From contig CM030716.1 of the NCBI GenBank assembly GCA_017979445.1, positions 17,007,443-17,071,442 on the forward strand: 64,000 nt of DNA, given 5' to 3'. Below are positions 1-64,000 of the stretch, piece by piece. The notes under the pieces are model-generated. The model was not told the DNA's origin, made no database searches, and was given only the letters and a program-made list of their open reading frames with translations. This DNA comes from Akebia trifoliata (lineage: Eukaryota; Streptophyta; Magnoliopsida; Ranunculales; Lardizabalaceae). Numbering within the stretch: the first letter of the stretch is position 1; each line of letters begins with the position of its first letter. The position numbers and the translations under genes were made by a program.

Positions 1-534
1 TGACCAAATTACCAAAATACCCCTAACATCAAAAAAACCCTAGAGCCTACGTTACGATTAGGAAAACTCATTCAAACACATAAAATAACAAATCGAAATC
101 AAATAAATCATTTCGCCAATTTTCACAAGATTCGACAAAATTACAAAAAAGCCCCTCATAAAGTTCACGACCATTTCATACAAAACAAACTTCATAAATG
201 ACAAAAACCAATATTCCCATCGAATTCCTTACGAAAAATTGATTTCAAAACATCCTGGAACATCGAAAATCGACTTAAAATGCGAAAATTCCTCTCCGGG
301 GGTAAAACGATAATTTCACAATTTTTATAATTAAAATTTTTGAAATTAATAAATAAAATATTAAATAATTAAAGTGAAACATTAATGAAATTAATTTAAA
401 ATTTTGAATTAAAGAAATCGATCAATCAGGCTCTTAGGAAAAATTGTTGAGGGTTCGCAAGATATTTATTTAAGGACCCCACCATTTGGGGGTCCAAAGA
501 ATTAAAGATATAATAGAGGGGGGTTCTCCAAAAA

Positions 535-712
535 ATTAAAGTCAATCAAGAAAGACTAAAGTCAAGGTATTAAAGTCAATCAAGGAAGACTAAAGTCAAA
601 ATTAAAGTCAATTCAGTAAGACTAAAGTCAAAATCTTAAAGTCAATCAATTAAGACTAAAGTCAAAATATTAAAGTCAATCAAATAAGACCAAAAGTCAA
701 AATCCTAATAGA
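535..712 (+). repeat. Tandem repeat in family I U3 (about 32-36 bp, 5 copies)
   Basis: Five imperfect units each carry AAAGTCAATCAA followed by AAGACTAAAGTCAA. The same block recurs in the LTR at 15780-15950 and, reverse-complemented, at 18128-18345, 28263-28535 and 43975-44080, with unit number and sequence differing between LTRs. It lies upstream of the TATA box, in the enhancer part of the LTR. Confidence 0.75.
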
Positions 713-884
713 GTTATAATTAAATAATAACTTTATAGAGTTCTAACTAAAATACAACTCTACTTAAAAACGATTCTAATTAAAATACAACTCTACCTAA
801 AACAATTCTAACTAAAATACAACTCTAACTAAAAGAATTATAATCAAACACTAATTATAATTAAATCAACCCTTAAAAAAAATC

Positions 885-893
885 TATAAATAG
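885..893 (+). promoter_or_regulatory. TATA box of family I LTR
   Basis: TATAAATAG lies about 600 nt before the LTR end. The same box sits at 16130-16138 in the element A 3' LTR and in antisense form in the minus-strand LTRs (near 18110, 28240 and 43790). Transcription would be expected about 30 nt downstream, at the start of R. Confidence 0.65.
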
Positions 894-1303
894 AGGTCCT
901 CACACCCTATTTTCGTATCAAATGATAAATCCTAAGAGAAGTAGGTCTAAAAGCCTCCCTAGCCTCCCTAGCCTCCCATAAACCCTAGTTTTGGAGTCCT
1001 AACTCCTTACCTAACATCCCTTCTTCGATTTTAGCCTAAAAAAATCTAAAAGCCCTTCAAAAACACCCCAAAAGTCCATAACAAACTCGATCAGAAAAGA
1101 GATACCTTGCCTCGGAGATCAGAAATCAAATCCGGAGACAAAACGAAGTAAGGAGTATGGTACAAGAAGCAATTTTTGTCAGATTTGAGGGAACAAGGTC
1201 TTTGCTATCGAAAAGGTATAATTTTTTATTTATTTTTATTATCTAGATTTTTTAGCAATGTAACTTATTTGGAAAATTAGTAGAGATCGGCTTTGGCCGG
1301 GCG

Positions 1304-1330
1304 GGGTTGGTGCCTAACACCTTCCAACCC
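1304..1330 (+). promoter_or_regulatory. Conserved LTR stem-loop, copy 1
   Basis: Stem GGGTTGG (1304-1310) pairs with CCAACCC (1324-1330) around the 13-nt loop TGCCTAACACCTT (1311-1323). The position, about 165 nt before the LTR end, puts it in R or U5 of the transcript. Confidence 0.7.
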
Positions 1331-1494
1331 TGTAATGTGATCCTCGAATTCAGTTTTTTATTTCTGTTCTAGATTAGTTTTTTATCCGTTTAGAGTCATT
1401 GATCGGTTCGTAGACCGTAATAACTAGGTGGCGACTCCCAAACCTCAAGGGTCAAAAGCGGATCCGCGCACCCTGCGGATCGAGGGCGCTTTCA

Positions 1495-2879
1495 CACTCT
1501 AATTCAAATTCATACTCCAACTAATCCATTATTTGTATAACCCTAAGATAATAATCAATTCACCTTATATCACTTCCTTGTTAATATCTATCAACAACAA
1601 TTTCTTCAAATCTTCTCTATTCTTTATATTTACTTATCTCACCAATTACACCGTCTATTATGTTTTACTCATACCTACCATGATTATTACTCATTGCATA
1701 GACTTACCGCAAACACATCACTACTATTTGCACACAATTTAATACTCCTTAATAAAATAATATACAACCTTCACACTTATTATATCCCTACTATCTACTA
1801 ACACTAAATTCGTAAACTACATTAAAATCTCTATTCCTAATATACCAATATCTTTATATTCAATGCAGTATTCCATTTCTGCTTACCGTGACATCTCCTC
1901 ATAATTTTCATGATTTAAAACCTTAATCAAGAGGATAAATCTTACATCAAATAAATTGTTTCGCAACTAACCATGTGTGAAGGGCCTGACAAATTACTTC
2001 TTCAATATGGACACGTGGAACATCCGGTGAATTTGCTCAAAATTTTTTCAACTACTTCAAATGATCCCATAAGCTGCAAGTCACATGCTTTCTTTCTCTA
2101 CTCCTAACATTACAGTATTGACCAGTTACTGTTTAAATATCAATTAATCCTTATTCATGTAACTTTATATTTTGCCTAAATCATACATATTTTCACTTAT
2201 CATTTAATATTGACAGTACCACAATTAACCTTTACAAATCTGACAATTATCTCTCATGACTTTCAATTCATAAGCAATATTGCTATCTTACCTTCTTCAT
2301 CTATTTCTCACAATTTCATTAAGTCACCATTAATGCAACCTTGTCCTTCTCGTATTTTACTTCGACCCACCTCCTAACTTATACTATACTAAATCTATTT
2401 TCTTTTACATACCACATGCTCTTTCAAAATTGTACGATACCTTTTTCAAATTTCACCAGTTCCTATTAGTTATTACCCATACCTTCACTTGCTATATAGT
2501 TACATTACTAGTCTTATAACTCGCACTCACCTTCTCATACTTTACAATTATCCTTACACGTAAAACATACCTATCAATTATCAAAATGCAGTCTAGTTGG
2601 TTCACGGTTAGCTTTTTTTTATTTTTTATAATAAATTTGCACCCTTTCATTCTAGTTCCGAATTAGTTTCATTCCTTTACCCCCTTACTATTAGTTGAGT
2701 AGTTTTTACTCCGCCCACTTCCAGAAGTTTCGCAGTTCCAAATTATAATAAATATCAAATCGCTAGAAAAAGGGTGAGGTTAAAGATGAGGATGAGAGGA
2801 TAGCATAGAAAGTGGAAAGTGGTAGGAGAAAGGTTGGTTGTTTAGTCTGCTCCAAATATTAGACTAGAATAATGAATAG
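1495..2879. other. AT-rich DNA, no gene recognised
   Basis: Both strands carry frequent stops. The segment follows the family I LTR end and precedes, in plus coordinates, the 3'-most recognisable part of the minus-strand family III element. It may hold decayed pol sequence of that element, but no RT or integrase motif could be read. Confidence 0.4.
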
Positions 2880-4640
2880 TACAGCTCTAGCAAGTATGCA
2901 AACTTTCAGCAGAATTATATGATCTAGAAGAACCAGTATTGAATAGAACTCCAATTTCTAACATTATAATTAGAAATCGTACTTTCCAAAACTTTATCGC
3001 AGACAGGTACTTTCTCCTGGGTCATAACCCTTTCTCGTACTTGTGATAGGGGACATTCTCTCTTGATATGTCCCACCTGATCACACGCGTAACATGTCAA
3101 CAATCTTGTCTTCGTAGATCTCTGTGGATTAGGCAGTTGGTAGACTGTAGGCTCTGAACCCGTCTTGTTGATTCCTTTGGTCCTATTGGCATCATTGGAG
3201 CTCCAATTGCTCTCTAACTCAGTGATGGGAAACTCTACAACTCAGTAGTGGAGGAGTTCTATATTATGGATATACTGATCTGGAGGAGATTGGCCTCGAA
3301 TACATCGGCTTCTTGCCCGAATCTAATCTGGGAATAAAAGAAATCTAAGGTCAACTAATTTGCCCCCTGGAGGTCTGTAACTCTATTTCCTCTCGTTCTA
3401 TCCTTTAAGCTCGATTTACCGTATCTCTATAATTGGTAATCTCAATCATCAACCTCCTGGCCCTTAGGTAGGATCATAGTCCTCTAAAGAATCTACAGGC
3501 CTTTTGCAGATCTGCTAAGATAAGCTCGAGCGTATCTCGTGACAACTTAGTGAATATCATTTTATAGTCTATAATCGATAGATGACCTTGTACTAATCTC
3601 AAAAATTCCTTGTGCTTGATTTCTCGAACAGTCTTAGATATAAATCTATCAAAAAATATCTTTCTGAAGTTTACCCACTCAAACGATCCATATCCCAATA
3701 CATTCCTTTCAAAACCTTACTAATGATTGGTATTCTCATCCAATTGGAATATAATCACCGTCACCCACTGATCTCTTGGGCATTACATGACACTCAAAAT
3801 CTCTCAAGTCTTCAAAACCCACTAATTGACCTCAATCGGATTGAAAAAGTCCTCAAATCTCGATAGACGTAATCGTTGAAAATTCTACAACCACATCCCT
3901 AGATTTATCTGTCCTTTGGACTGGGAAAATCTCTCATTCTTCAAAGATACGACCTGTGATAGTGGTCCCTGAGGTGGAATAGTATAAGCCTCTGGCGAAG
4001 AAGTCCAACAATTCCTTATTTCTTGGACTTAGTGCTATACCTTGCAATTGTGGTAAGTTTTATACCATTTCTAGTTTCTGACCACTAGTCTTATCTATTC
4101 GGGGTGGCACGAGTACGTTATCCACTTTATTGAAATCTGGTGGCCTGATCGTTTCCTAAATTTTTTTGTTTTGTATCTTTCAGAGCCACACATCCTTAAT
4201 TGATTGACGTCGACCCGAACATTGCTCTCTTTTATGTCCCGATTTGCCACACTCATAACATATCACAGCTATTTCTTTTCGATTGATTTAATAGTATATA
4301 TTGTTGTTTCTTATAAAATTCTTTCATCCATTGAGTATGTATGTCTATAATCTCACTCCTCATGTATGATATTCTTTTTTTTTCGATGAATTTGCTAGAT
4401 TCATAATTGTTTGTCTTTTATCAAATACTAAATGCCATCCTTCCATTTGGCTTCGAGGTGGTGATGGTTGTATTATTTATATTTCCTCTCTAAACTTGAT
4501 ATGAGACTTAGCCATCTGTCTCATGAATGAAATTAACTGTGCTATTAGGTCAGTGGTCTGATCAAAACTTTTCTTGTTTCTATTGCGTTTCGACTTCTAC
4601 CTCATCCATTCTTCTCGCTTGTGTTTATCCGTCACAAGGC
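2880..4640 (-). pseudogene. gag: Family III gag-protease remnant (Ty3/gypsy)
   Basis: Reading on the minus strand from the primer site at 4950, there is first a CCHC zinc knuckle (4219-4260, C-x2-C-x4-H-x4-C, reading CYECGKSGHKREQC). Next comes a capsid-like block at 3698-3474 containing W-x2-F-x3-F followed by EIKHKEFLRLVQGHLS, typical of the retrotransposon gag core. Then comes a second CCHC knuckle at 3053-3094 (CYACDQVGHIKREC), then a protease-like VLFNTGSSRSY near 2952-2920, where the catalytic D of DTG is N. Stops and frameshifts interrupt every part. The order protease after gag and the iMet primer site fit a Ty3/gypsy element. Lineage within the group (Tekay/Del-like is possible) is inference. 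A knuckle upstream of the capsid block is unusual and may mean two overlapping gag remnants. Confidence 0.75.
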
Positions 4641-4938
4641 ACTTATCAAAATAAGGTCAAAATCGCTCTAACGTAACTATGAATTACTACCGTAATTTAG
4701 GATTTAGTAATGGACTCCATTTTCATTACTAAGAGAACAAATTCAGAATCATATCCTAGGCTTATTAGGCTCTATAGACTTCTAGACACAGAAGAACTCA
4801 TAATTTCAATACGGAACTACTAATGAGTTTAGATAACGAATTCCTAGTGACACTCTATAATTATCGCTCTAATATCTGTGGTATCAGTCAATTCTCTAAA
4901 ACATAGCAGATCAGTATCCCATACAGATCTAATACTAT

Positions 4939-4950
4939 GCTCTGATACCA
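4939..4950 (-). other. Primer-binding site, tRNA-iMet type
   Basis: The minus strand reads TGGTATCAGAGC, the classic complement of the plant initiator tRNA-Met 3' end, two bases downstream of the LTR end at 4953. It fixes the orientation of the family III element and shows the LTR at 4953-7509 is its 5' LTR. Confidence 0.9.
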
Positions 4951-4952
4951 TC

Positions 4953-5543
4953 TGTTGCACCCCACCAAACACTAACACAAAACATGGATTTCATTTTATA
5001 TATCAAAATAAGACAACATATACATAATACACAATGGTGGAGTATTGGAATTAGAGAGTTGGGATTCACGTCTGGATCGCTCCCAGTTGGGACATAATGT
5101 TACAATTCTTCTCTAGCTTTTAGTTTCTGATTTTGTGGCTAGTCGCTGTTTACTACGCTTGGTTGACCATTTATCCAGCTCAGGCTGGCCGTTTGACGTG
5201 ACCGTAAGATATGGGTCTCTTTTCGATGTGTCAGAACGTTCGACTACTATAGATTGTTAGTGATCACTGACTAATCATCTTCGTCTATGCCTATGAGGCG
5301 TGCATGTGATTCCCAAATATACAAACCATTCGTATACGACCACCTTTACATTACAAGTTCACTAGTAAAGATAGAGAGGAATAACCCGGATTCCAGTTGT
5401 GACTCCACTCTCATACGCGTCCTATACCACGTATGAGCTTGGTGGTCCCTACCGTACATCCCATGATAGTACACCACTCCGGATGATATGACATACTATC
5501 CTTTCAGGCATTCACAAACTCTTTAACAATTCACAAAATAGCT

Positions 5544-5619
<76 letters not shown>

Positions 5620-7509
5620 CTTTCATTTGAAAATAAAAGAGAAATTAATAATACAAGGTTGAGAATGGATATCTAGTTTCCTACCATGCAAGTGTGGCCA
5701 CCCGACCTAAAATAAATAATAAAATGGAAACGTAAAAAGCGCCTCGCGCTAATAGAAATTTAAATAAACATGCAACCAGCAATATTATCCCTAGATATCT
5801 ATTCATCAATCTACACACAACACAACAACGTAAAATGCAGACATCACCCCTCGGGTGTGACTCTGACATTTTATCGTTTCATACCCTTTTTCCCTTTTTC
5901 TGATTTTTACAATTTTCAATCTCTTCAATAAAATATCCATTTTCTGATATTCATCAACTCAATATGAGTTCATTGAATATTAAATCACATTTTCCAACTG
6001 TAGAATTTATTTCTATCAATAATATTGGAAAAGAATACAAATTTCATATCAAAACGGGGTCCGAGCAGTGCACAATACCTAATTTATGGAAATAACCCGT
6101 TAAAATACCCTACCCACGTATAATTTGTTAAAAATACAATTAAACATGTCAAACATGCAATTTCTGGCGTGAATTTTTGAAATAACAAAAGAATTCTATA
6201 TTTTGGAAATACATCCAAAACTTTTTCGATAAAATCCTAAATGCAATTTTCACAATCTACAATTACTAATAGAAATTGAGAGTTCCTTACCATCTTTATG
6301 CGAAAGGACCGAAGCACGTACGTGAAAATCGAGGCGATCAACACGGAAATCGAGATGGACCGAACTTCGAAGTGACTGATTTTGAAAACCGGTCCTGTGG
6401 TTTCAAAGATCTCGATGTGATCGTCCTTTCTCCCTTCTGCGACGGAGGACGATTTGACCCCGAAACGGATGAAATTCGAGGTCGAAGTTTTGAAATTCCC
6501 GTATATACGTACGACTGATTTTTGACTATACGGGGTGAAAAAGACGAGAAAATGGAAGGAATTTGGGTGGGTTATGTAGATGTCGAGACTGCGAACGTTT
6601 CTCCCTTCTACGTTGGAAGACGATTTGACCCCGAAACGGACGAAATCTGATGTCAAAGTTTCAAAATTTTTGTATTTAAATACGGCTAATTTTTGACGAT
6701 ATTGGATGAAAAAGAAAGTGAAATGGAAAGAGGTTGGGTGGGTTTTGTAGAGAACGTAGCTGCGGGCATTTCTCCCTTCTGCGTCGATTGTCGACGGCGA
6801 GCCGTTTGTGAGAGATCTGAAGTAGAAGATCGAAGAAAAATGAATTTTTTTTTTATAAAACGGGTTGGTTGTTGGACGGGTTGGAGAAGACGAAGGAATA
6901 AAAAAAATTAAAAATTTTATTTATATAAAATTTGGGACGAATTCGGTATTTTGTCAATTGTTTTGATCGACGATAACTTGACCATTCGAACTCCAAAACT
7001 GACAAATGAATACTCTATTTCGCCTAATTTTTTGTTCGGGATCTAATAGTATAGTCAATTTCTACAAATTCTGTCTCTATCAAAAGTTTACATTTTTGGC
7101 CTGAGGTGACCCTTAAACTTAATGTCGTTTTCGTTTTTGACGATAATTCGACTTTCTGGTCTCCAAAAATGACAAATAAATAGTCTATGTTCAATAATTT
7201 TTCGTTACAAATCCAATGGTGTAATCAAATCTTAATAATTATTGCTCTAGCAAAAAGTCACTATTTTAGCCTGATCCGACTCGGTAATCGAGGATTTTGT
7301 AACTTTTATATTCGGACTCACATTTGAGCATGCTTACAAGTAAAAATATATTTTTCGATCATTTTGAATCCAGTGGTGAGGTCAGATTCCATTAAAAATG
7401 ATCAGCAACATCCTAAAGTTTTACCCCTAAGTCCCACTTTCAAGATTTTCTTAAAATTCCACTATTTATTTTTTCCTCGAGATACGAATTGAAAATTAGG
7501 GATTTTACA
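4953..7509 (-). mobile_element. Family III LTR, full length (5' LTR)
   Basis: On the minus strand it begins TGTAAAATCCC at 7509 and ends GGGGTGCAACA at 4953, a TG...CA structure, followed by the iMet primer site. It matches the plus-strand LTRs at 41201-42822 and 54540-57884, including the block around TCACACCCGAGGGGTGAT (near 5840-5860 here). An AT microsatellite lies inside at 5553-5617. The copy at 54540 has about 0.6 kb of extra sequence near its 3' end. Small ORFs at 6237-6656 and 6276-6518 lie inside the LTR and are not thought to be genes. Confidence 0.88.
5544..5617. repeat. (CA)n(TA)n microsatellite
   Basis: A short AC run is followed by about 32 uninterrupted TA units inside the family III LTR. 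The homologous site in the LTR copy at 54540-57884 (near 56640) has only about six TA units, so the tract has grown in this copy. Confidence 0.95.
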
Positions 7510-8587
7510 ATTAATATATTTTTTTTGTGACACCATCTTCTTAAAACATTCCACAATAGGGGTTCATCGTCTTCAATAGGAGACCAAATTCGTCTCTCTG
7601 TTCGATCGACTGAAATCTTAGCCCGATCAGTTCATAGCTCATGATCAAAATCGTGGATTTTTCTTGATTCAAAGTTCAGAACCATTAAATCATTTCGAAA
7701 TCGACTCAAATTAACCGATTTCATTAAGAGAGAATTGATCTCTCTTCCTTTGGTCGAAGAGGAATTCGAAGTGGCTGGTTTGGATCGAGGGTAAATCTTT
7801 GATTCGAAGTAAAGGGAAGAACCTCAAATAGAATGTTTTTAAAAAATAAAAAATAAAAAAAACGAATTGTGTTATTTTAGATCCTTTTTATGGTTGTGCG
7901 ATGCACGATTGCAGAGATCAGCGTTTGTGGCTGATTTGGATCGAGGGTTTTTCAATTTGAAGTTTTTTTAAAAAATAAAATAAAAATAAAAGAAGGATAT
8001 CTCTTGAATCAGGCGAGTTTTCGTTACTGATCTTCTTGTTTAAAGTGGCTGCGATGACTCTTCTTTAAATTGTAACGCAGCCAATGTTCGTTGTTATAAA
8101 AAATTCTACTATTATGATTTCCGTACCATTTCATCAAAAAAAAAAAAAAGAAATAAATATAAGAATCTTGATCTGCTGTTGAGGGTGATAACGATGGAGA
8201 AGAGTGGCAACAATATTTCTTGTTTCTATTTCAACATCATCAAAATCAATCTATTTGAATTGGTGATCGAAAATCGATGATGATGATGTATTGTCCATGA
8301 AGACCTTAATGCTTTCTTGTTTCCACCCTTCGGTCAATTGAACCTTCACAGAAACTCTCTTGAGTCTGATATCAGATATCTGACTTGTAAACCATTCGGC
8401 ATTGGTTTGATTTAGGGGTCACTTGGATAGGAAGACTTCGGGTTTTGGACTCTTTCCGATTTTTTATGTTGCGAAATTTCTAAGGTTCAAAACCAATGGA
8501 TCATACGAGAAATCACGATTAAGTAAGTACATTTTTATATTTGCTTAATTTAATTGGTGATAATCGTGGCTACCCGGTTCATCTCAA
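7510..8587. other. Unassigned AT-rich DNA
   Basis: This lies between the outer end of the family III LTR and the first foldback element. A-tract and T-tract runs and stops in all frames dominate. A short phrase near 8410 (GGGGTCACTTGG) resembles one in the leader of element B near 27400, so part may be the 5' leader of element A. No coding sequence was recognised. Confidence 0.35.
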
Positions 8588-8702
8588 GGTATTATTAACA
8601 CACCAATGTTCATTTGTGACACACCAATCCTTATATGAACGATAATTTATTCTCCAAAAAATTGGTGTGTTGTAAGTAAACATTGGGTTGCTAGTAATAT
8701 CA
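8588..8702. mobile_element. Short foldback element, MITE-like
   Basis: The left arm (8589-8631) reads ATTATTAACACACCAATG with a second ACACACCAATCC. The right arm (8660-8700) is its imperfect inverse, with GGTGTGTTG and AAACATTGG. The whole is about 115 bp and could fold into one hairpin. A target duplication is not certain; TATTA/TAATA bracket it. It could also be a chance inverted repeat. Confidence 0.45.
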
Positions 8703-8928
8703 ATTTTTTCCCGATTGTTTTAAAGGATTGATATTCGTAAATTCTTTTTTTGATAGCAAACGGATTGGTGTGGCAACAATTTTTTTTTTTTTGGTTTGAT
8801 TCTTAATAAATTTTTTTTTTCAGTAATATTTTTTTTTTTAATTTAGTTTCCTTTTGTTCTTTAAAAAAATCGATTTAAAAAAAAAGGAGTTTTTTTTTTG
8901 TTGGTAAAGTACAAGTCAATTAGTTTTC

Positions 8929-9314
8929 TATATATATATATATATATATATAGAATGGCGTTATTACGACCCTCATTACGACCCCCTTTGCGACACACCA
9001 TTTTGTCTTATATGGGAAAAATGTTTGGAATGGGCTGATTTTTTGTGAGGATGATCTCTGTGATGAGGGGATCATCCTGGCAAAAAATCATCCCATTCCA
9101 AAACTTCTAACCCCATCAAAATTGATTTACAAAAATTGGACGGTCTAAAATTTTTCAACTTGAAAACATGGGGCTAGAAATTTCATAATGAGCTGATTTT
9201 TGGCAAGGATGATCTCCTCACCATACAGATCATTCTAAAAAAAAATCAGCCCATTCCAAATATTTTTGCCCATATAAGACAAAATGGTGTAACCCGACCC
9301 ATATATATATATAT
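8929..9314. mobile_element. Foldback element inside a TA microsatellite
   Basis: TA tracts flank both sides (8929-8952 and 9302-9315). Between them, the left arm around 8995-9056 contains CACACCATTTTGTCTTATAT and GGAATGGGCTGATTTTT. The right arm around 9227-9300 is its near-perfect inverse, ending TAAGACAAAATGGTGT. Inside, each half folds again: GGATGATCT pairs with GATCATCC on the left (9050-9100), and a similar pair is on the right (9190-9260), giving a double hairpin. There is no coding capacity. A MITE mobilised in trans is the natural reading; TA insertion fits Tc1/mariner-like preference, but the superfamily is not settled. Confidence 0.7.
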
Positions 9315-9399
9315 AATTTCTTCTCTCTTTCAATTTGTTTAAGGATGATCATGGCTTATTATTTCAACGATTATCATCCCATTCTTAGTACAATATTAT

Positions 9400-10670
9400 T
9401 TGAAACCTCAATTTGCTTAGGGTCACCCAAAGTAACCTTTGATTGGACCATATAAAAAAAAAATTTGTTGGGTTCGAACTAAGGATTAAATACTTTCTTC
9501 TAACATTAATATATGCTTAATTTGCTTATCTTTAATTGTATGGTTGGAATGGTGTTTGTTTTGATTAAATATTCATGTGATTCATGATAGGTTTAATTGG
9601 ACCTATGGGCCCATTTTTGGAAAATGCCCCGGGCACACCTTATCCTATTTTGCACACACCACATGCACGTTTACTGTTTTGTACGCTTGCACGTCCCATA
9701 TAGCCAACGTGGCACTATTACGTGACCCGGTCTCTTTGGGGACGGGACGTCATTCATGAAAATCACAACTCCAGTCATGTACCTTAGGGTATATCAAACT
9801 GGGGCATCAGTACCGTCTGATCAGTTGACTCTGAAAGGTATATCGATGCACCCAGGCTGGAGTGACCTGAGCCTTTGACCGATTGTGAGCCACACAGTCA
9901 CATGTCCCGTTTGCTAACGTAGTACTAGTACATGGTCGGTCCCCTCGTGGGTGCCAAACCATTTATGAAAGCTACAACTCTTGACTCGTACCCGTAGGTA
10001 AATAAAAGATAATCCAAGTACATCAATTGCACTTCTTGATCAAAACCAGTGCCTTAACGGGATCCTGCTCCGCTGTACCCTACTGTACGAGGGGGATAAA
10101 CTACGTCTATTCTAGACGAGAGGTATTTAAGTGGGCCCTTGCTCAAGTATCGTGCGCCATCTCTCAATTGGGGATCAAACTGGTTGTTTTTGACTTCAGA
10201 GAAGTGAGTTGAAGTTTTAGATTATCACCTATACGGTATATCAAACCAAGTCACCATGTACCGTCTGATTGAGTACGCTCGAGAGGTATATAGGTATACT
10301 TGGGCAAAGGTGGCTAGATAAAAATGCATTGCACGTAATAAGCTTAGAGTCTATAAACCTTCCCTGTAGGTCACGACTCGAATTTATCGTGGGTGTTCCC
10401 GGGTTGTTCATTGAATAATGAATGTCTGTGAATGATGAATGTTTGTGAATGTGAATGTACGATTTTTTCCTCAAGGATCAAATTTTTTTGTTTAAACCCG
10501 ATTTGAAACTACTGTATTACTGGGTGCACCGACCCAATAAAGAATCCATTCAAAATGTAGCAATAATGCATAATGACCCAGTCCATCTCGATCCGGCGAT
10601 CATGATGGCCGGGCCATTTAAATCAAAAAGGGAAATCAAAGTTTTTTCTAAATTTGAGTTTCAACTCATT
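9400..10670 (+). other. Leader of element A
   Basis: This is homologous to 47330-48420 and 63650-64000 and, inverted, to 24000-25290. Shared landmarks are GGGCCCATTT with AAAATGCCCCGGGCACACC near 9607-9640, CACATGTCCCG near 9900, GTAGTACTAGTAC near 9920 and a string near 10390 reading ATCGTGGGTGTTCCCGGGTT. Short ORFs (9577-9759, 10027-10212) do not keep one frame across the four copies, so a coding role is not supported. Confidence 0.65.
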
Positions 10671-11280
10671 TAAAAAAAAAAGAAAAATATTTTTCCCAAA
10701 AGAAAAGAAAATGATTTTTACAAAAGATCTATTTTTTTGCGTGAAATTTGAAATATGCTTTACTAATGGAAAAAATTATTTAAATCAGATATTTGATAAT
10801 TCAGTAAGATTATTTTTCCTTTTGAAATGATTATTACATTAATGAATTGTTTAATGGATTGGTACACAGAATTCAATAAAATCTCAGGGTTTGTTTAAAA
10901 TGTTATCAAGGGGGTGACACTGAAACTGGTTCAATTCACTTTCAATGAGGTTTAAGGGTTATCATTGTACCTAAGCTCAATCGTCCATTGTCTAGCTAGG
11001 GTTGTAAGTCTAGTCAGTTAGAACAAACGTCAGTATCAAGTCAATAGTTAGAAATAACCTCAGAATGTCTCAATATTGCCCAATTGTTCCCTGAAGATCA
11101 CCGTTCCTCAATCTTGTTGGTTATAGGCAATGTCTCAGTCCTTAGTCTTAATCAAGCCCGTTGTGGGTAGTTGTCTTGAGTTTTCATGAATTATTTGAGT
11201 TAGTTCGAGTCTAATTTTTTAATATTATGTTATCTTTAGATCGAGTCTATTCTTTTTCTATTGAGTCAATTTTATAGAGG

Positions 11281-12318
11281 TGTTTGTCGCCCCATCTGAA
11301 TTTGATTGGATAAAAGAAATTCTTGAATACCTCGAGTGCTTTAACGAATTAAACAATAATCTAATAGATTTCTCTCCTGAACAAGAAGATAAGAGTTGGG
11401 CTCAACTTTTAAAGGTCATTGACCTTGGAACATAAAATAATTCTTAGAGAGATTCAAATAGAAACCATCCTATCCCTAGAGGAACACGAAGGGGATAATG
11501 AATTTACCTAGAAATTTCAAAAGACTTGTTCGTGTGGTCTGATGAGGATATGTTAGGTGAAAGCTTGGGTGTTGTCTGACACGGAATAGATACTGGCTTG
11601 AGAAAATGAGATCAAGGAAGATGTTATAAAATGTATCAGTGCTATACTTCTCAAAATGGTAGAGCTCCCAGAATAGATTACATTCACAGACTAATGAAAT
11701 GGTTGAAGCGAAATTGATCTCTGATAACGGGTCATACTTAAAAATCGAGATTATTACTTTATGTTCAAAGTTCAAGATTTGGCATCATCTCCCTATCGTC
11801 CTCAGATTAATAGAGCGGTTGAGGGAAGCAACTAATAAGAGTCTCAAAATAACCATTGTGAAAATGTGTCAATCACACCAGGATTAGTCAGAGAAGCTAC
11901 CATTCATACTATGGGGGTACAGAAACAGTCTTACCAGTTGAAAAGGAAGTCCCATATATCAAGGTCTTGATGGAAAATCAATTGCTAGAAACAGACTAGG
12001 TTCTTCATTGGGTATGAAGATCTAAAATTGATTGAGAAATGACTTAGAGCTTTGTACCACGTGCAAGCTTATCAAAGAAAAGTCACCCATGCATTTGACA
12101 AGAAAATCAAAGCTCATCATTTACAAATCGAGGATTTCTTACTCAAAGAGAATCGAGTACCTATTTTTGACCCTAGAGGGAAGTTCAAACCAAATTGGGG
12201 AGGTCTGTTCATCATCAAAAAAATATTACCGAGAAAAACTGTCAGACTTCAAGATCATGATGGAATCGAATTACCAGAACTAACCAACCTTGACCAGATC
12301 AAATGGTACTACATTTAA
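11281..12318 (+). pseudogene. pol: RT stub joined to integrase C-terminal half (element A)
   Basis: Around 11520-11570 the frame resembles the RT N-terminal block (LFVWSDEDMLG, compare the intact-style FTWSYRDMPG at 58920). It then runs into integrase sequence: LISDNGSYLK at 11714-11743 carries the second catalytic D, a P-Y-R-P-Q segment follows near 11795, and the C-terminal end reads IFDPRGKFKPNWGG near 12160 and stops at 12316-12318 after IKWYYI. Several stops and at least two frameshifts break it. RT palm, RNase H and the integrase N-terminal half are missing, with the same junction as in element B (22105-23240). No function is expected. Confidence 0.75.
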
Positions 12319-12840
12319 GGAGGCCATCTTTGACCAAATCAATTTCCTGTTACCCAGTTCAAAAGTTCAATATCTCTTTTCTCAGCCTTTTACAGTCTTT
12401 TTCAAAAAATAAAGTTTAAAAAAAATAAATTTTTATTTTTCAGCTTAATTACCCAATCTAGGGGAGGGAAAAATTCGAACTACGTTTTGGTCTGATCCCA
12501 AAATTCTGGGGTACGTAGGCAACCTGAGAAGTTACTTCAGGCCCGACCACATAAAAAAAAGTATATTTCCCCACAAAAAAAAACCTAAAAAGAAAAAATT
12601 TCAAAAGAAAAAAGAAATATTTTCAAAATGGGGAAGAAAATTCATAGCAAAATAAAAGAAATGCCACACAAGGGGCATTTGGATTTTTGAGCCTTAAAAT
12701 TCCCTTTCTTTTTATATCCAGTCCTAAGCTTACGCATAAAAGTCCTCCTAAGTACCGTGTGAAAAAATCAAGGAAGGTAGCAAATCATAATCAGGTAGTA
12801 ATTCCAGAAGTTCAAAAAATGGAAGAAAAAGAAAAATGGA

Positions 12841-13230
12841 GCCTGCTAAGTTTAAAACCCGAAAGGGGGACTTAGGCAAAAATTAAGGCAAGCTCGCAAG
12901 GTTGAAAATCTGGAAGGACGGTCTTGGCAACAATTAAAACAGAGAAAAAAAGCCTGCTAAGTTGAAAACTTGAAATGACGATTTAGGCAAAAATTAAGCT
13001 AAGCTCGCAAGGTTGAAAATCCGAAAGGACGGTCTTACCAACAATTAAAGCAGAAAAAAAGCCTGCTAGGTTGAAAATCCGAAAAGGGTGACTTAGGCAA
13101 AAATTAAGGCAAGCTCGCAAGGTTGAAAATCTGAAAGGACGGTCTTGGCAACAATTGGAGAAAAGAAAAAAAGAAAAAAAGCTCGCTAGAGCTGCTCGCC
13201 AGTTTGAAAACCTGAAAGGGCAATCTAGGT
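12841..13230 (+). repeat. About 110-bp tandem repeat, three-plus copies (element A)
   Basis: Units start GCCTGCTAAGTT (12840, 12951, 13061) and contain GACTTAGGCAAAAATTAAG and AAGCTCGCAAGGTTGAAAA followed by GGACGGTCTT. Each unit is itself two related halves of about 55 bp. The inverse block is at about 21440-21650 in element B. Its place after the integrase end makes it part of the 3' untranslated region. Confidence 0.8.
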
Positions 13231-14104
13231 AAAAGTTAGAGTAACAAAGAAAAATAGAAGAAAATCTCCATAGAGTCGAAGAGCTAAAAGGTGGTTCGAG
13301 TTGAAACATCAGAGTCTGAATAATCAAGTTCAACACTTAGCTTAAACCAGGCAGAGACTCAGAAGCTACAAGTATCTTGTTTACGATTGATCTGAAATTT
13401 TTTGCTTCCCCAAGTAAATCAAAGGGAGAGAAGGGTGAATTCTATGATGAGTCTCAAAAAGAAATATTTTGTTCTCTTAAGCCTGACTCAAAATCTTCTA
13501 TAAAATTAATCAAAATTAAAAGTTGGATATTTATTGTGCTTGTGGTAATCAAATATTTCAAACCTTCATACAAGGGGCATTTTCTTTTTCCTCTAAATAT
13601 GTAGTTTCCCCCCCTAATACTAGGGGCATTTTTTTTTAAAATTTTTGCATGATGTGTTCAATTATCTTCAATGGCATGTTTATTGTCAAACTAGGGGCAT
13701 TTTATTTTTGAGCAATGTTAATCCTAAAAGATAATGGGAACCCCAAACTTAAGGTTACCCTCTTGATAACAGTTTTTTGAAAAACCCTTGAGGTTCAAAA
13801 GAAATAAAAACTCAGGTTTTTAATTCATAAAATTTTTGGATAAAACCTTGAGGTTCAAACAAAAGCATTTCGGATCTCACATTTGACTGTCCCCAGAGAT
13901 TAACTAATAACTCATTTACCTAGAGTAGGAGATATGACATTCTTTCGTTCCTAGATTTTTTTTCAGATCCATTCATTCTTGGATTCGATCATTATCTTCC
14001 AGATTTATTCGTTCCCCGATTCATTTTAATCAGTTTTCTCCAAATTCATTCATTGATTCCCAAAATTCATTCATTCCTCTGTTAGTTTTGCTCAGTTACC
14101 GCCA

Positions 14105-14500
14105 ATGATTATCTTGGATTTTGCTCAGATGTCGTCAAGGGTTATCTTGGATTTTGCTCAGTTGCCGCTAAGGGTTAACTTGGATTTTGCTCAGATGCCG
14201 CCAAGGGTTATCTTGGATTTTGCTCAGATGTCGCCAAGGGTTAACTTGGATTTTGCTCAGTTACCGCCAAGGATTATCTTAGATTTTGCTCAGTTGTTGT
14301 TAAGGGTTATCTTGAATTTTGCTCAGTTGCCGCCAAGGGTTATCTTGAATTTTGCTCAGTTGTCGCCCAGGGTTATCTTGGATTTTGCTCAGTTGCCTTT
14401 GAGGGTAATCGTGGATTTTGGTCAGATACCGCCAAGGGTTAACTTGGATTTTGCTCAGTTGCCGCCAAGGGTTATATTGGATTTTGCTCAGTTACCGTCG
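14105..14500 (+). repeat. 33-bp repeat array, 12 copies, with open frame (element A)
   Basis: Twelve units of 33 bp (for example TTGGATTTTGCTCAG plus about 18 nt) follow one another. Because 33 is a multiple of three, one frame stays open over 14105-14641 and reads as 11-residue repeats of the type LDFAQLPPRVI. The related array in element B (20051-20510) also keeps an open frame. The units are not identical (P/S/L changes). A protein product is possible but unsupported: there is no recognised domain and no clear promoter, and a satellite array in the 3' untranslated region is the simpler reading. Confidence 0.85.
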
Positions 14501-14514
14501 AGGGTTTTATCGGA

Positions 14515-14690
14515 ATTATGCTCAGTTTATGTTCCAATTATACTCAGATTATGCTCAGTTTATGCTCAATTTATGCTTAGATTATGTTTAGTTATGTTCA
14601 GTTTATGCTCAGTTTATGCTCAGATTATGCTCAAATTATGATCAGTTTATGCTCAATTTATATTCATTTTATGCTCAGATTTTACTCAGT
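14515..14690 (+). repeat. Short tandem repeat TTATGCTCAG-type (element A)
   Basis: About a dozen imperfect 12-13 bp units of TTATGCTCAGTT follow the 33-bp array directly and share the GCTCAG core with it, so they look like a shorter product of the same sequence. The inverse (GCATAATCTGAGC) is at about 19318-19385 in element B. Confidence 0.75.
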
Positions 14691-14983
14691 TCCAACTTAA
14701 ACTCTTTGAAATTTATCTCAGATTTTAAGTGCACACACTTGCACAGTTGTTACATCAGTCAAGGAGAATTTTCTAAAATTCAAGGATCTAACACTATTAG
14801 TGAGTGCTCGCGCTCAAGGACCTGACAATTTTTTTTTTGTTCGGGGAGAGCTTTACCCTCAAGGATCTGAACACCCCGACGAATTGCTAAATCAGGTTGC
14901 AAAATGAACTGTCACTAGCTTTGGCATTCAGATATCATACTATCTATCAAAATAGATTTGCTATCTAATTTGCTTCAACCCGC

Positions 14984-15000
14984 TGCCAAAGAGGGGCATC
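14984..15000 (+). other. Polypurine tract of element A
   Basis: CCAAAGAGGGGCATC ends directly at the LTR start TGTAGACACCCC. The same tract, inverted, lies at 18989-19006 next to the element B 3' LTR. It would prime plus-strand DNA synthesis. Confidence 0.8.
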
Positions 15001-16737
15001 TGTAGACACCCCATTTTTGCATTCGCCTTATTAATTAATTCGTCAACCCGATTGCAACGGTTCCAAATGATGGATGATTATTCCAATGCTTTATTTTGTC
15101 ACTAGATATGTTTCAAAAATCTAGATGAGATATCTCGAATTGACAAAATTGTAGAAACCACACTACACTAGGAAAATATAACCCCAAAAACATAGAAATC
15201 ATCATTTTTCAAACAAAAAGAAGCTTCACGATAAAAATCACTAAAAATGACCCAATTACCAAAATACCCCTAATATCAAAATAACCTTAGAGCCTACCTT
15301 TCGCTTAGAAAAACCTTTCCAAACACATAAAACAACAAATCAAAATCAAAATCAAATAAATCATTTCGCCAATTTTCACAGAATTTGACAAAATTATGAA
15401 AATGCCCCTCATAAAGTTCACAACCATTCCACACAAAAAATTTCATAAATGACACAAACCAATATTTCCATTGAATTCCTTACGAAAAATCGATTCTAAA
15501 ACATCCTAGAACATAAAAAATCGACTTGAAACACAAAAAGTCCTCTACGAGGGCAAAACGATAATTTTATAATTTTTATAATTAAAAATTTCAAAATTAA
15601 TAAATAAAATATTAAATAATTAAAGTGAAACATTAATAAAATTAATTTAAAAATTAAAAAAAAAATTCAATCAATCAGGCTCTCAGGTTGTTGATGGTCG
15701 CCAAGATATTTATTCAATGACCCCTCCATTTGGGGGTGCAAAGAATTAAAGATATAATAGAGAGGGGTTCTTCAAAAAATTAAAGTCAATCAAGTAAGAC
15801 TAAAGTCAAAATATTAAAGATAATCAAGTAAGACTAAACTCAAAATTAAATTCAATCAAGTAAGACTAAAGTCAAGATATTAAAAGTCAACAAAGAAAGA
15901 CTAAAGTCAAAATCTTAAAGTCAATCAAATAAGACCAAAAGTCAAAATCCTAATAGAGTTCTAATTAAATAATAATTCTATTTAACAATCCTAATTAAAT
16001 AATGACTCTATTTAATAGAATTCTAACTAAAATATAATTCTACCTAAAACAATTCTAATTAAAATATAACTCTAACTAAAAGAATTATAATTAAACACTA
16101 ATTCTATCTAAACAAACACTTAAAAAATCTATAAATAGGAGCTTCCACACCCTATTTTCGTATAAAATAATAAACCCTAAGAGAAGTAGGTCAAAAAGCT
16201 TCCCTAGCCTCCCATAAATCCTAATTTTGAAGTCCCAACTCCTTACCTAACACCCATACTTCGCTTTTAGCTTAAAAAATACCTAGAAGCCCTTAAAAAA
16301 TACCCAGAAATCCGTAAACAAATTTGAAGAATCCAGATCTACGAAAGAGATACCTTGCCTTGGAGATCAAAAATCAGATCTGGAGACAGAACGAAGCAAG
16401 GAGTACTGTACAAGGTACGATTTTATCAGATCTGAGTGAATAGAATCGTTGCGTTCGAAAGTAAAATTCTTTTATTTTTTTTTTATCTAGGTCTTTTTGT
16501 TAGCAATGTAGTTTTATTTGGGATAAGTAGAGACCAGCATTGGCCGGTTGGGGTTGGTGTCTAACACCTTCCAACCCCGTAACGTGATCCCTGGACCCAT
16601 ATTTTTTATAGTAGATTAGTTGATTTATCCGTTTCGAGTCTCTATTAGGTTCCTAGACCGTAATAACTAGGTGGCGACTCCCAAACCTCAAAGGTCAAAA
16701 GCGGATCCGCGCACCCCGCGGATCGAGAACGCTTTCA
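15001..16737 (+). mobile_element. Family I LTR, 3' LTR of element A
   Basis: It runs from TGTAGACACCCC to GAACGCTTTCA, 1737 bp. U3 repeats lie at 15780-15950, the TATA box at 16130-16138, the stem-loop at 16550-16578 and the PBS-like TGGCGACTCC at 16672-16681. The polypurine tract abuts its start. The right flank is a family III LTR fragment in opposite orientation, so element A inserted into that LTR. Confidence 0.9.
16550..16578 (+). promoter_or_regulatory. Conserved LTR stem-loop, copy 2
   Basis: GGGGTTGG (16550-16557) pairs perfectly with CCAACCCC (16571-16578) around TGTCTAACACCTT, which has one change from the loop consensus. Confidence 0.75.
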
Positions 16738-17107
16738 GTATTTTGACTTTTTGAACTTGAAAAATGGCAAATGAGTACTTCATTTTTTATAATTTTTTAT
16801 TACAGACCTAATGGTATGATCAGATTTTATAAATTCTTGCTTTAAATTTTTTTTTACCTTTTTATATCTCGCCTAACATGGAAATCGAGAATTTTGTAAC
16901 TTTTTCATTCTAACTCAAATTTGAGTGTGCTTACAGGCTAAAATATGTTTTTCAGTCATTTTGAATTCAATGTCAAAATTAGTTTTCATTAAAAGTAAAC
17001 AGATCAAAATCAGAGAAATCTTACCCTAAGTTCCACTTTTAGAAGTTTATCAAAATTTCACTATTTAAAATTTCTTGAGATACGAATTAAAAACTCAGGG
17101 TATTACA
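16738..17107 (-). mobile_element. Family III LTR fragment (5' 370 bp)
   Basis: The minus strand starts TGTAATACCCTGAG at 17107 and matches the first part of the LTRs at 7509 (minus) and 41201 (plus): the block around GTGTGCTTACAGGCTAAAATA (near 16925) is shared. It is cut at 16737/16738 by the end of element A. The rest of this LTR was not found on the other side of element A. Confidence 0.75.
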
Positions 17108-17494
17108 TAAATAATTTAAAGCATGGCATTCATGCAAGGCATTCATATCATTCATGGCATTCAAGTGCAATTCAAAGTAACAGCGTTAATCAAATAATTG
17201 AGACATAAAATTTATAGTAGTTCGACAAATTATCTACATACACTCCCAAGAGTACATACACTAGGTTCTTAGTGTTAACTATCCAAAAGAGGTTTTTGGT
17301 TCACCTCAAACCTTGAGTTTTTTCCTGGGCCAAACTCTAAAACCTTATACTCTCGAGATATGCTACACTTGACTCAATGAGTTGAGTTTTGTCCATAGGT
17401 ACTGATAACCTTGACACTTGACAAGAGCCTTAGACGCAAGCAAATGTTTTATTTTTGAAAAATGAAAATCAATAAACACTTTTGAATTTTTTTT
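17108..17494. other. Spacer between the inverted elements A and B
   Basis: No match to the three LTR families and no coding sequence was seen. Repeats of GGCATTCAT occur at 17124-17165. It ends in a T run directly before the element B LTR. Confidence 0.4.
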
Positions 17495-18988
17495 TGAAAG
17501 TGCCCTTAATCGGCGGGGTGTGCGGATTCACTTTTGACTTTGAGGTTTGGGAGTTGCCACCTAGTTATTACGGTCTAGGAATCGAACATCGACTCAAAAC
17601 GGATAAAAACAACTAATCTACTAAAAAAATCGAGTCCGGGGATCACGTTACGGGATTGGAAAGTGCTAGGCACCAACCCCGCCCGACAAACGTCGGTCTC
17701 TACTAATTCCCAAGAATATTACATTGCTAAAGACCTAAAATAAATAAAAAAGACAAAGAAATTATACTTGTGACGATACGACTTTTTTTCTCAGATATGG
17801 TAAAATAATTTCTCGTATAAATTCTTCTCACTTTGTTCTATCACTGGATCTGTATCAGATTTCTAAAACGAAGTATTTCCTCCTAAGATATGAGTTTTTC
17901 CTAGTATTGTTATGGGTTTCTAAGTGGCTTTTGGAAAGTTTTGAGAGTTTTTTTATTATAAAAGTTAGGGTTTGGATGATAGGTAAGGGGTTAGGACTTC
18001 AAAATCAAGGTTTTGGAAAGGATAGGGTGGCTTTTTAATCTACTTTTTCTAGGATTTTCTTTGACTTACGAAATTCGATTGTGGGGACTCTCTATTTATA
18101 GAGTTTTTTGGGTAGAGTTAGTGTTTGATTAGGTTTCTTTTAGGATTTTGACTTTAGTTTTATGAGATTGACTTGGTCTTTTTAGATTAGGGTTTTGACT
18201 TAAGTCTTATGAGATTGACTTGGTTCCTTTAGATTAGGGTTTTAATTAGGATTTCGACTTAAGTCTTATGAGATTGACGTGGTTCCTTTAGATTAGGGTT
18301 TTAATTAGGGTTTTCACTTAAGTCTTATGAGATTGAATTGGTTTAGATTTTTAATTTTATTAAGATTTTACTTTACGTTAATTAATATTTTATTTATTAA
18401 TTTTGAAATTAAAAATTTTAAAAATTGAAAAATTACCATTTTGCCTTCAAAGATAATTTTTGCATTTCAAGTCGATTTTCGATGTTCCGGGATGTTTTGA
18501 AATCAATTTTTCGTAAGGAATTCAATGGATTATTGGTTTGTGTCATTTATGAAATTTTTTTGGCGTGAAATGATTGTCAACCTTATGAAGGGTATTTTCG
18601 TAATTTTATTAAATTTGGTTAAAATTGGCGAAATGGTTTATTTGATTTCATTTTGTTGTTTTATGTGTTCGAATGGGTTTTCTAAGCGTATGGGGGCCCT
18701 AAGGATGTTTTGATATTAGGGGTATTTTGATAATTTGATCATTTTTTAGTGATTTTTATCGTAAAACTTCTTTTTGTTTGCAAGATGATGATTTCTATGT
18801 TTTTGGGGTTATATTTTCCTAGCGTAGCGTGGCTTTTACAGTTTTGTTAGTTTGAGATACTTCATCTGAATTTCTGAAACATATCTAGTAACAAATAAAG
18901 CATTGAAACAATCATCCATCGTTAGGAATCGTCGCGATCAGATTGACGAGTTAATTAATCTGGCGAGTACAAAAATGGGATGTTTACA
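17495..18988 (-). mobile_element. 3' LTR of element B
   Basis: The minus strand begins TGTAAACATCCC at 18988 and ends GGGCACTTTCA at 17495. It carries the stem-loop at 17652-17680, an inverted TATA region near 18110 and expanded U3 repeats containing CTTATGAGATTGACTTGG in plus orientation (18150-18335). The polypurine tract lies directly at 18989. Confidence 0.88.
17652..17680 (-). promoter_or_regulatory. Conserved LTR stem-loop, copy 3
   Basis: On the minus strand GGGGTTGG pairs with CCAATCCC (one G-T wobble) around TGCCTAGCACTTT, which has two changes from the consensus loop. Confidence 0.65.
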
Positions 18989-19006
18989 GATGCCCCTCTT
19001 TGGCAG
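18989..19006 (-). other. Polypurine tract of element B
   Basis: The minus strand reads CTGCCAAAGAGGGGCATC and abuts the 3' LTR start at 18988, exactly as in element A. Confidence 0.8.
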
Positions 19007-19317
19007 AGGGTTGAAGCAAACTAGATAGCAAATCTATTTCGGTAGATAGTGCGATATCCGAATGTCAAAGCTAGTGACAGTTCATTTTACAGCCTGATTT
19101 AGCAATTCGTCGGGGCGTTCGGATCCTTGAGCATAAAACTCTCCTCGAACTAAAAGTTGTCAAGTCCTCGAGAGTGAGTTCTCACTAGCAGTGTCAGATA
19201 TTTGAATTTTAAAAAATTGTCCTTGACTGAAAATATGCAAGTGTGTGTACTCGAAATCTGAGATAAATCTCAAAGATGGTCTGAGCTAGATCTGAATATA
19301 AATAAAGTAAAATTTGA

Positions 19318-19390
19318 GCATAAAATTGAGCATAATCTGGGCATAAACTGAGCATAATCTGAGCATAAACTAAGCATAATAGGAGTAAAA
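19318..19390 (-). repeat. Short GCATAATCTGA-type repeats (element B)
   Basis: Five or six imperfect 12-13 bp units; the inverse of the block at 14515-14690 in element A, with fewer copies. Confidence 0.7.
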
Positions 19391-19394
19391 GTTG

Positions 19395-20050
19395 AATGTC
19401 TTACTCTACCTACCCTGGGTGAAAGAGTAATGAACAATTTTTTTTAAGGAGTCCTACTCTACCAACTCGGGGTGAAAGAGTAATGAACTAATTTTCTGGG
19501 AGTCCTACTCTACCTACTCAGGTGAAAGAGTAATGAACTAATTTTCTGGGAGTTCTACTCTACCTACTTGGGGTGAAAAAGTAGTAAACTAATTTTCTAG
19601 GAGTCTTATCTACCTACTTAGGGTAAAAGAGTAATGAACTAATTTTCTGGGGAGTCTTACTCTTCCTACTCGGGGTGAAAGAGTAATGAACTAATTTTCT
19701 GGGAGTCCTACTCTACCTACTTAGGGTGAAAGAGTAATGAACTAATTTTATAGGAGTTCTACTCTACCTACTCGGGTGAAAGAGTAATGAACTAATTTTC
19801 TGGAAGTCTTACTCTAACTACTCGGGGTGAAATAGTAATAAACTAATTTTCTGGAAGCTCTACTCTACCTACTCGGGGTGAAAGAGTAATGAACTATTTT
19901 TCTGGAAGTTCTACTCTACTTACTCGGGGTGAAAGAGTAATGAACTAATTTTCTGGAAGTTCTACTCTACCTACTCAGGGTGAAAGAGTAATGAACTAGT
20001 TTTCTGGAGTTCTATTCTACCTACTCGGGGTGAAAGAGTAATGAACTATC
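19395..20050 (-). repeat. About 52-bp tandem array, roughly 13 copies, element B only
   Basis: In plus orientation each unit contains CTACTCTACCTACTCGGGG, then TGAAAGAGTAATGAACTAA and TTTTCTGG. At least a dozen units run without a gap up to the 33-bp array. Element A has only single-copy related text (TAGAGTAGGAGATATG near 13922), so the array expanded after the two elements diverged. It lies in the 3' untranslated region, where Ogre/Tat elements are known to breed satellite-like repeats. Confidence 0.9.
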
Positions 20051-20510
20051 TGAGTAAAATCTGAGCAAAATCCAAGAAAACCCTCGGCGGTATCTAACTG
20101 AGCATAATCCGAGAAAACCATCGGTGAAAACTGGCTGAGCATATTCTGAGAAAACCCTCGGTGGCAACTGAGAAAAATTTGAGATAACCCTCGACGGCAT
20201 CTGAGCAAAATCCGAGATAGCCCTCTGCGACAACATCTGAGCAAAATCTAAGAAAATCCTTGACGAAAACTGAGCAAAATCTGAGATAACCCTCGGCTGC
20301 ATCTGAGCAAAATCTGAGATTACCCTCGGCGGCAACTGAGCAAAATCTGAGATAACCTTCGACGGCATCTGAGCAACATCCGAGATAACCCTCGGTGGTA
20401 ATTGAGTAAAATCCAAGATAATCCTCGACGGCATCTGAGCATAATTCTGAGAAAACTCTCGGCGGTATCTGAGCATAATTCCGAGAAAACCCTCGGCGGC
20501 ATATGACTGA
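20051..20510 (-). repeat. 33-bp repeat array with open frame (element B)
   Basis: About ten to thirteen units, homologous to 14105-14500. On the minus strand one frame stays open over 20638-20021 and reads 11-residue repeats such as ISDFAQMPSRV. Two other frames are also long because the unit length is a multiple of three, which weakens the case for selection on any one frame. Confidence 0.85.
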
Positions 20511-20514
20511 GTAA

Positions 20515-20765
20515 AACTGGGATGGAATGAATGAATCAAGGAAAGAATGATTGAAAATGAATCTAGAAAAAAATGATTGAATCTGGGAATGAATAGATCT
20601 GGAAAAGAATGATTGAAAATAAATCTGAAAAAGAACAATTGAATCTGGGAATGAATAGATCTGGGAAAGAATGACTGAATATGAATCTGAAAAAAAATGA
20701 TTGAATCTAAGAATGAATAGATCTGGGAAAAACTGATTGAATCTGGGAAAAAAAAATGCCATATC
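20515..20765 (-). repeat. About 64-bp GAATGAATAGATCTGGGAA-type repeat, four copies
   Basis: Imperfect units containing GAATGAATAGATCTGG and AAAGAATGATTGAA follow the 33-bp array. Element A has the inverse at about 13950-14095 in more degenerate form. Confidence 0.75.
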
Positions 20766-21439
20766 TCCTATTCTAGGTGAAAAGATAATGAGTTAATCTC
20801 TAGGCAAAATCAAATATGATATCAGAAATTCTTTTGTTTGAACCTCAAAGTCTTTCAAAATTTTATGACTTTTTTACTTCTTTTGAACCTCAAGGGTTTT
20901 CAAAAAAAATTGCTATCAAGAGGGTAACCTTAAATTTAGGGTTCCCATTATTCTTTAAGATTAACATTTATCAAGTTTGAGAATAAAATGCACCTAGTTT
21001 GACAGGAAACATTGTATTGAACACATCTCGTAAAAAATGCCCCTACTCTAAGGGGGAAACTACATATCAAAGAAGAAAGAAAGTGCCCCTTGTATGAAGG
21101 CCTGAAATATGTGATTATCATAAGCGCAATAAAGATTCAACTTTTAATTTCGAATTTTTATATTAAAGATTTTGATTGAGGCTCAAGAAAAAAAAATATT
21201 TCCTTTCGAGATTCATTGTAGAATCCTCCATTTTCTCTCTTGGTTCACTTGGAGAAGTAAAATTTTTTCAGATCAATCGTAGACGATGCTCGTAACTTCT
21301 GAGTCTTTGCTTCGTTTAAACTGGGTACTGAAACTTGGTTATTCAGACTTCTGATATTTTGGCTTGAACCATCTTTTAACTTTTCAACTCTATGGAGATT
21401 TTCTTCTATTTTTCTTTGTTGCTCTAACTTTTACCTAGA

Positions 21440-21650
21440 TTGCCCTTTCAGATTTTCAAACTAGCAAGCATGCTCTAATTTTTGCCTAAATCACCTTTTT
21501 AGGTTTTTGATCTAGCAAGCTTTTTTTTTTTTTTTTTGCTCTGATTGTTATTAAGACCGTCCTTTCAGATTTTTAACCTTATGAGCTTGTCTTAATTTTT
21601 GCCTAAGTCGCCCTTTCGGATTTTCAATCTAGTAGGTCCTATTTCTTTTT
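21440..21650 (-). repeat. Counterpart of the 110-bp repeat (element B)
   Basis: TTTTTGCCTAAGTCGCCCTTT and GACCGTCCTTTCAGATTTT recur here as the inverse of 12841-13230. Fewer full units are present than in element A. Confidence 0.7.
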
Positions 21651-22104
21651 CTTCCCTTTTGAACTTCTAGAGTTACTACCTGATCATGATTTGCTACCTT
21701 CCATGACTTTTTCACACGGTACTTAGGAGGACTTTCATGGGTAAGTTTAGGACTGGACATATAAAAAAATGAATTTTGAGGCTCAAAAATCCGAATGCCC
21801 CTTGTGTGGTATTTTCTTAAAATTTTTTTTTTCTATTTTGACAATATTTCTTTTTTGAATTTTATTTGTGGGTGAATTTTTTGTTTTTGACGTGATTGGG
21901 CCAAAAGTAACTTCTCAGGTTACCTACATACCCCAGAATTTTGGGATTAGACCAAAACGTAGTTCAAAATTTTCCCTCCCCTAGGTTAAGTGATCGGACT
22001 GAGAAAGAAAAAGGTATTATTTTTTTAAAAAAGGTTGCAAAGGGCTGAGAAAGGAGATATTGAACTGGGTAACAAGAGAATTGATTCAGCCAAAGATGGC
22101 CTCT

Positions 22105-23240
22105 TTAAATATAGTACCGTTTGATTTGGTTAAGGTTGGTTGGTTCTTGTAATTCAATTCCATCATGGTTTTGAAGTTTGATAGCTTTTCTCGATAATAT
22201 TTCTTTGATGATGAACGGATCTCCCCAATTTGGTTTGAACTTCCTTCTAGGGTCAAAGATAGGTGCCCTATTCTCCTTGAGTACTAAATCCCCGACTTGT
22301 AAGTGACGGGCCTTGATCTTTTTGTCAAATGCACGGGTGACTCTTCTTTAATAAGCCAGCACGTGGTACAAAGCTCTTAGTCATTTTTATTCAATTAGAT
22401 TTAATTCTTCATATCTTTGACGAACCCAATTTACTTTTGACAATTGAATTTCCAACAAGACCCTGAGAGACGAGATTTCCATTTCAACTGGCAAGACTAC
22501 TTCCATGCCATACATTAAGGAGTAGGGACTAGCTCCAGTAGAGGATCGAATTGAAGTTCGATATGCCCATAGTGAAATTGATAATTTTTCTGACTAATCT
22601 TGGTGCGATTGATACATTTTCACGATGATTATCTTGAGACTCTTACTAGCTGCTTCAACCGCTCCATTAATCTGTGGATGGTAGAGGGATGATTTACGGT
22701 GCGAGATTTTTAACTTTGAACATAGAGTGATAACCTTGACTTTGAAGTAAGACCCATTATCATAGACTAATTCTAAAGGTACCTTATATAGACTTATGAC
22801 ATCTGCTTTGATGAACTTTGCAACTTGAGATGCAATGAGGACGACATCGATACGTTTTGTAACCTCTTCTATTATCTCATTGGTATTTCCCTTCCATCGA
22901 GCGAGTATCTATTCAATGTATTGAACAACACCCAAGCTTACACCAAACATATCCTCATTAGAACCCGCGAATAAGTCTTTTGAAATTTCTGAGTTAATTC
23001 ATTATCCCCTCATGTTCTTCTAGGGATAGGATAGTTTCTATTTAAATCTTTTTAGGAATTATTTTCTGTCTCGAGGTCAATGACCTTCGCTTTTTCAATT
23101 AAAAGTTGAGCCCGACTTTTATCTTCCTATCCTCAGAGCTTGATTATTAGTTAATTCGTTAATGCGCTCGAGGTATTCAAAAATTTCCTTTATCCAATCA
23201 ATTTCTGATGGGGTGACAGACACCTCTATAGACTCGATAA
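22105..23240 (-). pseudogene. pol: RT stub joined to integrase C-terminal half (element B)
   Basis: On the minus strand an RT N-terminal stub (SKDLFAGSNEDMFG, 22985-22940) continues in the same frame into integrase sequence. LELVYDNGSYFK holds the second catalytic D, NGAVEAASKS the catalytic E, and YRTSIRSSTGASPYSLMYGM and VGDLVLKENRAPIFDPR mark the C-terminal domain. It ends at a TAA (22107-22105) after IKRYYI. The coding frame has only a few stops, so this copy is better kept than that of element A (11281-12318). The RT palm, RNase H and the HHCC zinc-binding part of integrase are missing at the same junction as in A. It is a relic of a Tat/Ogre pol gene and is not expected to act. Confidence 0.85.
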
Positions 23241-23999
23241 ACTAACTTGACTCAACAAGAAAAGAGTAGACTCAATCTAAAGAAGACATGACCTTGCTGA
23301 GAAAAAAAGACTCGAGTTAATCTAAATAACTCATGAAAACTCAAGACAACTACCCACAACGAGCTTGATTAGGACTAAGGACTGAGACATTGCCTACAAT
23401 CAACAGGATTGAGGCACGATGATCTTCAGGGAATAACTGGGTGATATTGAGAAATTCTGAGGCTATTTCTAACTGTTGACTTGGTACTGACGTTTGTTCT
23501 AACTGATTGGACTTACAACCCTAGCTAGACGATGGACGATTGAGCTTAGGTACAATGATAACCCTTAAACCTCATCGAAGGTGAATTTAACCAGTTTCAG
23601 TGTTACCCCATTGATAACATTTTAATGAATCCTGAGATTTTATTGAATTCTGTGCACCAATCCTTTAAACAATTCATCCATTCAATGGTTATTCAGAAGG
23701 AAAATAATTTTATTGTACTCTTGAAAATTATTGAAAAATAATTTTTTTATTGAATAATAATTTTTACAAATCTGATCATTTTTTGCAATCATTTTCTTTT
23801 TAGAAAAACATATTTTGGTAATTTTCCAAGGTTCATGCAAAAAATAGATTTTTGGTAAAAAAACATATTTCAAAAATTTTCCATGCAAAAATAGATCTTT
23901 TGTAAATCATTTTTCCTTCATTTTCTTTTCTTTTGGAAAATATTTTTTCTGAAAAATATTCTTCTTCCGAAAAATATTTTTCTTCTTTTAAAATAGGTT

Positions 24000-25290
24000 G
24001 AAATCCGAATTAGAAAAGAATTTGAATTCCATTTTGATTTAAATGGTCCGGCTCATCATGATCGTTGGATTGAGATGGACTGGATCATTATGAACCATTG
24101 CCAAGTTTTATAAAATGGATTCTTTATTGGGTTGGTGCACCCAGTAATACAATAATTTCAAAAAAATTGATCCTTGAGGACAAAACCGTACATTCCCGAT
24201 CTCATCATTTGTAAGGTCCATTTTCAACAAACAACCTGAGAACACCCACGCTAAGTTCGAGTCGTGACTTATAGGGAGGTTTATTAACTCTAGGTTTACT
24301 ATGTGCAATGCAATTTATCTGGTCACGCTTGCCCAAGTGCACCTATATACTTTTCGATACGTAGTGATGACTTGGTTTGATATATTGTATAGGTGAGAAT
24401 CTAAGACTCCAATTCAAATCTCTGAAATAAAAAAAAACAGCTAGTTTAATCCCCAGTTGAGAGGTGGCGCACGATGCTGAGCAAGGGCCCACTTAAATAC
24501 CTCTTGTCTAGAATAGACGTTTTCTATCCCCCTCATACAGTAGGGTACAACATGGCAGGATCTCGCTTAGGCACTAATTTTGACCAAGAAGTGCAATTGG
24601 TGAACTTGGATTACCTTTGATATATCGTATAGGTACGAGTCTAGGGTTGTAGCTTTCATAAATGGTTTAGCATCTTATGAGGAGACCGACCACGTACTAG
24701 TACTACGGTTGCAATCGGAACATGCGACTGTGCGGTTTACAATAGGTCAAAGGCTCAGGTTGCTTTAGTCTGGGTCCATCGATATACCTTTCAGAGTCAC
24801 CTGATCAAACAGTACTGATGCCTCAATTTTATATACCCTAAGGTACGTGACTGGAGTTGTGGTTCTTATGAATGATTCGCATCTCCGAAGAGACCGGGCC
24901 ATGCACTAGTACCATATTGGCTATATGGGACATGCAAACATGCAAAGCGATAAACGTGCTAGTGGTGTGTGCAAAACAGGGTGGGGTGTGCTCGGGGCCC
25001 TTTTTCAAGCAAATGGGCCCGTGGGCCAGATCAAACCAACACAACATGAATATCATATGAATATTACCCACATAATTCATCACATCAAGATTAAGATCAA
25101 AGCATGGACATCAAAATATATCTATCAAGATCATGGTATGTTAGATAGACATTCAACAAGGATAACACAACCATAGCTAATCATTGACCAATCACAAAAA
25201 CAAATCTTTTTTTTTTCTTTTTTTTATGGTCCAATCAATGATGCTTTGGGCGACCCTAAATAAATCGAGGTTCTCAAAGAATATTTAATT
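24000..25290 (-). other. Conserved leader of element B
   Basis: The inverse of the element A leader (9400-10670) and homologous to the element C leader. Landmarks include AACAACCTGAGAACACCCACG near 24233, CACGTACTAGTACTACG near 24690 and GGGCCCGTGGGCCAGATCAA near 25015. A minus-strand ORF at 25083-24838 lies here, but the frame is not conserved in all copies. Confidence 0.65.
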
Positions 25291-26123
25291 GATAATAGAT
25301 TGATAGTTGTAGAGATAAGGAGCGATGAACAATTTTTTTTTTTGTTGAAAGACATGCATATCAAATCTTTGGAGAACATTGGCTAACTGTAATAACTCAT
25401 AAGGTTTCAAATTTTACTAAAAGTCATTAAGCCAACGTGGCCATCTCATCGATAATCCGATACCATAACCTTCGAGATTTGATAGAAAAATTTGGATCCA
25501 AAAGTGAAATTCATATTTTTTACTTTGGTCCAATGTTTTGAAAATAAGCGACTATAAAATGAAATTGAAAACCAAAATTCGAAATGAAAATTAATTTTTA
25601 AAGAATTTTTTTGAATTCTTTTTATAGAATTTCATCCGCCATATACACATGGCATTGGATCATTTTTCAGGTGCCACGTGGCAAGGTTAATGACTATTAG
25701 TAAGAAAAGAACCTTACTAAGCTAGTAAGACTAGTCCATTCCCCTTTCTTGTTTTTTTTTTTTTTGAATTTATAAACGAAAAAAAAAATTAAAAGAAAAA
25801 GAAAAAAAAAAAAAAATCATATTGCTGCCAGCAACATTAACAACCCAAAACTCTACTTTTTTGTTTTTTAATGTGCTGCCACAAAAAAATTTAACATTGC
25901 TGACAACAAATACACTTCACCTCATCTTCGTTCACTTTTTTTTATTTTATTTTATCATCATGTTGCGGTCACAACATGTTGCCAAAACCTCAACCCTTTT
26001 TTTCCATATGTGTCGCTACTAGAAACACACAACTTGGAAACTTTTTTTGTATTTTTTTCCATTTTTATGTATGTTGCTGCAGCACACACAGCTCACAACA
26101 CTCACAATTTTTATCTTTTTTTT
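25291..26123 (-). other. AT-rich part of the element B leader
   Basis: Long A and T runs (25740-25815) and scattered short repeats of TTGCTGCCA, TTGCTGACA and GTTGCTGCAG type (25822-26090) are present. It separates the conserved leader from the captured gene fragment. The small ORFs on either strand look like chance products of low-complexity DNA. Confidence 0.5.
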
Positions 26124-26753
26124 TCTTTTGGTTCCCAAGCAAATTCCAAACAAATGGAATAGACCCAATTTCCACATCATCCAGCCAAATCAATCTATGA
26201 AGAAAAGCACTTGTTTCAGAATTTACAGCCTTATGTGTCAAAATCTTGTTCTTTGGATGACTACAATTATATAAAATCATCGAAGACCAATTCTTCTTTT
26301 GATATACAGTCTGCACCACTCCACCCATCTTAGTACTTTCCTTTGGCGTGTAATCAGATGAACATGCATTAATGCAAATTTCTCATCAATTAGTTCTGTT
26401 AATTCCTTGATGTCTACAAGATAAAGAAAATCACAATCCACAAACATTTACCAGCCTTCATAATTAGCTAGATATGGAGTCAAGAATCAAGTAAACGAGA
26501 ATTCTGTACTCTCTGTTGCTCCCTTCTTTCTCCAATAGAAGTCATTGTTCCTCAAATCAGATTGTTTGATTGGTATCACTTGGATTGGAATCGAGGAATG
26601 CTTCAAGATTGAATGACGACAACCTTCATAAGCAAGATCTTCTCAAGTACCGTATCCTACAAAGATCTTAAATGCCTTTGATTTAACTTTAGTTCCATTA
26701 CTCAAATGCGTCTCTCTTCCGTTCAAATTCACATGAATTGGCAGGAAAGACAT
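26124..26753 (-). pseudogene. Captured fragment of a plant glycosyltransferase-like gene
   Basis: From ATG at 26753-26751 the minus strand reads a frame containing KVKSKAFKIFVGYG, EDLAYEG, IPIQVIPIKQSDL, ESTEFSFT, LTPYLANYEGW, MFVDCDFLYLVDIKEL and, after a one-base frameshift near 26360, SDYTPKESTKMGGVVQTVY, NWSSMILYNCSHPKNKIL and AFLHRLIWLDDVEIGSIPFV. This matches, from memory, the C-terminal half of a conserved plant family of about 560 residues related to nucleotide-sugar transferases (Arabidopsis members are annotated as calcium-ion-binding proteins); FVDCDFLY would be the DxD metal/sugar-binding motif. At least three stops and one frameshift disable it. No intron is visible. It stops abruptly at an A-rich run (26115-26127). 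It sits in the leader of element B in the same orientation, which implies capture by the retrotransposon. Confidence 0.8.
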
Positions 26754-27120
26754 TTTAGATGCTTGTAGACTAGATTTGAATTGAGTTCATGACTCGATAG
26801 AAGAAGAGAGACAGAAAATAACAAAACCAGAAACATAATGCTATTTCAAAATGAGTTTTAGGGGGGGAGAAGATATGGGTTTTGGAGAGGTCACGATCGA
26901 AGGGGCAAAGAGAGAACGGGGTGTAGTTCATGTAGTGATGGAGGAGGTCTGGGTGGTCTCTACAAGCTGAGGCTATTGGGGAGATGTGAGAGTAGAGAGA
27001 TGGTGAAGGGATTGTGAAGCTGGAGAGATGGTAGAGAGAGAGAGAGAGAAAGGAAAGAGACGTTTCTCTCTCTTTCTCTTGGCTGTCCATTCTTTTCTAC
27101 ATGGAGAAGAAGATAGAGAA
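26754..27120 (-). other. CT-rich 5'-UTR-like segment next to the captured gene
   Basis: On the minus strand a CTCTCTCTC tract (near 27040) is followed by pyrimidine-rich DNA and an open frame of 106 codons (27090-26770) with no recognised domain, ending just before the captured fragment. CT-rich leaders are common in plant genes, so this may be the 5' UTR or upstream exon of the donor gene, or of a second donor. Which of these applies is not decided by the sequence. Confidence 0.4.
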
Positions 27121-27619
27121 AGGAAAAAAATCATGTTTTACTAATGGCACACTAGTCCGGTGTGCTGTTTTTTTTTTGATTTTTTTTCTTAGAATCCCCT
27201 CTTCATCACGAACAACTTTAAAAAAACAATTTTTCTTGTTTCTTAGCACATTAGTTACAAATAATTTATCTTCATAACTCGCCACACATGCATAGTAACG
27301 TGCCAAAAAAATTGCATCCAAAATTTTTCTAAAAAGTCCATAACTCTCATCCCAACCACCATCATTCCATCTTCAATGAAACCAAACATTTGAATTATTT
27401 AGGGTCTCCCAAGTGATCCCGATTGAACCATAGAAAATAACATGCCAAAACCAAATATTTAAAGTCCACACAAATGATCACTAATTGAGCCAACAAGAAT
27501 AATGAAAATAAAATAAACATATAAATAAACAGCTAAAAATAAAGAAACAAACTAAAAATAACTAGGTCGTCTTGGCAATGTTCCCATACTTGGGGCTTTT
27601 CAAGTTTGATCCTCAATAA
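27121..27619 (-). other. Element B leader, primer-site-proximal part
   Basis: Non-coding AT-rich DNA between the primer site and the captured segment. GGGATCACTTGGGAGACCCTAA (inverse of 27401-27421) resembles text at the other side of the captured block near 25240 (GGGCGACCCTAAATAAATC) and may mark the capture boundary. Confidence 0.45.
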
Positions 27620-27637
27620 TCCCCAGTGGAGTCGCCA
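27620..27637 (-). other. Primer-binding site of element B, tRNA-Arg type
   Basis: The minus strand reads TGGCGACTCCACTGGGGA one base after the LTR end. From memory the 3' end of plant tRNA-Arg(ACG) is complementary at 17 of these 18 positions. The same site follows the LTRs of elements C and D. Confidence 0.85.
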
Positions 27638-27638
27638 C

Positions 27639-29186
27639 TGAAAGCGTCTTCGATCTGCAGGGTGTGCAGATCCGCTTTTGACTTTGAGGTTTGGGAGTCG
27701 CCACCTAGTTATTACTGTTTAGGAACAGAACATCGACTCAAAATGGATAAAAATAACTAATCTACTAAAAAAAATCGAGTCCGGGGATCAGGTTACGGGG
27801 TTAGAAGGTGCTAGGAACCAACCCCGCCCGACAAACGCCGGTCTCTACTAATTTCCAAGAATATTACATTGCTAAAGACCTAAAATAAATAAAAAAGACA
27901 CAGAAATTATACCTGTGACGATCGCAACGACTTGTTTCCTCAGATATGGTAGAACAGTTTCTTGTATAAATTCTTCTCACTTTGTTCTATCACTGGATCT
28001 GCATCAGATCTCCAAAACGAAGTATCTCCTCCTTACATTTGAGTCTTTCCTACTATTGTGATGGGTTTCTAGGTGGCTTTCGGGAAGTTTTGAGAGATTT
28101 TTTGATAAAAGTTAGGGTTTGGATAATAGGTAAGGGGTTAGGACTTCAAAATCAGGATTTTGGGAAGGATAGGGTGGCTTTTTGACCTATTTTTTCTAGA
28201 ATTTTCTTTGACCTACGAAATTAGGTTGTGGAGGCTCTCTATTTATAGAGTTTTTTGGGTAGAGTTAGTGTTTGATTAGGTTTCTTTTAGGGTTTTAATT
28301 AGGATTTTGACTTTAATTTTATGAGATTGACTTGTTCTTTTTAGATTAGGGTTTTAATTAGGATTTTGACTTAAGTCTTATGAGATTGACTTGGTTCCTT
28401 TAGATTAGGATTTTGACTTAAGTCTTATGAGATTGACTTGGTTAGGATTTTAATTAGGGTTTTGATTTAAGTCTTATGAGATTGACTTGGTTCCTTTAGA
28501 TTAGGGTTTTGACTTAAGTCTTATGAGATTGAATTAGTTTAGATTTTTAATTTTATTAAGGTTTTACTTTACGTTAATTAATATTTTATTTATTAATTTT
28601 AAAATTAAAAATTTTAAAAATTGAAAAATTATCGTTTTGCCCTCGAAGAGAACTTTTGCATTTCAAGTCGATTTTCGATGTTCCAAGATGTTTTGGAATC
28701 AATTTTTCGTAAGGAATTTAATGGGATTATTGATTTGTATTACTTATGAATTTTTTTGGCGTGAAATGATTGTCAACCCTTATGAGGGGCATTTTCGTAT
28801 TTTTATCGAATTTGGTGAAAATTAGTGAAATGATTTATTTGATTTCATTTTGTTGTTTAATGTGTTCGAAAGGGTTTTTCTAAGCGTAAGGGGGCTCTAA
28901 GGATGTTTTAATATTAGGGATATTTTGATAATTTGATAATTTTTTAGTGATTTTTATCGTAAAACTTCTTTTTGTCTACAAGATGATGATTTTTATGTTT
29001 TTGGGATTATATTTTCCTAGCGTAGCGTGATTTTTACAGTTTTGTTAGTTTGAGATACTTCATCTGAATTTCTGAAACATATCTAGTAACACATAAAGCA
29101 TTGAAATAATCATCCATCATTGGGAATCGTCGCGATCAGGTTGACGAGTTGATTAATCTAGCGAGTGCAAAAATGGGGTGTCTACA
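27639..29186 (-). mobile_element. 5' LTR of element B
   Basis: The minus strand begins TGTAGACACCCC at 29186 and ends GACGCTTTCA at 27639, 1548 bp. It has the stem-loop at 27797-27825, an inverted TATA box near 28240 and U3 repeats at 28263-28535. It pairs with the 3' LTR at 17495-18988. Confidence 0.9.
27797..27825 (-). promoter_or_regulatory. Conserved LTR stem-loop, copy 4
   Basis: On the minus strand GGGGTTGG pairs with CTAACCCC (one G-T wobble) around TTCCTAGCACCTT. Confidence 0.65.
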
Positions 29187-32100
29187 ATTTCCAAGGACAC
29201 AGACAATATGTAGATTTTCCAATCTTGAATATTGAGCTTCTTGATGTATATGAACTTCACTTCTTCCAAAAATATTTGATGATTACTAAAAGAGTATGTC
29301 CCAAGAGTATGCAAGGTGAACAGAGATTAAAAAACGAGAGTACAAGGGTTGAAGGTATATTCAACTAGAGTCATGGTCTCTTATGACTTGAGAATGTTCC
29401 AAGGTGTGTGGGAGGATTGGGAGCACAAATTCTTAGGGTTTGATCAAGTTCACTTGAAGCCAAGGTTTCAAATTATAAAGAAAAAAGTTGGGCAATGACT
29501 ACTTGTTGGTGCCCCCCACAGGAATTCATGGGGCACCCAAAATTCATATTTTGTGGCAGTTGCACATTGTCGGTGCCATCAACATAATGCTTAAAAATAT
29601 TATTTTAAGCAGATCTATCGATGGCAGAAGGTAGTACCTACATATGTTGCCGAAAGGTCAAATAGTCAAGCATTTTGAGTTTTTTGGGATGAGGGTTTGG
29701 AATACTCAAGGGATTCAAATTATTTTGACAAATTAAAGATGATGTGTTGGGATCCAAAACTAGGCGTGGGAAAGTCTAGGTGGTCCAATTTCTTGGTTGG
29801 GCTATGCACAAACTTGGTCAGTTTGTCGATGTGTCTAAGCTCGCGTGTTGATGCCAATGTCTTCACATGTCTTTCAATTCAAATCTACTTGACACACAAG
29901 TTAGTCCAGGGATTGAAAAAAAGTGGAACTAACAAAACTTTGAAGTAGGGCTTCAAAGTTTATATGATTATCATGCGAGAGAAAGTACCATGTGGTCGTA
30001 ATCTGGACTTTCTTGGGTCTCTAAAATTGCATTTGATGCGAGAGAATGTTCCCCTTCCTTTGGTTTTGATCAAATTTGGATTATATTTGAGGCAACAATT
30101 TGATTTTGGGACATCTCGAGATAATCATATAGGGAGACATTGGAGAAAAGACTAGAGATCTGATATCATAGGTGGTGAGGTGGTTAGATCTAATTTGGAT
30201 TCAATTATATTAATTTGATTCAAAAGAAAATCAAATTGGACTCTCAATTAAAGTGATTTACACTACAATTAAACATATAGAACTTAAAATTAAATAAATA
30301 TACAAAAGTTTAGAGACTTACCATGTTAGATCTGATTTAGAACACTTGAAACAAAGCAAATTGCAAAAAATATTTCAACTTTTTTCTTCAAAGATATTCT
30401 AGAGCAAAAAATATTCATAGAATTTCTTTTTTGAATTCTCAAAAAGTAGGTCCCTTAAACAAAAGTAGGACCCTTTATTTATAGAAACATAAAGGGGGTC
30501 TTTGCAATTTAAAAAGAATTCAAAATATTAAAAATTACAAAACGCCTCTCTATTCTTATTTATACCGAATATGATTTGCTATATAGTGAATTTCAGAACT
30601 GTTGTCCTTTTTTTTTTCTTGTTGTTCTAACACTCTAATTTTTTATTAAATTCTTCTTTTAACGAAATATTAAGGCCTAAAAATGTTCAAATATTCCTAA
30701 AAAGTTATTGACTCCTCCAATGAATGCTTATGTAATCTTGATTGGCCAAAATAGTCTCGAATTTTCAGACAAAGGTATTGTGGACCTGTAGGCCCAAGGT
30801 AATGTATAACAAGCACATAATTTACAAACTTGATTTGTAAGCTCCTTTGGTCTCATGGACATGAACCCATATGTTTACACACAATCCCAATCGTGTAAAT
30901 GTGAAATCCATTAATTGGGATATATCTTAGAGATTTTTTACATAGAGCCCCCAACTCCTAACACGAATCCCATGATTTTGTGCTAGAATCCCAAGGCACT
31001 AGATAACATTCCCCATAAATGATAACAATATAAATGCACAACATAGGTTTAAATCGTGATGATAGCAGCGAAAATAATATAAACTAATAATAATGCATGA
31101 CCATAATCCACAAAAAACATCAAAGTATTAAGGTGTACTAAACGATGAAAATCAACATAATAGTAACAGAAGGAAAATTGCATAAACATCACTAATATAC
31201 AAACTTCCTCTCACTAACATCAGATCCTACCCTCTTACTCAAAAAGAAAAAATAAAATACCATAAACCTACACAATAGTTGAACTAGTAAAAATATTCCC
31301 AATGCTCGCCTAGGAGTGGACTCTGATTGTCAATGTGTCTTACAATAGATTATAACTTCTTTGGAGGCTCCTCAACTAAAAGGAGATTTGCAATTGAAAT
31401 GGTAAGGTAAGTAATTGAAGAGTTACCCAACACATAATAACTATTTCAAACCAACAGTCCCCTAAATATGAATTGATAATCATTCTAAAGCATTTCAAAC
31501 AAATACAAGTTTTTCAGTGTAAGCCAGAGTAAAGTTGTACAAATATGCTAAAAATATAAAGAGATCATTTTAAAACGATTCTTAATTAATCAAATTAAAA
31601 TGAACATAACATGTCTAACAAATTTAAATACGAGCAGGATTAATGTAGTTGACATGATCAGTGGTCACTGTACTTATTGTTCCCCTCTCCAAATGGACTG
31701 TCGGAAAATTCTTCTCTTCTTTTATTTTGTAAACTGAATGTGGACATTTTAAAGAGTTCTTGATTGATCACGCCCTCACTACAATGAGAAAAAGATTAAG
31801 GATCCAATCTCGCAAGTAGTGAAGTGATTCGTTCCATTTTGGATTTTATTTGTTCAAATTCTGAGATTTGAGTCAAAGTAAAGAAATCCATCTCAATTGA
31901 ATCTAAAACTTCGTTTTAGATTTAGTTAAGGAGTTTTCTAATGGCGAAAGATCAGAATTCATGGTTAGAAGTCAAGATTAATGACATAGAAACTAGAATT
32001 GATGGTTAAAAGTCAAGATTAATGGTGAAAAACCAAAAACAACGGTTGAAAACTAAGCTTAATGGTGAAAACCATAAATAATGGATTTATCAAAGATTTA

Positions 32101-32551
32101 AAACAAAAGACATCACGAACCTTAATCTTAACTTTTCCAATTTAGTAGAATCCCAAATGATTTGAACAAATTCCTTTCTTTAATTCCTTCCTTGATCGAA
32201 AATGACTTAACCTTTACAAAAAACATTCACGTTTATTGGGGAGAAATCTCTCAAGATCCGAGAATTAATCAAGATCTAAAGCTCTCTATCTTTTTCTCTC
32301 TAAAACTTCAAATTCTAAATTTTTCAGAGCTAAATTATAATTTATTTATTTTTCGTCCTTTTGAATGGAGACCCCCCTTATATTTATTGAGTCATGGAGG
32401 AGAGGTTTTATAAAAAAGAATTCAGAAACATGCAAAAAATGATTAAGGAACCAAAAAATGAAACTACTGGCCACTATATAGTGATCTTGTGGTCGCTATA
32501 ATTATGACAACCTCTAATTGTTTTTTTTGGAGAATTTTACTATGATCACTA
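29187..32551. other. Unclassified repeat-like DNA, possibly a minus-strand LTR element
   Basis: No intact gene. Minus-strand hints of a further LTR element are a TATA box (30484-30476, CTATAAATA) and, about 310 nt downstream, TGATATCAGATC (30169-30158), two changes from the iMet primer site. Direct repeats around AAGTCAAGATTAATGG lie at 31955-32085. A hairpin GGTGCCCC...GGGGCACC sits at 29508-29537. The right end (32470-32551) continues after the solo LTR at 34828 with the same CACTATATAG-type text. Small plus ORFs at 29697-29948 and 29964-30155 were not recognised. Confidence 0.35.
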
Positions 32552-33119
32552 TGTAGACACTCAAATTTGATCGGGCCCTCGATGCAAAGTGCCCCCAAAT
32601 AGTAAAAATTGGAATGGACCCAAGGCCCAAACCTACAAAAGTCCAATGTATTTTGTCATTATTTTTCAATAAACAGCCCAAGGCTTCCCAAGTGGCCCAC
32701 GGACCAAAGACCCCTTACCACCTAAGCCCACTAATTTTTAACTGAACCACAACCCAATTCAACTCAACCCATCCCTATTCAACCTACCACCTAAGCCCAT
32801 GCAACTCAATTCTATCCATTACTCTACCCAAGCCCAATTATTCCTCAACCCAACACTATACCCACCCAATCCATTACCCAAGCCCAACTCTCAACCCAAC
32901 CCAACATTATACCTACCCAGTCCATTACCCAAGCCCAACTCAACACTGTACCTACCCAATCCATTACCCAAGCCCAACTCTCAACCCAACCCAACATCAC
33001 AACCAATCAACATGATAATCAAGGTGGGACACATGTCACCACCTCAATACACCTCCCTCATCCCACTACCTATCCCATCACCTTTTCTATAAACATCATC
33101 TACCTACACCTTCCCCTAA

Positions 33120-33545
33120 CCTATCCTCTTCATTCCCTATAAACACGTATTCTCTCAAATCAAACACCTCTAACTCATACCTCCCTCTAACCTACCCTCA
33201 TCATTCTTTATAAATAGCTATTCTCTCAAATCAAACACTTCTAACCCATACCTCCCCCTAACCTACATTCATCATTCTCTATAAACACCTATTCGCTCAA
33301 ATCAAACACCCCTAACCCATACCTCCCCTTAACCTACCCTTATCATTCCCTATAAATCCATATTCTCTCAAATTAAACACTTCCAACCCATACCTCCCCC
33401 TAACCTACCCTTATCATTCCCTATAAACTCTTATTCTCTCAAATTAAATACCTCCAACCCATACCTCCCCCTAACTTACTCTCATCATTCCCTATGAACT
33501 CCCATTTTCTCAAATCAAACACTTCATCCCCTCTCATCACCTCAT
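33120..33545 (+). repeat. 71-bp tandem repeat, six copies, each with a TATAAA-like box
   Basis: Units start at 33120, 33191, 33262, 33333, 33404 and 33475, exactly 71 bp apart. Each contains CATTCCCTATAAAC or a close form and CTCAAATCAAACAC. The array lies about 360-780 nt upstream of the likely core promoter at 33900. The other family II LTRs have only single or degenerate copies (near 45170-45300 and 61300-61450). Confidence 0.92.
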
Positions 33546-33899
33546 CTAAATCTCTAATCTCCACACATTTAGACACATGTCACCATCTCCCTTACCCTCC
33601 CAAAACCTAATCAACCACCCTCTTACACCACCTATCCTTTTAATTAAAACTCACTCCCTTTTTACCTCACCAATCAATCACCCTCTTAATCAAACACCAT
33701 TTATTCCTTATCACTTAATATACCCTAATGGGTTGAGAGATCCAATCCATTTGAATTACAAATAACCCATATAACCCCCCTTCCCTAAATATCCTTCCAT
33801 CCCCTCCAATTTACATATACCCCTATATAAAATCCCTAACCATTTTACTCATTATCATCAATCCATCCCATTTTACCCTTAAAAATACTCTCCAAATCC

Positions 33900-33906
33900 T
33901 ATAAAA
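33900..33906 (+). promoter_or_regulatory. TATA box of the family II solo LTR
   Basis: TATAAAA followed by CCCCCCTCATTCTCAACC. The same box and downstream text occur at 45667-45673 in the element C LTR, and a related TATAAATA at 61823-61830 in the element D LTR. Confidence 0.65.
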
Positions 33907-34597
33907 CCCCCCTCATTCTCAACCCAGAAAAACTTAATGAAAAATTAAGAAAAATTCACTCTCAACTCAACTCTCTACTCTCAACTCACCTTTCTACTCT
34001 CAACTACCTTCTACTCTACTCTCATACTCTCACATTATTTTAAAATACATCATCATATTATACTAAGGACTTGAAGAAGAAGAAGAAGAAGGAAGAAAAT
34101 AAAAGAAGATCTTAAAGCTTCAAGGTAGGGTCAAAAGAACACCCCCTCTCTCTCTATCCTTTCCATATCCCTATTCTATTACCCCTTTCACCTCTCTTTA
34201 ATTTCTATTTTAGAAAACTACTAAGATGTGATGTTCTCCCTCCCCTATCTTTGATAGATCAGACTTCGGTTCGGTTGAAAGTATAGGGGTTGTAACCCTT
34301 TTCAAAATAAAAATCGATTTTTGAATCTCTTAAATCATTTTGAGGCTACCAATTTTTGTATCCTTCTCAACTCATGAGAATGGTTCCATAACCATCGCTA
34401 ACACTTTTCAAAAGCACATGTAGTTCATAAGGCTAAGTGTTTATAAGGATCATCTCCTTCAATAAGATGATCCTATAATTGAGTCAAAAATAAATCCCTA
34501 CTTAGGGTACAAGTTATTGACATGTGGCACTTTATTTTATTTTACATTTTCTATTAAAAAATGATCGAGTTGAGTTGAGTTTACCACTACTTGGTGG

Positions 34598-34632
34598 GGA
34601 GAAAATGATGCCTAACACCTTCTCTTTTCTCC
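34598..34632 (+). promoter_or_regulatory. Conserved LTR stem-loop, copy 8
   Basis: GGAGAAAATGA faces CTCTTTTCTCC around the exact consensus loop TGCCTAACACCTT (34609-34621). Eight outer pairs hold and the inner three do not, so this is the weakest stem. Confidence 0.6.
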
Positions 34633-34827
34633 GATTGAACTGCTTACCCCCGATCTTGGGTTAGATCGATATTTTATCCATTTAGAGTCACTAAACGCCA
34701 AAATGACACATTTTCTAAAAAATGTAAATTGGGTGACCATTCACATCCCCTTACAATATGAATGGTGGCGACTCCAAACCTTCGTAGAAGTGACACTCAT
34801 AATCGAGAATCACGCATCTACACACTA

Positions 34828-36311
34828 TATAGGGATTATAGGCCATTCATTTGACTTTTTTTACTTTAATTCCTTTACTAGCTTTTCATCTTCAATTCCT
34901 TCGACCTTAAAATTTTGATTTCTTCAAATATGGAGTTCTGCTCATAAGATTTTTATCATTCAAGATAGTGATTGATTTTCAGACAAAAAACCTGCATTAT
35001 GGACCCAACTTGATGTATAAAAATAAATCTCCTTGATTTTTTTCTACTAGAGGGGGACCTCAAATGTGAGCGTCACACCCAAAATGAGATCGATGCGTAT
35101 GATTGGTGATGTTAAAAAGTACTCGAGGAAGCCAATCTAAAACCAAAAACCCAATGATTCAATAAGCCCAGTGTAATGAGAACGATTAAAAAGGGCCCAT
35201 AATCACATGATGAGTATCCTGAGGAAATTTCAAATAGATATAAAGGGGAAAAATAGAACGTAAACTCTCACTTTGTATTTGGCATCATTCCATATTTAGA
35301 GATAAAAAAATTATTTTTGTTAGAAAGGAAGCAACATAGCAAGCCATACCATCCAAGAAAGACATCAAAGAGTTTTGACAATAAGTAACAATTTGTTCAT
35401 ATGGAGTATCTTTGGAAGGTCCAGCGCTTGGTTACTATGGTGTATACTATGTTTTTGCATTTATTATTTTTTGTGATTTTCGTGATTTGTTGTAGTAGAT
35501 CGGTCATGGTTGTGCAAACTAATGTGATGGGGTCAAAAAGCCAAGATAGTAGGGTAGAACATGGTGAAACCGGAAATAAACTAAAGATAGGGTTCTAAAA
35601 TGGAACCTTAGGACCAACAAAAGAAACAAAATGGATGTAAGAAGACAAAACATATCAAAATGACAAGAAATGACAAAAAACTTTGGGTAGAAAATGTAAG
35701 GAAGATGAAAGAAAGTGACTGGAAACACCCTTGAAAAATAGCGATTGTAAGCATTATAAGTTAAAAAGTTTCACCCCCGAATAACAATTTTGAGATCGCT
35801 GTATAGTGATCATGAAGTCACTATAAATATAGATATCAAAGGTCACTGTAACATTTAGCAAAAATTATGGAAAATAACGATCGAAAAAAAATGATTAAGA
35901 GATAGCGATCAAGTAGGCTAGATAGCAATCAAACATTTGGACCTAGAAAAATGTGAGAGAGAAACATAGCGATCATAATAAGAAAAATAATTAAAAGAGA
36001 GTGATCAGAGCTTACAGAGTTTGAAAAATTCAAGTTAGATAATAGCGATCAAGGATTCCAAAAAATAGCGATTTTGAGGATAATGACCAAGAGGATAGCG
36101 ATCAGAGCTTCCAAAATTAGAAAACTTTTAGGATTTTTGGAAAATTTCAACCAGAAGGCATTAGACTAAGAAATTTTGAGCGAAATGTTATCATTCACTC
36201 ACAGATTTAGAGTTCCCATTAAAGACAATAGTTCCCTTACATGTTTAAAATATTCTAACAATTATATCAATCTTGTTCACTGATATATCTTGTTATATTC
36301 TACAGATCTAA
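34828..36311. other. Non-coding DNA with repeated ATAGCGATCA motif
   Basis: This continues the host sequence of the solo LTR. Between 35790 and 36115 the words ATAGCGATCA, GTGATCA and ATAGCGAT recur about ten times at irregular spacing. The same core appears inverted near 32475-32550. An ORF at 35401-35598 starts with a hydrophobic stretch but has no recognised relative. Confidence 0.45.
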
Positions 36312-38120
36312 AATGGCAACTCCAACCATAAAGACCACCACTACTAGACCATATGGGAAGGTCTCACAAGAAGCTATTCAAAGTGCTTCAAAAACTCAAA
36401 AAGCAAATTTGCCACCAAGGAAGGCAAAACCATAATACAGGGATGTGGAATCGACATAGTAGTGCTAGACAGTATAGAAAGAACTAGTGAAAAGTTTGGC
36501 AATTCAATGCGACCTAGGATTTTTATAGGATTACTACCATCAATTCAATTTCAAGGGGTTGCAATTGACAAAATCGAGAAGAGGCTCATTAGTTTCCCAA
36601 GGGAAGATGAAGACAATGACTTATTCCTCAGATGTCCAATACTACCATTGTTGGGAGTCCGCCCAATGGGTCTCTTGAGTGAATAAGGTATTTCATGATG
36701 ACAAAAAATGAAAGTGGCTGATGGAGCTAGGATTGTTGGTAGCAGTAGAGATATCTATACATGAGTCTAGCCTAACAAAGCTCTTATGATTCACCTAATA
36801 GAGCTATGGATGACAGTCACACGTTCATCATAACAGGTATTGAGTACACATTCTTGGTAAAAGACATGGTAGGATTGGCAAGACTACTAGTTGAGAAAAA
36901 AGTGGCTTATGTGCCAAAGGGTAAGATGGATGGCGTAGAAACCGTACAATCCTTCGAATGGAAGGCACAAGGTGACTGACCCAAGTTATTAAAGTTATGC
37001 ATGATAAACTTTACTTGAAGAATTGGCAAAGGAAGTTCAACCTGGACTACTTTGAAGAAACCCATTTTGTGACCTTCCTGATATATTTCTACTCGATCTA
37101 CATTGTACCAACATGATGTATTAGTTGACTATTTTCAATGTTTTGGCTAGGATTTTAGCTGGTAAGGACATCCGTTTGGCCAATCTGCTTGTGGCTCAAG
37201 TTTATTAGGGACTTGATAGCTACCATAAAGAGATGACCAATCAAGGTCCCAAGAGAATTGTCAAAGAAAAGCTGAAGGCTAAAATGGACATGTATGGGTC
37301 GTTTTGGGTTCTACAATTGTGGACGTATCAAGGATTTGAATCAATTGCCACGGAGAAATCGTTGTCACCAGACCTAACAACAATATACAGAGCATGTTGC
37401 TATATGAGCGAACAATTTAGGACCAAGAATACTATTTTATTTAGAAGAGCTCTACACAAAACCATAGCTAATATGGATGCCATACCAACAAAACAAGTAT
37501 CCCTCTAGTTTCCTTTTTGAAGACATAGCCAAAGTCGAAGGCGAGTCAAGTACCTGGCTATAAGACGACCACACTTGGCTATTTGATTGGGATGCCAACA
37601 TATCCACTGAAGCTACAAAAAAAGGATGTAGACCCAACTGCGTTATCCCACTACTTTGAGTATGATTAGGATGTGCCTTATTAGTGGGAGCATGCCAAAT
37701 ATAACTCAATTGAGGTAGTCATCAATTGCTTTTTCACCGTGTCATTATGCAAACCTCATTATATGGTTGAGAATGATAGAAAAGGCAGGGTCACTGAAGA
37801 GTACAAGTTATACTACAAGAATTATGTACGGGTTTGATGTGCAATAATAACCTAGCTAACAAATGACATTAAGAAGACTGCATGAAACTGTATTTGTATG
37901 ACCCAAAAGCCCAATCATTCAGTATGGCTAGACTGGGTAGAATATAGTAGATATACCTTTCTTGAGAATCTACAAGATAGAGGTTTTGATGTGGAGGAGG
38001 TCGAAAAGCCAAAAAAAAATTACAATTTACGTAAACCCACTAGATACAAATTTGACAAAGATTGTAGAGGAAGAAGAAACAAAAAGAAAGCAAACATTGA
38101 ATCAACAAGGAAATGATAAA
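36312..38120 (+). pseudogene. Decayed coding region, plant-mobile-domain-like
   Basis: An ATG at 36312 starts MATPTIKTTTTRPYGKVSQE. After many stops and frameshifts, fragments include RILAGKDIRLANLLVAQVY near 37150, GSFWVLQLWTYQGFESIA at 37288-37341 and SVWLDWVEYSRYTFLENL near 37920. A K/E-rich tail follows at 38000-38230. A hydrophobic block, an LQLW motif and a charged tail recall the plant mobile domain (aminotransferase-like) proteins carried by some plant transposons. The match is by pattern memory only. No transposase or gag was seen beside it. It could equally be an unrelated ORF of a retroelement. Confidence 0.4.
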
Positions 38121-41100
38121 CCAGTAGAGGAAGAGGAAGAAAAAAAAAAAGAAACTAAACAAAACAAGAAGAAAAAGATCGCATCACAATTATATTCTCA
38201 AAAGAAAAGAAGAGAAGAAAAAACTCTAATATTGTAATAATCATCGGTATCCCCAATTGAGCAAAAGAGAAGAAAAAAAAAAAAAAAAAAAAGACCACAA
38301 CATGTTGATGAAGATACCAATGTAGGTAACAACATGAGAAAATAGGTAACAAGAATCCTATGTTAGGTTTAGAAAGGAAAATCTTAGTTTGAAATTTGTT
38401 AAGGTTAATTACGTTCTAATGTCTTGTTCCCCGTGAAACCAAATTAGATAGGAAAACCACAACTCTAGTTGGTGTATATTTAGGAATACATTGATCAAAA
38501 GGAAAAAAAAAATCAATGTCCCGTAGTCATAATGAATTGAATAATAGGTAGAATTATCTCTTTTTGAATAAAAAATTGAAAAATTGGAAAAACAAATGAG
38601 GCGTTTATTCTATACAAAAAAGAAAGGGAGAATTTAATAAGAACTCGATCATTGTATCAACACCATAGACTCTATGATATATTTAAAGAGGGTTGAAGTA
38701 AAAAAATAATGTAAATAGTACAGGCTATCGCACACATAGAAGTTACAATATTGAGAATCTTAGAAAAGAGTAAGTAAAAGAAACGTGCAAGATTCTCAAT
38801 ATGGTCAAGTTAAGTAAAATAAAGTTTCAAAACTCGTATTTTATCAATTTCGGAGTAATTATATTTTTCATGATCTTTTAGAGAATGAAGAAAATATTCC
38901 AATGGAACAAAAGAATGAAGTATTAAAAGAAGAGTGTGTGAATGAACAAGAAGAACGTGCATCACCCTCAAAAGTTGAAGAACAAGATAAATCATTTTCC
39001 AAAGAAAAAATAATGGATAGTGAAGAAGAAGCTAATGAAGAAAAACTTGATGAAAATCAGGGCTCAGAGAGCCAAAATGAAGAAGTTGTAGTAATTTAAA
39101 AAACAAGAAGAAAAAATGAAAGAAAATGGTAGGTATAAGAGCATATATGCAGTTGTATAAAATATGCATGTATAAACTTGACTAACAGAGTTACTTTTTC
39201 ATGCTCAGAACCAATTGAACCAACAAATACACGGAAAACTCCTACTTCATAAGTGTAACTAAGGGTGAAATTCGATTTCGAAGACTTCTTTGGTATGATG
39301 CCATTGATTAAGAAATTTGGGAATAAGACGGATAAAGGAGCAGAGTGAATAGAAGAAATGAATAAACAAATTTCATCGCAAGGTGATTAAATCAATATTG
39401 CATCTCAAGAGACCATCTATGTAAGTATTAGGATAAATGCATAATCATGAAAGGACAAGACACGATATGATTATTAACTTATGACTCATTTATTTATTTA
39501 TTTTTTGAAACAGGGCCTAACCCAATCCCAGGAGTGGATAAAACATGAAATGTGCTATCATTTTGATGGGAATTACGAGCATGTGTTTCTTGAGGCATCT
39601 CAAAAAGTCCGGGATGCATATCAAAATAGGGGGATTCAACTGACACCAATTAAGTCGACGAGGAGTGAGGAAATAGGTAAACATATCATGTCGTAAGTTT
39701 GTATACACCACTACTTGAGTTGTTTATTCATGTGTCATTCTAACTTAAAAAACTAATTTTTTGTAGCGGAGACATTATTTGGGATGGACTTATTAATAAA
39801 GACGACAAAATTGTCTAATGCGAACGAGTCCTAGGATAGTCTAAATGAATCTACACCAGTAACTCCTCAAATCCCAACTAGGGTTGAGGTATCTCCGCTT
39901 TCTCCTAATAGGGTGGCGATAATTGTTCACACCCCTATATTGGTAAGGATCCAAGTACCAAATAACACACAAGTTGTAAGTTTTTTCTCACTCAATAAAG
40001 AAGAAAACATAATCCCTTTTAAATAAACGTGGAAGAATAGAATTTGACTAAGAAAATTGTGTGTCTATTTTAACATGCAGGATGAGCATGTGCCCAATGA
40101 AGTACTGCTATGCCTCCATTTCTTCATCCACTCACTGTTTTCTTCGGATCCTAGTCATAAAACTCTCTGAAATGTTGCTCGAGACTTTAAAGAACTTGTC
40201 AAGAACAACATGTTTGATGATCTCCTGACCTTCAATTTAGGAAAAGTCCCATCTTTTAGGCAAAAATTGATTATTTACATTCATGATGGCCCGTGAAGAA
40301 GATCACGAAGCAGTGCCTGTGATTTTTACCTTGCCTTCCCACAAGAGCCAAAGTTGCTCGAAGACTTGTTAAAGTATTCTCAAGACGTGTAAGACAAGGT
40401 AATGTATTTCCAACTATAGAAATTTTTGAAGCTGTATTGCAAAGTCTTCTAATTTCAACTGTTGACGAATCCTAAGATCAAATCATTGTATTAAAAAATA
40501 TTAGAGATGGAGAACTACTAACTGCAAGGCCACATATTTTATGTCATTTTGAGTTATTAAATGACTTCATTTGTTTCCATAAGGGATTGGGATGAGAGCA
40601 TGAAATAATTGGGCATATTTTGGGCTTCACTATCATTCTTGATGGAAGAGTAGAAGAAAACAAAAATGAAAGTGGATCAAGAATTGGAATATCTACGTGA
40701 GACGAAATCAAAGCCACCTAATAATTTTTCATCTGCTGAAGTAACTATGATGGATATTTGGGAGTAGAAGCTACGTCTAGTCTTTAAATTTGAGCATATC
40801 AAAGACGAAATAAAAAAAAAAACAAAACAATAAACTCAATAAGATTCATAAAAAATAGTTGATTGCGACACTAAGATTTATTATCTGGTTACTAAAGAAA
40901 TATCTACAAAAGAAGAAATAAAATGGATCTAGAGGAAAATGGTCGAGGAAAGAGAATCTATTGAAGAAGGTAGGTGTGAAATTAAAGTTGACTGAGAAAG
41001 TTTGACATCTTAAGAGTACAGTGGAGCCAATCAGTGGGTAGCTACATGATTTTCTCAATTTGGGTTTCTTTTTATATTGTGAAAATTTTGTATGTTGTAA

Positions 41101-41200
41101 ACTATATATTTTTTTGAAATAATTAAATTTATCGATATTCAAATATTGATATTCCTAATAATTCCATGTTGTGATTATTTCTATTATATCCTACAAATAT
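38121..41200 (+). other. Degenerate low-complexity region, scattered coding fragments
   Basis: Fragments in changing frames include an E/K-rich stretch at 38902-39099, an open segment at 39481-39696 (WIKHEMCYHFDGNYEHVF) and another around 40081-40390 (LLCLHFFIHSLFSSDP). They may be the C-terminal, coiled part of the reading frame that begins at 36312. No family could be assigned. Runs of A occur at 38275-38291 and 40810-40830. Confidence 0.35.
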
Positions 41201-42822
41201 TGTAAAACCCCGAGTTTTTGATTTGTATATCAAAAAAAATAAAATAAATATAGTGAAATTTCGAGAAAATCTTGAAAGTGGGACTTAGGGTAAAACTGTA
41301 GGATTTTGTTATAATCATTTTTAGTAAAATTTGATCTTACCTTTGAATTCAAAATGATCGAAAAACATACTTTAGCCTGTAAGTACGCTCAAATACGAGT
41401 TCGAACAGAAAAATCCTCGATTACCGAGTCGGACCAAACTAAAATAATGACTTTTTACTAGAGAAAGAATTGTAAAGATTCGATTACACCATTGGGTTTG
41501 TAACGAAAAATTATTGATCATGGACTATTTACTTATCATTTTTGGAGTCCAAAAAGTCGAATTATCGTCAAAAATGAAAACGACGTCAATTTTAGGGTCC
41601 CATTGGGCCAAAAATGTAAATTTTTGTTAGAGATAGAATTTGTATAAATTGACCATACCATTAGATCTAGAATGAAAAATTAGACAAAATAGAGTATTTA
41701 TTCGTCACTTTTGAAGTTCGGACAGTCAAGTTATCGTCGATCGAAACAATAGGCAAAATACTGATTTCGTTTTAAGATTTTATATAAATAAAATTTTTAA
41801 TTTTTTTATATTTATCATCATCCTCTAGCGTCCAAAAACCATTTTTTTTTAAACTTTAATTTTCTCCCGATTTTTCAACTCTGATTCATCGCAAATGATC
41901 CGTCTTCGACCTTCAACGTAGAAGAGAAAATTGTCTGCAACCTCGTTCTCTACAAAATCCACCCAAGTTCCTTCTGTTTTCTCGCCTTTTTCACCCCTTA
42001 TCGTCAAAAATTAGCCGTATATATATATGGGGGTTTCGCAACTTCGACATCAGATTTCATCCATTTCGGGATCAAACCGTCCTCCGTTGTAGAAGGGAGA
42101 AAGGACGACGGTGTCGAGATCTTTAAAACTACTGGGTTAGATTCAAAAATCAGTCATCTCGAAGTTTGAACTACCTGGATTTTTGTGCACGTACTTCAAT
42201 TCCGCCGCCTAGAGATTGTAAGGAACTCTCAATTTCTATTAGTAATCGTATATTGTGAAAATTGCATTTAGGATTTTATTAAAAATTTGTGATGTGTTTC
42301 CAAAAATATAAAATTCAATTGGTTATTTCAAATTCATGCCAGAACTTGCATATTTGATATGTTTAATTGTATTTTATAACAAATAATACGTGAGTAGGAT
42401 ATTTCACCGAGTTATTTCTATTAGTTGAGTCATATGTACTGCTCGAACCCCATTTTGATTTAAGTTTTGTACTTTTTCAATGTTATTGATTAAAATGAAT
42501 TTCATAGTTGAAAAAATGATTTAATATTCAATGAAATCATACTGAGTTGATGAATATCAGAAAGTGAATATTTTTTTAAGAGATAGAAAACTATAAAAAT
42601 TGAAAAAAGGGAAAAAGGGTATGAAATGGTAAAATGTCAGAGTCACACCCGAGGGGTGATGTTTGCATTTTATATTGTTGTGTTGTGTGTAGGTTGGTAA
42701 ACGGATATCCAGGGATAATGTTACTGGTTGCATGTTTATTTACTTTCTATTAGCGCGAGGAGCTTTTTACTTTTTCGTTCCGTTATTTAATTTAGGCCGA
42801 GTGGCCACAGTTGCATTGTAAG
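41201..42822 (+). mobile_element. Family III LTR, cut by element C
   Basis: Starts TGTAAAACCCCGAG and matches the inverse of 7509-5690, including CACACCCGAGGGGTGATG near 42648 and GGCCGAGTGGCCACAG near 42796. At 42822 it breaks off where element C begins; in the copy at 54540 the text goes on with GGAATTGGATATCC. The missing 3' part is not in the window. Confidence 0.88.
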
Positions 42823-43205
42823 TGTAGACACCCTAATTTGAACGGACCCCCACTCGAAAGGGCCCAAAAACAACAAATTTTCAATAAAATTGGCCAACAG
42901 GCCTCAAAAGCCCGAATCACTCAAATATGACATTATGATCGAATCGAGGCCCCTGAGACCTCTTAGTGGTCTAGTGGGCCCACCAAAAGGACTTGACCTA
43001 CCCTACACCTTTCCAACTTCCACCAGCTCCACTCCCAAAACAAAAATACTCGATTTTTCGATAAATTCACCAACGGGCCTAAAAAGCCCGATTTGCCAAC
43101 ACGTGGCATTTTAATCAATCTAATGATCCCCAAAATCCCTAAAAGAATAAATTATACAAAATGAGACTTGGGATACTTATCACTTTCCACAACCTTCACC
43201 GCTCC

Positions 43206-44842
43206 TGAATGCGCCCTCGATTCGCGGAGTGCGCGGATCCGCTTTTGACCCTTGAGGTTTGGGAGTCGCCACCTAGTTATTACGGTCTAGGAATCTAACT
43301 TTGACTCTAAAAGGTAAATAAACTAATATACGAAAGAAAAATACGGGTTCGGGTATCACGTTACGGGGTTGGAAGGTGTTAGGCACCAACCCCGCCCGGC
43401 AAACGTCAGTCTCTACTTATCCCAAATAAGACTACATTGTTAACAAAAAAAGAAATTTTACCTTCGAACGCAACGATTATATTCCCTCAGATCTGATAAA
43501 ATCGCTCATTGTACTGTACTCCTTGTTTCGTTCTGTATTCGGATCTGATTTCTAATCTCCGAGGCAAGGTATCTCTTTCTTAGATCTGGATTCTTCGAAT
43601 ATTTTTATAGATTTTGGGATGTTTTTGAAGGGCTTCTAGGTGTTTTTTAAGCTGAAATCGAAGTATGCGTATTTGGTAAGGAGTTAGGGCTTCAAAATTA
43701 GGGTTTATGGGAGGCTAGGGAAGCTTTTTCACCTACTTCTCTTAGGGTTTATTATTTGATCCGAAAATAGGTTGTGAGGACCCCTATTTATAAATTTTTT
43801 TAAGTGTTTGTTTAGATAGAATTAATGTTTAATTATAATTCTTTTAGTTAGAGTTATATTTTAATTATAATTGTTTTAGGTAGAGTTATATTTTATTTAG
43901 AATTCTATTAAATAGAGTTATTATTTAATTATGATTGTTAAATAGAATTATTATTTAATTAGAACTCTATTAGGATTTTGACTTTTGATTTTATTTGATT
44001 GACTTTAAGATTTTGACTTTAGTCTTACTTGATTGACTTTAATATCTTGACTTTAGTCTTACTTGATTGACTTTAATTTTTTGGAGAACCCCCCTCTATT
44101 ATATATTTAATTCTTTGGACCCCCAAATAGAGAGGTCCTTGAATAAATATCTTAGCAACCATCAACAATTTTGCCTGAGAGCCTGATTGATCGATTTTTT
44201 TTTGTTCAAATTTTTAAATTAATTTTATTAATATTTCAATTTAATTATTTAATGTTTTATTTATTAATTTCGAAAATTTTAATTATAAAAATTATAAAAT
44301 TATCGTTTTGCCCTCGGAGAGGACTTTTGCGTTTCAAGTCGGTTTTTGATGTTCTAGGATGTTTTAGAATCGATTTTTCGTAAGGAATTCAATAAGAATA
44401 TTAATTTGTGTCATGTATGAAATGGTTGTGAACTTTATGAGGGGTATTTTCGTAATTTTGTCAAATTTTATGAAAATTGACAAAATGATTTATTTAGTTT
44501 CAATTTGTTGTTTTATGTGTTTGAATAGGTTTTCCTAAGTGTAACGTAGGCTCTAGGAAAGTTTTGATGTTAGGGGTATTTTGGTAATTTCATCATTTTT
44601 TAGTGATTTTTATCATGAAACTTCTTTTTGTCTGAAAAATGATGATTTCTAAGTTTCTAAGGTCATATTTTTCTTGCGTAGCGTGGTTTCTAAGGTTTTG
44701 TCAGTTCGAGATACCTCATCCAGATTTCTGAAACATATCTAGTAATAAAATAAAGCATTGGAATAACATCCATCATTGGGAACCGTTGCGATCGCGATGA
44801 CGAGTTGATTAATCAGGCGAGTGGAAAAATGGGGTGTCTACA
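43206..44842 (-). mobile_element. Family I solo LTR nested in element C LTR
   Basis: The minus strand runs from TGTAGACACCCC (44842) to GGGCGCATTCA (43206), 1637 bp. It is bracketed by GCTCC on both sides (43201-43205 and 44843-44847), and the uninterrupted target reads CACCGCTCCGCTTCC in the element D LTR (60767-60781). It is therefore a solo LTR with a perfect 5-bp target duplication. Confidence 0.96.
43365..43393 (-). promoter_or_regulatory. Conserved LTR stem-loop, copy 5
   Basis: On the minus strand GGGGTTGG pairs perfectly with CCAACCCC around the exact loop TGCCTAACACCTT. Confidence 0.78.
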
Positions 44843-46111
44843 GCTCCGCTTCCTAATCAAATTATCCAAATCCCATCTAAAGCCCACGAACCCTCAACAC
44901 ATACAAAATGCGTTTCTCACCTTTACCCCTAACCTAAATTTAATCCCACATCACCTAAAACATACCCACCCTGGAAAACTTAATCCAAAATGACCCCAAC
45001 CAATTCCTAAAATCCAAAATCCTTCCTAGAACCCAAGCCCTTATCCATATCCAACCCATTAACCCTAACCCACATCAAACCAATCATCACTTTTTCATAA
45101 AAAATGACACATGCCATCACCTCATCTTACTTCCCTTTTCAAACCACCAACTCCCATCTCCTTCTCTAAAAAAATCACATCAACTCACACCCCCCTAACC
45201 TACTATCATCACTTCCTACTAACCAACCATCACCTTCTCCTAATCTACCCTTATCATTACCTACAAACTCATCTCTAAAACCTAAACCTACACCCCTCCT
45301 CTCAAATCAAAAAATCATTCACTCCCATCAATTAAATTTAAATTCCTAATCTCCACACACCTTGCCACATGTCACCATCTCCCTCACCCTCCCAACAACC
45401 TCTTATACCCTCCATTCTCTTATGCCAAACACCACTCAATTACAACCACCCTCTTAAACACCTATCATCTCACCTCATCAAACACTCCACCCAAATGGTT
45501 TGGGTAAGATCCAAACCACTTGGATCAAAACACAACCCATTTACCTCCATTACATAATTACCCCTCTCAACTCTTAATTTCATATCTCCCACCCTCAAAA
45601 TTTATGTCATTCTCTACTCTCCCAACATTTCACCCCATCTTACTCTTAAAAATAATTCCCAAACTCTATAAAACCCCCCTCATTCTCAACTCTTACTACC
45701 TAATGAAAATTTGAAAAAAAATTTCATCTAAAAAAATCCTTTACTCTCAACTCACCTCAACTCTCAACCCTCAATATTCAACTCTTAATTTTCTCTTAAC
45801 TTCGACTCTCTCAAGTAAGTCAAGGAAAGTCAAAGAAGGTCAAGAAGAACAAGGTGGGCTTTGGACAAGAATCACCCCCCTTCTCTCCTCCCCACTTCCC
45901 TCTTCTACTTCTCCCCTTCTCTACACCTACACATACACCACCAATGGCTTGAACCATCAAAAGGGCCCATTTTTCAATAAGGGTGCCCTCAATGGTTTGA
46001 ATCAATATCAAAGTCTCTCATACTTGAGGGCACATATCGGATTTTTTGATTTTCTTTCATTTTATTTTTATTTTAAAAAAATGATCGAATCTGAGGTTAC
46101 CACCATGGTAG

Positions 46112-46146
46112 ATGGAGTAGGGTGCCTAACACCTTCCCTACTCCAT
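46112..46146 (+). promoter_or_regulatory. Conserved LTR stem-loop, copy 6
   Basis: ATGGAGTAGGG (46112-46122) pairs perfectly over 11 bp with CCCTACTCCAT (46136-46146) around TGCCTAACACCTT. Apart from the loop-closing G-C pairs, the stem sequence differs from that of family I. Confidence 0.82.
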
Positions 46147-46355
46147 AAAATGAGCCCCCTTACCTAAAATCAAAAGTTGAACCAAATGAGTCATATCCGT
46201 ACGAGAGTCACCAAAATGTCAAAATTGATATATTTTAAAAAAAAATGTAATCTGGGTAACCATTCACACCCATTTCAAATATGAATGGTAGCGACTCCAA
46301 AATCCCCCAAATTGGATGATATATTCAAAATTGAATAAATCACGTGTCCACAGCT

Positions 46356-46373
46356 TAGCGACTCCACTGGGGA
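46356..46373 (+). other. Primer-binding site of element C (mutated)
   Basis: TAGCGACTCCACTGGGGA lies three bases after the LTR end. It differs from the element B and D sites by G to A at position 2, which would unpair one base of the tRNA CCA end. Confidence 0.82.
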
Positions 46374-48480
46374 AGGAAGGCTCTACCCTTGTGTCAACTC
46401 GGTAATTTAAAAAAAAATATAAAATATTCTTACTTGCAAGCTAACATTATTTGTTGTGTTTGTTGTTTAGGTGAGTTTTTTTTTCTTTATTTACTCGCTC
46501 GAGTTAAAAAAAATGGTTTTTTTCTTTAGTTATCTGATTATATTTCTTTTAAGCATGTATATCTCAAAAAAAAAAAATTGAATTTTTTTTTTGCCCAAGT
46601 CAAAAATCAGAGGCAATGTGCCTCAAAATGAGTATAAAAAAAAATAAACGTTTTTTTTTTTTTTGTCGAATGGACAGTCGAACTTAAATTGATTGTAACT
46701 TTCTCGTCCAAATTTCGATTAACTATTATAGCATATTGATTTGGGGTAGAATGAAATTTTCTTTCAAATGTGATAAAGTCATCAAGATTTTGATAAGTCG
46801 GAATCGATTTTTGAGTTTGTTTACTATCGTTTCCGTTAACATTTCTGTTTGACTTCTTGTAAGGATACAAAATGAGCAAAAAGAAAAAACATAAGAAAAT
46901 TTTTGGCCCAAACCAAAAACCAGAGGCAATGTGCCTCAAAATGAGCACAAAAAAATTTAAATTTTCTTTTACTCAATTTGTTCCTTACGTCAGTCTTGGC
47001 AACTTTCCTCTTGGACTCCATTTTTGTTTTAAGTTTTAAAACTTCAAAAGATCAAACGGATCACTTTTCGTTAAACTTAAGGCGTACCGTTCGCCACTTT
47101 TTTATTGATCAAAATGAAAATTCAAAGCGATCATCGGTTAAACCATAAAAAAATAAAAATAAAAAGAGAAGTCCTTTTATGATTAGTTCATTCGTAAAAA
47201 AAAAAAGAAAAAAAAATTGATAGGTCGATGCTTAACTATGAATGTGCTATCCTTGTGGATTAATTATCTAAAAAGCCATGGGCTTACATGATCTTATTGC
47301 GGATGTAATGAATTTTGTATTCTTTGAGCTATGTGACATCCATGTAGGAATGGTTTTATTTGGCCCACGGGCCCACTCATTTGAAAAATGCTCCAGGCAT
47401 ACCCTATCCTATTTGCACACACCACTAGCACATTTACATTACTGCATTGCATGCTTGCATGTCCCTGATAGCGAACGTGGCATTAGTATGTGGTCCGGTC
47501 TCCTCGGAGATGTGACGTCATTCTTGAAAATCACAACTCCAATCACGTACCGTAAGGTATATAAAACTGGGGCATCAGTACCGTTTGATCGGGTGATTCT
47601 TAAAGATATATCGATGCACCCATATTGGAACGACCTGAGTCTTTGTCCTATTGTAAGCCACACGATCACATGTCCCGATTGTCAATGTAGTACTAGTACG
47701 TGGTTGGTTCCCTTGCGGGATGCGAAAATCATTTATGAAAGCTACAACCCTAGACTCGTACCTATACGATATATCAAAGTAATCTAATTGCCCTTCTTGG
47801 TCAAAATTAATGCCTAAGCGAGATCCTGCCCCGCTGTATTACGGTACTAGGGGGATAGACGACGTCTATTCTAGATGAGAAGTGACTTAAGAGTACCCTT
47901 GCTCAGCATTGTGCGCCACCTCTCAACTGGGGATTAAACTGGCAGTTTTTGACTTCAGAGATTTGAGTTGGAGTCTTAGATTATCACCTATATGGTATAT
48001 CAAATCAAGTCACCACGTACCGTCTGATTAAGCACGCTCGAGAGGTATATAGGTGCACTTGGGCAATGGTGGCTAGATAAATTGCATTGCACGTAGTAAA
48101 CCTAGAGTTTAAACCTTCTTATAGGTTACTACTTGAACTTATCGTGGGTGTTCCCGGGTTACTTTTCGAAAATGGACATTACAAATTATTAAGATCAGGA
48201 AGTTACAATGTTGTCTTCCAGATAATAAAACTATGGGTGCACCAACTCAATAAAGAATCCATTTTAAATTTGACAGCGATTCATAAATGACTCAGTTCAT
48301 CTCGATTTGAACGATTACGATAGGCTGGACCATTTAAGTCGAAATGGCATTCAAGTTTTTTTTTCTTCGGGTCTAAACCCATTTCAAAAAAAGAAAAATA
48401 TTTTCCAAAAGAAAAGAAAAGAAAAAATGATTTACAAACAAAAATATGACTTACAAAGATATGTTTTGCATGGACCTTGG
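46374..48480 (+). other. Leader of element C
   Basis: It aligns with 62582-64000 of element D, then with the leaders of A and B. Two copies of the hairpin GAGGCA-ATG-TGCCTC lie at 46610-46624 and 46923-46937. A 169-codon open frame (47278-47787) covers the conserved part, but homologous copies carry frameshifts and stops, so it is not called as a gene. Oligo-A and oligo-T runs are frequent. Confidence 0.7.
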
Positions 48481-48500
48481 AAATGTACTGAAATATTCTT

Positions 48501-49686
48501 TTGTGTCAACTTAGGATGCTAGCTGCAGACAATAACCCAATCGACCAATTGGTCAAAAAAACCATCACGAGGATGCACACCGTAAAGAAATTCAACTTTG
48601 GAAAATTCTTATTGAGGTGTGTTTTGTACTTCCACGAGTTTGAAATAGATTGGAACCTTTTGCGCGTTATGGCTAATCGTTGGAACCTTTATCTTCACAT
48701 CTTCCACATTAGGCATATGCACTTGTGTCCTACTCATGAAGATTATTGTGGCATCATGGGGATATCTACTTCAGGTCCTCTAGTCAGGCCTTCAATGAAG
48801 ACATGATATTTTGGTGACCTCACCACAGGCCTAAACATTTCAAAAGAAGAAGTCAAGGCCATAGTCAGTAACGGGAGATTGGATTTAGTACCCTTATTGA
48901 GTCCATACCACTCTCGCAGTCATCCCATCAATATAAAATCAGAAGCCTGGCGAGCCACTAGAGACTATCGGTTATGTTTAGGGATCTTAGCCCAGTACAT
49001 ATTGACCCCCAAAAGTGAGGGTTAAACTGTCCCTTAGTCCTTTATAGACATAGCTTCCCAAATCTCCAGAAAAGCCAATCCTGTACCTCTCATTTTAGCT
49101 GAAACCTTCTCAGGTTTGGATGCCATAAAAAATGGTGAGGGAAGGGGTTTCAAAGGAAGCCCTCGCCTACTTTATATGTGACTTTGCGATTGTCTTAAAA
49201 TTGTGGACATTCCTTTAACTGTTAAGTATAGGCCAGCACTTTTCCAAAAGAAACATGTTAGTACGTCACAACTCAGTCAAGGCTTGAAATAAATGGTTGG
49301 ATTATTACTTTGCCCGTCATATTGGTTTGAGATGCCCTTGGTGGATGGTTGACTACCCTGGTTTAGGTACCAAAGGATCCTATTATGTCCGTTTGATCGA
49401 GCTGAAGGAGACATCTTTTTACCAACCTGCCTTGATACCAGAACAGTACAGAGTGCCTATAAAATTTTTGCTGCTTCAACACAAAGAATTTTTTCCTCCC
49501 GAACCATTGACTGAAAAGTTAGTGCATCTCATTGAGAAGACTTGGAACAAGCGCACCTTAGGATATCCAGATGGACCAGTAGAGTTTAAAGAGCCAGCCG
49601 CTAGAACCAAAAGAAGCAAGCTTAATTGTCCTAACAATCCTGATGACGATCAAAACAAAGTCAAGCATCCTTGTACAAAAATCTAA
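48501..49686 (+). pseudogene. Ogre-type ORF1 upstream of gag
   Basis: The first part (48501-48806) reads LVKKTITRMHTVKKFNFGKF then FEIDWNLLRVMANRWN and MHLCPTHEDYCGIMG. Later parts include ISKEEVKAIVSNGR, EAWRATRDYRLCLGILAQYI and, at 49297-49686, HIGLRCPWWMVDY, ALIPEQYRVP and a basic tail. The pattern of a LCPT-x-E-x-Y motif after a hydrophobic/aromatic block fits the plant protein family found in retrotransposon ORF1 (DUF7745-like). Its role in Ogre elements is unknown. Stops near 49025 and 49180 and at least one frame change disable it. Elements A and B lack it entirely: their text jumps from the leader to the sequence that follows it here. Confidence 0.65.
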
Positions 49687-50095
49687 GTTAGAGTTATAAA
49701 AATTTGTTTTGAAAATCTTATCTGTCAAATAATTTTCAATAGTTCAATAAAATTTTCTTTAGTTCTTTGAGAATAATTATTGCATAAATGAATTATTTAA
49801 TGGGTTGGTGTACAATAAAATCTCAAGATTCACTAAAGTGTTATCAAGGTGGTAACACTGAAATTGATAATCCACTTTGAAATAAGTCCACAACCTATAT
49901 CCATCTCAGATTGGGTCCACGACCCATATCCGATTTCGAATCAAGTCCATGATCCATCAGGGATTTAGCAAGGATGAAAACCAATCAAACAACTAAAAAG
50001 AATTCAATCTTGTTTCAAAAAATATTATTTCAAAAAAAAAGTTTTTTTTTTCAACTTGTTTAAGCTAATCTACTTTTATAAAATGTCATACCGAC
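49687..50095 (+). other. Spacer after ORF1
   Basis: Contains GTTATCAAGGTGGTAACACTGA at about 49839, which matches the element A text near 10900, and two to three degenerate repeats of GTCCACGACCCATATCC (49885-49960). Confidence 0.5.
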
Positions 50096-51060
50096 TTCGT
50101 GTCGATGCTTGCTCCGTGCTGATGAATTCATTTTTCAAAATGTTTTACCGACTCTGTGTCAATGCTAACTCCGTGCTGATGTAATTTCTTTTTAAAAATG
50201 TTTTACCGACTCCGTGTCGATGCCAACTCTGTACTGATGTAATCATTTTTAATTTTATCGACTCCGTGTCGATGCCAGCTCCGTGTTGATGAAATCATTT
50301 TTAAATTTACTGACTCCGTGTCGATGCCAGTCCCGTATGGATGGATTTCATTTTATCGACTTCGTGTCGATGCCAGCTCCGTGTTGATGAAATCATTTTT
50401 AAATTTTACTGCTCCGTGTCGATGCCAGCTTTGTGTTGATGTAATCGTTTTAATTTTTACCGGCTCCGTGTCGATGCCAGCTCCGTGCTGATGAAATCTT
50501 TTTTAATTTTATCGACTCCGTGTCGATACCAGTCCTGTGCGGATGGAATTCATTTTACCCACTCTGTGTCGATGCCAGCTCCGTGCTGATGTAATCATTT
50601 TAATTTTTACCGATTCCGTGTCAATGCCAACTCCGTGCTGATAAAATCTTTTTTAATTTTATCGACTCCGTGTCGATGCCAGTCCCGTGCAGATGGAATT
50701 CATTTTATCGACTCCGTGTCGATGCCAGCTCTGTGCTGATGAAATCATTTTTAAATTTTACCGACTCCGTGTCGATGCGAGCTCCGTGCTGATGTAATCG
50801 TTTTAATTTTTATCGGTTCCATGTTGATGCCAGCTCCGTGCTGATGAAATTTTTTTAATTTTATCAACTCCGTGTCAATGCCAGCTCCGTGCTGATGGAA
50901 TGCATTTTTAATTTTACCGACTCTGTGTCGATGCCAGCTATGTGCTGATGAAATCATTTTTAAATTTTACCAATTCCTTGTCGATGCCAGCCCCGTGCGG
51001 ATGTAATTCGTTTACCGATTCCGTGTCGATACCGGCTCCGGTTGATGTAATTCTTTTTTA
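50096..51060 (+). repeat. 53-bp tandem array, about 18 copies, between ORF1 and gag
   Basis: The unit holds CGACTCCGTGTCGATGCCAG, CTCCGTGCTGATG and an AAATCATTTTTAAATTTTA tail. Copies vary by substitutions and small deletions; some shortened units (near 50330 and 50560) use GTCCCGTGCGGATGG. CTCCGTGTCGATG and CTCCGTGCTGATG are themselves related, so each unit began as a duplicated 20-mer. The minus-strand ORF at 50957-50751 is a by-product of the repeat. Long satellite-like arrays are known in Ogre/Tat elements. Confidence 0.93.
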
Positions 51061-51295
51061 AAAATGTTTTGCCAGCCCCTTATTGATGCCAACTTCGCGT
51101 TAATGTCAGCTCCGTGCCGAAGAACTCTTTTCTTTAAAACTCGTTTACTTTACCCGACCTAATAAAACGTCATGTATTTTCCTTTTTGTAAACAAGATAG
51201 TAACGCTTGGTCTTCTGTACCCAAAGGTGGCCAAACGAAAGAAATATAAGCAGCCAGAGGAACCTCCGTATTTTCTCAGATCTTCCACCGTCACC

Positions 51296-52790
51296 ATGAG
51301 TTCTTCCGAATCGAAATAGCCCACAGTAGCTGAAACGTCAGAGGTTGATCCTAGAATAGCAGCGCTACTAAAAATGATTAAGAGGCAAGAAAAGATGGCA
51401 AGTGTCGTATTAGCTAACGCCAGCATCATACAAGCCCAAACAATGCAGCACCATACGTCGGGGTCAAATCAGGATATACCTGAGCAACCTCCGTAGGGAC
51501 CCTAGACCACTATGCCTCCTACATTACCAGAATACCAAGGACCCCCACTTTATATTCCACAGAATAGACCACCCCCTGTGGTTATTCCTGGTGACGAATG
51601 CGAGTATAGGACCATAGAGGCCAAAAGTACTACTGATGAAAAATTGGCTCAACAAATTGAGTCTCTACAGGAAGAGATGAAAATAATGAAAGGTCTCAAC
51701 ACGATGAACGGGACTCGATTTAAAGACCTCTGCTTTTACCCTAATGCACAGTTGCCAGCCAAGTTCAAATGTCCGAAGTTTGAGATGTACAGTGGGGTGG
51801 GGTGTCCGCTGTCACACTTGAAATTATACTATGGATCTATGTGCCAATATGGCGAAGATGACAGGCTACTGGTATAATTATTCCAAAGAAGCTTAACGGG
51901 ACCGGCCCTCAAGTGATTTTCAGGATTAGATCACACGCTCATCAAGAACTGACAAGACTTGGCTGAAATGTTCTGGCACAATTACCGATTCAACACAGAT
52001 GTAGGTCTAGACCGAAATGATATGTCTAGAATGACGAGGAAGTAGAGGGAAACAGTGCAGGATTACACCCAAAGGTGGCGAGAGTCAACTTCCCAGGTAC
52101 GGTCCACTATGAGCGAACAAGAGATGAACACCACGTTTATCTCTACATTGGGACATTCGGTCTACACCCATCTAGTAGGGCATACCACGGGTACTTTCTC
52201 CAATCTTGTTTAAGTGGTAGACCGGGTCAAGGACAGGATCTGAATCGGTTTAATATTTGACTTCACAGCCCTGAGTGCAACAGCAGGAACATTGGAACAG
52301 AAGAAGTCAGTGCCTTTTGTCATAAAGAAAGAGGAAACTCAAGTCAACAATGTACAACCCAGCCAAACTCTTTTCATTCAAGCACCATTTCAGAGGCCAC
52401 AGGCACCACAAGTCCCTTCGACGCCAGTACTTCGAGCTGCTTGGGCTCCAACACCGCAGAATCCCTTTCGAACAGTTCCTCCGCAAGCACAACCAGCACT
52501 ACAGTATGGCCAAAATCAACAAGTTGGGCCCAACAGGGTATTCACCAGATTGCCTATGACGTTGACAGAATTACTTCCGATCTTGCTCAGGGGAGAGTAC
52601 CTCACAAAACGACTACCAAATCCAGAGGCTGCGAAAGGACCAGGATATAACCCCAGCTTGTTTTGTGAATTTCATATGGGTGCACCAGGACACTCTACTG
52701 ATCAGTGCTGACAACTTAAGCACTAAGTGCAAAATTTAATAAATAAAAAAACACTCATACTGGATGGACCAGTGAATCCCACTCAGCAGC
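51296..52790 (+). pseudogene. gag: Element C gag
   Basis: From ATG 51296 (MSSSESK) one frame can be followed through several stops. A coiled part (IESLQEEMKIMKGL), the capsid start AKFKCPKFEMYSGVGCPLSH (51759-51818), a matrix of D-L-A-E-M-F-W-x-N-Y-R-F-N-T-D near 51960, QDYTQRWRES near 52055 and a proline/glutamine-rich part (52360-52520) follow. Then comes a zinc-knuckle-like CEFHMGAPGHSTDQC (52667-52711) and KHKVQNLINKK. This is the Tat/Ogre gag layout, with the C-x2-H-x5-H-x4-C knuckle of the group rather than CCHC. Stops fall at about 51317, 51494, 51503, 51878, 51935 and later. It would have made the virus-like particle. Confidence 0.88.
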
Positions 52791-53011
52791 AAAACATCAA
52801 TCAAAACCCCCTACCTAACCCACAATGGAGAGGGAAGTGGGCACAGGGTAAATGTCATTCTTGGGGAATTCGATTTTAACCTATCAACTTTGATAGCTCC
52901 CATCGGATCAAAAATCAGGATCTATCTAGAAAAAAAATAGAAACACCAACAGTTCACACCATTGACCAGTACACAACAAATCCACCTCGAAACACGCAAT
53001 CGCCCTTTAGA

Positions 53012-53506
53012 ATGGCTGACCTCACCATCCATCCCACTTATCAATTTCCCAATACTACTACCCAACCGCCTTTTATTATACCATATACATTGCCAAGTTC
53101 TCAATATACGACTCGACCACCCCTTCATATACCTTACACTACACGACTACCACTAATCATTCCTTACACTTTACCAGTCCCTCAAGTAGTTCCTCCCATC
53201 ACCACAATAGCCAAAACACAACCACCACCCCTCATCCTCAATGTAAAACTTGATCCATCTCCAATGACCATACATTTACCAAAACCCTTTCCATATAACT
53301 CTAATCAAGTAGTCCCCTGGAGCTACGAGACGACTATCACCACATCAGCAGGGGTCAAGACGATGAAGAAGGCAATGGTAGTTGACATTGGCCACATAAC
53401 CAAAATAGGAAGGTGTCAAAGAGTGCCAGTAAAAGGGATAAGCATCAGGGAAGAAACAATGGATGAGGAGAAAAGAAAGGAAAAGGGGAAGGGTAAGATA
53501 AACTAA
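53012..53506 (+). pseudogene. Proline-rich linker between gag and protease
   Basis: An open frame of 164 codons is rich in P, T and I, with internal repeats of IPYT (53060-53180). It ends in PMTIHLPKPFPYNSNQVVPW and a K/E-rich tail. In Ogre-type polyproteins such a linker with PFPY...VPW precedes the protease. It lies one stop and about 30 nt before the protease frame, so it belongs to the same broken polyprotein. Confidence 0.7.
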
Positions 53507-53533
53507 GAAGACAAGGAAGAGAAAATAGCGAAA

Positions 53534-54539
53534 GTGACAAACAACGAAGTAACAGATTTCATTAAGCTCATTCGTAAAAGTGAGCACAATATCGTGGATC
53601 AGCTGAACAAACAGCCGACTCAGATCAGCATTCTTGATTTGCTACAAAAGTCAGAAGAACATCAAGAAGTACTGCTAAGAATTATGAAAAAATCACATGT
53701 ACCTTCGACCACTTCACCAGCACAATTAGAACAAACAGTGGGTCAGATCATGGCTCTCAACCCCATCGTTTTCACAGAAAGTGAATTCATGCCAGAGGGA
53801 AGGGGGCATGTTGAACCGTTAAATATTATGGTCATGTGCAAGGACATGATGGTTGCAAGGGTGTTAATCGATAATGGTTCGGCCCTCAATGCTGACTGGT
53901 CACACGTCAAACCTAACAATAAGGTTGTCCGAGGTTTCGACAGTTCGAGAAGGGACTCTCTGGGAGAGATAGATTTATCAATCACTATAGGACCTTGTAC
54001 CTTCGAAGTAACGTTTGAGGTCATGGATATACCAACGACATTCAATTTATTGCTGGGCAGGCCATGGATCCATATTGTTGGGGCAGTGCCTTCCTCTTTG
54101 TACCAAAGAGTCAAATTCATCATAGGACAGAGGATGATATCCGTCTTGGCAGAGAACCTAATCTTAGCTGGGAGAGCCCCGAATGTTCCCTTTATTGATA
54201 TAAAAATGATAAAGGACAAGGCACTATACCACTCCTGTCAGTTCGCTGCCGTTAATTATGTCGAAAAAGGGAAAGAGAGGGTAAAGACAGAATTATCAAG
54301 GGCAAACCTGATGATCGACCGGGTCTTAAAGAATACTGGTTACCCACCTAAGCAAGGGTTGGACCGAGAAAAAAAGGGAAAGCCACGCCAGTCGAAGCAA
54401 AAAAATACATTCCTCATTTCAGTTTGGGGTTCAGACCTACAAAGAAAGACATTGCTGACATGAACGACAAGAAGAGAGAACTTCGACTAGTAAGAAAGAA
54501 AAATCGTGAACCAAACGTTTGGAATCTGGGCGAGGTTCC
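53534..54539 (+). pseudogene. pro: Element C aspartic protease and G-patch-like tail
   Basis: The frame 53534-54463 begins VTDFIKLIRKSEHNIVDQL and carries the catalytic VLIDNGSALN (53862-53891; Tat elements use D-N-G-S where others have D-T-G). Then come GEIDLSITIGPCTFEVTFEV and the flap/C-terminal NLLLGRPWIH. After the protease comes a glycine motif (NTGYPPKQGLDREKKGKP), the degenerate G-patch usual in this group. A frameshift near 54400 moves the reading to KKYIPHFSLGFRPTKKDIAD. At 54539 the sequence is cut by a family III LTR and resumes at 57885. It would cut the polyprotein; the active-site D is kept. Confidence 0.88.
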
Positions 54540-57500
54540 TATAACACCCCAAATTTTCAACTCATATCTCGAGGAAATTAAATGGTGAGATTTGGAGGAA
54601 AATATCGAAGGAGAGACTTAGAGTAAAATACTCGAATATTGTTATGATTAATTTCAAGGAAAATTGACTTCGCCATTAGATTCAAAAGGATCAGAATATA
54701 TACATTAGCCTGTAAGCAAATTCGAATTCGAGTTCGGATGAAAAAGTTATAAAATCCTCAAATTTCGCATTAAGTGGGTCTCAAAATAGTGGAATTTTGT
54801 TAGAACGAAAATCGAAAAGATTTGATGAAACCGTTAGGTCCGCAACAATAAATTATTCGAAATGGTATACTCACTTTTCAATTTTCGAGTCCGAATAATT
54901 AAGTTACGATCGAAACTAGAAATGATGGGAAAATTACAAGTATGCCCTCAGTTTTGTTATAAAAGAAAATCTGATTTTCTTTTATTTCATTCATTTATCT
55001 TCTTCTCCGAAGAACCAAACGACAGCCACTTTTCAACCCAAGGGTTTCAACCCATTTCCATATAGTTTTAGCGCGATCGAGGCCGAGTTGAACCTCGACG
55101 AAAAAGACAAAGTTGTCGGCCACGACGAGGGCTACAACTTCACCATCTTGGGTTGTCCATTCTCGTTCGTTTTTCCTACCCTCCATCAATAACCAACCAT
55201 ATAATGCGAAGGAAACTCTACACCTTCCATCCAAAGGCTCCATCGAGTAGGAGTTAGAGTTACCCTTTTATTGTAGAAGCGAAGAAGAGCATCGTCGTCA
55301 AATGCTTTGCAAACCCTCGCCTATTTTGCATCCAAGTTAGCCCAACCTCGACTCTCGAGCCATCCAACCTTGATTTGTAGTGCTAGCGTATATCCTTGGT
55401 GTCCACAATGGTAGGGGACTTTCAATTCTTATTGGTAACTTTAGATTTCTGAAATTTGCATTTAGGGATTTTGTTAAAAATGTGTTGTTTGTTTTAAATC
55501 GTAGAAATCTTTGTTTGAATCGAAATTCATGCTAGAAATAAGGATTTGATGTGTTTTATCTATGTTTTAAGTGTTTAAATTGTGGGTAGGTTGAAGGGTT
55601 TGAAGAACTGAACAAAGATCCAAAGAATGGATCGAAAAACCCAAAATTCGCGAGGAGGTTCAGTGCTGTCAGCAGGACCGTCGGTCCCACCGCCACCCAC
55701 CGATGACCATTTTGTCGGTTCCACCGACAGAATGAAGCTTCTTCCACCGATAGTTACCTTCTGTCTGTAGGAATCATCGGTTCCACCGACAGAACAAGCT
55801 TCTGCCGTCGATAGTACCTTTCTGAGTCAGAAATAGACTATGACTTTTGCTTTGCCCTCTTCATTGCCTATACTTGATTTCTCACCCTTCATTTCATCAA
55901 AAACAATTAAGTAAATTATATTTACTTTAAGTTCTTTAATAAAATTAAGGTTTTACCCCTCATTTCGGAATAATAAGAATGGTTTCAAGATCCAAATCTC
56001 AAAGGATCAAAAATCGAATTTTGGTTTCAAGAACAAAACGTAAATTTCGACGTTTTAGGTAAATTTTCAAAATGTAATAGCTTTCGCGTTACTTTGAATT
56101 AAGCTATAAAATTTATATGATGTCAAATCTCGTGCTTGAGGCTTTAATTTCCAAAAACCCATTTTCAATTTCGAGAACTTTGAAAATTGAGTTTCCAACA
56201 CTTAGCCAAATTTTAACCAATTTTTACCATTTTGGCCAGCTTAGGTACGATGCATCACTGGACCTCATTTTGAAGAAACCTTGATGATTTTCAATTGAAA
56301 ACTCAAAAATGACTTTGAAAGATTGAAAATGAATGATTTGATTCAAAAAGATGAAAAGTGAAAGTACCGAAAGAATGGGAAAAGTGAATGAACGGTAAAA
56401 TGTCAGAATCACACCCGAGGGGTGATGTCTGCATTTTACATTGTATGTTGTATGTAGGTTGGTGAAAGGATATCCAGGTTATTAATGAAAGGGTTGCATG
56501 TTTACTTATGATTATGTTAGCGCGTACGCTGAGTAATGTTATTTATTTTTAGGCCGGGTGGCCATAGTTGCATGGTAGGAATTGGATATCCATTCTCAAC
56601 CCTGTTCTGTTAATTTCTCTTTTGTTTTAAATGAAAAATTATATATATATATACGTAGCTATTTTGTGAGCTGTTAAAGGGTCTGTGAATGCCTGAAGGG
56701 ATAGTGCATCACATCATCCGGAGGGGTGTACTATCCTGGGATGTACGGTAGGAACCACCAAGCTCATACGTGGTATGTGACACGTATGAGAGTGGAGTCA
56801 CAACTGGAATCCGGGTCCATTCCTTTCTTATTTTTACCTGTGAATGTGTATTGTAAAGGTGGTCGTATACGAGTGGAGTGTTATTTTGAGAATCACATGC
56901 ACGCCTGATAGGCATAGACGAAGATGATTGGTCAGTGATCACTAATACTCTAGTAGTAGTCGAACGTTCTGACACATCGAAAAGAGACCCATTGCATACG
57001 GTCACGTCAAACGGCCAGCCTGAGCCGGATAAATGGCCTCGCAAGCGTGGTAGACATGACTAGTCACAAAATCAGGAGCTACTTGTCCCGACTGGGAGCG
57101 ATCTAGTTGTGAATCCCAACGCTCAAATTCCATTACTCCACTACTTATATTATGTATCTGTTGTTATATTTCAAATTATAAACTGCAAAGCATGTCTATT
57201 ATTTCAATGTTGTCAATTGTATTTGCATAAAAGGACAAATGTATAATAAGTATGAATGATTGATGTTATGTGTAACTTTTAAACTGTTTAGTTGCTTATC
57301 CCTAGCCGTATGTACCCGTTAATCATAGTTCAATGGTAAAACTTGCATGTTTTGAAACGATGCAGTATGATTATTCAATCACGTTAGGTGAGGTTATTAG
57401 TAAGAATTGTTTGTGGACCTATTGGGTAATCATTGTTACTTACCCTTTCCTTCCATTTTTTTTAGTTGTAGAGCCAGTGCTTGGGGAGGCGAGTGTTGAG

Positions 57501-57884
57501 CCATCAGCCGAAGAACATCTGGTTGGTCAGATCGACGACTAGTGTCCATTACCCGGTGAGCATTGGGGTTACTTCCCTTAGGAGTTTGTTCGTCCTAGGA
57601 AGTGTACATAGTATTTTGGGCAGAGTGCTAGGACTATGTTAGAGTGAGGATGGACTTTTGTAACCCTGTATATTGTTAAATCTTCCACACTCTGATCTAT
57701 TTACATGTTAGATGTATTTAGTTTTCCGCTGTTATCTCTATATTTACATATTTATATACAGGTTTTGTTATAACTTTGATTATCAAGTTTTGTGTTCCGT
57801 TGAACGCTAACATATACAGAGGAGGCCATATCGAAATTTTGAGGTGACCTTGGGATTTGTGTTAGCGTTTGGCGGGGCATCATA
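54540..57884 (+). mobile_element. Family III solo LTR inserted in element C
   Basis: It starts TATAACACCCC (a G to A change from TGTAACACC) and ends GGGGCATCATA, which lines up base for base with GGGGTGCAACA of the LTR at 4953. It is bracketed by GTTCC (54535-54539) and GTTCT (57885-57889), a 5-bp duplication with one later change. At 3345 bp it is longer than the 4953-7509 copy, mainly by 57200-57840. Repeats of TCGGTTCCACCGACAGAA lie inside (55715 and 55777). ORFs at 56709-57044 (minus) and 57333-57542 lie in the LTR and have no recognised relative. Confidence 0.9.
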
Positions 57885-58580
57885 GTTCTGCACATCAGCA
57901 TCAACTTCCCGAAATCATAAGTCAGACCCGACAATCTATCGGAACCACTACCAACAAAACCAGTCAGAAAGAAGAAAATAGTAAGTTTCAAATCCTAATG
58001 CATTCAAGAAAACTTAGTTGTTGAGTCCCAACCATCCCTCGTGGAGGGCATTGATGTCTTATTCAATGGGGATTCCAACGAGAGTCTAACAGAAACAACA
58101 AGAAAGCCTGCAAAAGCGAAAATCACCGTGAACAAAGAGAAAGAATCACCCTTCCCCATCGGCATCGACTGGGCATCAGTCATCATCCCCAAGCTTGGGA
58201 GGGGCTATGCTTAACCCTGAAAAAATTTAACCGGAGATCATGGTTATCTCCGAATCACCAAAAGAACCGCCATCTCACCTCATCTACCTCATCAAGGAAA
58301 GAGAGATTTTGAACAATTGGGAAGAATTCCCTCTAACCCTTGAGGCTGTTGAGACCTAAAAAAAAATATCGTTAGGCAAAATCAATTTGCTCGAAGATCA
58401 TAACGAGCCCTCATCTTCGGGTAAAGACTATTTTGAGGGCTCCTTATATTTACTAATGCATGATTGCTCTTCTTATTTCAGATGTCTAGAAAATAGTACT
58501 CAAAAATCAAAAAAATCAAATACATATCAAAAATAAAAAAACTTTCAAAATCTCAAAAAAATAGATATTTTCCAAAAAAA
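57885..58580 (+). pseudogene. Element C polyprotein between protease and RT
   Basis: Continues the frame cut at 54539 (EVP then ALHISINFPEII across the insertion). It has frameshifts and stops, and no domain was recognised. It includes the candidate intron at 58421-58481 and ends in A-rich text (58495-58580). Confidence 0.55.
58421..58481 (+). other. Candidate intron with branch point between protease and RT
   Basis: A 3' splice-like end reads TGCTCTTCTTATTTCAG (58465-58481), with a near-canonical branch point TACTAAT at 58451-58457, about 25 nt upstream. The nearest donor-like GTAAAGA is at 58421, which would give only 61 nt, short for a plant intron; the true donor may lie further up. Ogre elements are known to carry a spliced intron between protease and RT, which is why the site is listed. 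Confidence 0.45.
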
Positions 58581-58582
58581 GA

Positions 58583-59720
58583 GTTTTTTTGGAATTTAAG
58601 GGATTTGTCTCAATCGAATGGACCTTTGGACAGAACAAAATATGAAAGGGATGAGTATGACTTTGATCTTGAACTCGACTTTGATCTCATGGGAATTGAG
58701 GAAGAGTCTGAGGACGAAGTGGAATACCCTCTTAAAGAAATTAAAGATCTTCTAGAGTGACATGAAAAGGTGTTCAGCCAAACATTGAGGATGTAGACTC
58801 GGTTAATTTTGGCACTGAAGATGACCCACGCGTTGTAAAAATCAGAGCCTTGTTAACCCCTCAGGAGGAAGAAAAAATGATTGAACTATTGCATAACTAT
58901 CAAGACATCTTTACCTGGTCTTATAGAGATATGCCTGGTTTAGTCACAGATTTTGTTGTTTATAAGCTGTCGATCGCTCTTGAGAGTAAGCCGATCAAAC
59001 AAAAGTTGAGAAGACTCAAGCCAGAATGGACACTCAAAGTCAAAGATGAAGTGATGAAACAGTTCTAAGCAGGATTTCTCGCAATCTCCGCGTACCCCGA
59101 ATGATTGGCCAATGTCGTTCCGATACCAAAGAAGGACGTGAAAGTACGAATGTAAGTCGATTATCGAGATTTGAACAAAGTCGATGGATGATTTTCTATT
59201 ACCCCACATCGACACTCTAATCGATAGCACAACTGGGCATGGTATGTTCTCATTCATAGATGGTTTCTCAGGCTATAATCAGATAAAAATGGTAGAAAAA
59301 GACCATGAAAAGACAGTTTTCATCACACCCTGGGGCACTTTTCATTACAAAATCATGCCATTCGAACTCAAGAACGTTGGGGCAACCTATCAACACGCAA
59401 TAATGACTTTATTCCACGATATGATAAACAAAGAAATTGAGGTTTATGTGGATGATATGATCGCTAAGTCTAGCTTAGAGGAAAACCATCTGATAAACTT
59501 GAGAAAGTTGTTCAATCAACTAAGGAAGTACAGTCTGAGACTCAATCCAGTAAAATGCGTCTTCGGGGCAATATCAGGAAAATTATTAGGCTTTATCGTC
59601 AGTAGAAGAGACATCGAAATAGATCCAACAAAGACCAAGTACATTCTTGAGATGAAAGCACCAGTGTTAGAAAGGGACGTCAAAGTATTTTTGGGCAGAA
59701 TATAATATATCAGCAGATTC
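58583..59720 (+). pseudogene. pol: Element C reverse transcriptase
   Basis: An acidic lead (DFDLELDFDLMGIEEESED) precedes the RT. The RT begins ALLTPQEEEKMIELLHNYQD and FTWSYRDMPG (58846-58935), then KLRRLKPEW, VPIPKKDVKVRM and DYRDLNK up to a deletion/frameshift at about 59180. The next frame (59184-59705) holds FSFIDGFSGYNQIKM, TPWGTFHYKIMPF, the catalytic EVYVDDMIAKS (YVDD at 59445-59456), LNPVKCVFGAISGKLLGFIV and the thumb start. Stops at 59066, 59102 and 59154 disable it. It would copy the element RNA into DNA. Both YVDD aspartates and the D of the FIDGFSGY block are present. Confidence 0.93.
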
Positions 59721-60240
59721 ATTACGCAACTCACTCCTATTTGCGAATCAATCTTCAAACTGCTAAGAAAAGATGTGCCAAAAGCGTGGACCGAGGACTG
59801 TCAGTAAGCCTTCGACAAGATAAAGAAATATCTGCTCAATCTGCCAGTCTTGGTTCCTCCTACACCAGGGCAACCCTTACTAATGTATTTCTTAGTACAA
59901 GAAACATCTATGGGTTGTGTATTGGGACAACACGACGAGTTAGGTCAAAAAGACCAAGCCATTTACTATCTCAACAAGAAGTTCACCGATTATGAGGCAA
60001 AATACTCGGCGCTCGAGAAGACTTGTTGTGCACTGGTCTGGGCATCTCAACGATTGTGCCACTACCTCCTCAGTTACTCAACTATACTTATTACTCGAAT
60101 GGACCCTTTCAAGTATCTCTTCAAGAAGCCAGCGCTGACAGGTCGCACCGCAAAATGGCAATTACTATTATCTGAGTTCGACATCACCTATGTCACTTAA
60201 AAGCCCATCAAGGGACAAGCCATTGCCGACCACTTAGCTG
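59721..60240 (+). pseudogene. Element C first RNase H
   Basis: The frame carries VPPTPGQPLLMYFLVQETSM, GCVLGQHDELGQKDQAIYYL, KFTDYEAKYSALEKTCCALV, LTGRTAKWQLLLSEFDI and, after a stop at 60198, GQAIADHLAEHP. This is the RNase H directly following RT in Ty3/gypsy elements. In Tat elements this domain is usually degenerate and acts mostly as a tether. A stop near 59804 also breaks it. Confidence 0.88.
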
Positions 60241-60329
60241 AGCATCCCTTACTTTACTATGAGCCATTAAAGACAAATTTCCTAGATAAGACCATCTTGT
60301 TGATAGAAGTTGAAGATAGAGACGAAGAG

Positions 60330-60570
60330 CAAGGTTGGAAGATGTATTTCGATTGAGTTGCAAATCAGAAAAAAAATGGAATAGGAGCAGTTTTGATCAA
60401 ACCAGATGGATCTCATGTTTCGATCGCAATCCGATTCAAGTTCCAATGTTCCAATAACGAGGTAGAGTATGAAGCATGTATCGCAAGGTTAAAAGCAGCA
60501 ATTGACTTGGAAGTGGACGAAATCGATGTATTTAGAGATTCAAGTCTAGTGGTCTATCGGACAATTGGAG
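60330..60570 (+). pseudogene. Element C second RNase H, cut by element D
   Basis: Reads WKMYFD, a stop, then VANQKKNGIGAVLIKPDGSH, CSNNEVEYEACIARLKAAID and VFRDSSLVVYRTIG. The three acidic positions of the archaeal-type RNase H (FD, EYE, RDS) are kept. A second RNase H is the hallmark of Tat elements. Element D begins directly after the DSSLVVYRTIG block, so the last helix and the integrase are lost to view. Confidence 0.88.
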
Positions 60571-62560
60571 TGTAGACACCTCAATTTGAAGCCAGTTCTC
60601 GAAAGGGCCCAAAAATATCAATTTTCCAAATAAATGGGCCAACGGGCCTTAAGGGCCCAAGTCATTGAAAAGTGACATTTTTATCAAACCGAGGCCCCTA
60701 AGACCTCTCAATGGTTTAGGAGGCCCACCAAAAGGACTCGGCCTACCTTATGCTTTCCCAATATTCACCGCTCCGCTTCCAAAATCCAAAACGCCAAATT
60801 TTCGATAAATTTCATCAACGGGCCTAAAAAGCCCGATTCGCCAACACGTGGCATTTTTTATCAAACTAATGATTGCAAAAATCTAAAAAAATTAAAAAAT
60901 TAAAAATGTGAGACTTGGGATGCCTACCCCTTCTCTACTACCACCGCTCCACCTCCGAATCCGTAAAAACCATAGGCCCACATAAGGCCCACAAGCCCTC
61001 AACACTTTCTTAAATCGATTTCTCACCTTACCCCTAGCCTAAAATCAATCCCACATCACCTAAAATCTAAAACCAACCTACACCCTCAAAATCCATTCCA
61101 AAATAACCCTCAACTAATCCTTAAAACCCAAAACCATTTCTAAAACCCAAGTCCAACACTACAAAGCCCACAAATCATTAACCATATCCAATTCATTATC
61201 CAACCCACAACCCACATCAACCAATCACTCTTTTATCATCAAAAGATGAAACATGTCATCACCCCATCTCACCTCCCTCATCCAACCACCTACCCCATTA
61301 ATTCTCTTTAAACCTCATCTACCTACACATCAACCCATCACCTTTTCTCTCAAATCAAACACATCAACCCACACCCCTAACCTATACCTCCCCTAATCTA
61401 CCCTCATCATTCCCTACAAAACCTACATCTACAACCTAAACCTACACCATCCTCTCAAGTCAAACACTCAACCTCTCCCATCAACCTATCTCAACCCTTC
61501 ATTTTCAACCACTTTGACACATGGCATCATCTCCTTCACCCTCCCAAAATATCATCAACCACCTCTTTAAATCCTCCATTCTCTTAAACTAAATACCATT
61601 TAATCTCAACCACCATCTTAAACTCACCTCACCAAATACTCCACCCAAATGGGTTGGGTAAGATCCAAACTATTTGGGTCAAAACTCACCCATTTAACCC
61701 CCCTTCCCTAAATACCCTCCAATCTCCTCTAAATTACACCCACTTCTCTCTCAAACTCATAACTATTCTATCCTTTTTTTTCACTTCACCCCATTATATC
61801 CCTAAAATAACTCCTCAACATCTATAAATACCCTCATCCTCTTCCCAAAAATTCCCCCAACTTTCACTACAAAAATTCTCCCCTCCCACTCTTACAAAAA
61901 AAAATACTACCAATTCTCTCCCCCAAGTCTCACAAAAAAAATTTATTATACTCCACTCATCTCTCTCATCATCTTTTCTCTACTCCTTCAACCATACAAG
62001 AATTGTATTTTCATAAAATACTAAGGACTCAAGAAGAAGAAAAGAAGAAAGAAGATATAAGGTGGGTTCAAGGAAATCCCCCCCCTCTCTCTTCTACACC
62101 CTCTCCTCCTCCCTCTTCTATCACCCCTCTCCCATTCATTTTATTTTTTAGGATGAATGGACCCCAAGGCTAAAGGTCTATAAGGGTCATTTCCATCAAT
62201 GGAATGACCCTATGATCAAGCCGAAAATGAACCCCTATCTAGGGTACAAATGCACCCACGTGGCACATTTTTTTTCACATCTTTTTAAATAAAAAAGGAC
62301 CGAGTTGAGTTGAGGTTACTACTATTTAGTGGGGAGAAAAGGGTGCCTAACACCTTCCCTTTTCTCCAACCGAGTTGCTTACCCCGTATCTCAAAGATTT
62401 GATCCGTACCTTATCCATCGAGAGTCACTAAACGCCAAAATGTCACTTTTTCAAAAAATGTACATCGGGTGACCATTCACACCCACTTACAAAAATGAAT
62501 GGTGGCGACTCCAAACCATCGTAGATGTGACCGTCGTAATGACGAAATCACGTATCTACA
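60571..62560 (+). mobile_element. 5' LTR of element D (family II), inserted in element C
   Basis: It runs from TGTAGACACC to CGTATCTACA, 1990 bp. Stem-loop at 62333-62367, TATAAATA at 61823-61830, TGGCGACTCC at 62503-62512. A primer-binding site and leader follow, so it is the 5' LTR of a new element and not the 3' LTR of element C. The left target flank is TGGAG; the partner is outside the window. Confidence 0.9.
62333..62367 (+). promoter_or_regulatory. Conserved LTR stem-loop, copy 7
   Basis: GGAGAAAAGGG (62333-62343) pairs perfectly over 11 bp with CCCTTTTCTCC (62357-62367) around TGCCTAACACCTT: a third independent stem sequence on the same loop. Confidence 0.82.
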
Positions 62561-62563
62561 GCT

Positions 62564-62581
62564 TGGCGACTCCACTGGGGA
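62564..62581 (+). other. Primer-binding site of element D, tRNA-Arg type
   Basis: TGGCGACTCCACTGGGGA, three bases after the LTR end, identical to the element B site. Confidence 0.88.
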
Positions 62582-64000
62582 GTAAAGGCTCTACCCTCGT
62601 GTCAACTCGGGTATTTTGAAAAAAAAAAAGAAAGGTTTCAAAATTTTTTATTTGTAAGCTAACAATACTTGTTGTATTTGTTGTATTTATTTTTTAGATA
62701 GGTTTCTTTTATTTATTTACTCACTTGAAAAAAAAAAAAATCCGATTTTTACTTTATTTATCCGATTATGTCCTTTTAAGCATGCATATCATCAAACAAA
62801 TGAAAAAAAAAATTTCTTTTTTGGCCTAAGCCAAAAACCGGAGGCAATGTGCCTCAAAATGGGTATAAAAAAATAAAAAAATAAAAAAATAAAAAAAATA
62901 AAAAAAAAGTCGTTTTTCTTCTTTTTTGGCCGAATGGACAGTCGAACTTAAACTAATCGTAACTTTCTCGTCCGATCTCCGATTAGCTATTAGTGCATAT
63001 CGATTTGAGGTAGAACAAAAGTTTTTACAAAATGTGACAAAAGTCAGTAACATTTTGCCAAGTCAGAATCGATTTTTGAGCTCATTTACTATCGTTTACG
63101 CTATTATTTTCGTTTGACGTCTCGTCGCGATACAAAATGAGTAGGAAAAAAGAGCATAAAAAAGGAAAAAAAATTTGGCCCAAGCCAAAAACCAGAGGCA
63201 ATGTGCCTCAAAATGAGCACAAAAAAAAGTAATTAAAAAAATTAATTAAAAAAAAAATTAATTAAAAAAAAAAATTTTTTTTTTTTGCTCAGCTTGTTCC
63301 TTACATCAGTCTTGGAAACTTTCCTCTTGGAATTTATTTTTATTTTAAGTTTTAAAGTTTCAAAAGATCAAATGGATCATCTTTTTTAAACTCAAGGCGT
63401 ACCGCTCGCCACTTTTTGATTGATCAAAATGGAAATTCAAAGCGATCATCGGTTGGACCATAAAAAAATATAAAAATAAAAAGAAAAGTCCTCTTGTTAT
63501 TAGTTCATTCATGGTTGATGCGTAACCATGAATGTGCTATCCTTGCGGACTGATGGTTTCTATTGGTATATTTTAATGTGCCTACATGATTGTAGTGTGG
63601 ATGTAATAGATTTAGTACTCTTTGAGCTATGTGGTACCCATGTAGAAATGATTTGATCTGGCCAATGGGCCCACTCATCTGGAAAATGCCCCGGGCATAC
63701 CCTATCCTATTTTCCCACACCACTAGCACGTCTACTTTACTGTATTGCACGCTTGCACATCCCTAATAGTCAACGTGGCACTAGTGCGTGGCCCGGTCTC
63801 CTCAGAGATGCGACGTCATTCATGAAAACCACAACTCCAGTCACGTACCTCAAGGTATATCAAACTGGGACATCAATACCATCTGATCAGGTGATTCTGA
63901 GAGGTATATTGATGCACCCAGACTGGAGCGACCTGAGCCTTTGACCTATTGTGAGCCACACAGTCACATGTTCCGATTGCCAATGTAGTACTAGTACGTG
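62582..64000 (+). other. Leader of element D, runs off the window
   Basis: Aligns with the element C leader from 46374. It has hairpins GAGGCA-ATG-TGCCTC at 62841-62855 and 63195-63209, oligo-A/T runs, and from about 63600 the leader block shared with elements A, B and C. The ORF at 63753-63944 lies in this block; gag and pol of element D would be beyond the right edge. Confidence 0.78.

Follow-up and report, generated by a model that had tools for sequence, protein, structure and literature searches.

The 64-kb window considered here, that is, the whole stretch of DNA that was analysed, contains long terminal repeats (LTRs) of two families, several of which stand next to a primer-binding site. 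Family II is represented on the forward strand by an LTR at 42823..46352, which is followed by a primer site and interrupted by a nested solo LTR of family I in the opposite orientation (43206..44842, reverse strand; 5-bp target duplication GGAGC), by a solo LTR at 32552..34822 with the 5-bp target duplication CACTA, and by an LTR at 60571..62560 that is again followed by a primer site. Family I further includes an LTR at 27639..29186 on the reverse strand, with a primer site after it, and one at 15001..16737 on the forward strand, with a polypurine-like stretch before it. Wherever both ends were found, the LTRs begin with TGTAGACA and end with CA, and thus carry the hallmarks of LTR retrotransposons. 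On the forward strand, a reverse transcriptase domain (RT, RVT_1; 59175-59705) is followed by an RT-RNase H (RT_RNaseH; 59808-60200) and a second RNase H (RVT_3, PF13456; 60357..60575, 27.8 bits against a cut-off of 21.6). RVT_1, RT_RNaseH and RVT_3 hence succeed one another at 59175-60575 in the gene order of the Tat clade, the mark of which is a second, archaeal-type RNase H (aRH) besides the RT-RNase H (PMC6317226). The coding parts in the window are broken and were searched as separate pieces; to judge from its place, the RT/RNase H coding stretch would belong to an element bearing the hairpin that concerns us here. A tRNA-Arg primer-binding site, which we take to link the element to the Ogre subclade of Tat, is present; its 18 nt complement the 3' end of tRNA-Arg(ACG) together with CCA. 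It is exact at 62564..62581 on the forward strand and at 27620..27637 on the reverse strand, and has one mismatch at 46356..46373 on the forward strand.

The feature of interest is a pair of hairpins within these LTRs, namely a small hairpin 1 and a second one in which stem 2 carries a constant loop. An earlier note on this DNA had reported a 13-nt loop in eight LTR copies, and TGCCTAACACCTT indeed lies at all eight places, five times exactly, once with one change and twice with two. These are the eight matches with at most two mismatches in the window, as against a mean of 1.18 in shuffled sequences, none of 100 of which reached eight. The family I pairs lie on the forward strand at 1277..1338 (73.2 bits with the covariance model R1; loop 1311-1323, exact) and 16524..16585 (68.5 bits; loop 16558-16570, one change), and on the reverse strand at 17645..17706 (66.9 bits; loop 17660-17672, two changes), 27790..27851 (67.4 bits; loop 27805-27817, two changes) and 43358..43419 (74.7 bits; loop 43373-43385, exact). 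Those of family II are all on the forward strand and have exact loops: the copy at 34598, with the weakest stem and the weakest of the eight under the covariance model (34574..34637, 52.3 bits; loop 34609-34621), the copy singled out in the earlier note (46090..46151, 67.9 bits; loop 46123-46135; stem 2 at 46112-46146), and that at 62309..62372 (66.9 bits; loop 62344-62356). The arms agree with their earlier description, save that the family I stem has 9 bp plus an outer G.U pair and not 8 bp. Model R1 spans 63 positions and recovers the same eight copies from the window, with none beyond them at E up to 1, a result that is not independent, since four of the eight are rows of its own training alignment. 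Searches against Rfam gave no family at gathering threshold in the window, one sub-threshold match (24.5 bits against a threshold of 60) elsewhere in the LTR and on the opposite strand, and no matches in four loci at E 0.1. The loop contains no palindromic 4-mer, so that kissing-loop dimer initiation, which would use a self-complementary loop of about 6 nt, was rejected, and dimerisation, which had been among the functions first suggested, is not borne out in that form. A predicted alternative fold, in which GGUG pairs with CACC around CCUAA and leaves a bulge on the 3' side, has a similar energy and differs between copies; its inner pairs hardly vary.

Genome-wide, exact loops number at least 18,021 in 652,546,730 bases, compared with 10 for the reversed control. 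Two samples, anchored on the loop or on the primer site and drawn without regard to the arm sequence, were taken from this genome. The first comprises 88 loop-anchored regions from the first 100 places listed, all on a single contig (L001-L028 and L059-L118), and the second, L029-L058, is made up of the first 30 out of 2,773 exact matches to the primer-binding site. A loop with at most one change lies 176-279 nt upstream of the primer site in 29 of the 30 primer-site-anchored loci, five of these 29 (L049-L053) being units of one tandem array, and each of the 29 has at least eight of the first ten stem positions paired. Together with the window, and with identical 133-nt copies removed, the two samples furnished 115 matches within two changes, from which three chance matches were dropped by inspection to leave 112 copies. 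The 17-mer GGTGCCTAACACCTTCC has eight matches in the viral and prokaryote collections (two and six, respectively), among which no stem longer than about 5 bp was seen by eye. The plant elements concerned are abundant, and the loop offers a short marker for finding such LTRs.

The 101 distinct exact-loop copies hold 59 distinct 12-nt arm pairs, which by our reading represent at least seven stem types, and stem positions 1-10 are paired in 88-96% of these copies. When the 3' arms are dealt to other copies of the same set, pairing at positions 3-7, 9 and 10 drops to 47-79%, while positions 1, 2 and 8 are still paired in 91-95%, because the letters there hardly vary. An alignment of 43 copies less than 90% identical to one another (A1) has 89.1% of its stem cells paired and a covariation score of 0.621, against 0.272 +/- 0.018 in shuffled alignments (0 of 500 reaching it) and at most 0.281 in slid registers; eight of the 11 pairs show changes on both sides, a count which alone is not unusual, the shuffled mean being 6.9. 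From A1, RNAalifold recovered seven stem pairs unaided. Since related copies inflate pair counts, a parsimony count was added on a tree built from the sequence starting beyond the stem. It gave 16 compensatory double changes. When the 3' columns were permuted 5000 times, the count averaged 3.47 and never rose above 13; slid registers gave 1-7. The compensatory change of the stem that the earlier note had read from the window is thus upheld both by covariation and by the count of double changes. Taken singly, lineage II (18 chosen copies) has a covariation of 0.518 against 0.267 +/- 0.021 shuffled, whereas family I (18 chosen copies) does not depart from its shuffled value, both being 0.216; the compensatory signal is therefore placed between families and within lineage II, and not within family I alone. 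As regards the smaller alignments, A2 (18 rows) leaves out the decayed or odd lineage II rows L005, L023, L062, L067, L070, L088 and L117, A3 (18 rows) leaves out L017, L024, L076, L094 and L111, and A4 (27 rows) restores most of the omitted lineage II rows, leaving out L088 and L117. The folding z at the hairpin is -0.96 in family I and -2.16 in lineage II; lower values occur elsewhere along the LTR, and this measure does not single out the region.

Departures from Watson-Crick pairing were used as a strand test. In the inner nine pairs of the 112 copies, 54 G.U pairs stand against 32 A.C mismatches; if the count is confined to the 104 copies that have six or more Watson-Crick pairs, the numbers are 40 and 22, and in the 31 copies with exactly one departure they are 15 and 13, where the excess vanishes. 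Given that the copies are related to one another, this G.U excess leans modestly towards selection acting on the sense RNA. It bears on an explanation at the level of DNA, by which the inverted repeat would be a protein site or a cruciform in the double-stranded DNA of the LTR, its core of recognition being the loop. No part of the hairpin is more constant than the letters of the loop, as such a site would have it; the arms, however, vary freely and yet stay complementary, which is needless for a sequence-specific DNA site, and with the G.U excess also pointing to the sense RNA we consider this explanation very improbable.

The strong divergence that the earlier note attributed to the LTR around the hairpin does not hold everywhere, as several downstream blocks are conserved. 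Read from 5' to 3', the module comprises hairpin 1, hairpin 2, a stretch of degenerate antisense tRNA, a probable pseudoknot, a box whose letters complement the 3' terminus of the tRNA, an LTR-terminal hairpin and the 18-nt primer-binding site. Hairpin 1, of about 5 bp, lies directly 5' of stem 2. It is 92.2% paired in lineage II, with four of five pairs changed on both sides, and 82.2% paired in family I, the whole alignment of which has no covariation excess. A free hairpin scan gives 4.70 bp, against 4.21 in shuffled sequences and 4.08 with swapped halves; it is the fixed-position counts that support hairpin 1. In the 27 lineage II copies of A4, a GAGTC/GACTC stem is 96.3% paired and nearly invariant, and the whole structure has a covariation of 0.285 against 0.169 +/- 0.008 shuffled, and both members have changed in 19 pairs, compared with 15.2 after shuffling, where 27 of 500 shuffles attain 19. 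Without aid, RNAalifold recovered the terminal hairpin and a CCATTC/GAATGG helix as well as hairpin 2 and the GAGTC/GACTC stem. The LTR-terminal (U5) hairpin, at 62521..62559 on the forward strand (GTAGAT.GTGA / TCAC..ATCTAC), is 75.2% paired in the 27 lineage II copies, with four of ten pairs changed on both sides.

A probable H-type pseudoknot lies at 62467..62503 on the forward strand, where GGGTG/CACCC encloses ACCATTCA, which would pair with TGAATGGT; the arrangement amounts to 13 bp, which none of 40 shuffles reached. Its stems are 89.6% and 90.3% paired in the 27 lineage II copies and mostly invariant, and because they hardly vary the pseudoknot is not proven by covariation. When 60 non-redundant copies are split by reading, 21 of the 24 from lineage II reach 10-13 bp; among the other 36, 11 score 0 and the rest have 7-9 bp, often matched by shuffles. 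The box, GGTGGCGACTCC, is situated inside the LTR at 62501..62512 on the forward strand and has the letters with which the primer-binding site starts, matching its first 10-11 letters about 60-70 nt before the real site where the latter is present. With at most one change it is found in all eight hairpin-bearing LTRs of the window (at 1427, 16670, 34764, 46287 and 62501 on the forward strand and at 17550, 27694 and 43262 on the reverse strand). Its core, GGCGACTCC, is exact in 78 of the 115 matches and present within two mismatches in 105 of them, against 67 of 575 shuffled windows. The box might serve for staging or as a decoy, or might once have been a primer site. In the LTR of the 46123 loop, pseudoknot segment and box (GGTAGCGACTCC) together occupy 46254..46298 on the forward strand.

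The primer is tRNA-Arg(ACG), the gene for which was found through the complement of the primer site in two of the four loci scanned. Between hairpin 2 and GAGTC, the LTR is colinear with the antisense of this tRNA from nt 58 to nt 1: a part answering to the T loop (TCGAACCC) is followed by one for the variable region and anticodon stem (GAATCTC), by the anticodon loop (TTTCGTAGA), by the D arm (CCTTATCCATT) and then by GAGTC, the complement of the tRNA 5' end. GAGTC may be taken either to close a stem or to terminate the antisense tRNA, and may do each at different times. Over 69 non-redundant copies the mean local alignment score is 39.2. Shuffled sequences score 30.5, the antisense when reversed 30.7, the tRNA in sense orientation 26.6, and an equally long part of the LTR further upstream 27.4. 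The mean z is 2.40, exceeding 2 in 39 copies and 3 in 19 and being at most 2 in 30, and 274 of 3450 shuffles reach the observed score. In a comparison of 16 tRNAs, the primer and 15 rivals from E. coli, the primer is best in 43 of the 69 copies and has the highest mean, 39.2, followed by 33.4. Ungapped helices with at least eight Watson-Crick pairs to the primer tRNA occur in 49 of 69 copies, versus 102 of 690 shuffled sequences and 5 of 69 with the reversed tRNA; the best helix falls in the D arm in 36 of the 69, and for many copies of family I it is one formed with the anticodon arm, 13 to 15 nt in length. The D-arm complement adjoins GAGTC in both lineages, although the flanking letters differ.

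The antisense match is degenerate, and it is absent in some copies. In the LTR of the 62344 loop it extends over 62371..62426 on the forward strand (tRNA nt 1-58, score 44.2) and ends in CCTTATCCAT, a 10-nt exact complement of the D arm which 5 of 1000 shuffles reach, followed by GAGTC. In the LTR with which the earlier note was concerned, the corresponding stretch (46162..46209, forward strand) is weak: its score of 29.2 does not exceed 30.5, the mean of shuffled sequences across all copies, and its best exact complement, of 7 nt, is matched by 308 of 1000 shuffles. As judged from these alignments, the LTRs appear to hold a degenerate stretch complementary to other arms of their own primer tRNA, beyond the primer site. 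Equivalents of the stretch at 62371-62426 are also seen in other loci, for example L012, L035 and L102. That the loop itself might pair with the primer tRNA was rejected, since the match would involve 4 nt only, which 954 of 1000 shuffles reach. A search of 52 loci for a long-range partner of the loop gave no conserved one within 4 kb; complements of the loop of 8, 9 and 10 letters number 28, 15 and 10 in this range, against 20, 7 and 2 for the reversed loop, and the ten 10-mers consist of eight opposite-strand LTRs of the window and two instances of one chance site in L010.

Complementary arms and an antisense tRNA could conceivably be products of reverse transcription itself, with template switching of RT rewriting the arms in the absence of selection and the antisense tRNA surviving as an inert relic of read-through. 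Quasi-palindromes are open to correction by reverse transcriptases, which can also read on into the primer tRNA; the degeneracy of the antisense stretch would suit a relic, and pair counts cannot separate mutational upkeep from selection. Such upkeep leaves unexplained, however, the constant loop and the near 9-11 bp stem across families, the covariation in hairpin 1 and in the terminal hairpin, and the presence of the D-arm complement beside GAGTC in both lineages despite differing flanks. On balance we hold it to be unlikely.

Transcription signals help to place the hairpin on the predicted RNA. The TATA box of the 62344 LTR, CTATAAATA, is located at 61822..61830 on the forward strand; equivalents lie at 884 and 16129 (forward) and at 18093 and 28240 (reverse), variants at 45666 (forward) and 43785 (reverse), and none was found for the 34609 LTR. 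Over 46 copies, a TATA box stands upstream of the hairpin in 38, with none at the expected place in eight, and the earlier placing of the hairpin downstream of it therefore holds in most copies. Measured from the loop, the box, mostly CTATAAATA, lies at -407..-436 in 29 of 30 family I copies, at -456..-498 in five of six copies with the GAGTAGGG stem, and at -502..-556 in four of seven with GAGAAAAGG-type stems, and it was found in none of three with GGATGGGG-type stems. Transcription would then start about 380-530 nt upstream of the hairpin, which would make the hairpin part of the transcribed leader, not far from the primer site, transcription and the end of R being supported here by motifs only. 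The hairpin is probably located near the R/U5 boundary of these Tat-clade elements.

Motifs between the predicted start and the hairpin raise the question of 3'-end control, in which the hairpins, from just downstream of a poly(A) signal, would decide on cleavage, suppressing it in the 5' LTR and permitting it in the 3' LTR. A T-rich bin occupies -80..-60 in both lineages (0.67 and 0.55 T), and at -47..-56 relative to the loop AATAAA or AATGTAA occurs in family I (13 of 30 copies), among copies with GAGAAAAGG-type stems (three of seven) and among those with GGATGGGG-type stems (two of three). If a poly(A) site were used there, the RNA would end close before hairpin 1, so that the hairpins would open U5. 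A precedent of sorts is offered by foamy viruses, in which an RNA structure near the LTR poly(A) signal controls the choice of the 5' poly(A) site, though they act with U1 snRNP at a splice donor (PMC3694450). Neither motif, however, is present at -47..-56 in any of the six GAGTAGGG-stem copies, and the motifs, where found, lie upstream of both hairpins, unlike the polyA hairpin of HIV-1; the retroviral-type feature of AAUAAA inside a hairpin is thus absent. Moreover, 3'-end control would leave the constant loop, the antisense-tRNA stretch and the pseudoknot unexplained, and we regard it as rather unlikely.

A role in translation is suggested by the leaders of lineage II, which hold 9-27 ATGs each (mean 13.7, against 7.9 expected; 17 copies), so that simple scanning from the predicted start is unlikely; the hairpins might then be a landing or stalling structure for bypass of the leader, by shunt or internal entry. 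In the same vein, a start-stop of the form ATG-TAA or ATG-TAG precedes the loop by about 54 nt in all five of the window's family I copies (for example at 1257-1263), and an exact AATGTAA stands there in 13 of the 30 sampled from that family. Family I leaders are nevertheless poorer in ATGs than expected (2.5 against 4.1; 30 copies), the two lineages being opposite in this respect, nor was a short ORF with constant spacing from the stem observed in the two alike. Translation control by the hairpins is accordingly a distinctly unlikely proposition.

The reading that we favour, with confidence a little above even, is that the hairpin is a selected RNA structure of the leader, belonging to a U5 module that docks the primer tRNA-Arg(ACG) and starts reverse transcription, and perhaps serves packaging. 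Stem pairing, loop conservation and antisense similarity to the primer tRNA emerge from comparison of the copies, and it is from these that a protein ligand and a function may be proposed for the hairpin. Free stem letters under a constant loop are in keeping with a stem that presents the loop to a ligand, and its place at the head of the antisense tRNA, before the pseudoknot, box and primer site, points to a part in primer capture and the start of reverse transcription. The neighbouring antisense-tRNA stretch directs attention to docking of the primer tRNA, which does not figure among packaging, dimerisation, 3'-end formation, strand transfer and translation control, the functions that the earlier note put forward with no choice between them, and it was the antisense-tRNA result that raised our estimate of docking from an even one. 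Under primer docking, the antisense stretch would pair with the body of the primer tRNA and open it, the 3' end of the tRNA then being handed to the primer-binding site. The 5' edge of this complex would be set by the two hairpins, which would also present the constant loop to a protein (Gag or reverse transcriptase) that may meanwhile select the RNA for packaging.

A further reading, which we offer tentatively and consider doubtful, is that of a U5 domain with an antisense image of nearly the whole primer tRNA, in which the constant loop is a docking code and its refolding a switch. The primer would here be unwound by pairing with its T loop, anticodon arm, D arm and 5' end; the shared loop would let one Gag or RT complex act on the RNAs of many diverged families, and refolding of the loop (GGUG/CACC) may switch the RNA between translation and priming. 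The combination of a constant-loop hairpin with an antisense primer tRNA allows a direct test of how such elements choose their primer and their own RNA.

Several features of the proposed docking module have parallels in better known systems. In HIV-1, TAR starts the RNA, and a primer activation signal and anticodon contacts are located in U5 and the leader. The likeness is that arms of the primer tRNA pair there with sequence 5' of the primer site (see also PMC11181671); the stretches are short in HIV-1, whereas here a colinear, degenerate antisense of about 58 nt is seen, and no sequence relation exists. The TAR and polyA hairpins of HIV-1 likewise lie near an RNA end and carry a functional loop or signal (PMC2645353), whereas the hairpin described here is about 380-530 nt from the predicted start and its stem lacks AAUAAA. 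Ty3, of the same superfamily (Ty3/gypsy), also has more than one stretch complementary to its primer tRNA, its primer site for tRNA-iMet being bipartite, with two parts at opposite ends of the RNA (PMC11381356); here, in contrast, it is the LTR, on the 5' side of the primer site, that holds the additional complementarity to tRNA-Arg, which covers most of the tRNA. The Ty1 5' leader is similar in being a structured 5' RNA, its TIPIRT domain combining a pseudoknot and hairpins for translation initiation, packaging and the start of reverse transcription (PMC5454406). The tips of the Ty1 hairpins carry complementary 7-nt motifs, unlike the present loop, for which a partner was not found within 4 kb, and no sequence relation to Ty1 is claimed.

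Benachenhou et al. 2013 (PMC3601003) modelled the conserved parts of LTRs and noted stem-loops in long R regions; in that study, plant Metaviridae LTRs could not be modelled on account of their variability, and the hairpin element falls in that gap. Among the listed open-access papers, to which the search was confined, no packaging or priming RNA structure was found for plant Ty3/gypsy LTRs. The loop core, searched on either strand in open-access full texts, gave matches which, judged mostly by title, include no description of a plant LTR, the match in PMC3419647 being a PCR primer; the primer-site sequence had no match in open-access full texts. A prior description may exist elsewhere, for example of antisense tRNA in LTRs.

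A few observations concern the surroundings of the hairpin and the organisation of the copies. In lineage II, a further hairpin-like stretch lies at -195..-90 from the loop, for instance in L035 and L036 (folding z -2.5 and -2.2); in L035 it has the form GGGTCATTTC...GAAATGACCC and lies within the predicted R region. L038 has an exact primer site with no loop upstream, and would be a different element or a rearranged copy. L103/L104 (contig C1, about 6117647-6117881) is a piece of LTR joined to an inverted copy, with one loop on each strand at a distance of 222 bases from the other. Minisatellites occupy 14020-14583, 19441-20060, 33020-33587 and 50201-50761 of the window, with units of 33, about 51, 71 and 52/98 bases. 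Lastly, L049-L053 (contig C1, 7584830-7602039) have five primer sites exactly 4,298 bases apart, that is, element sequence arranged as a tandem array, and primer sites at 11028310 and 11032608 show the same 4,298-base spacing.
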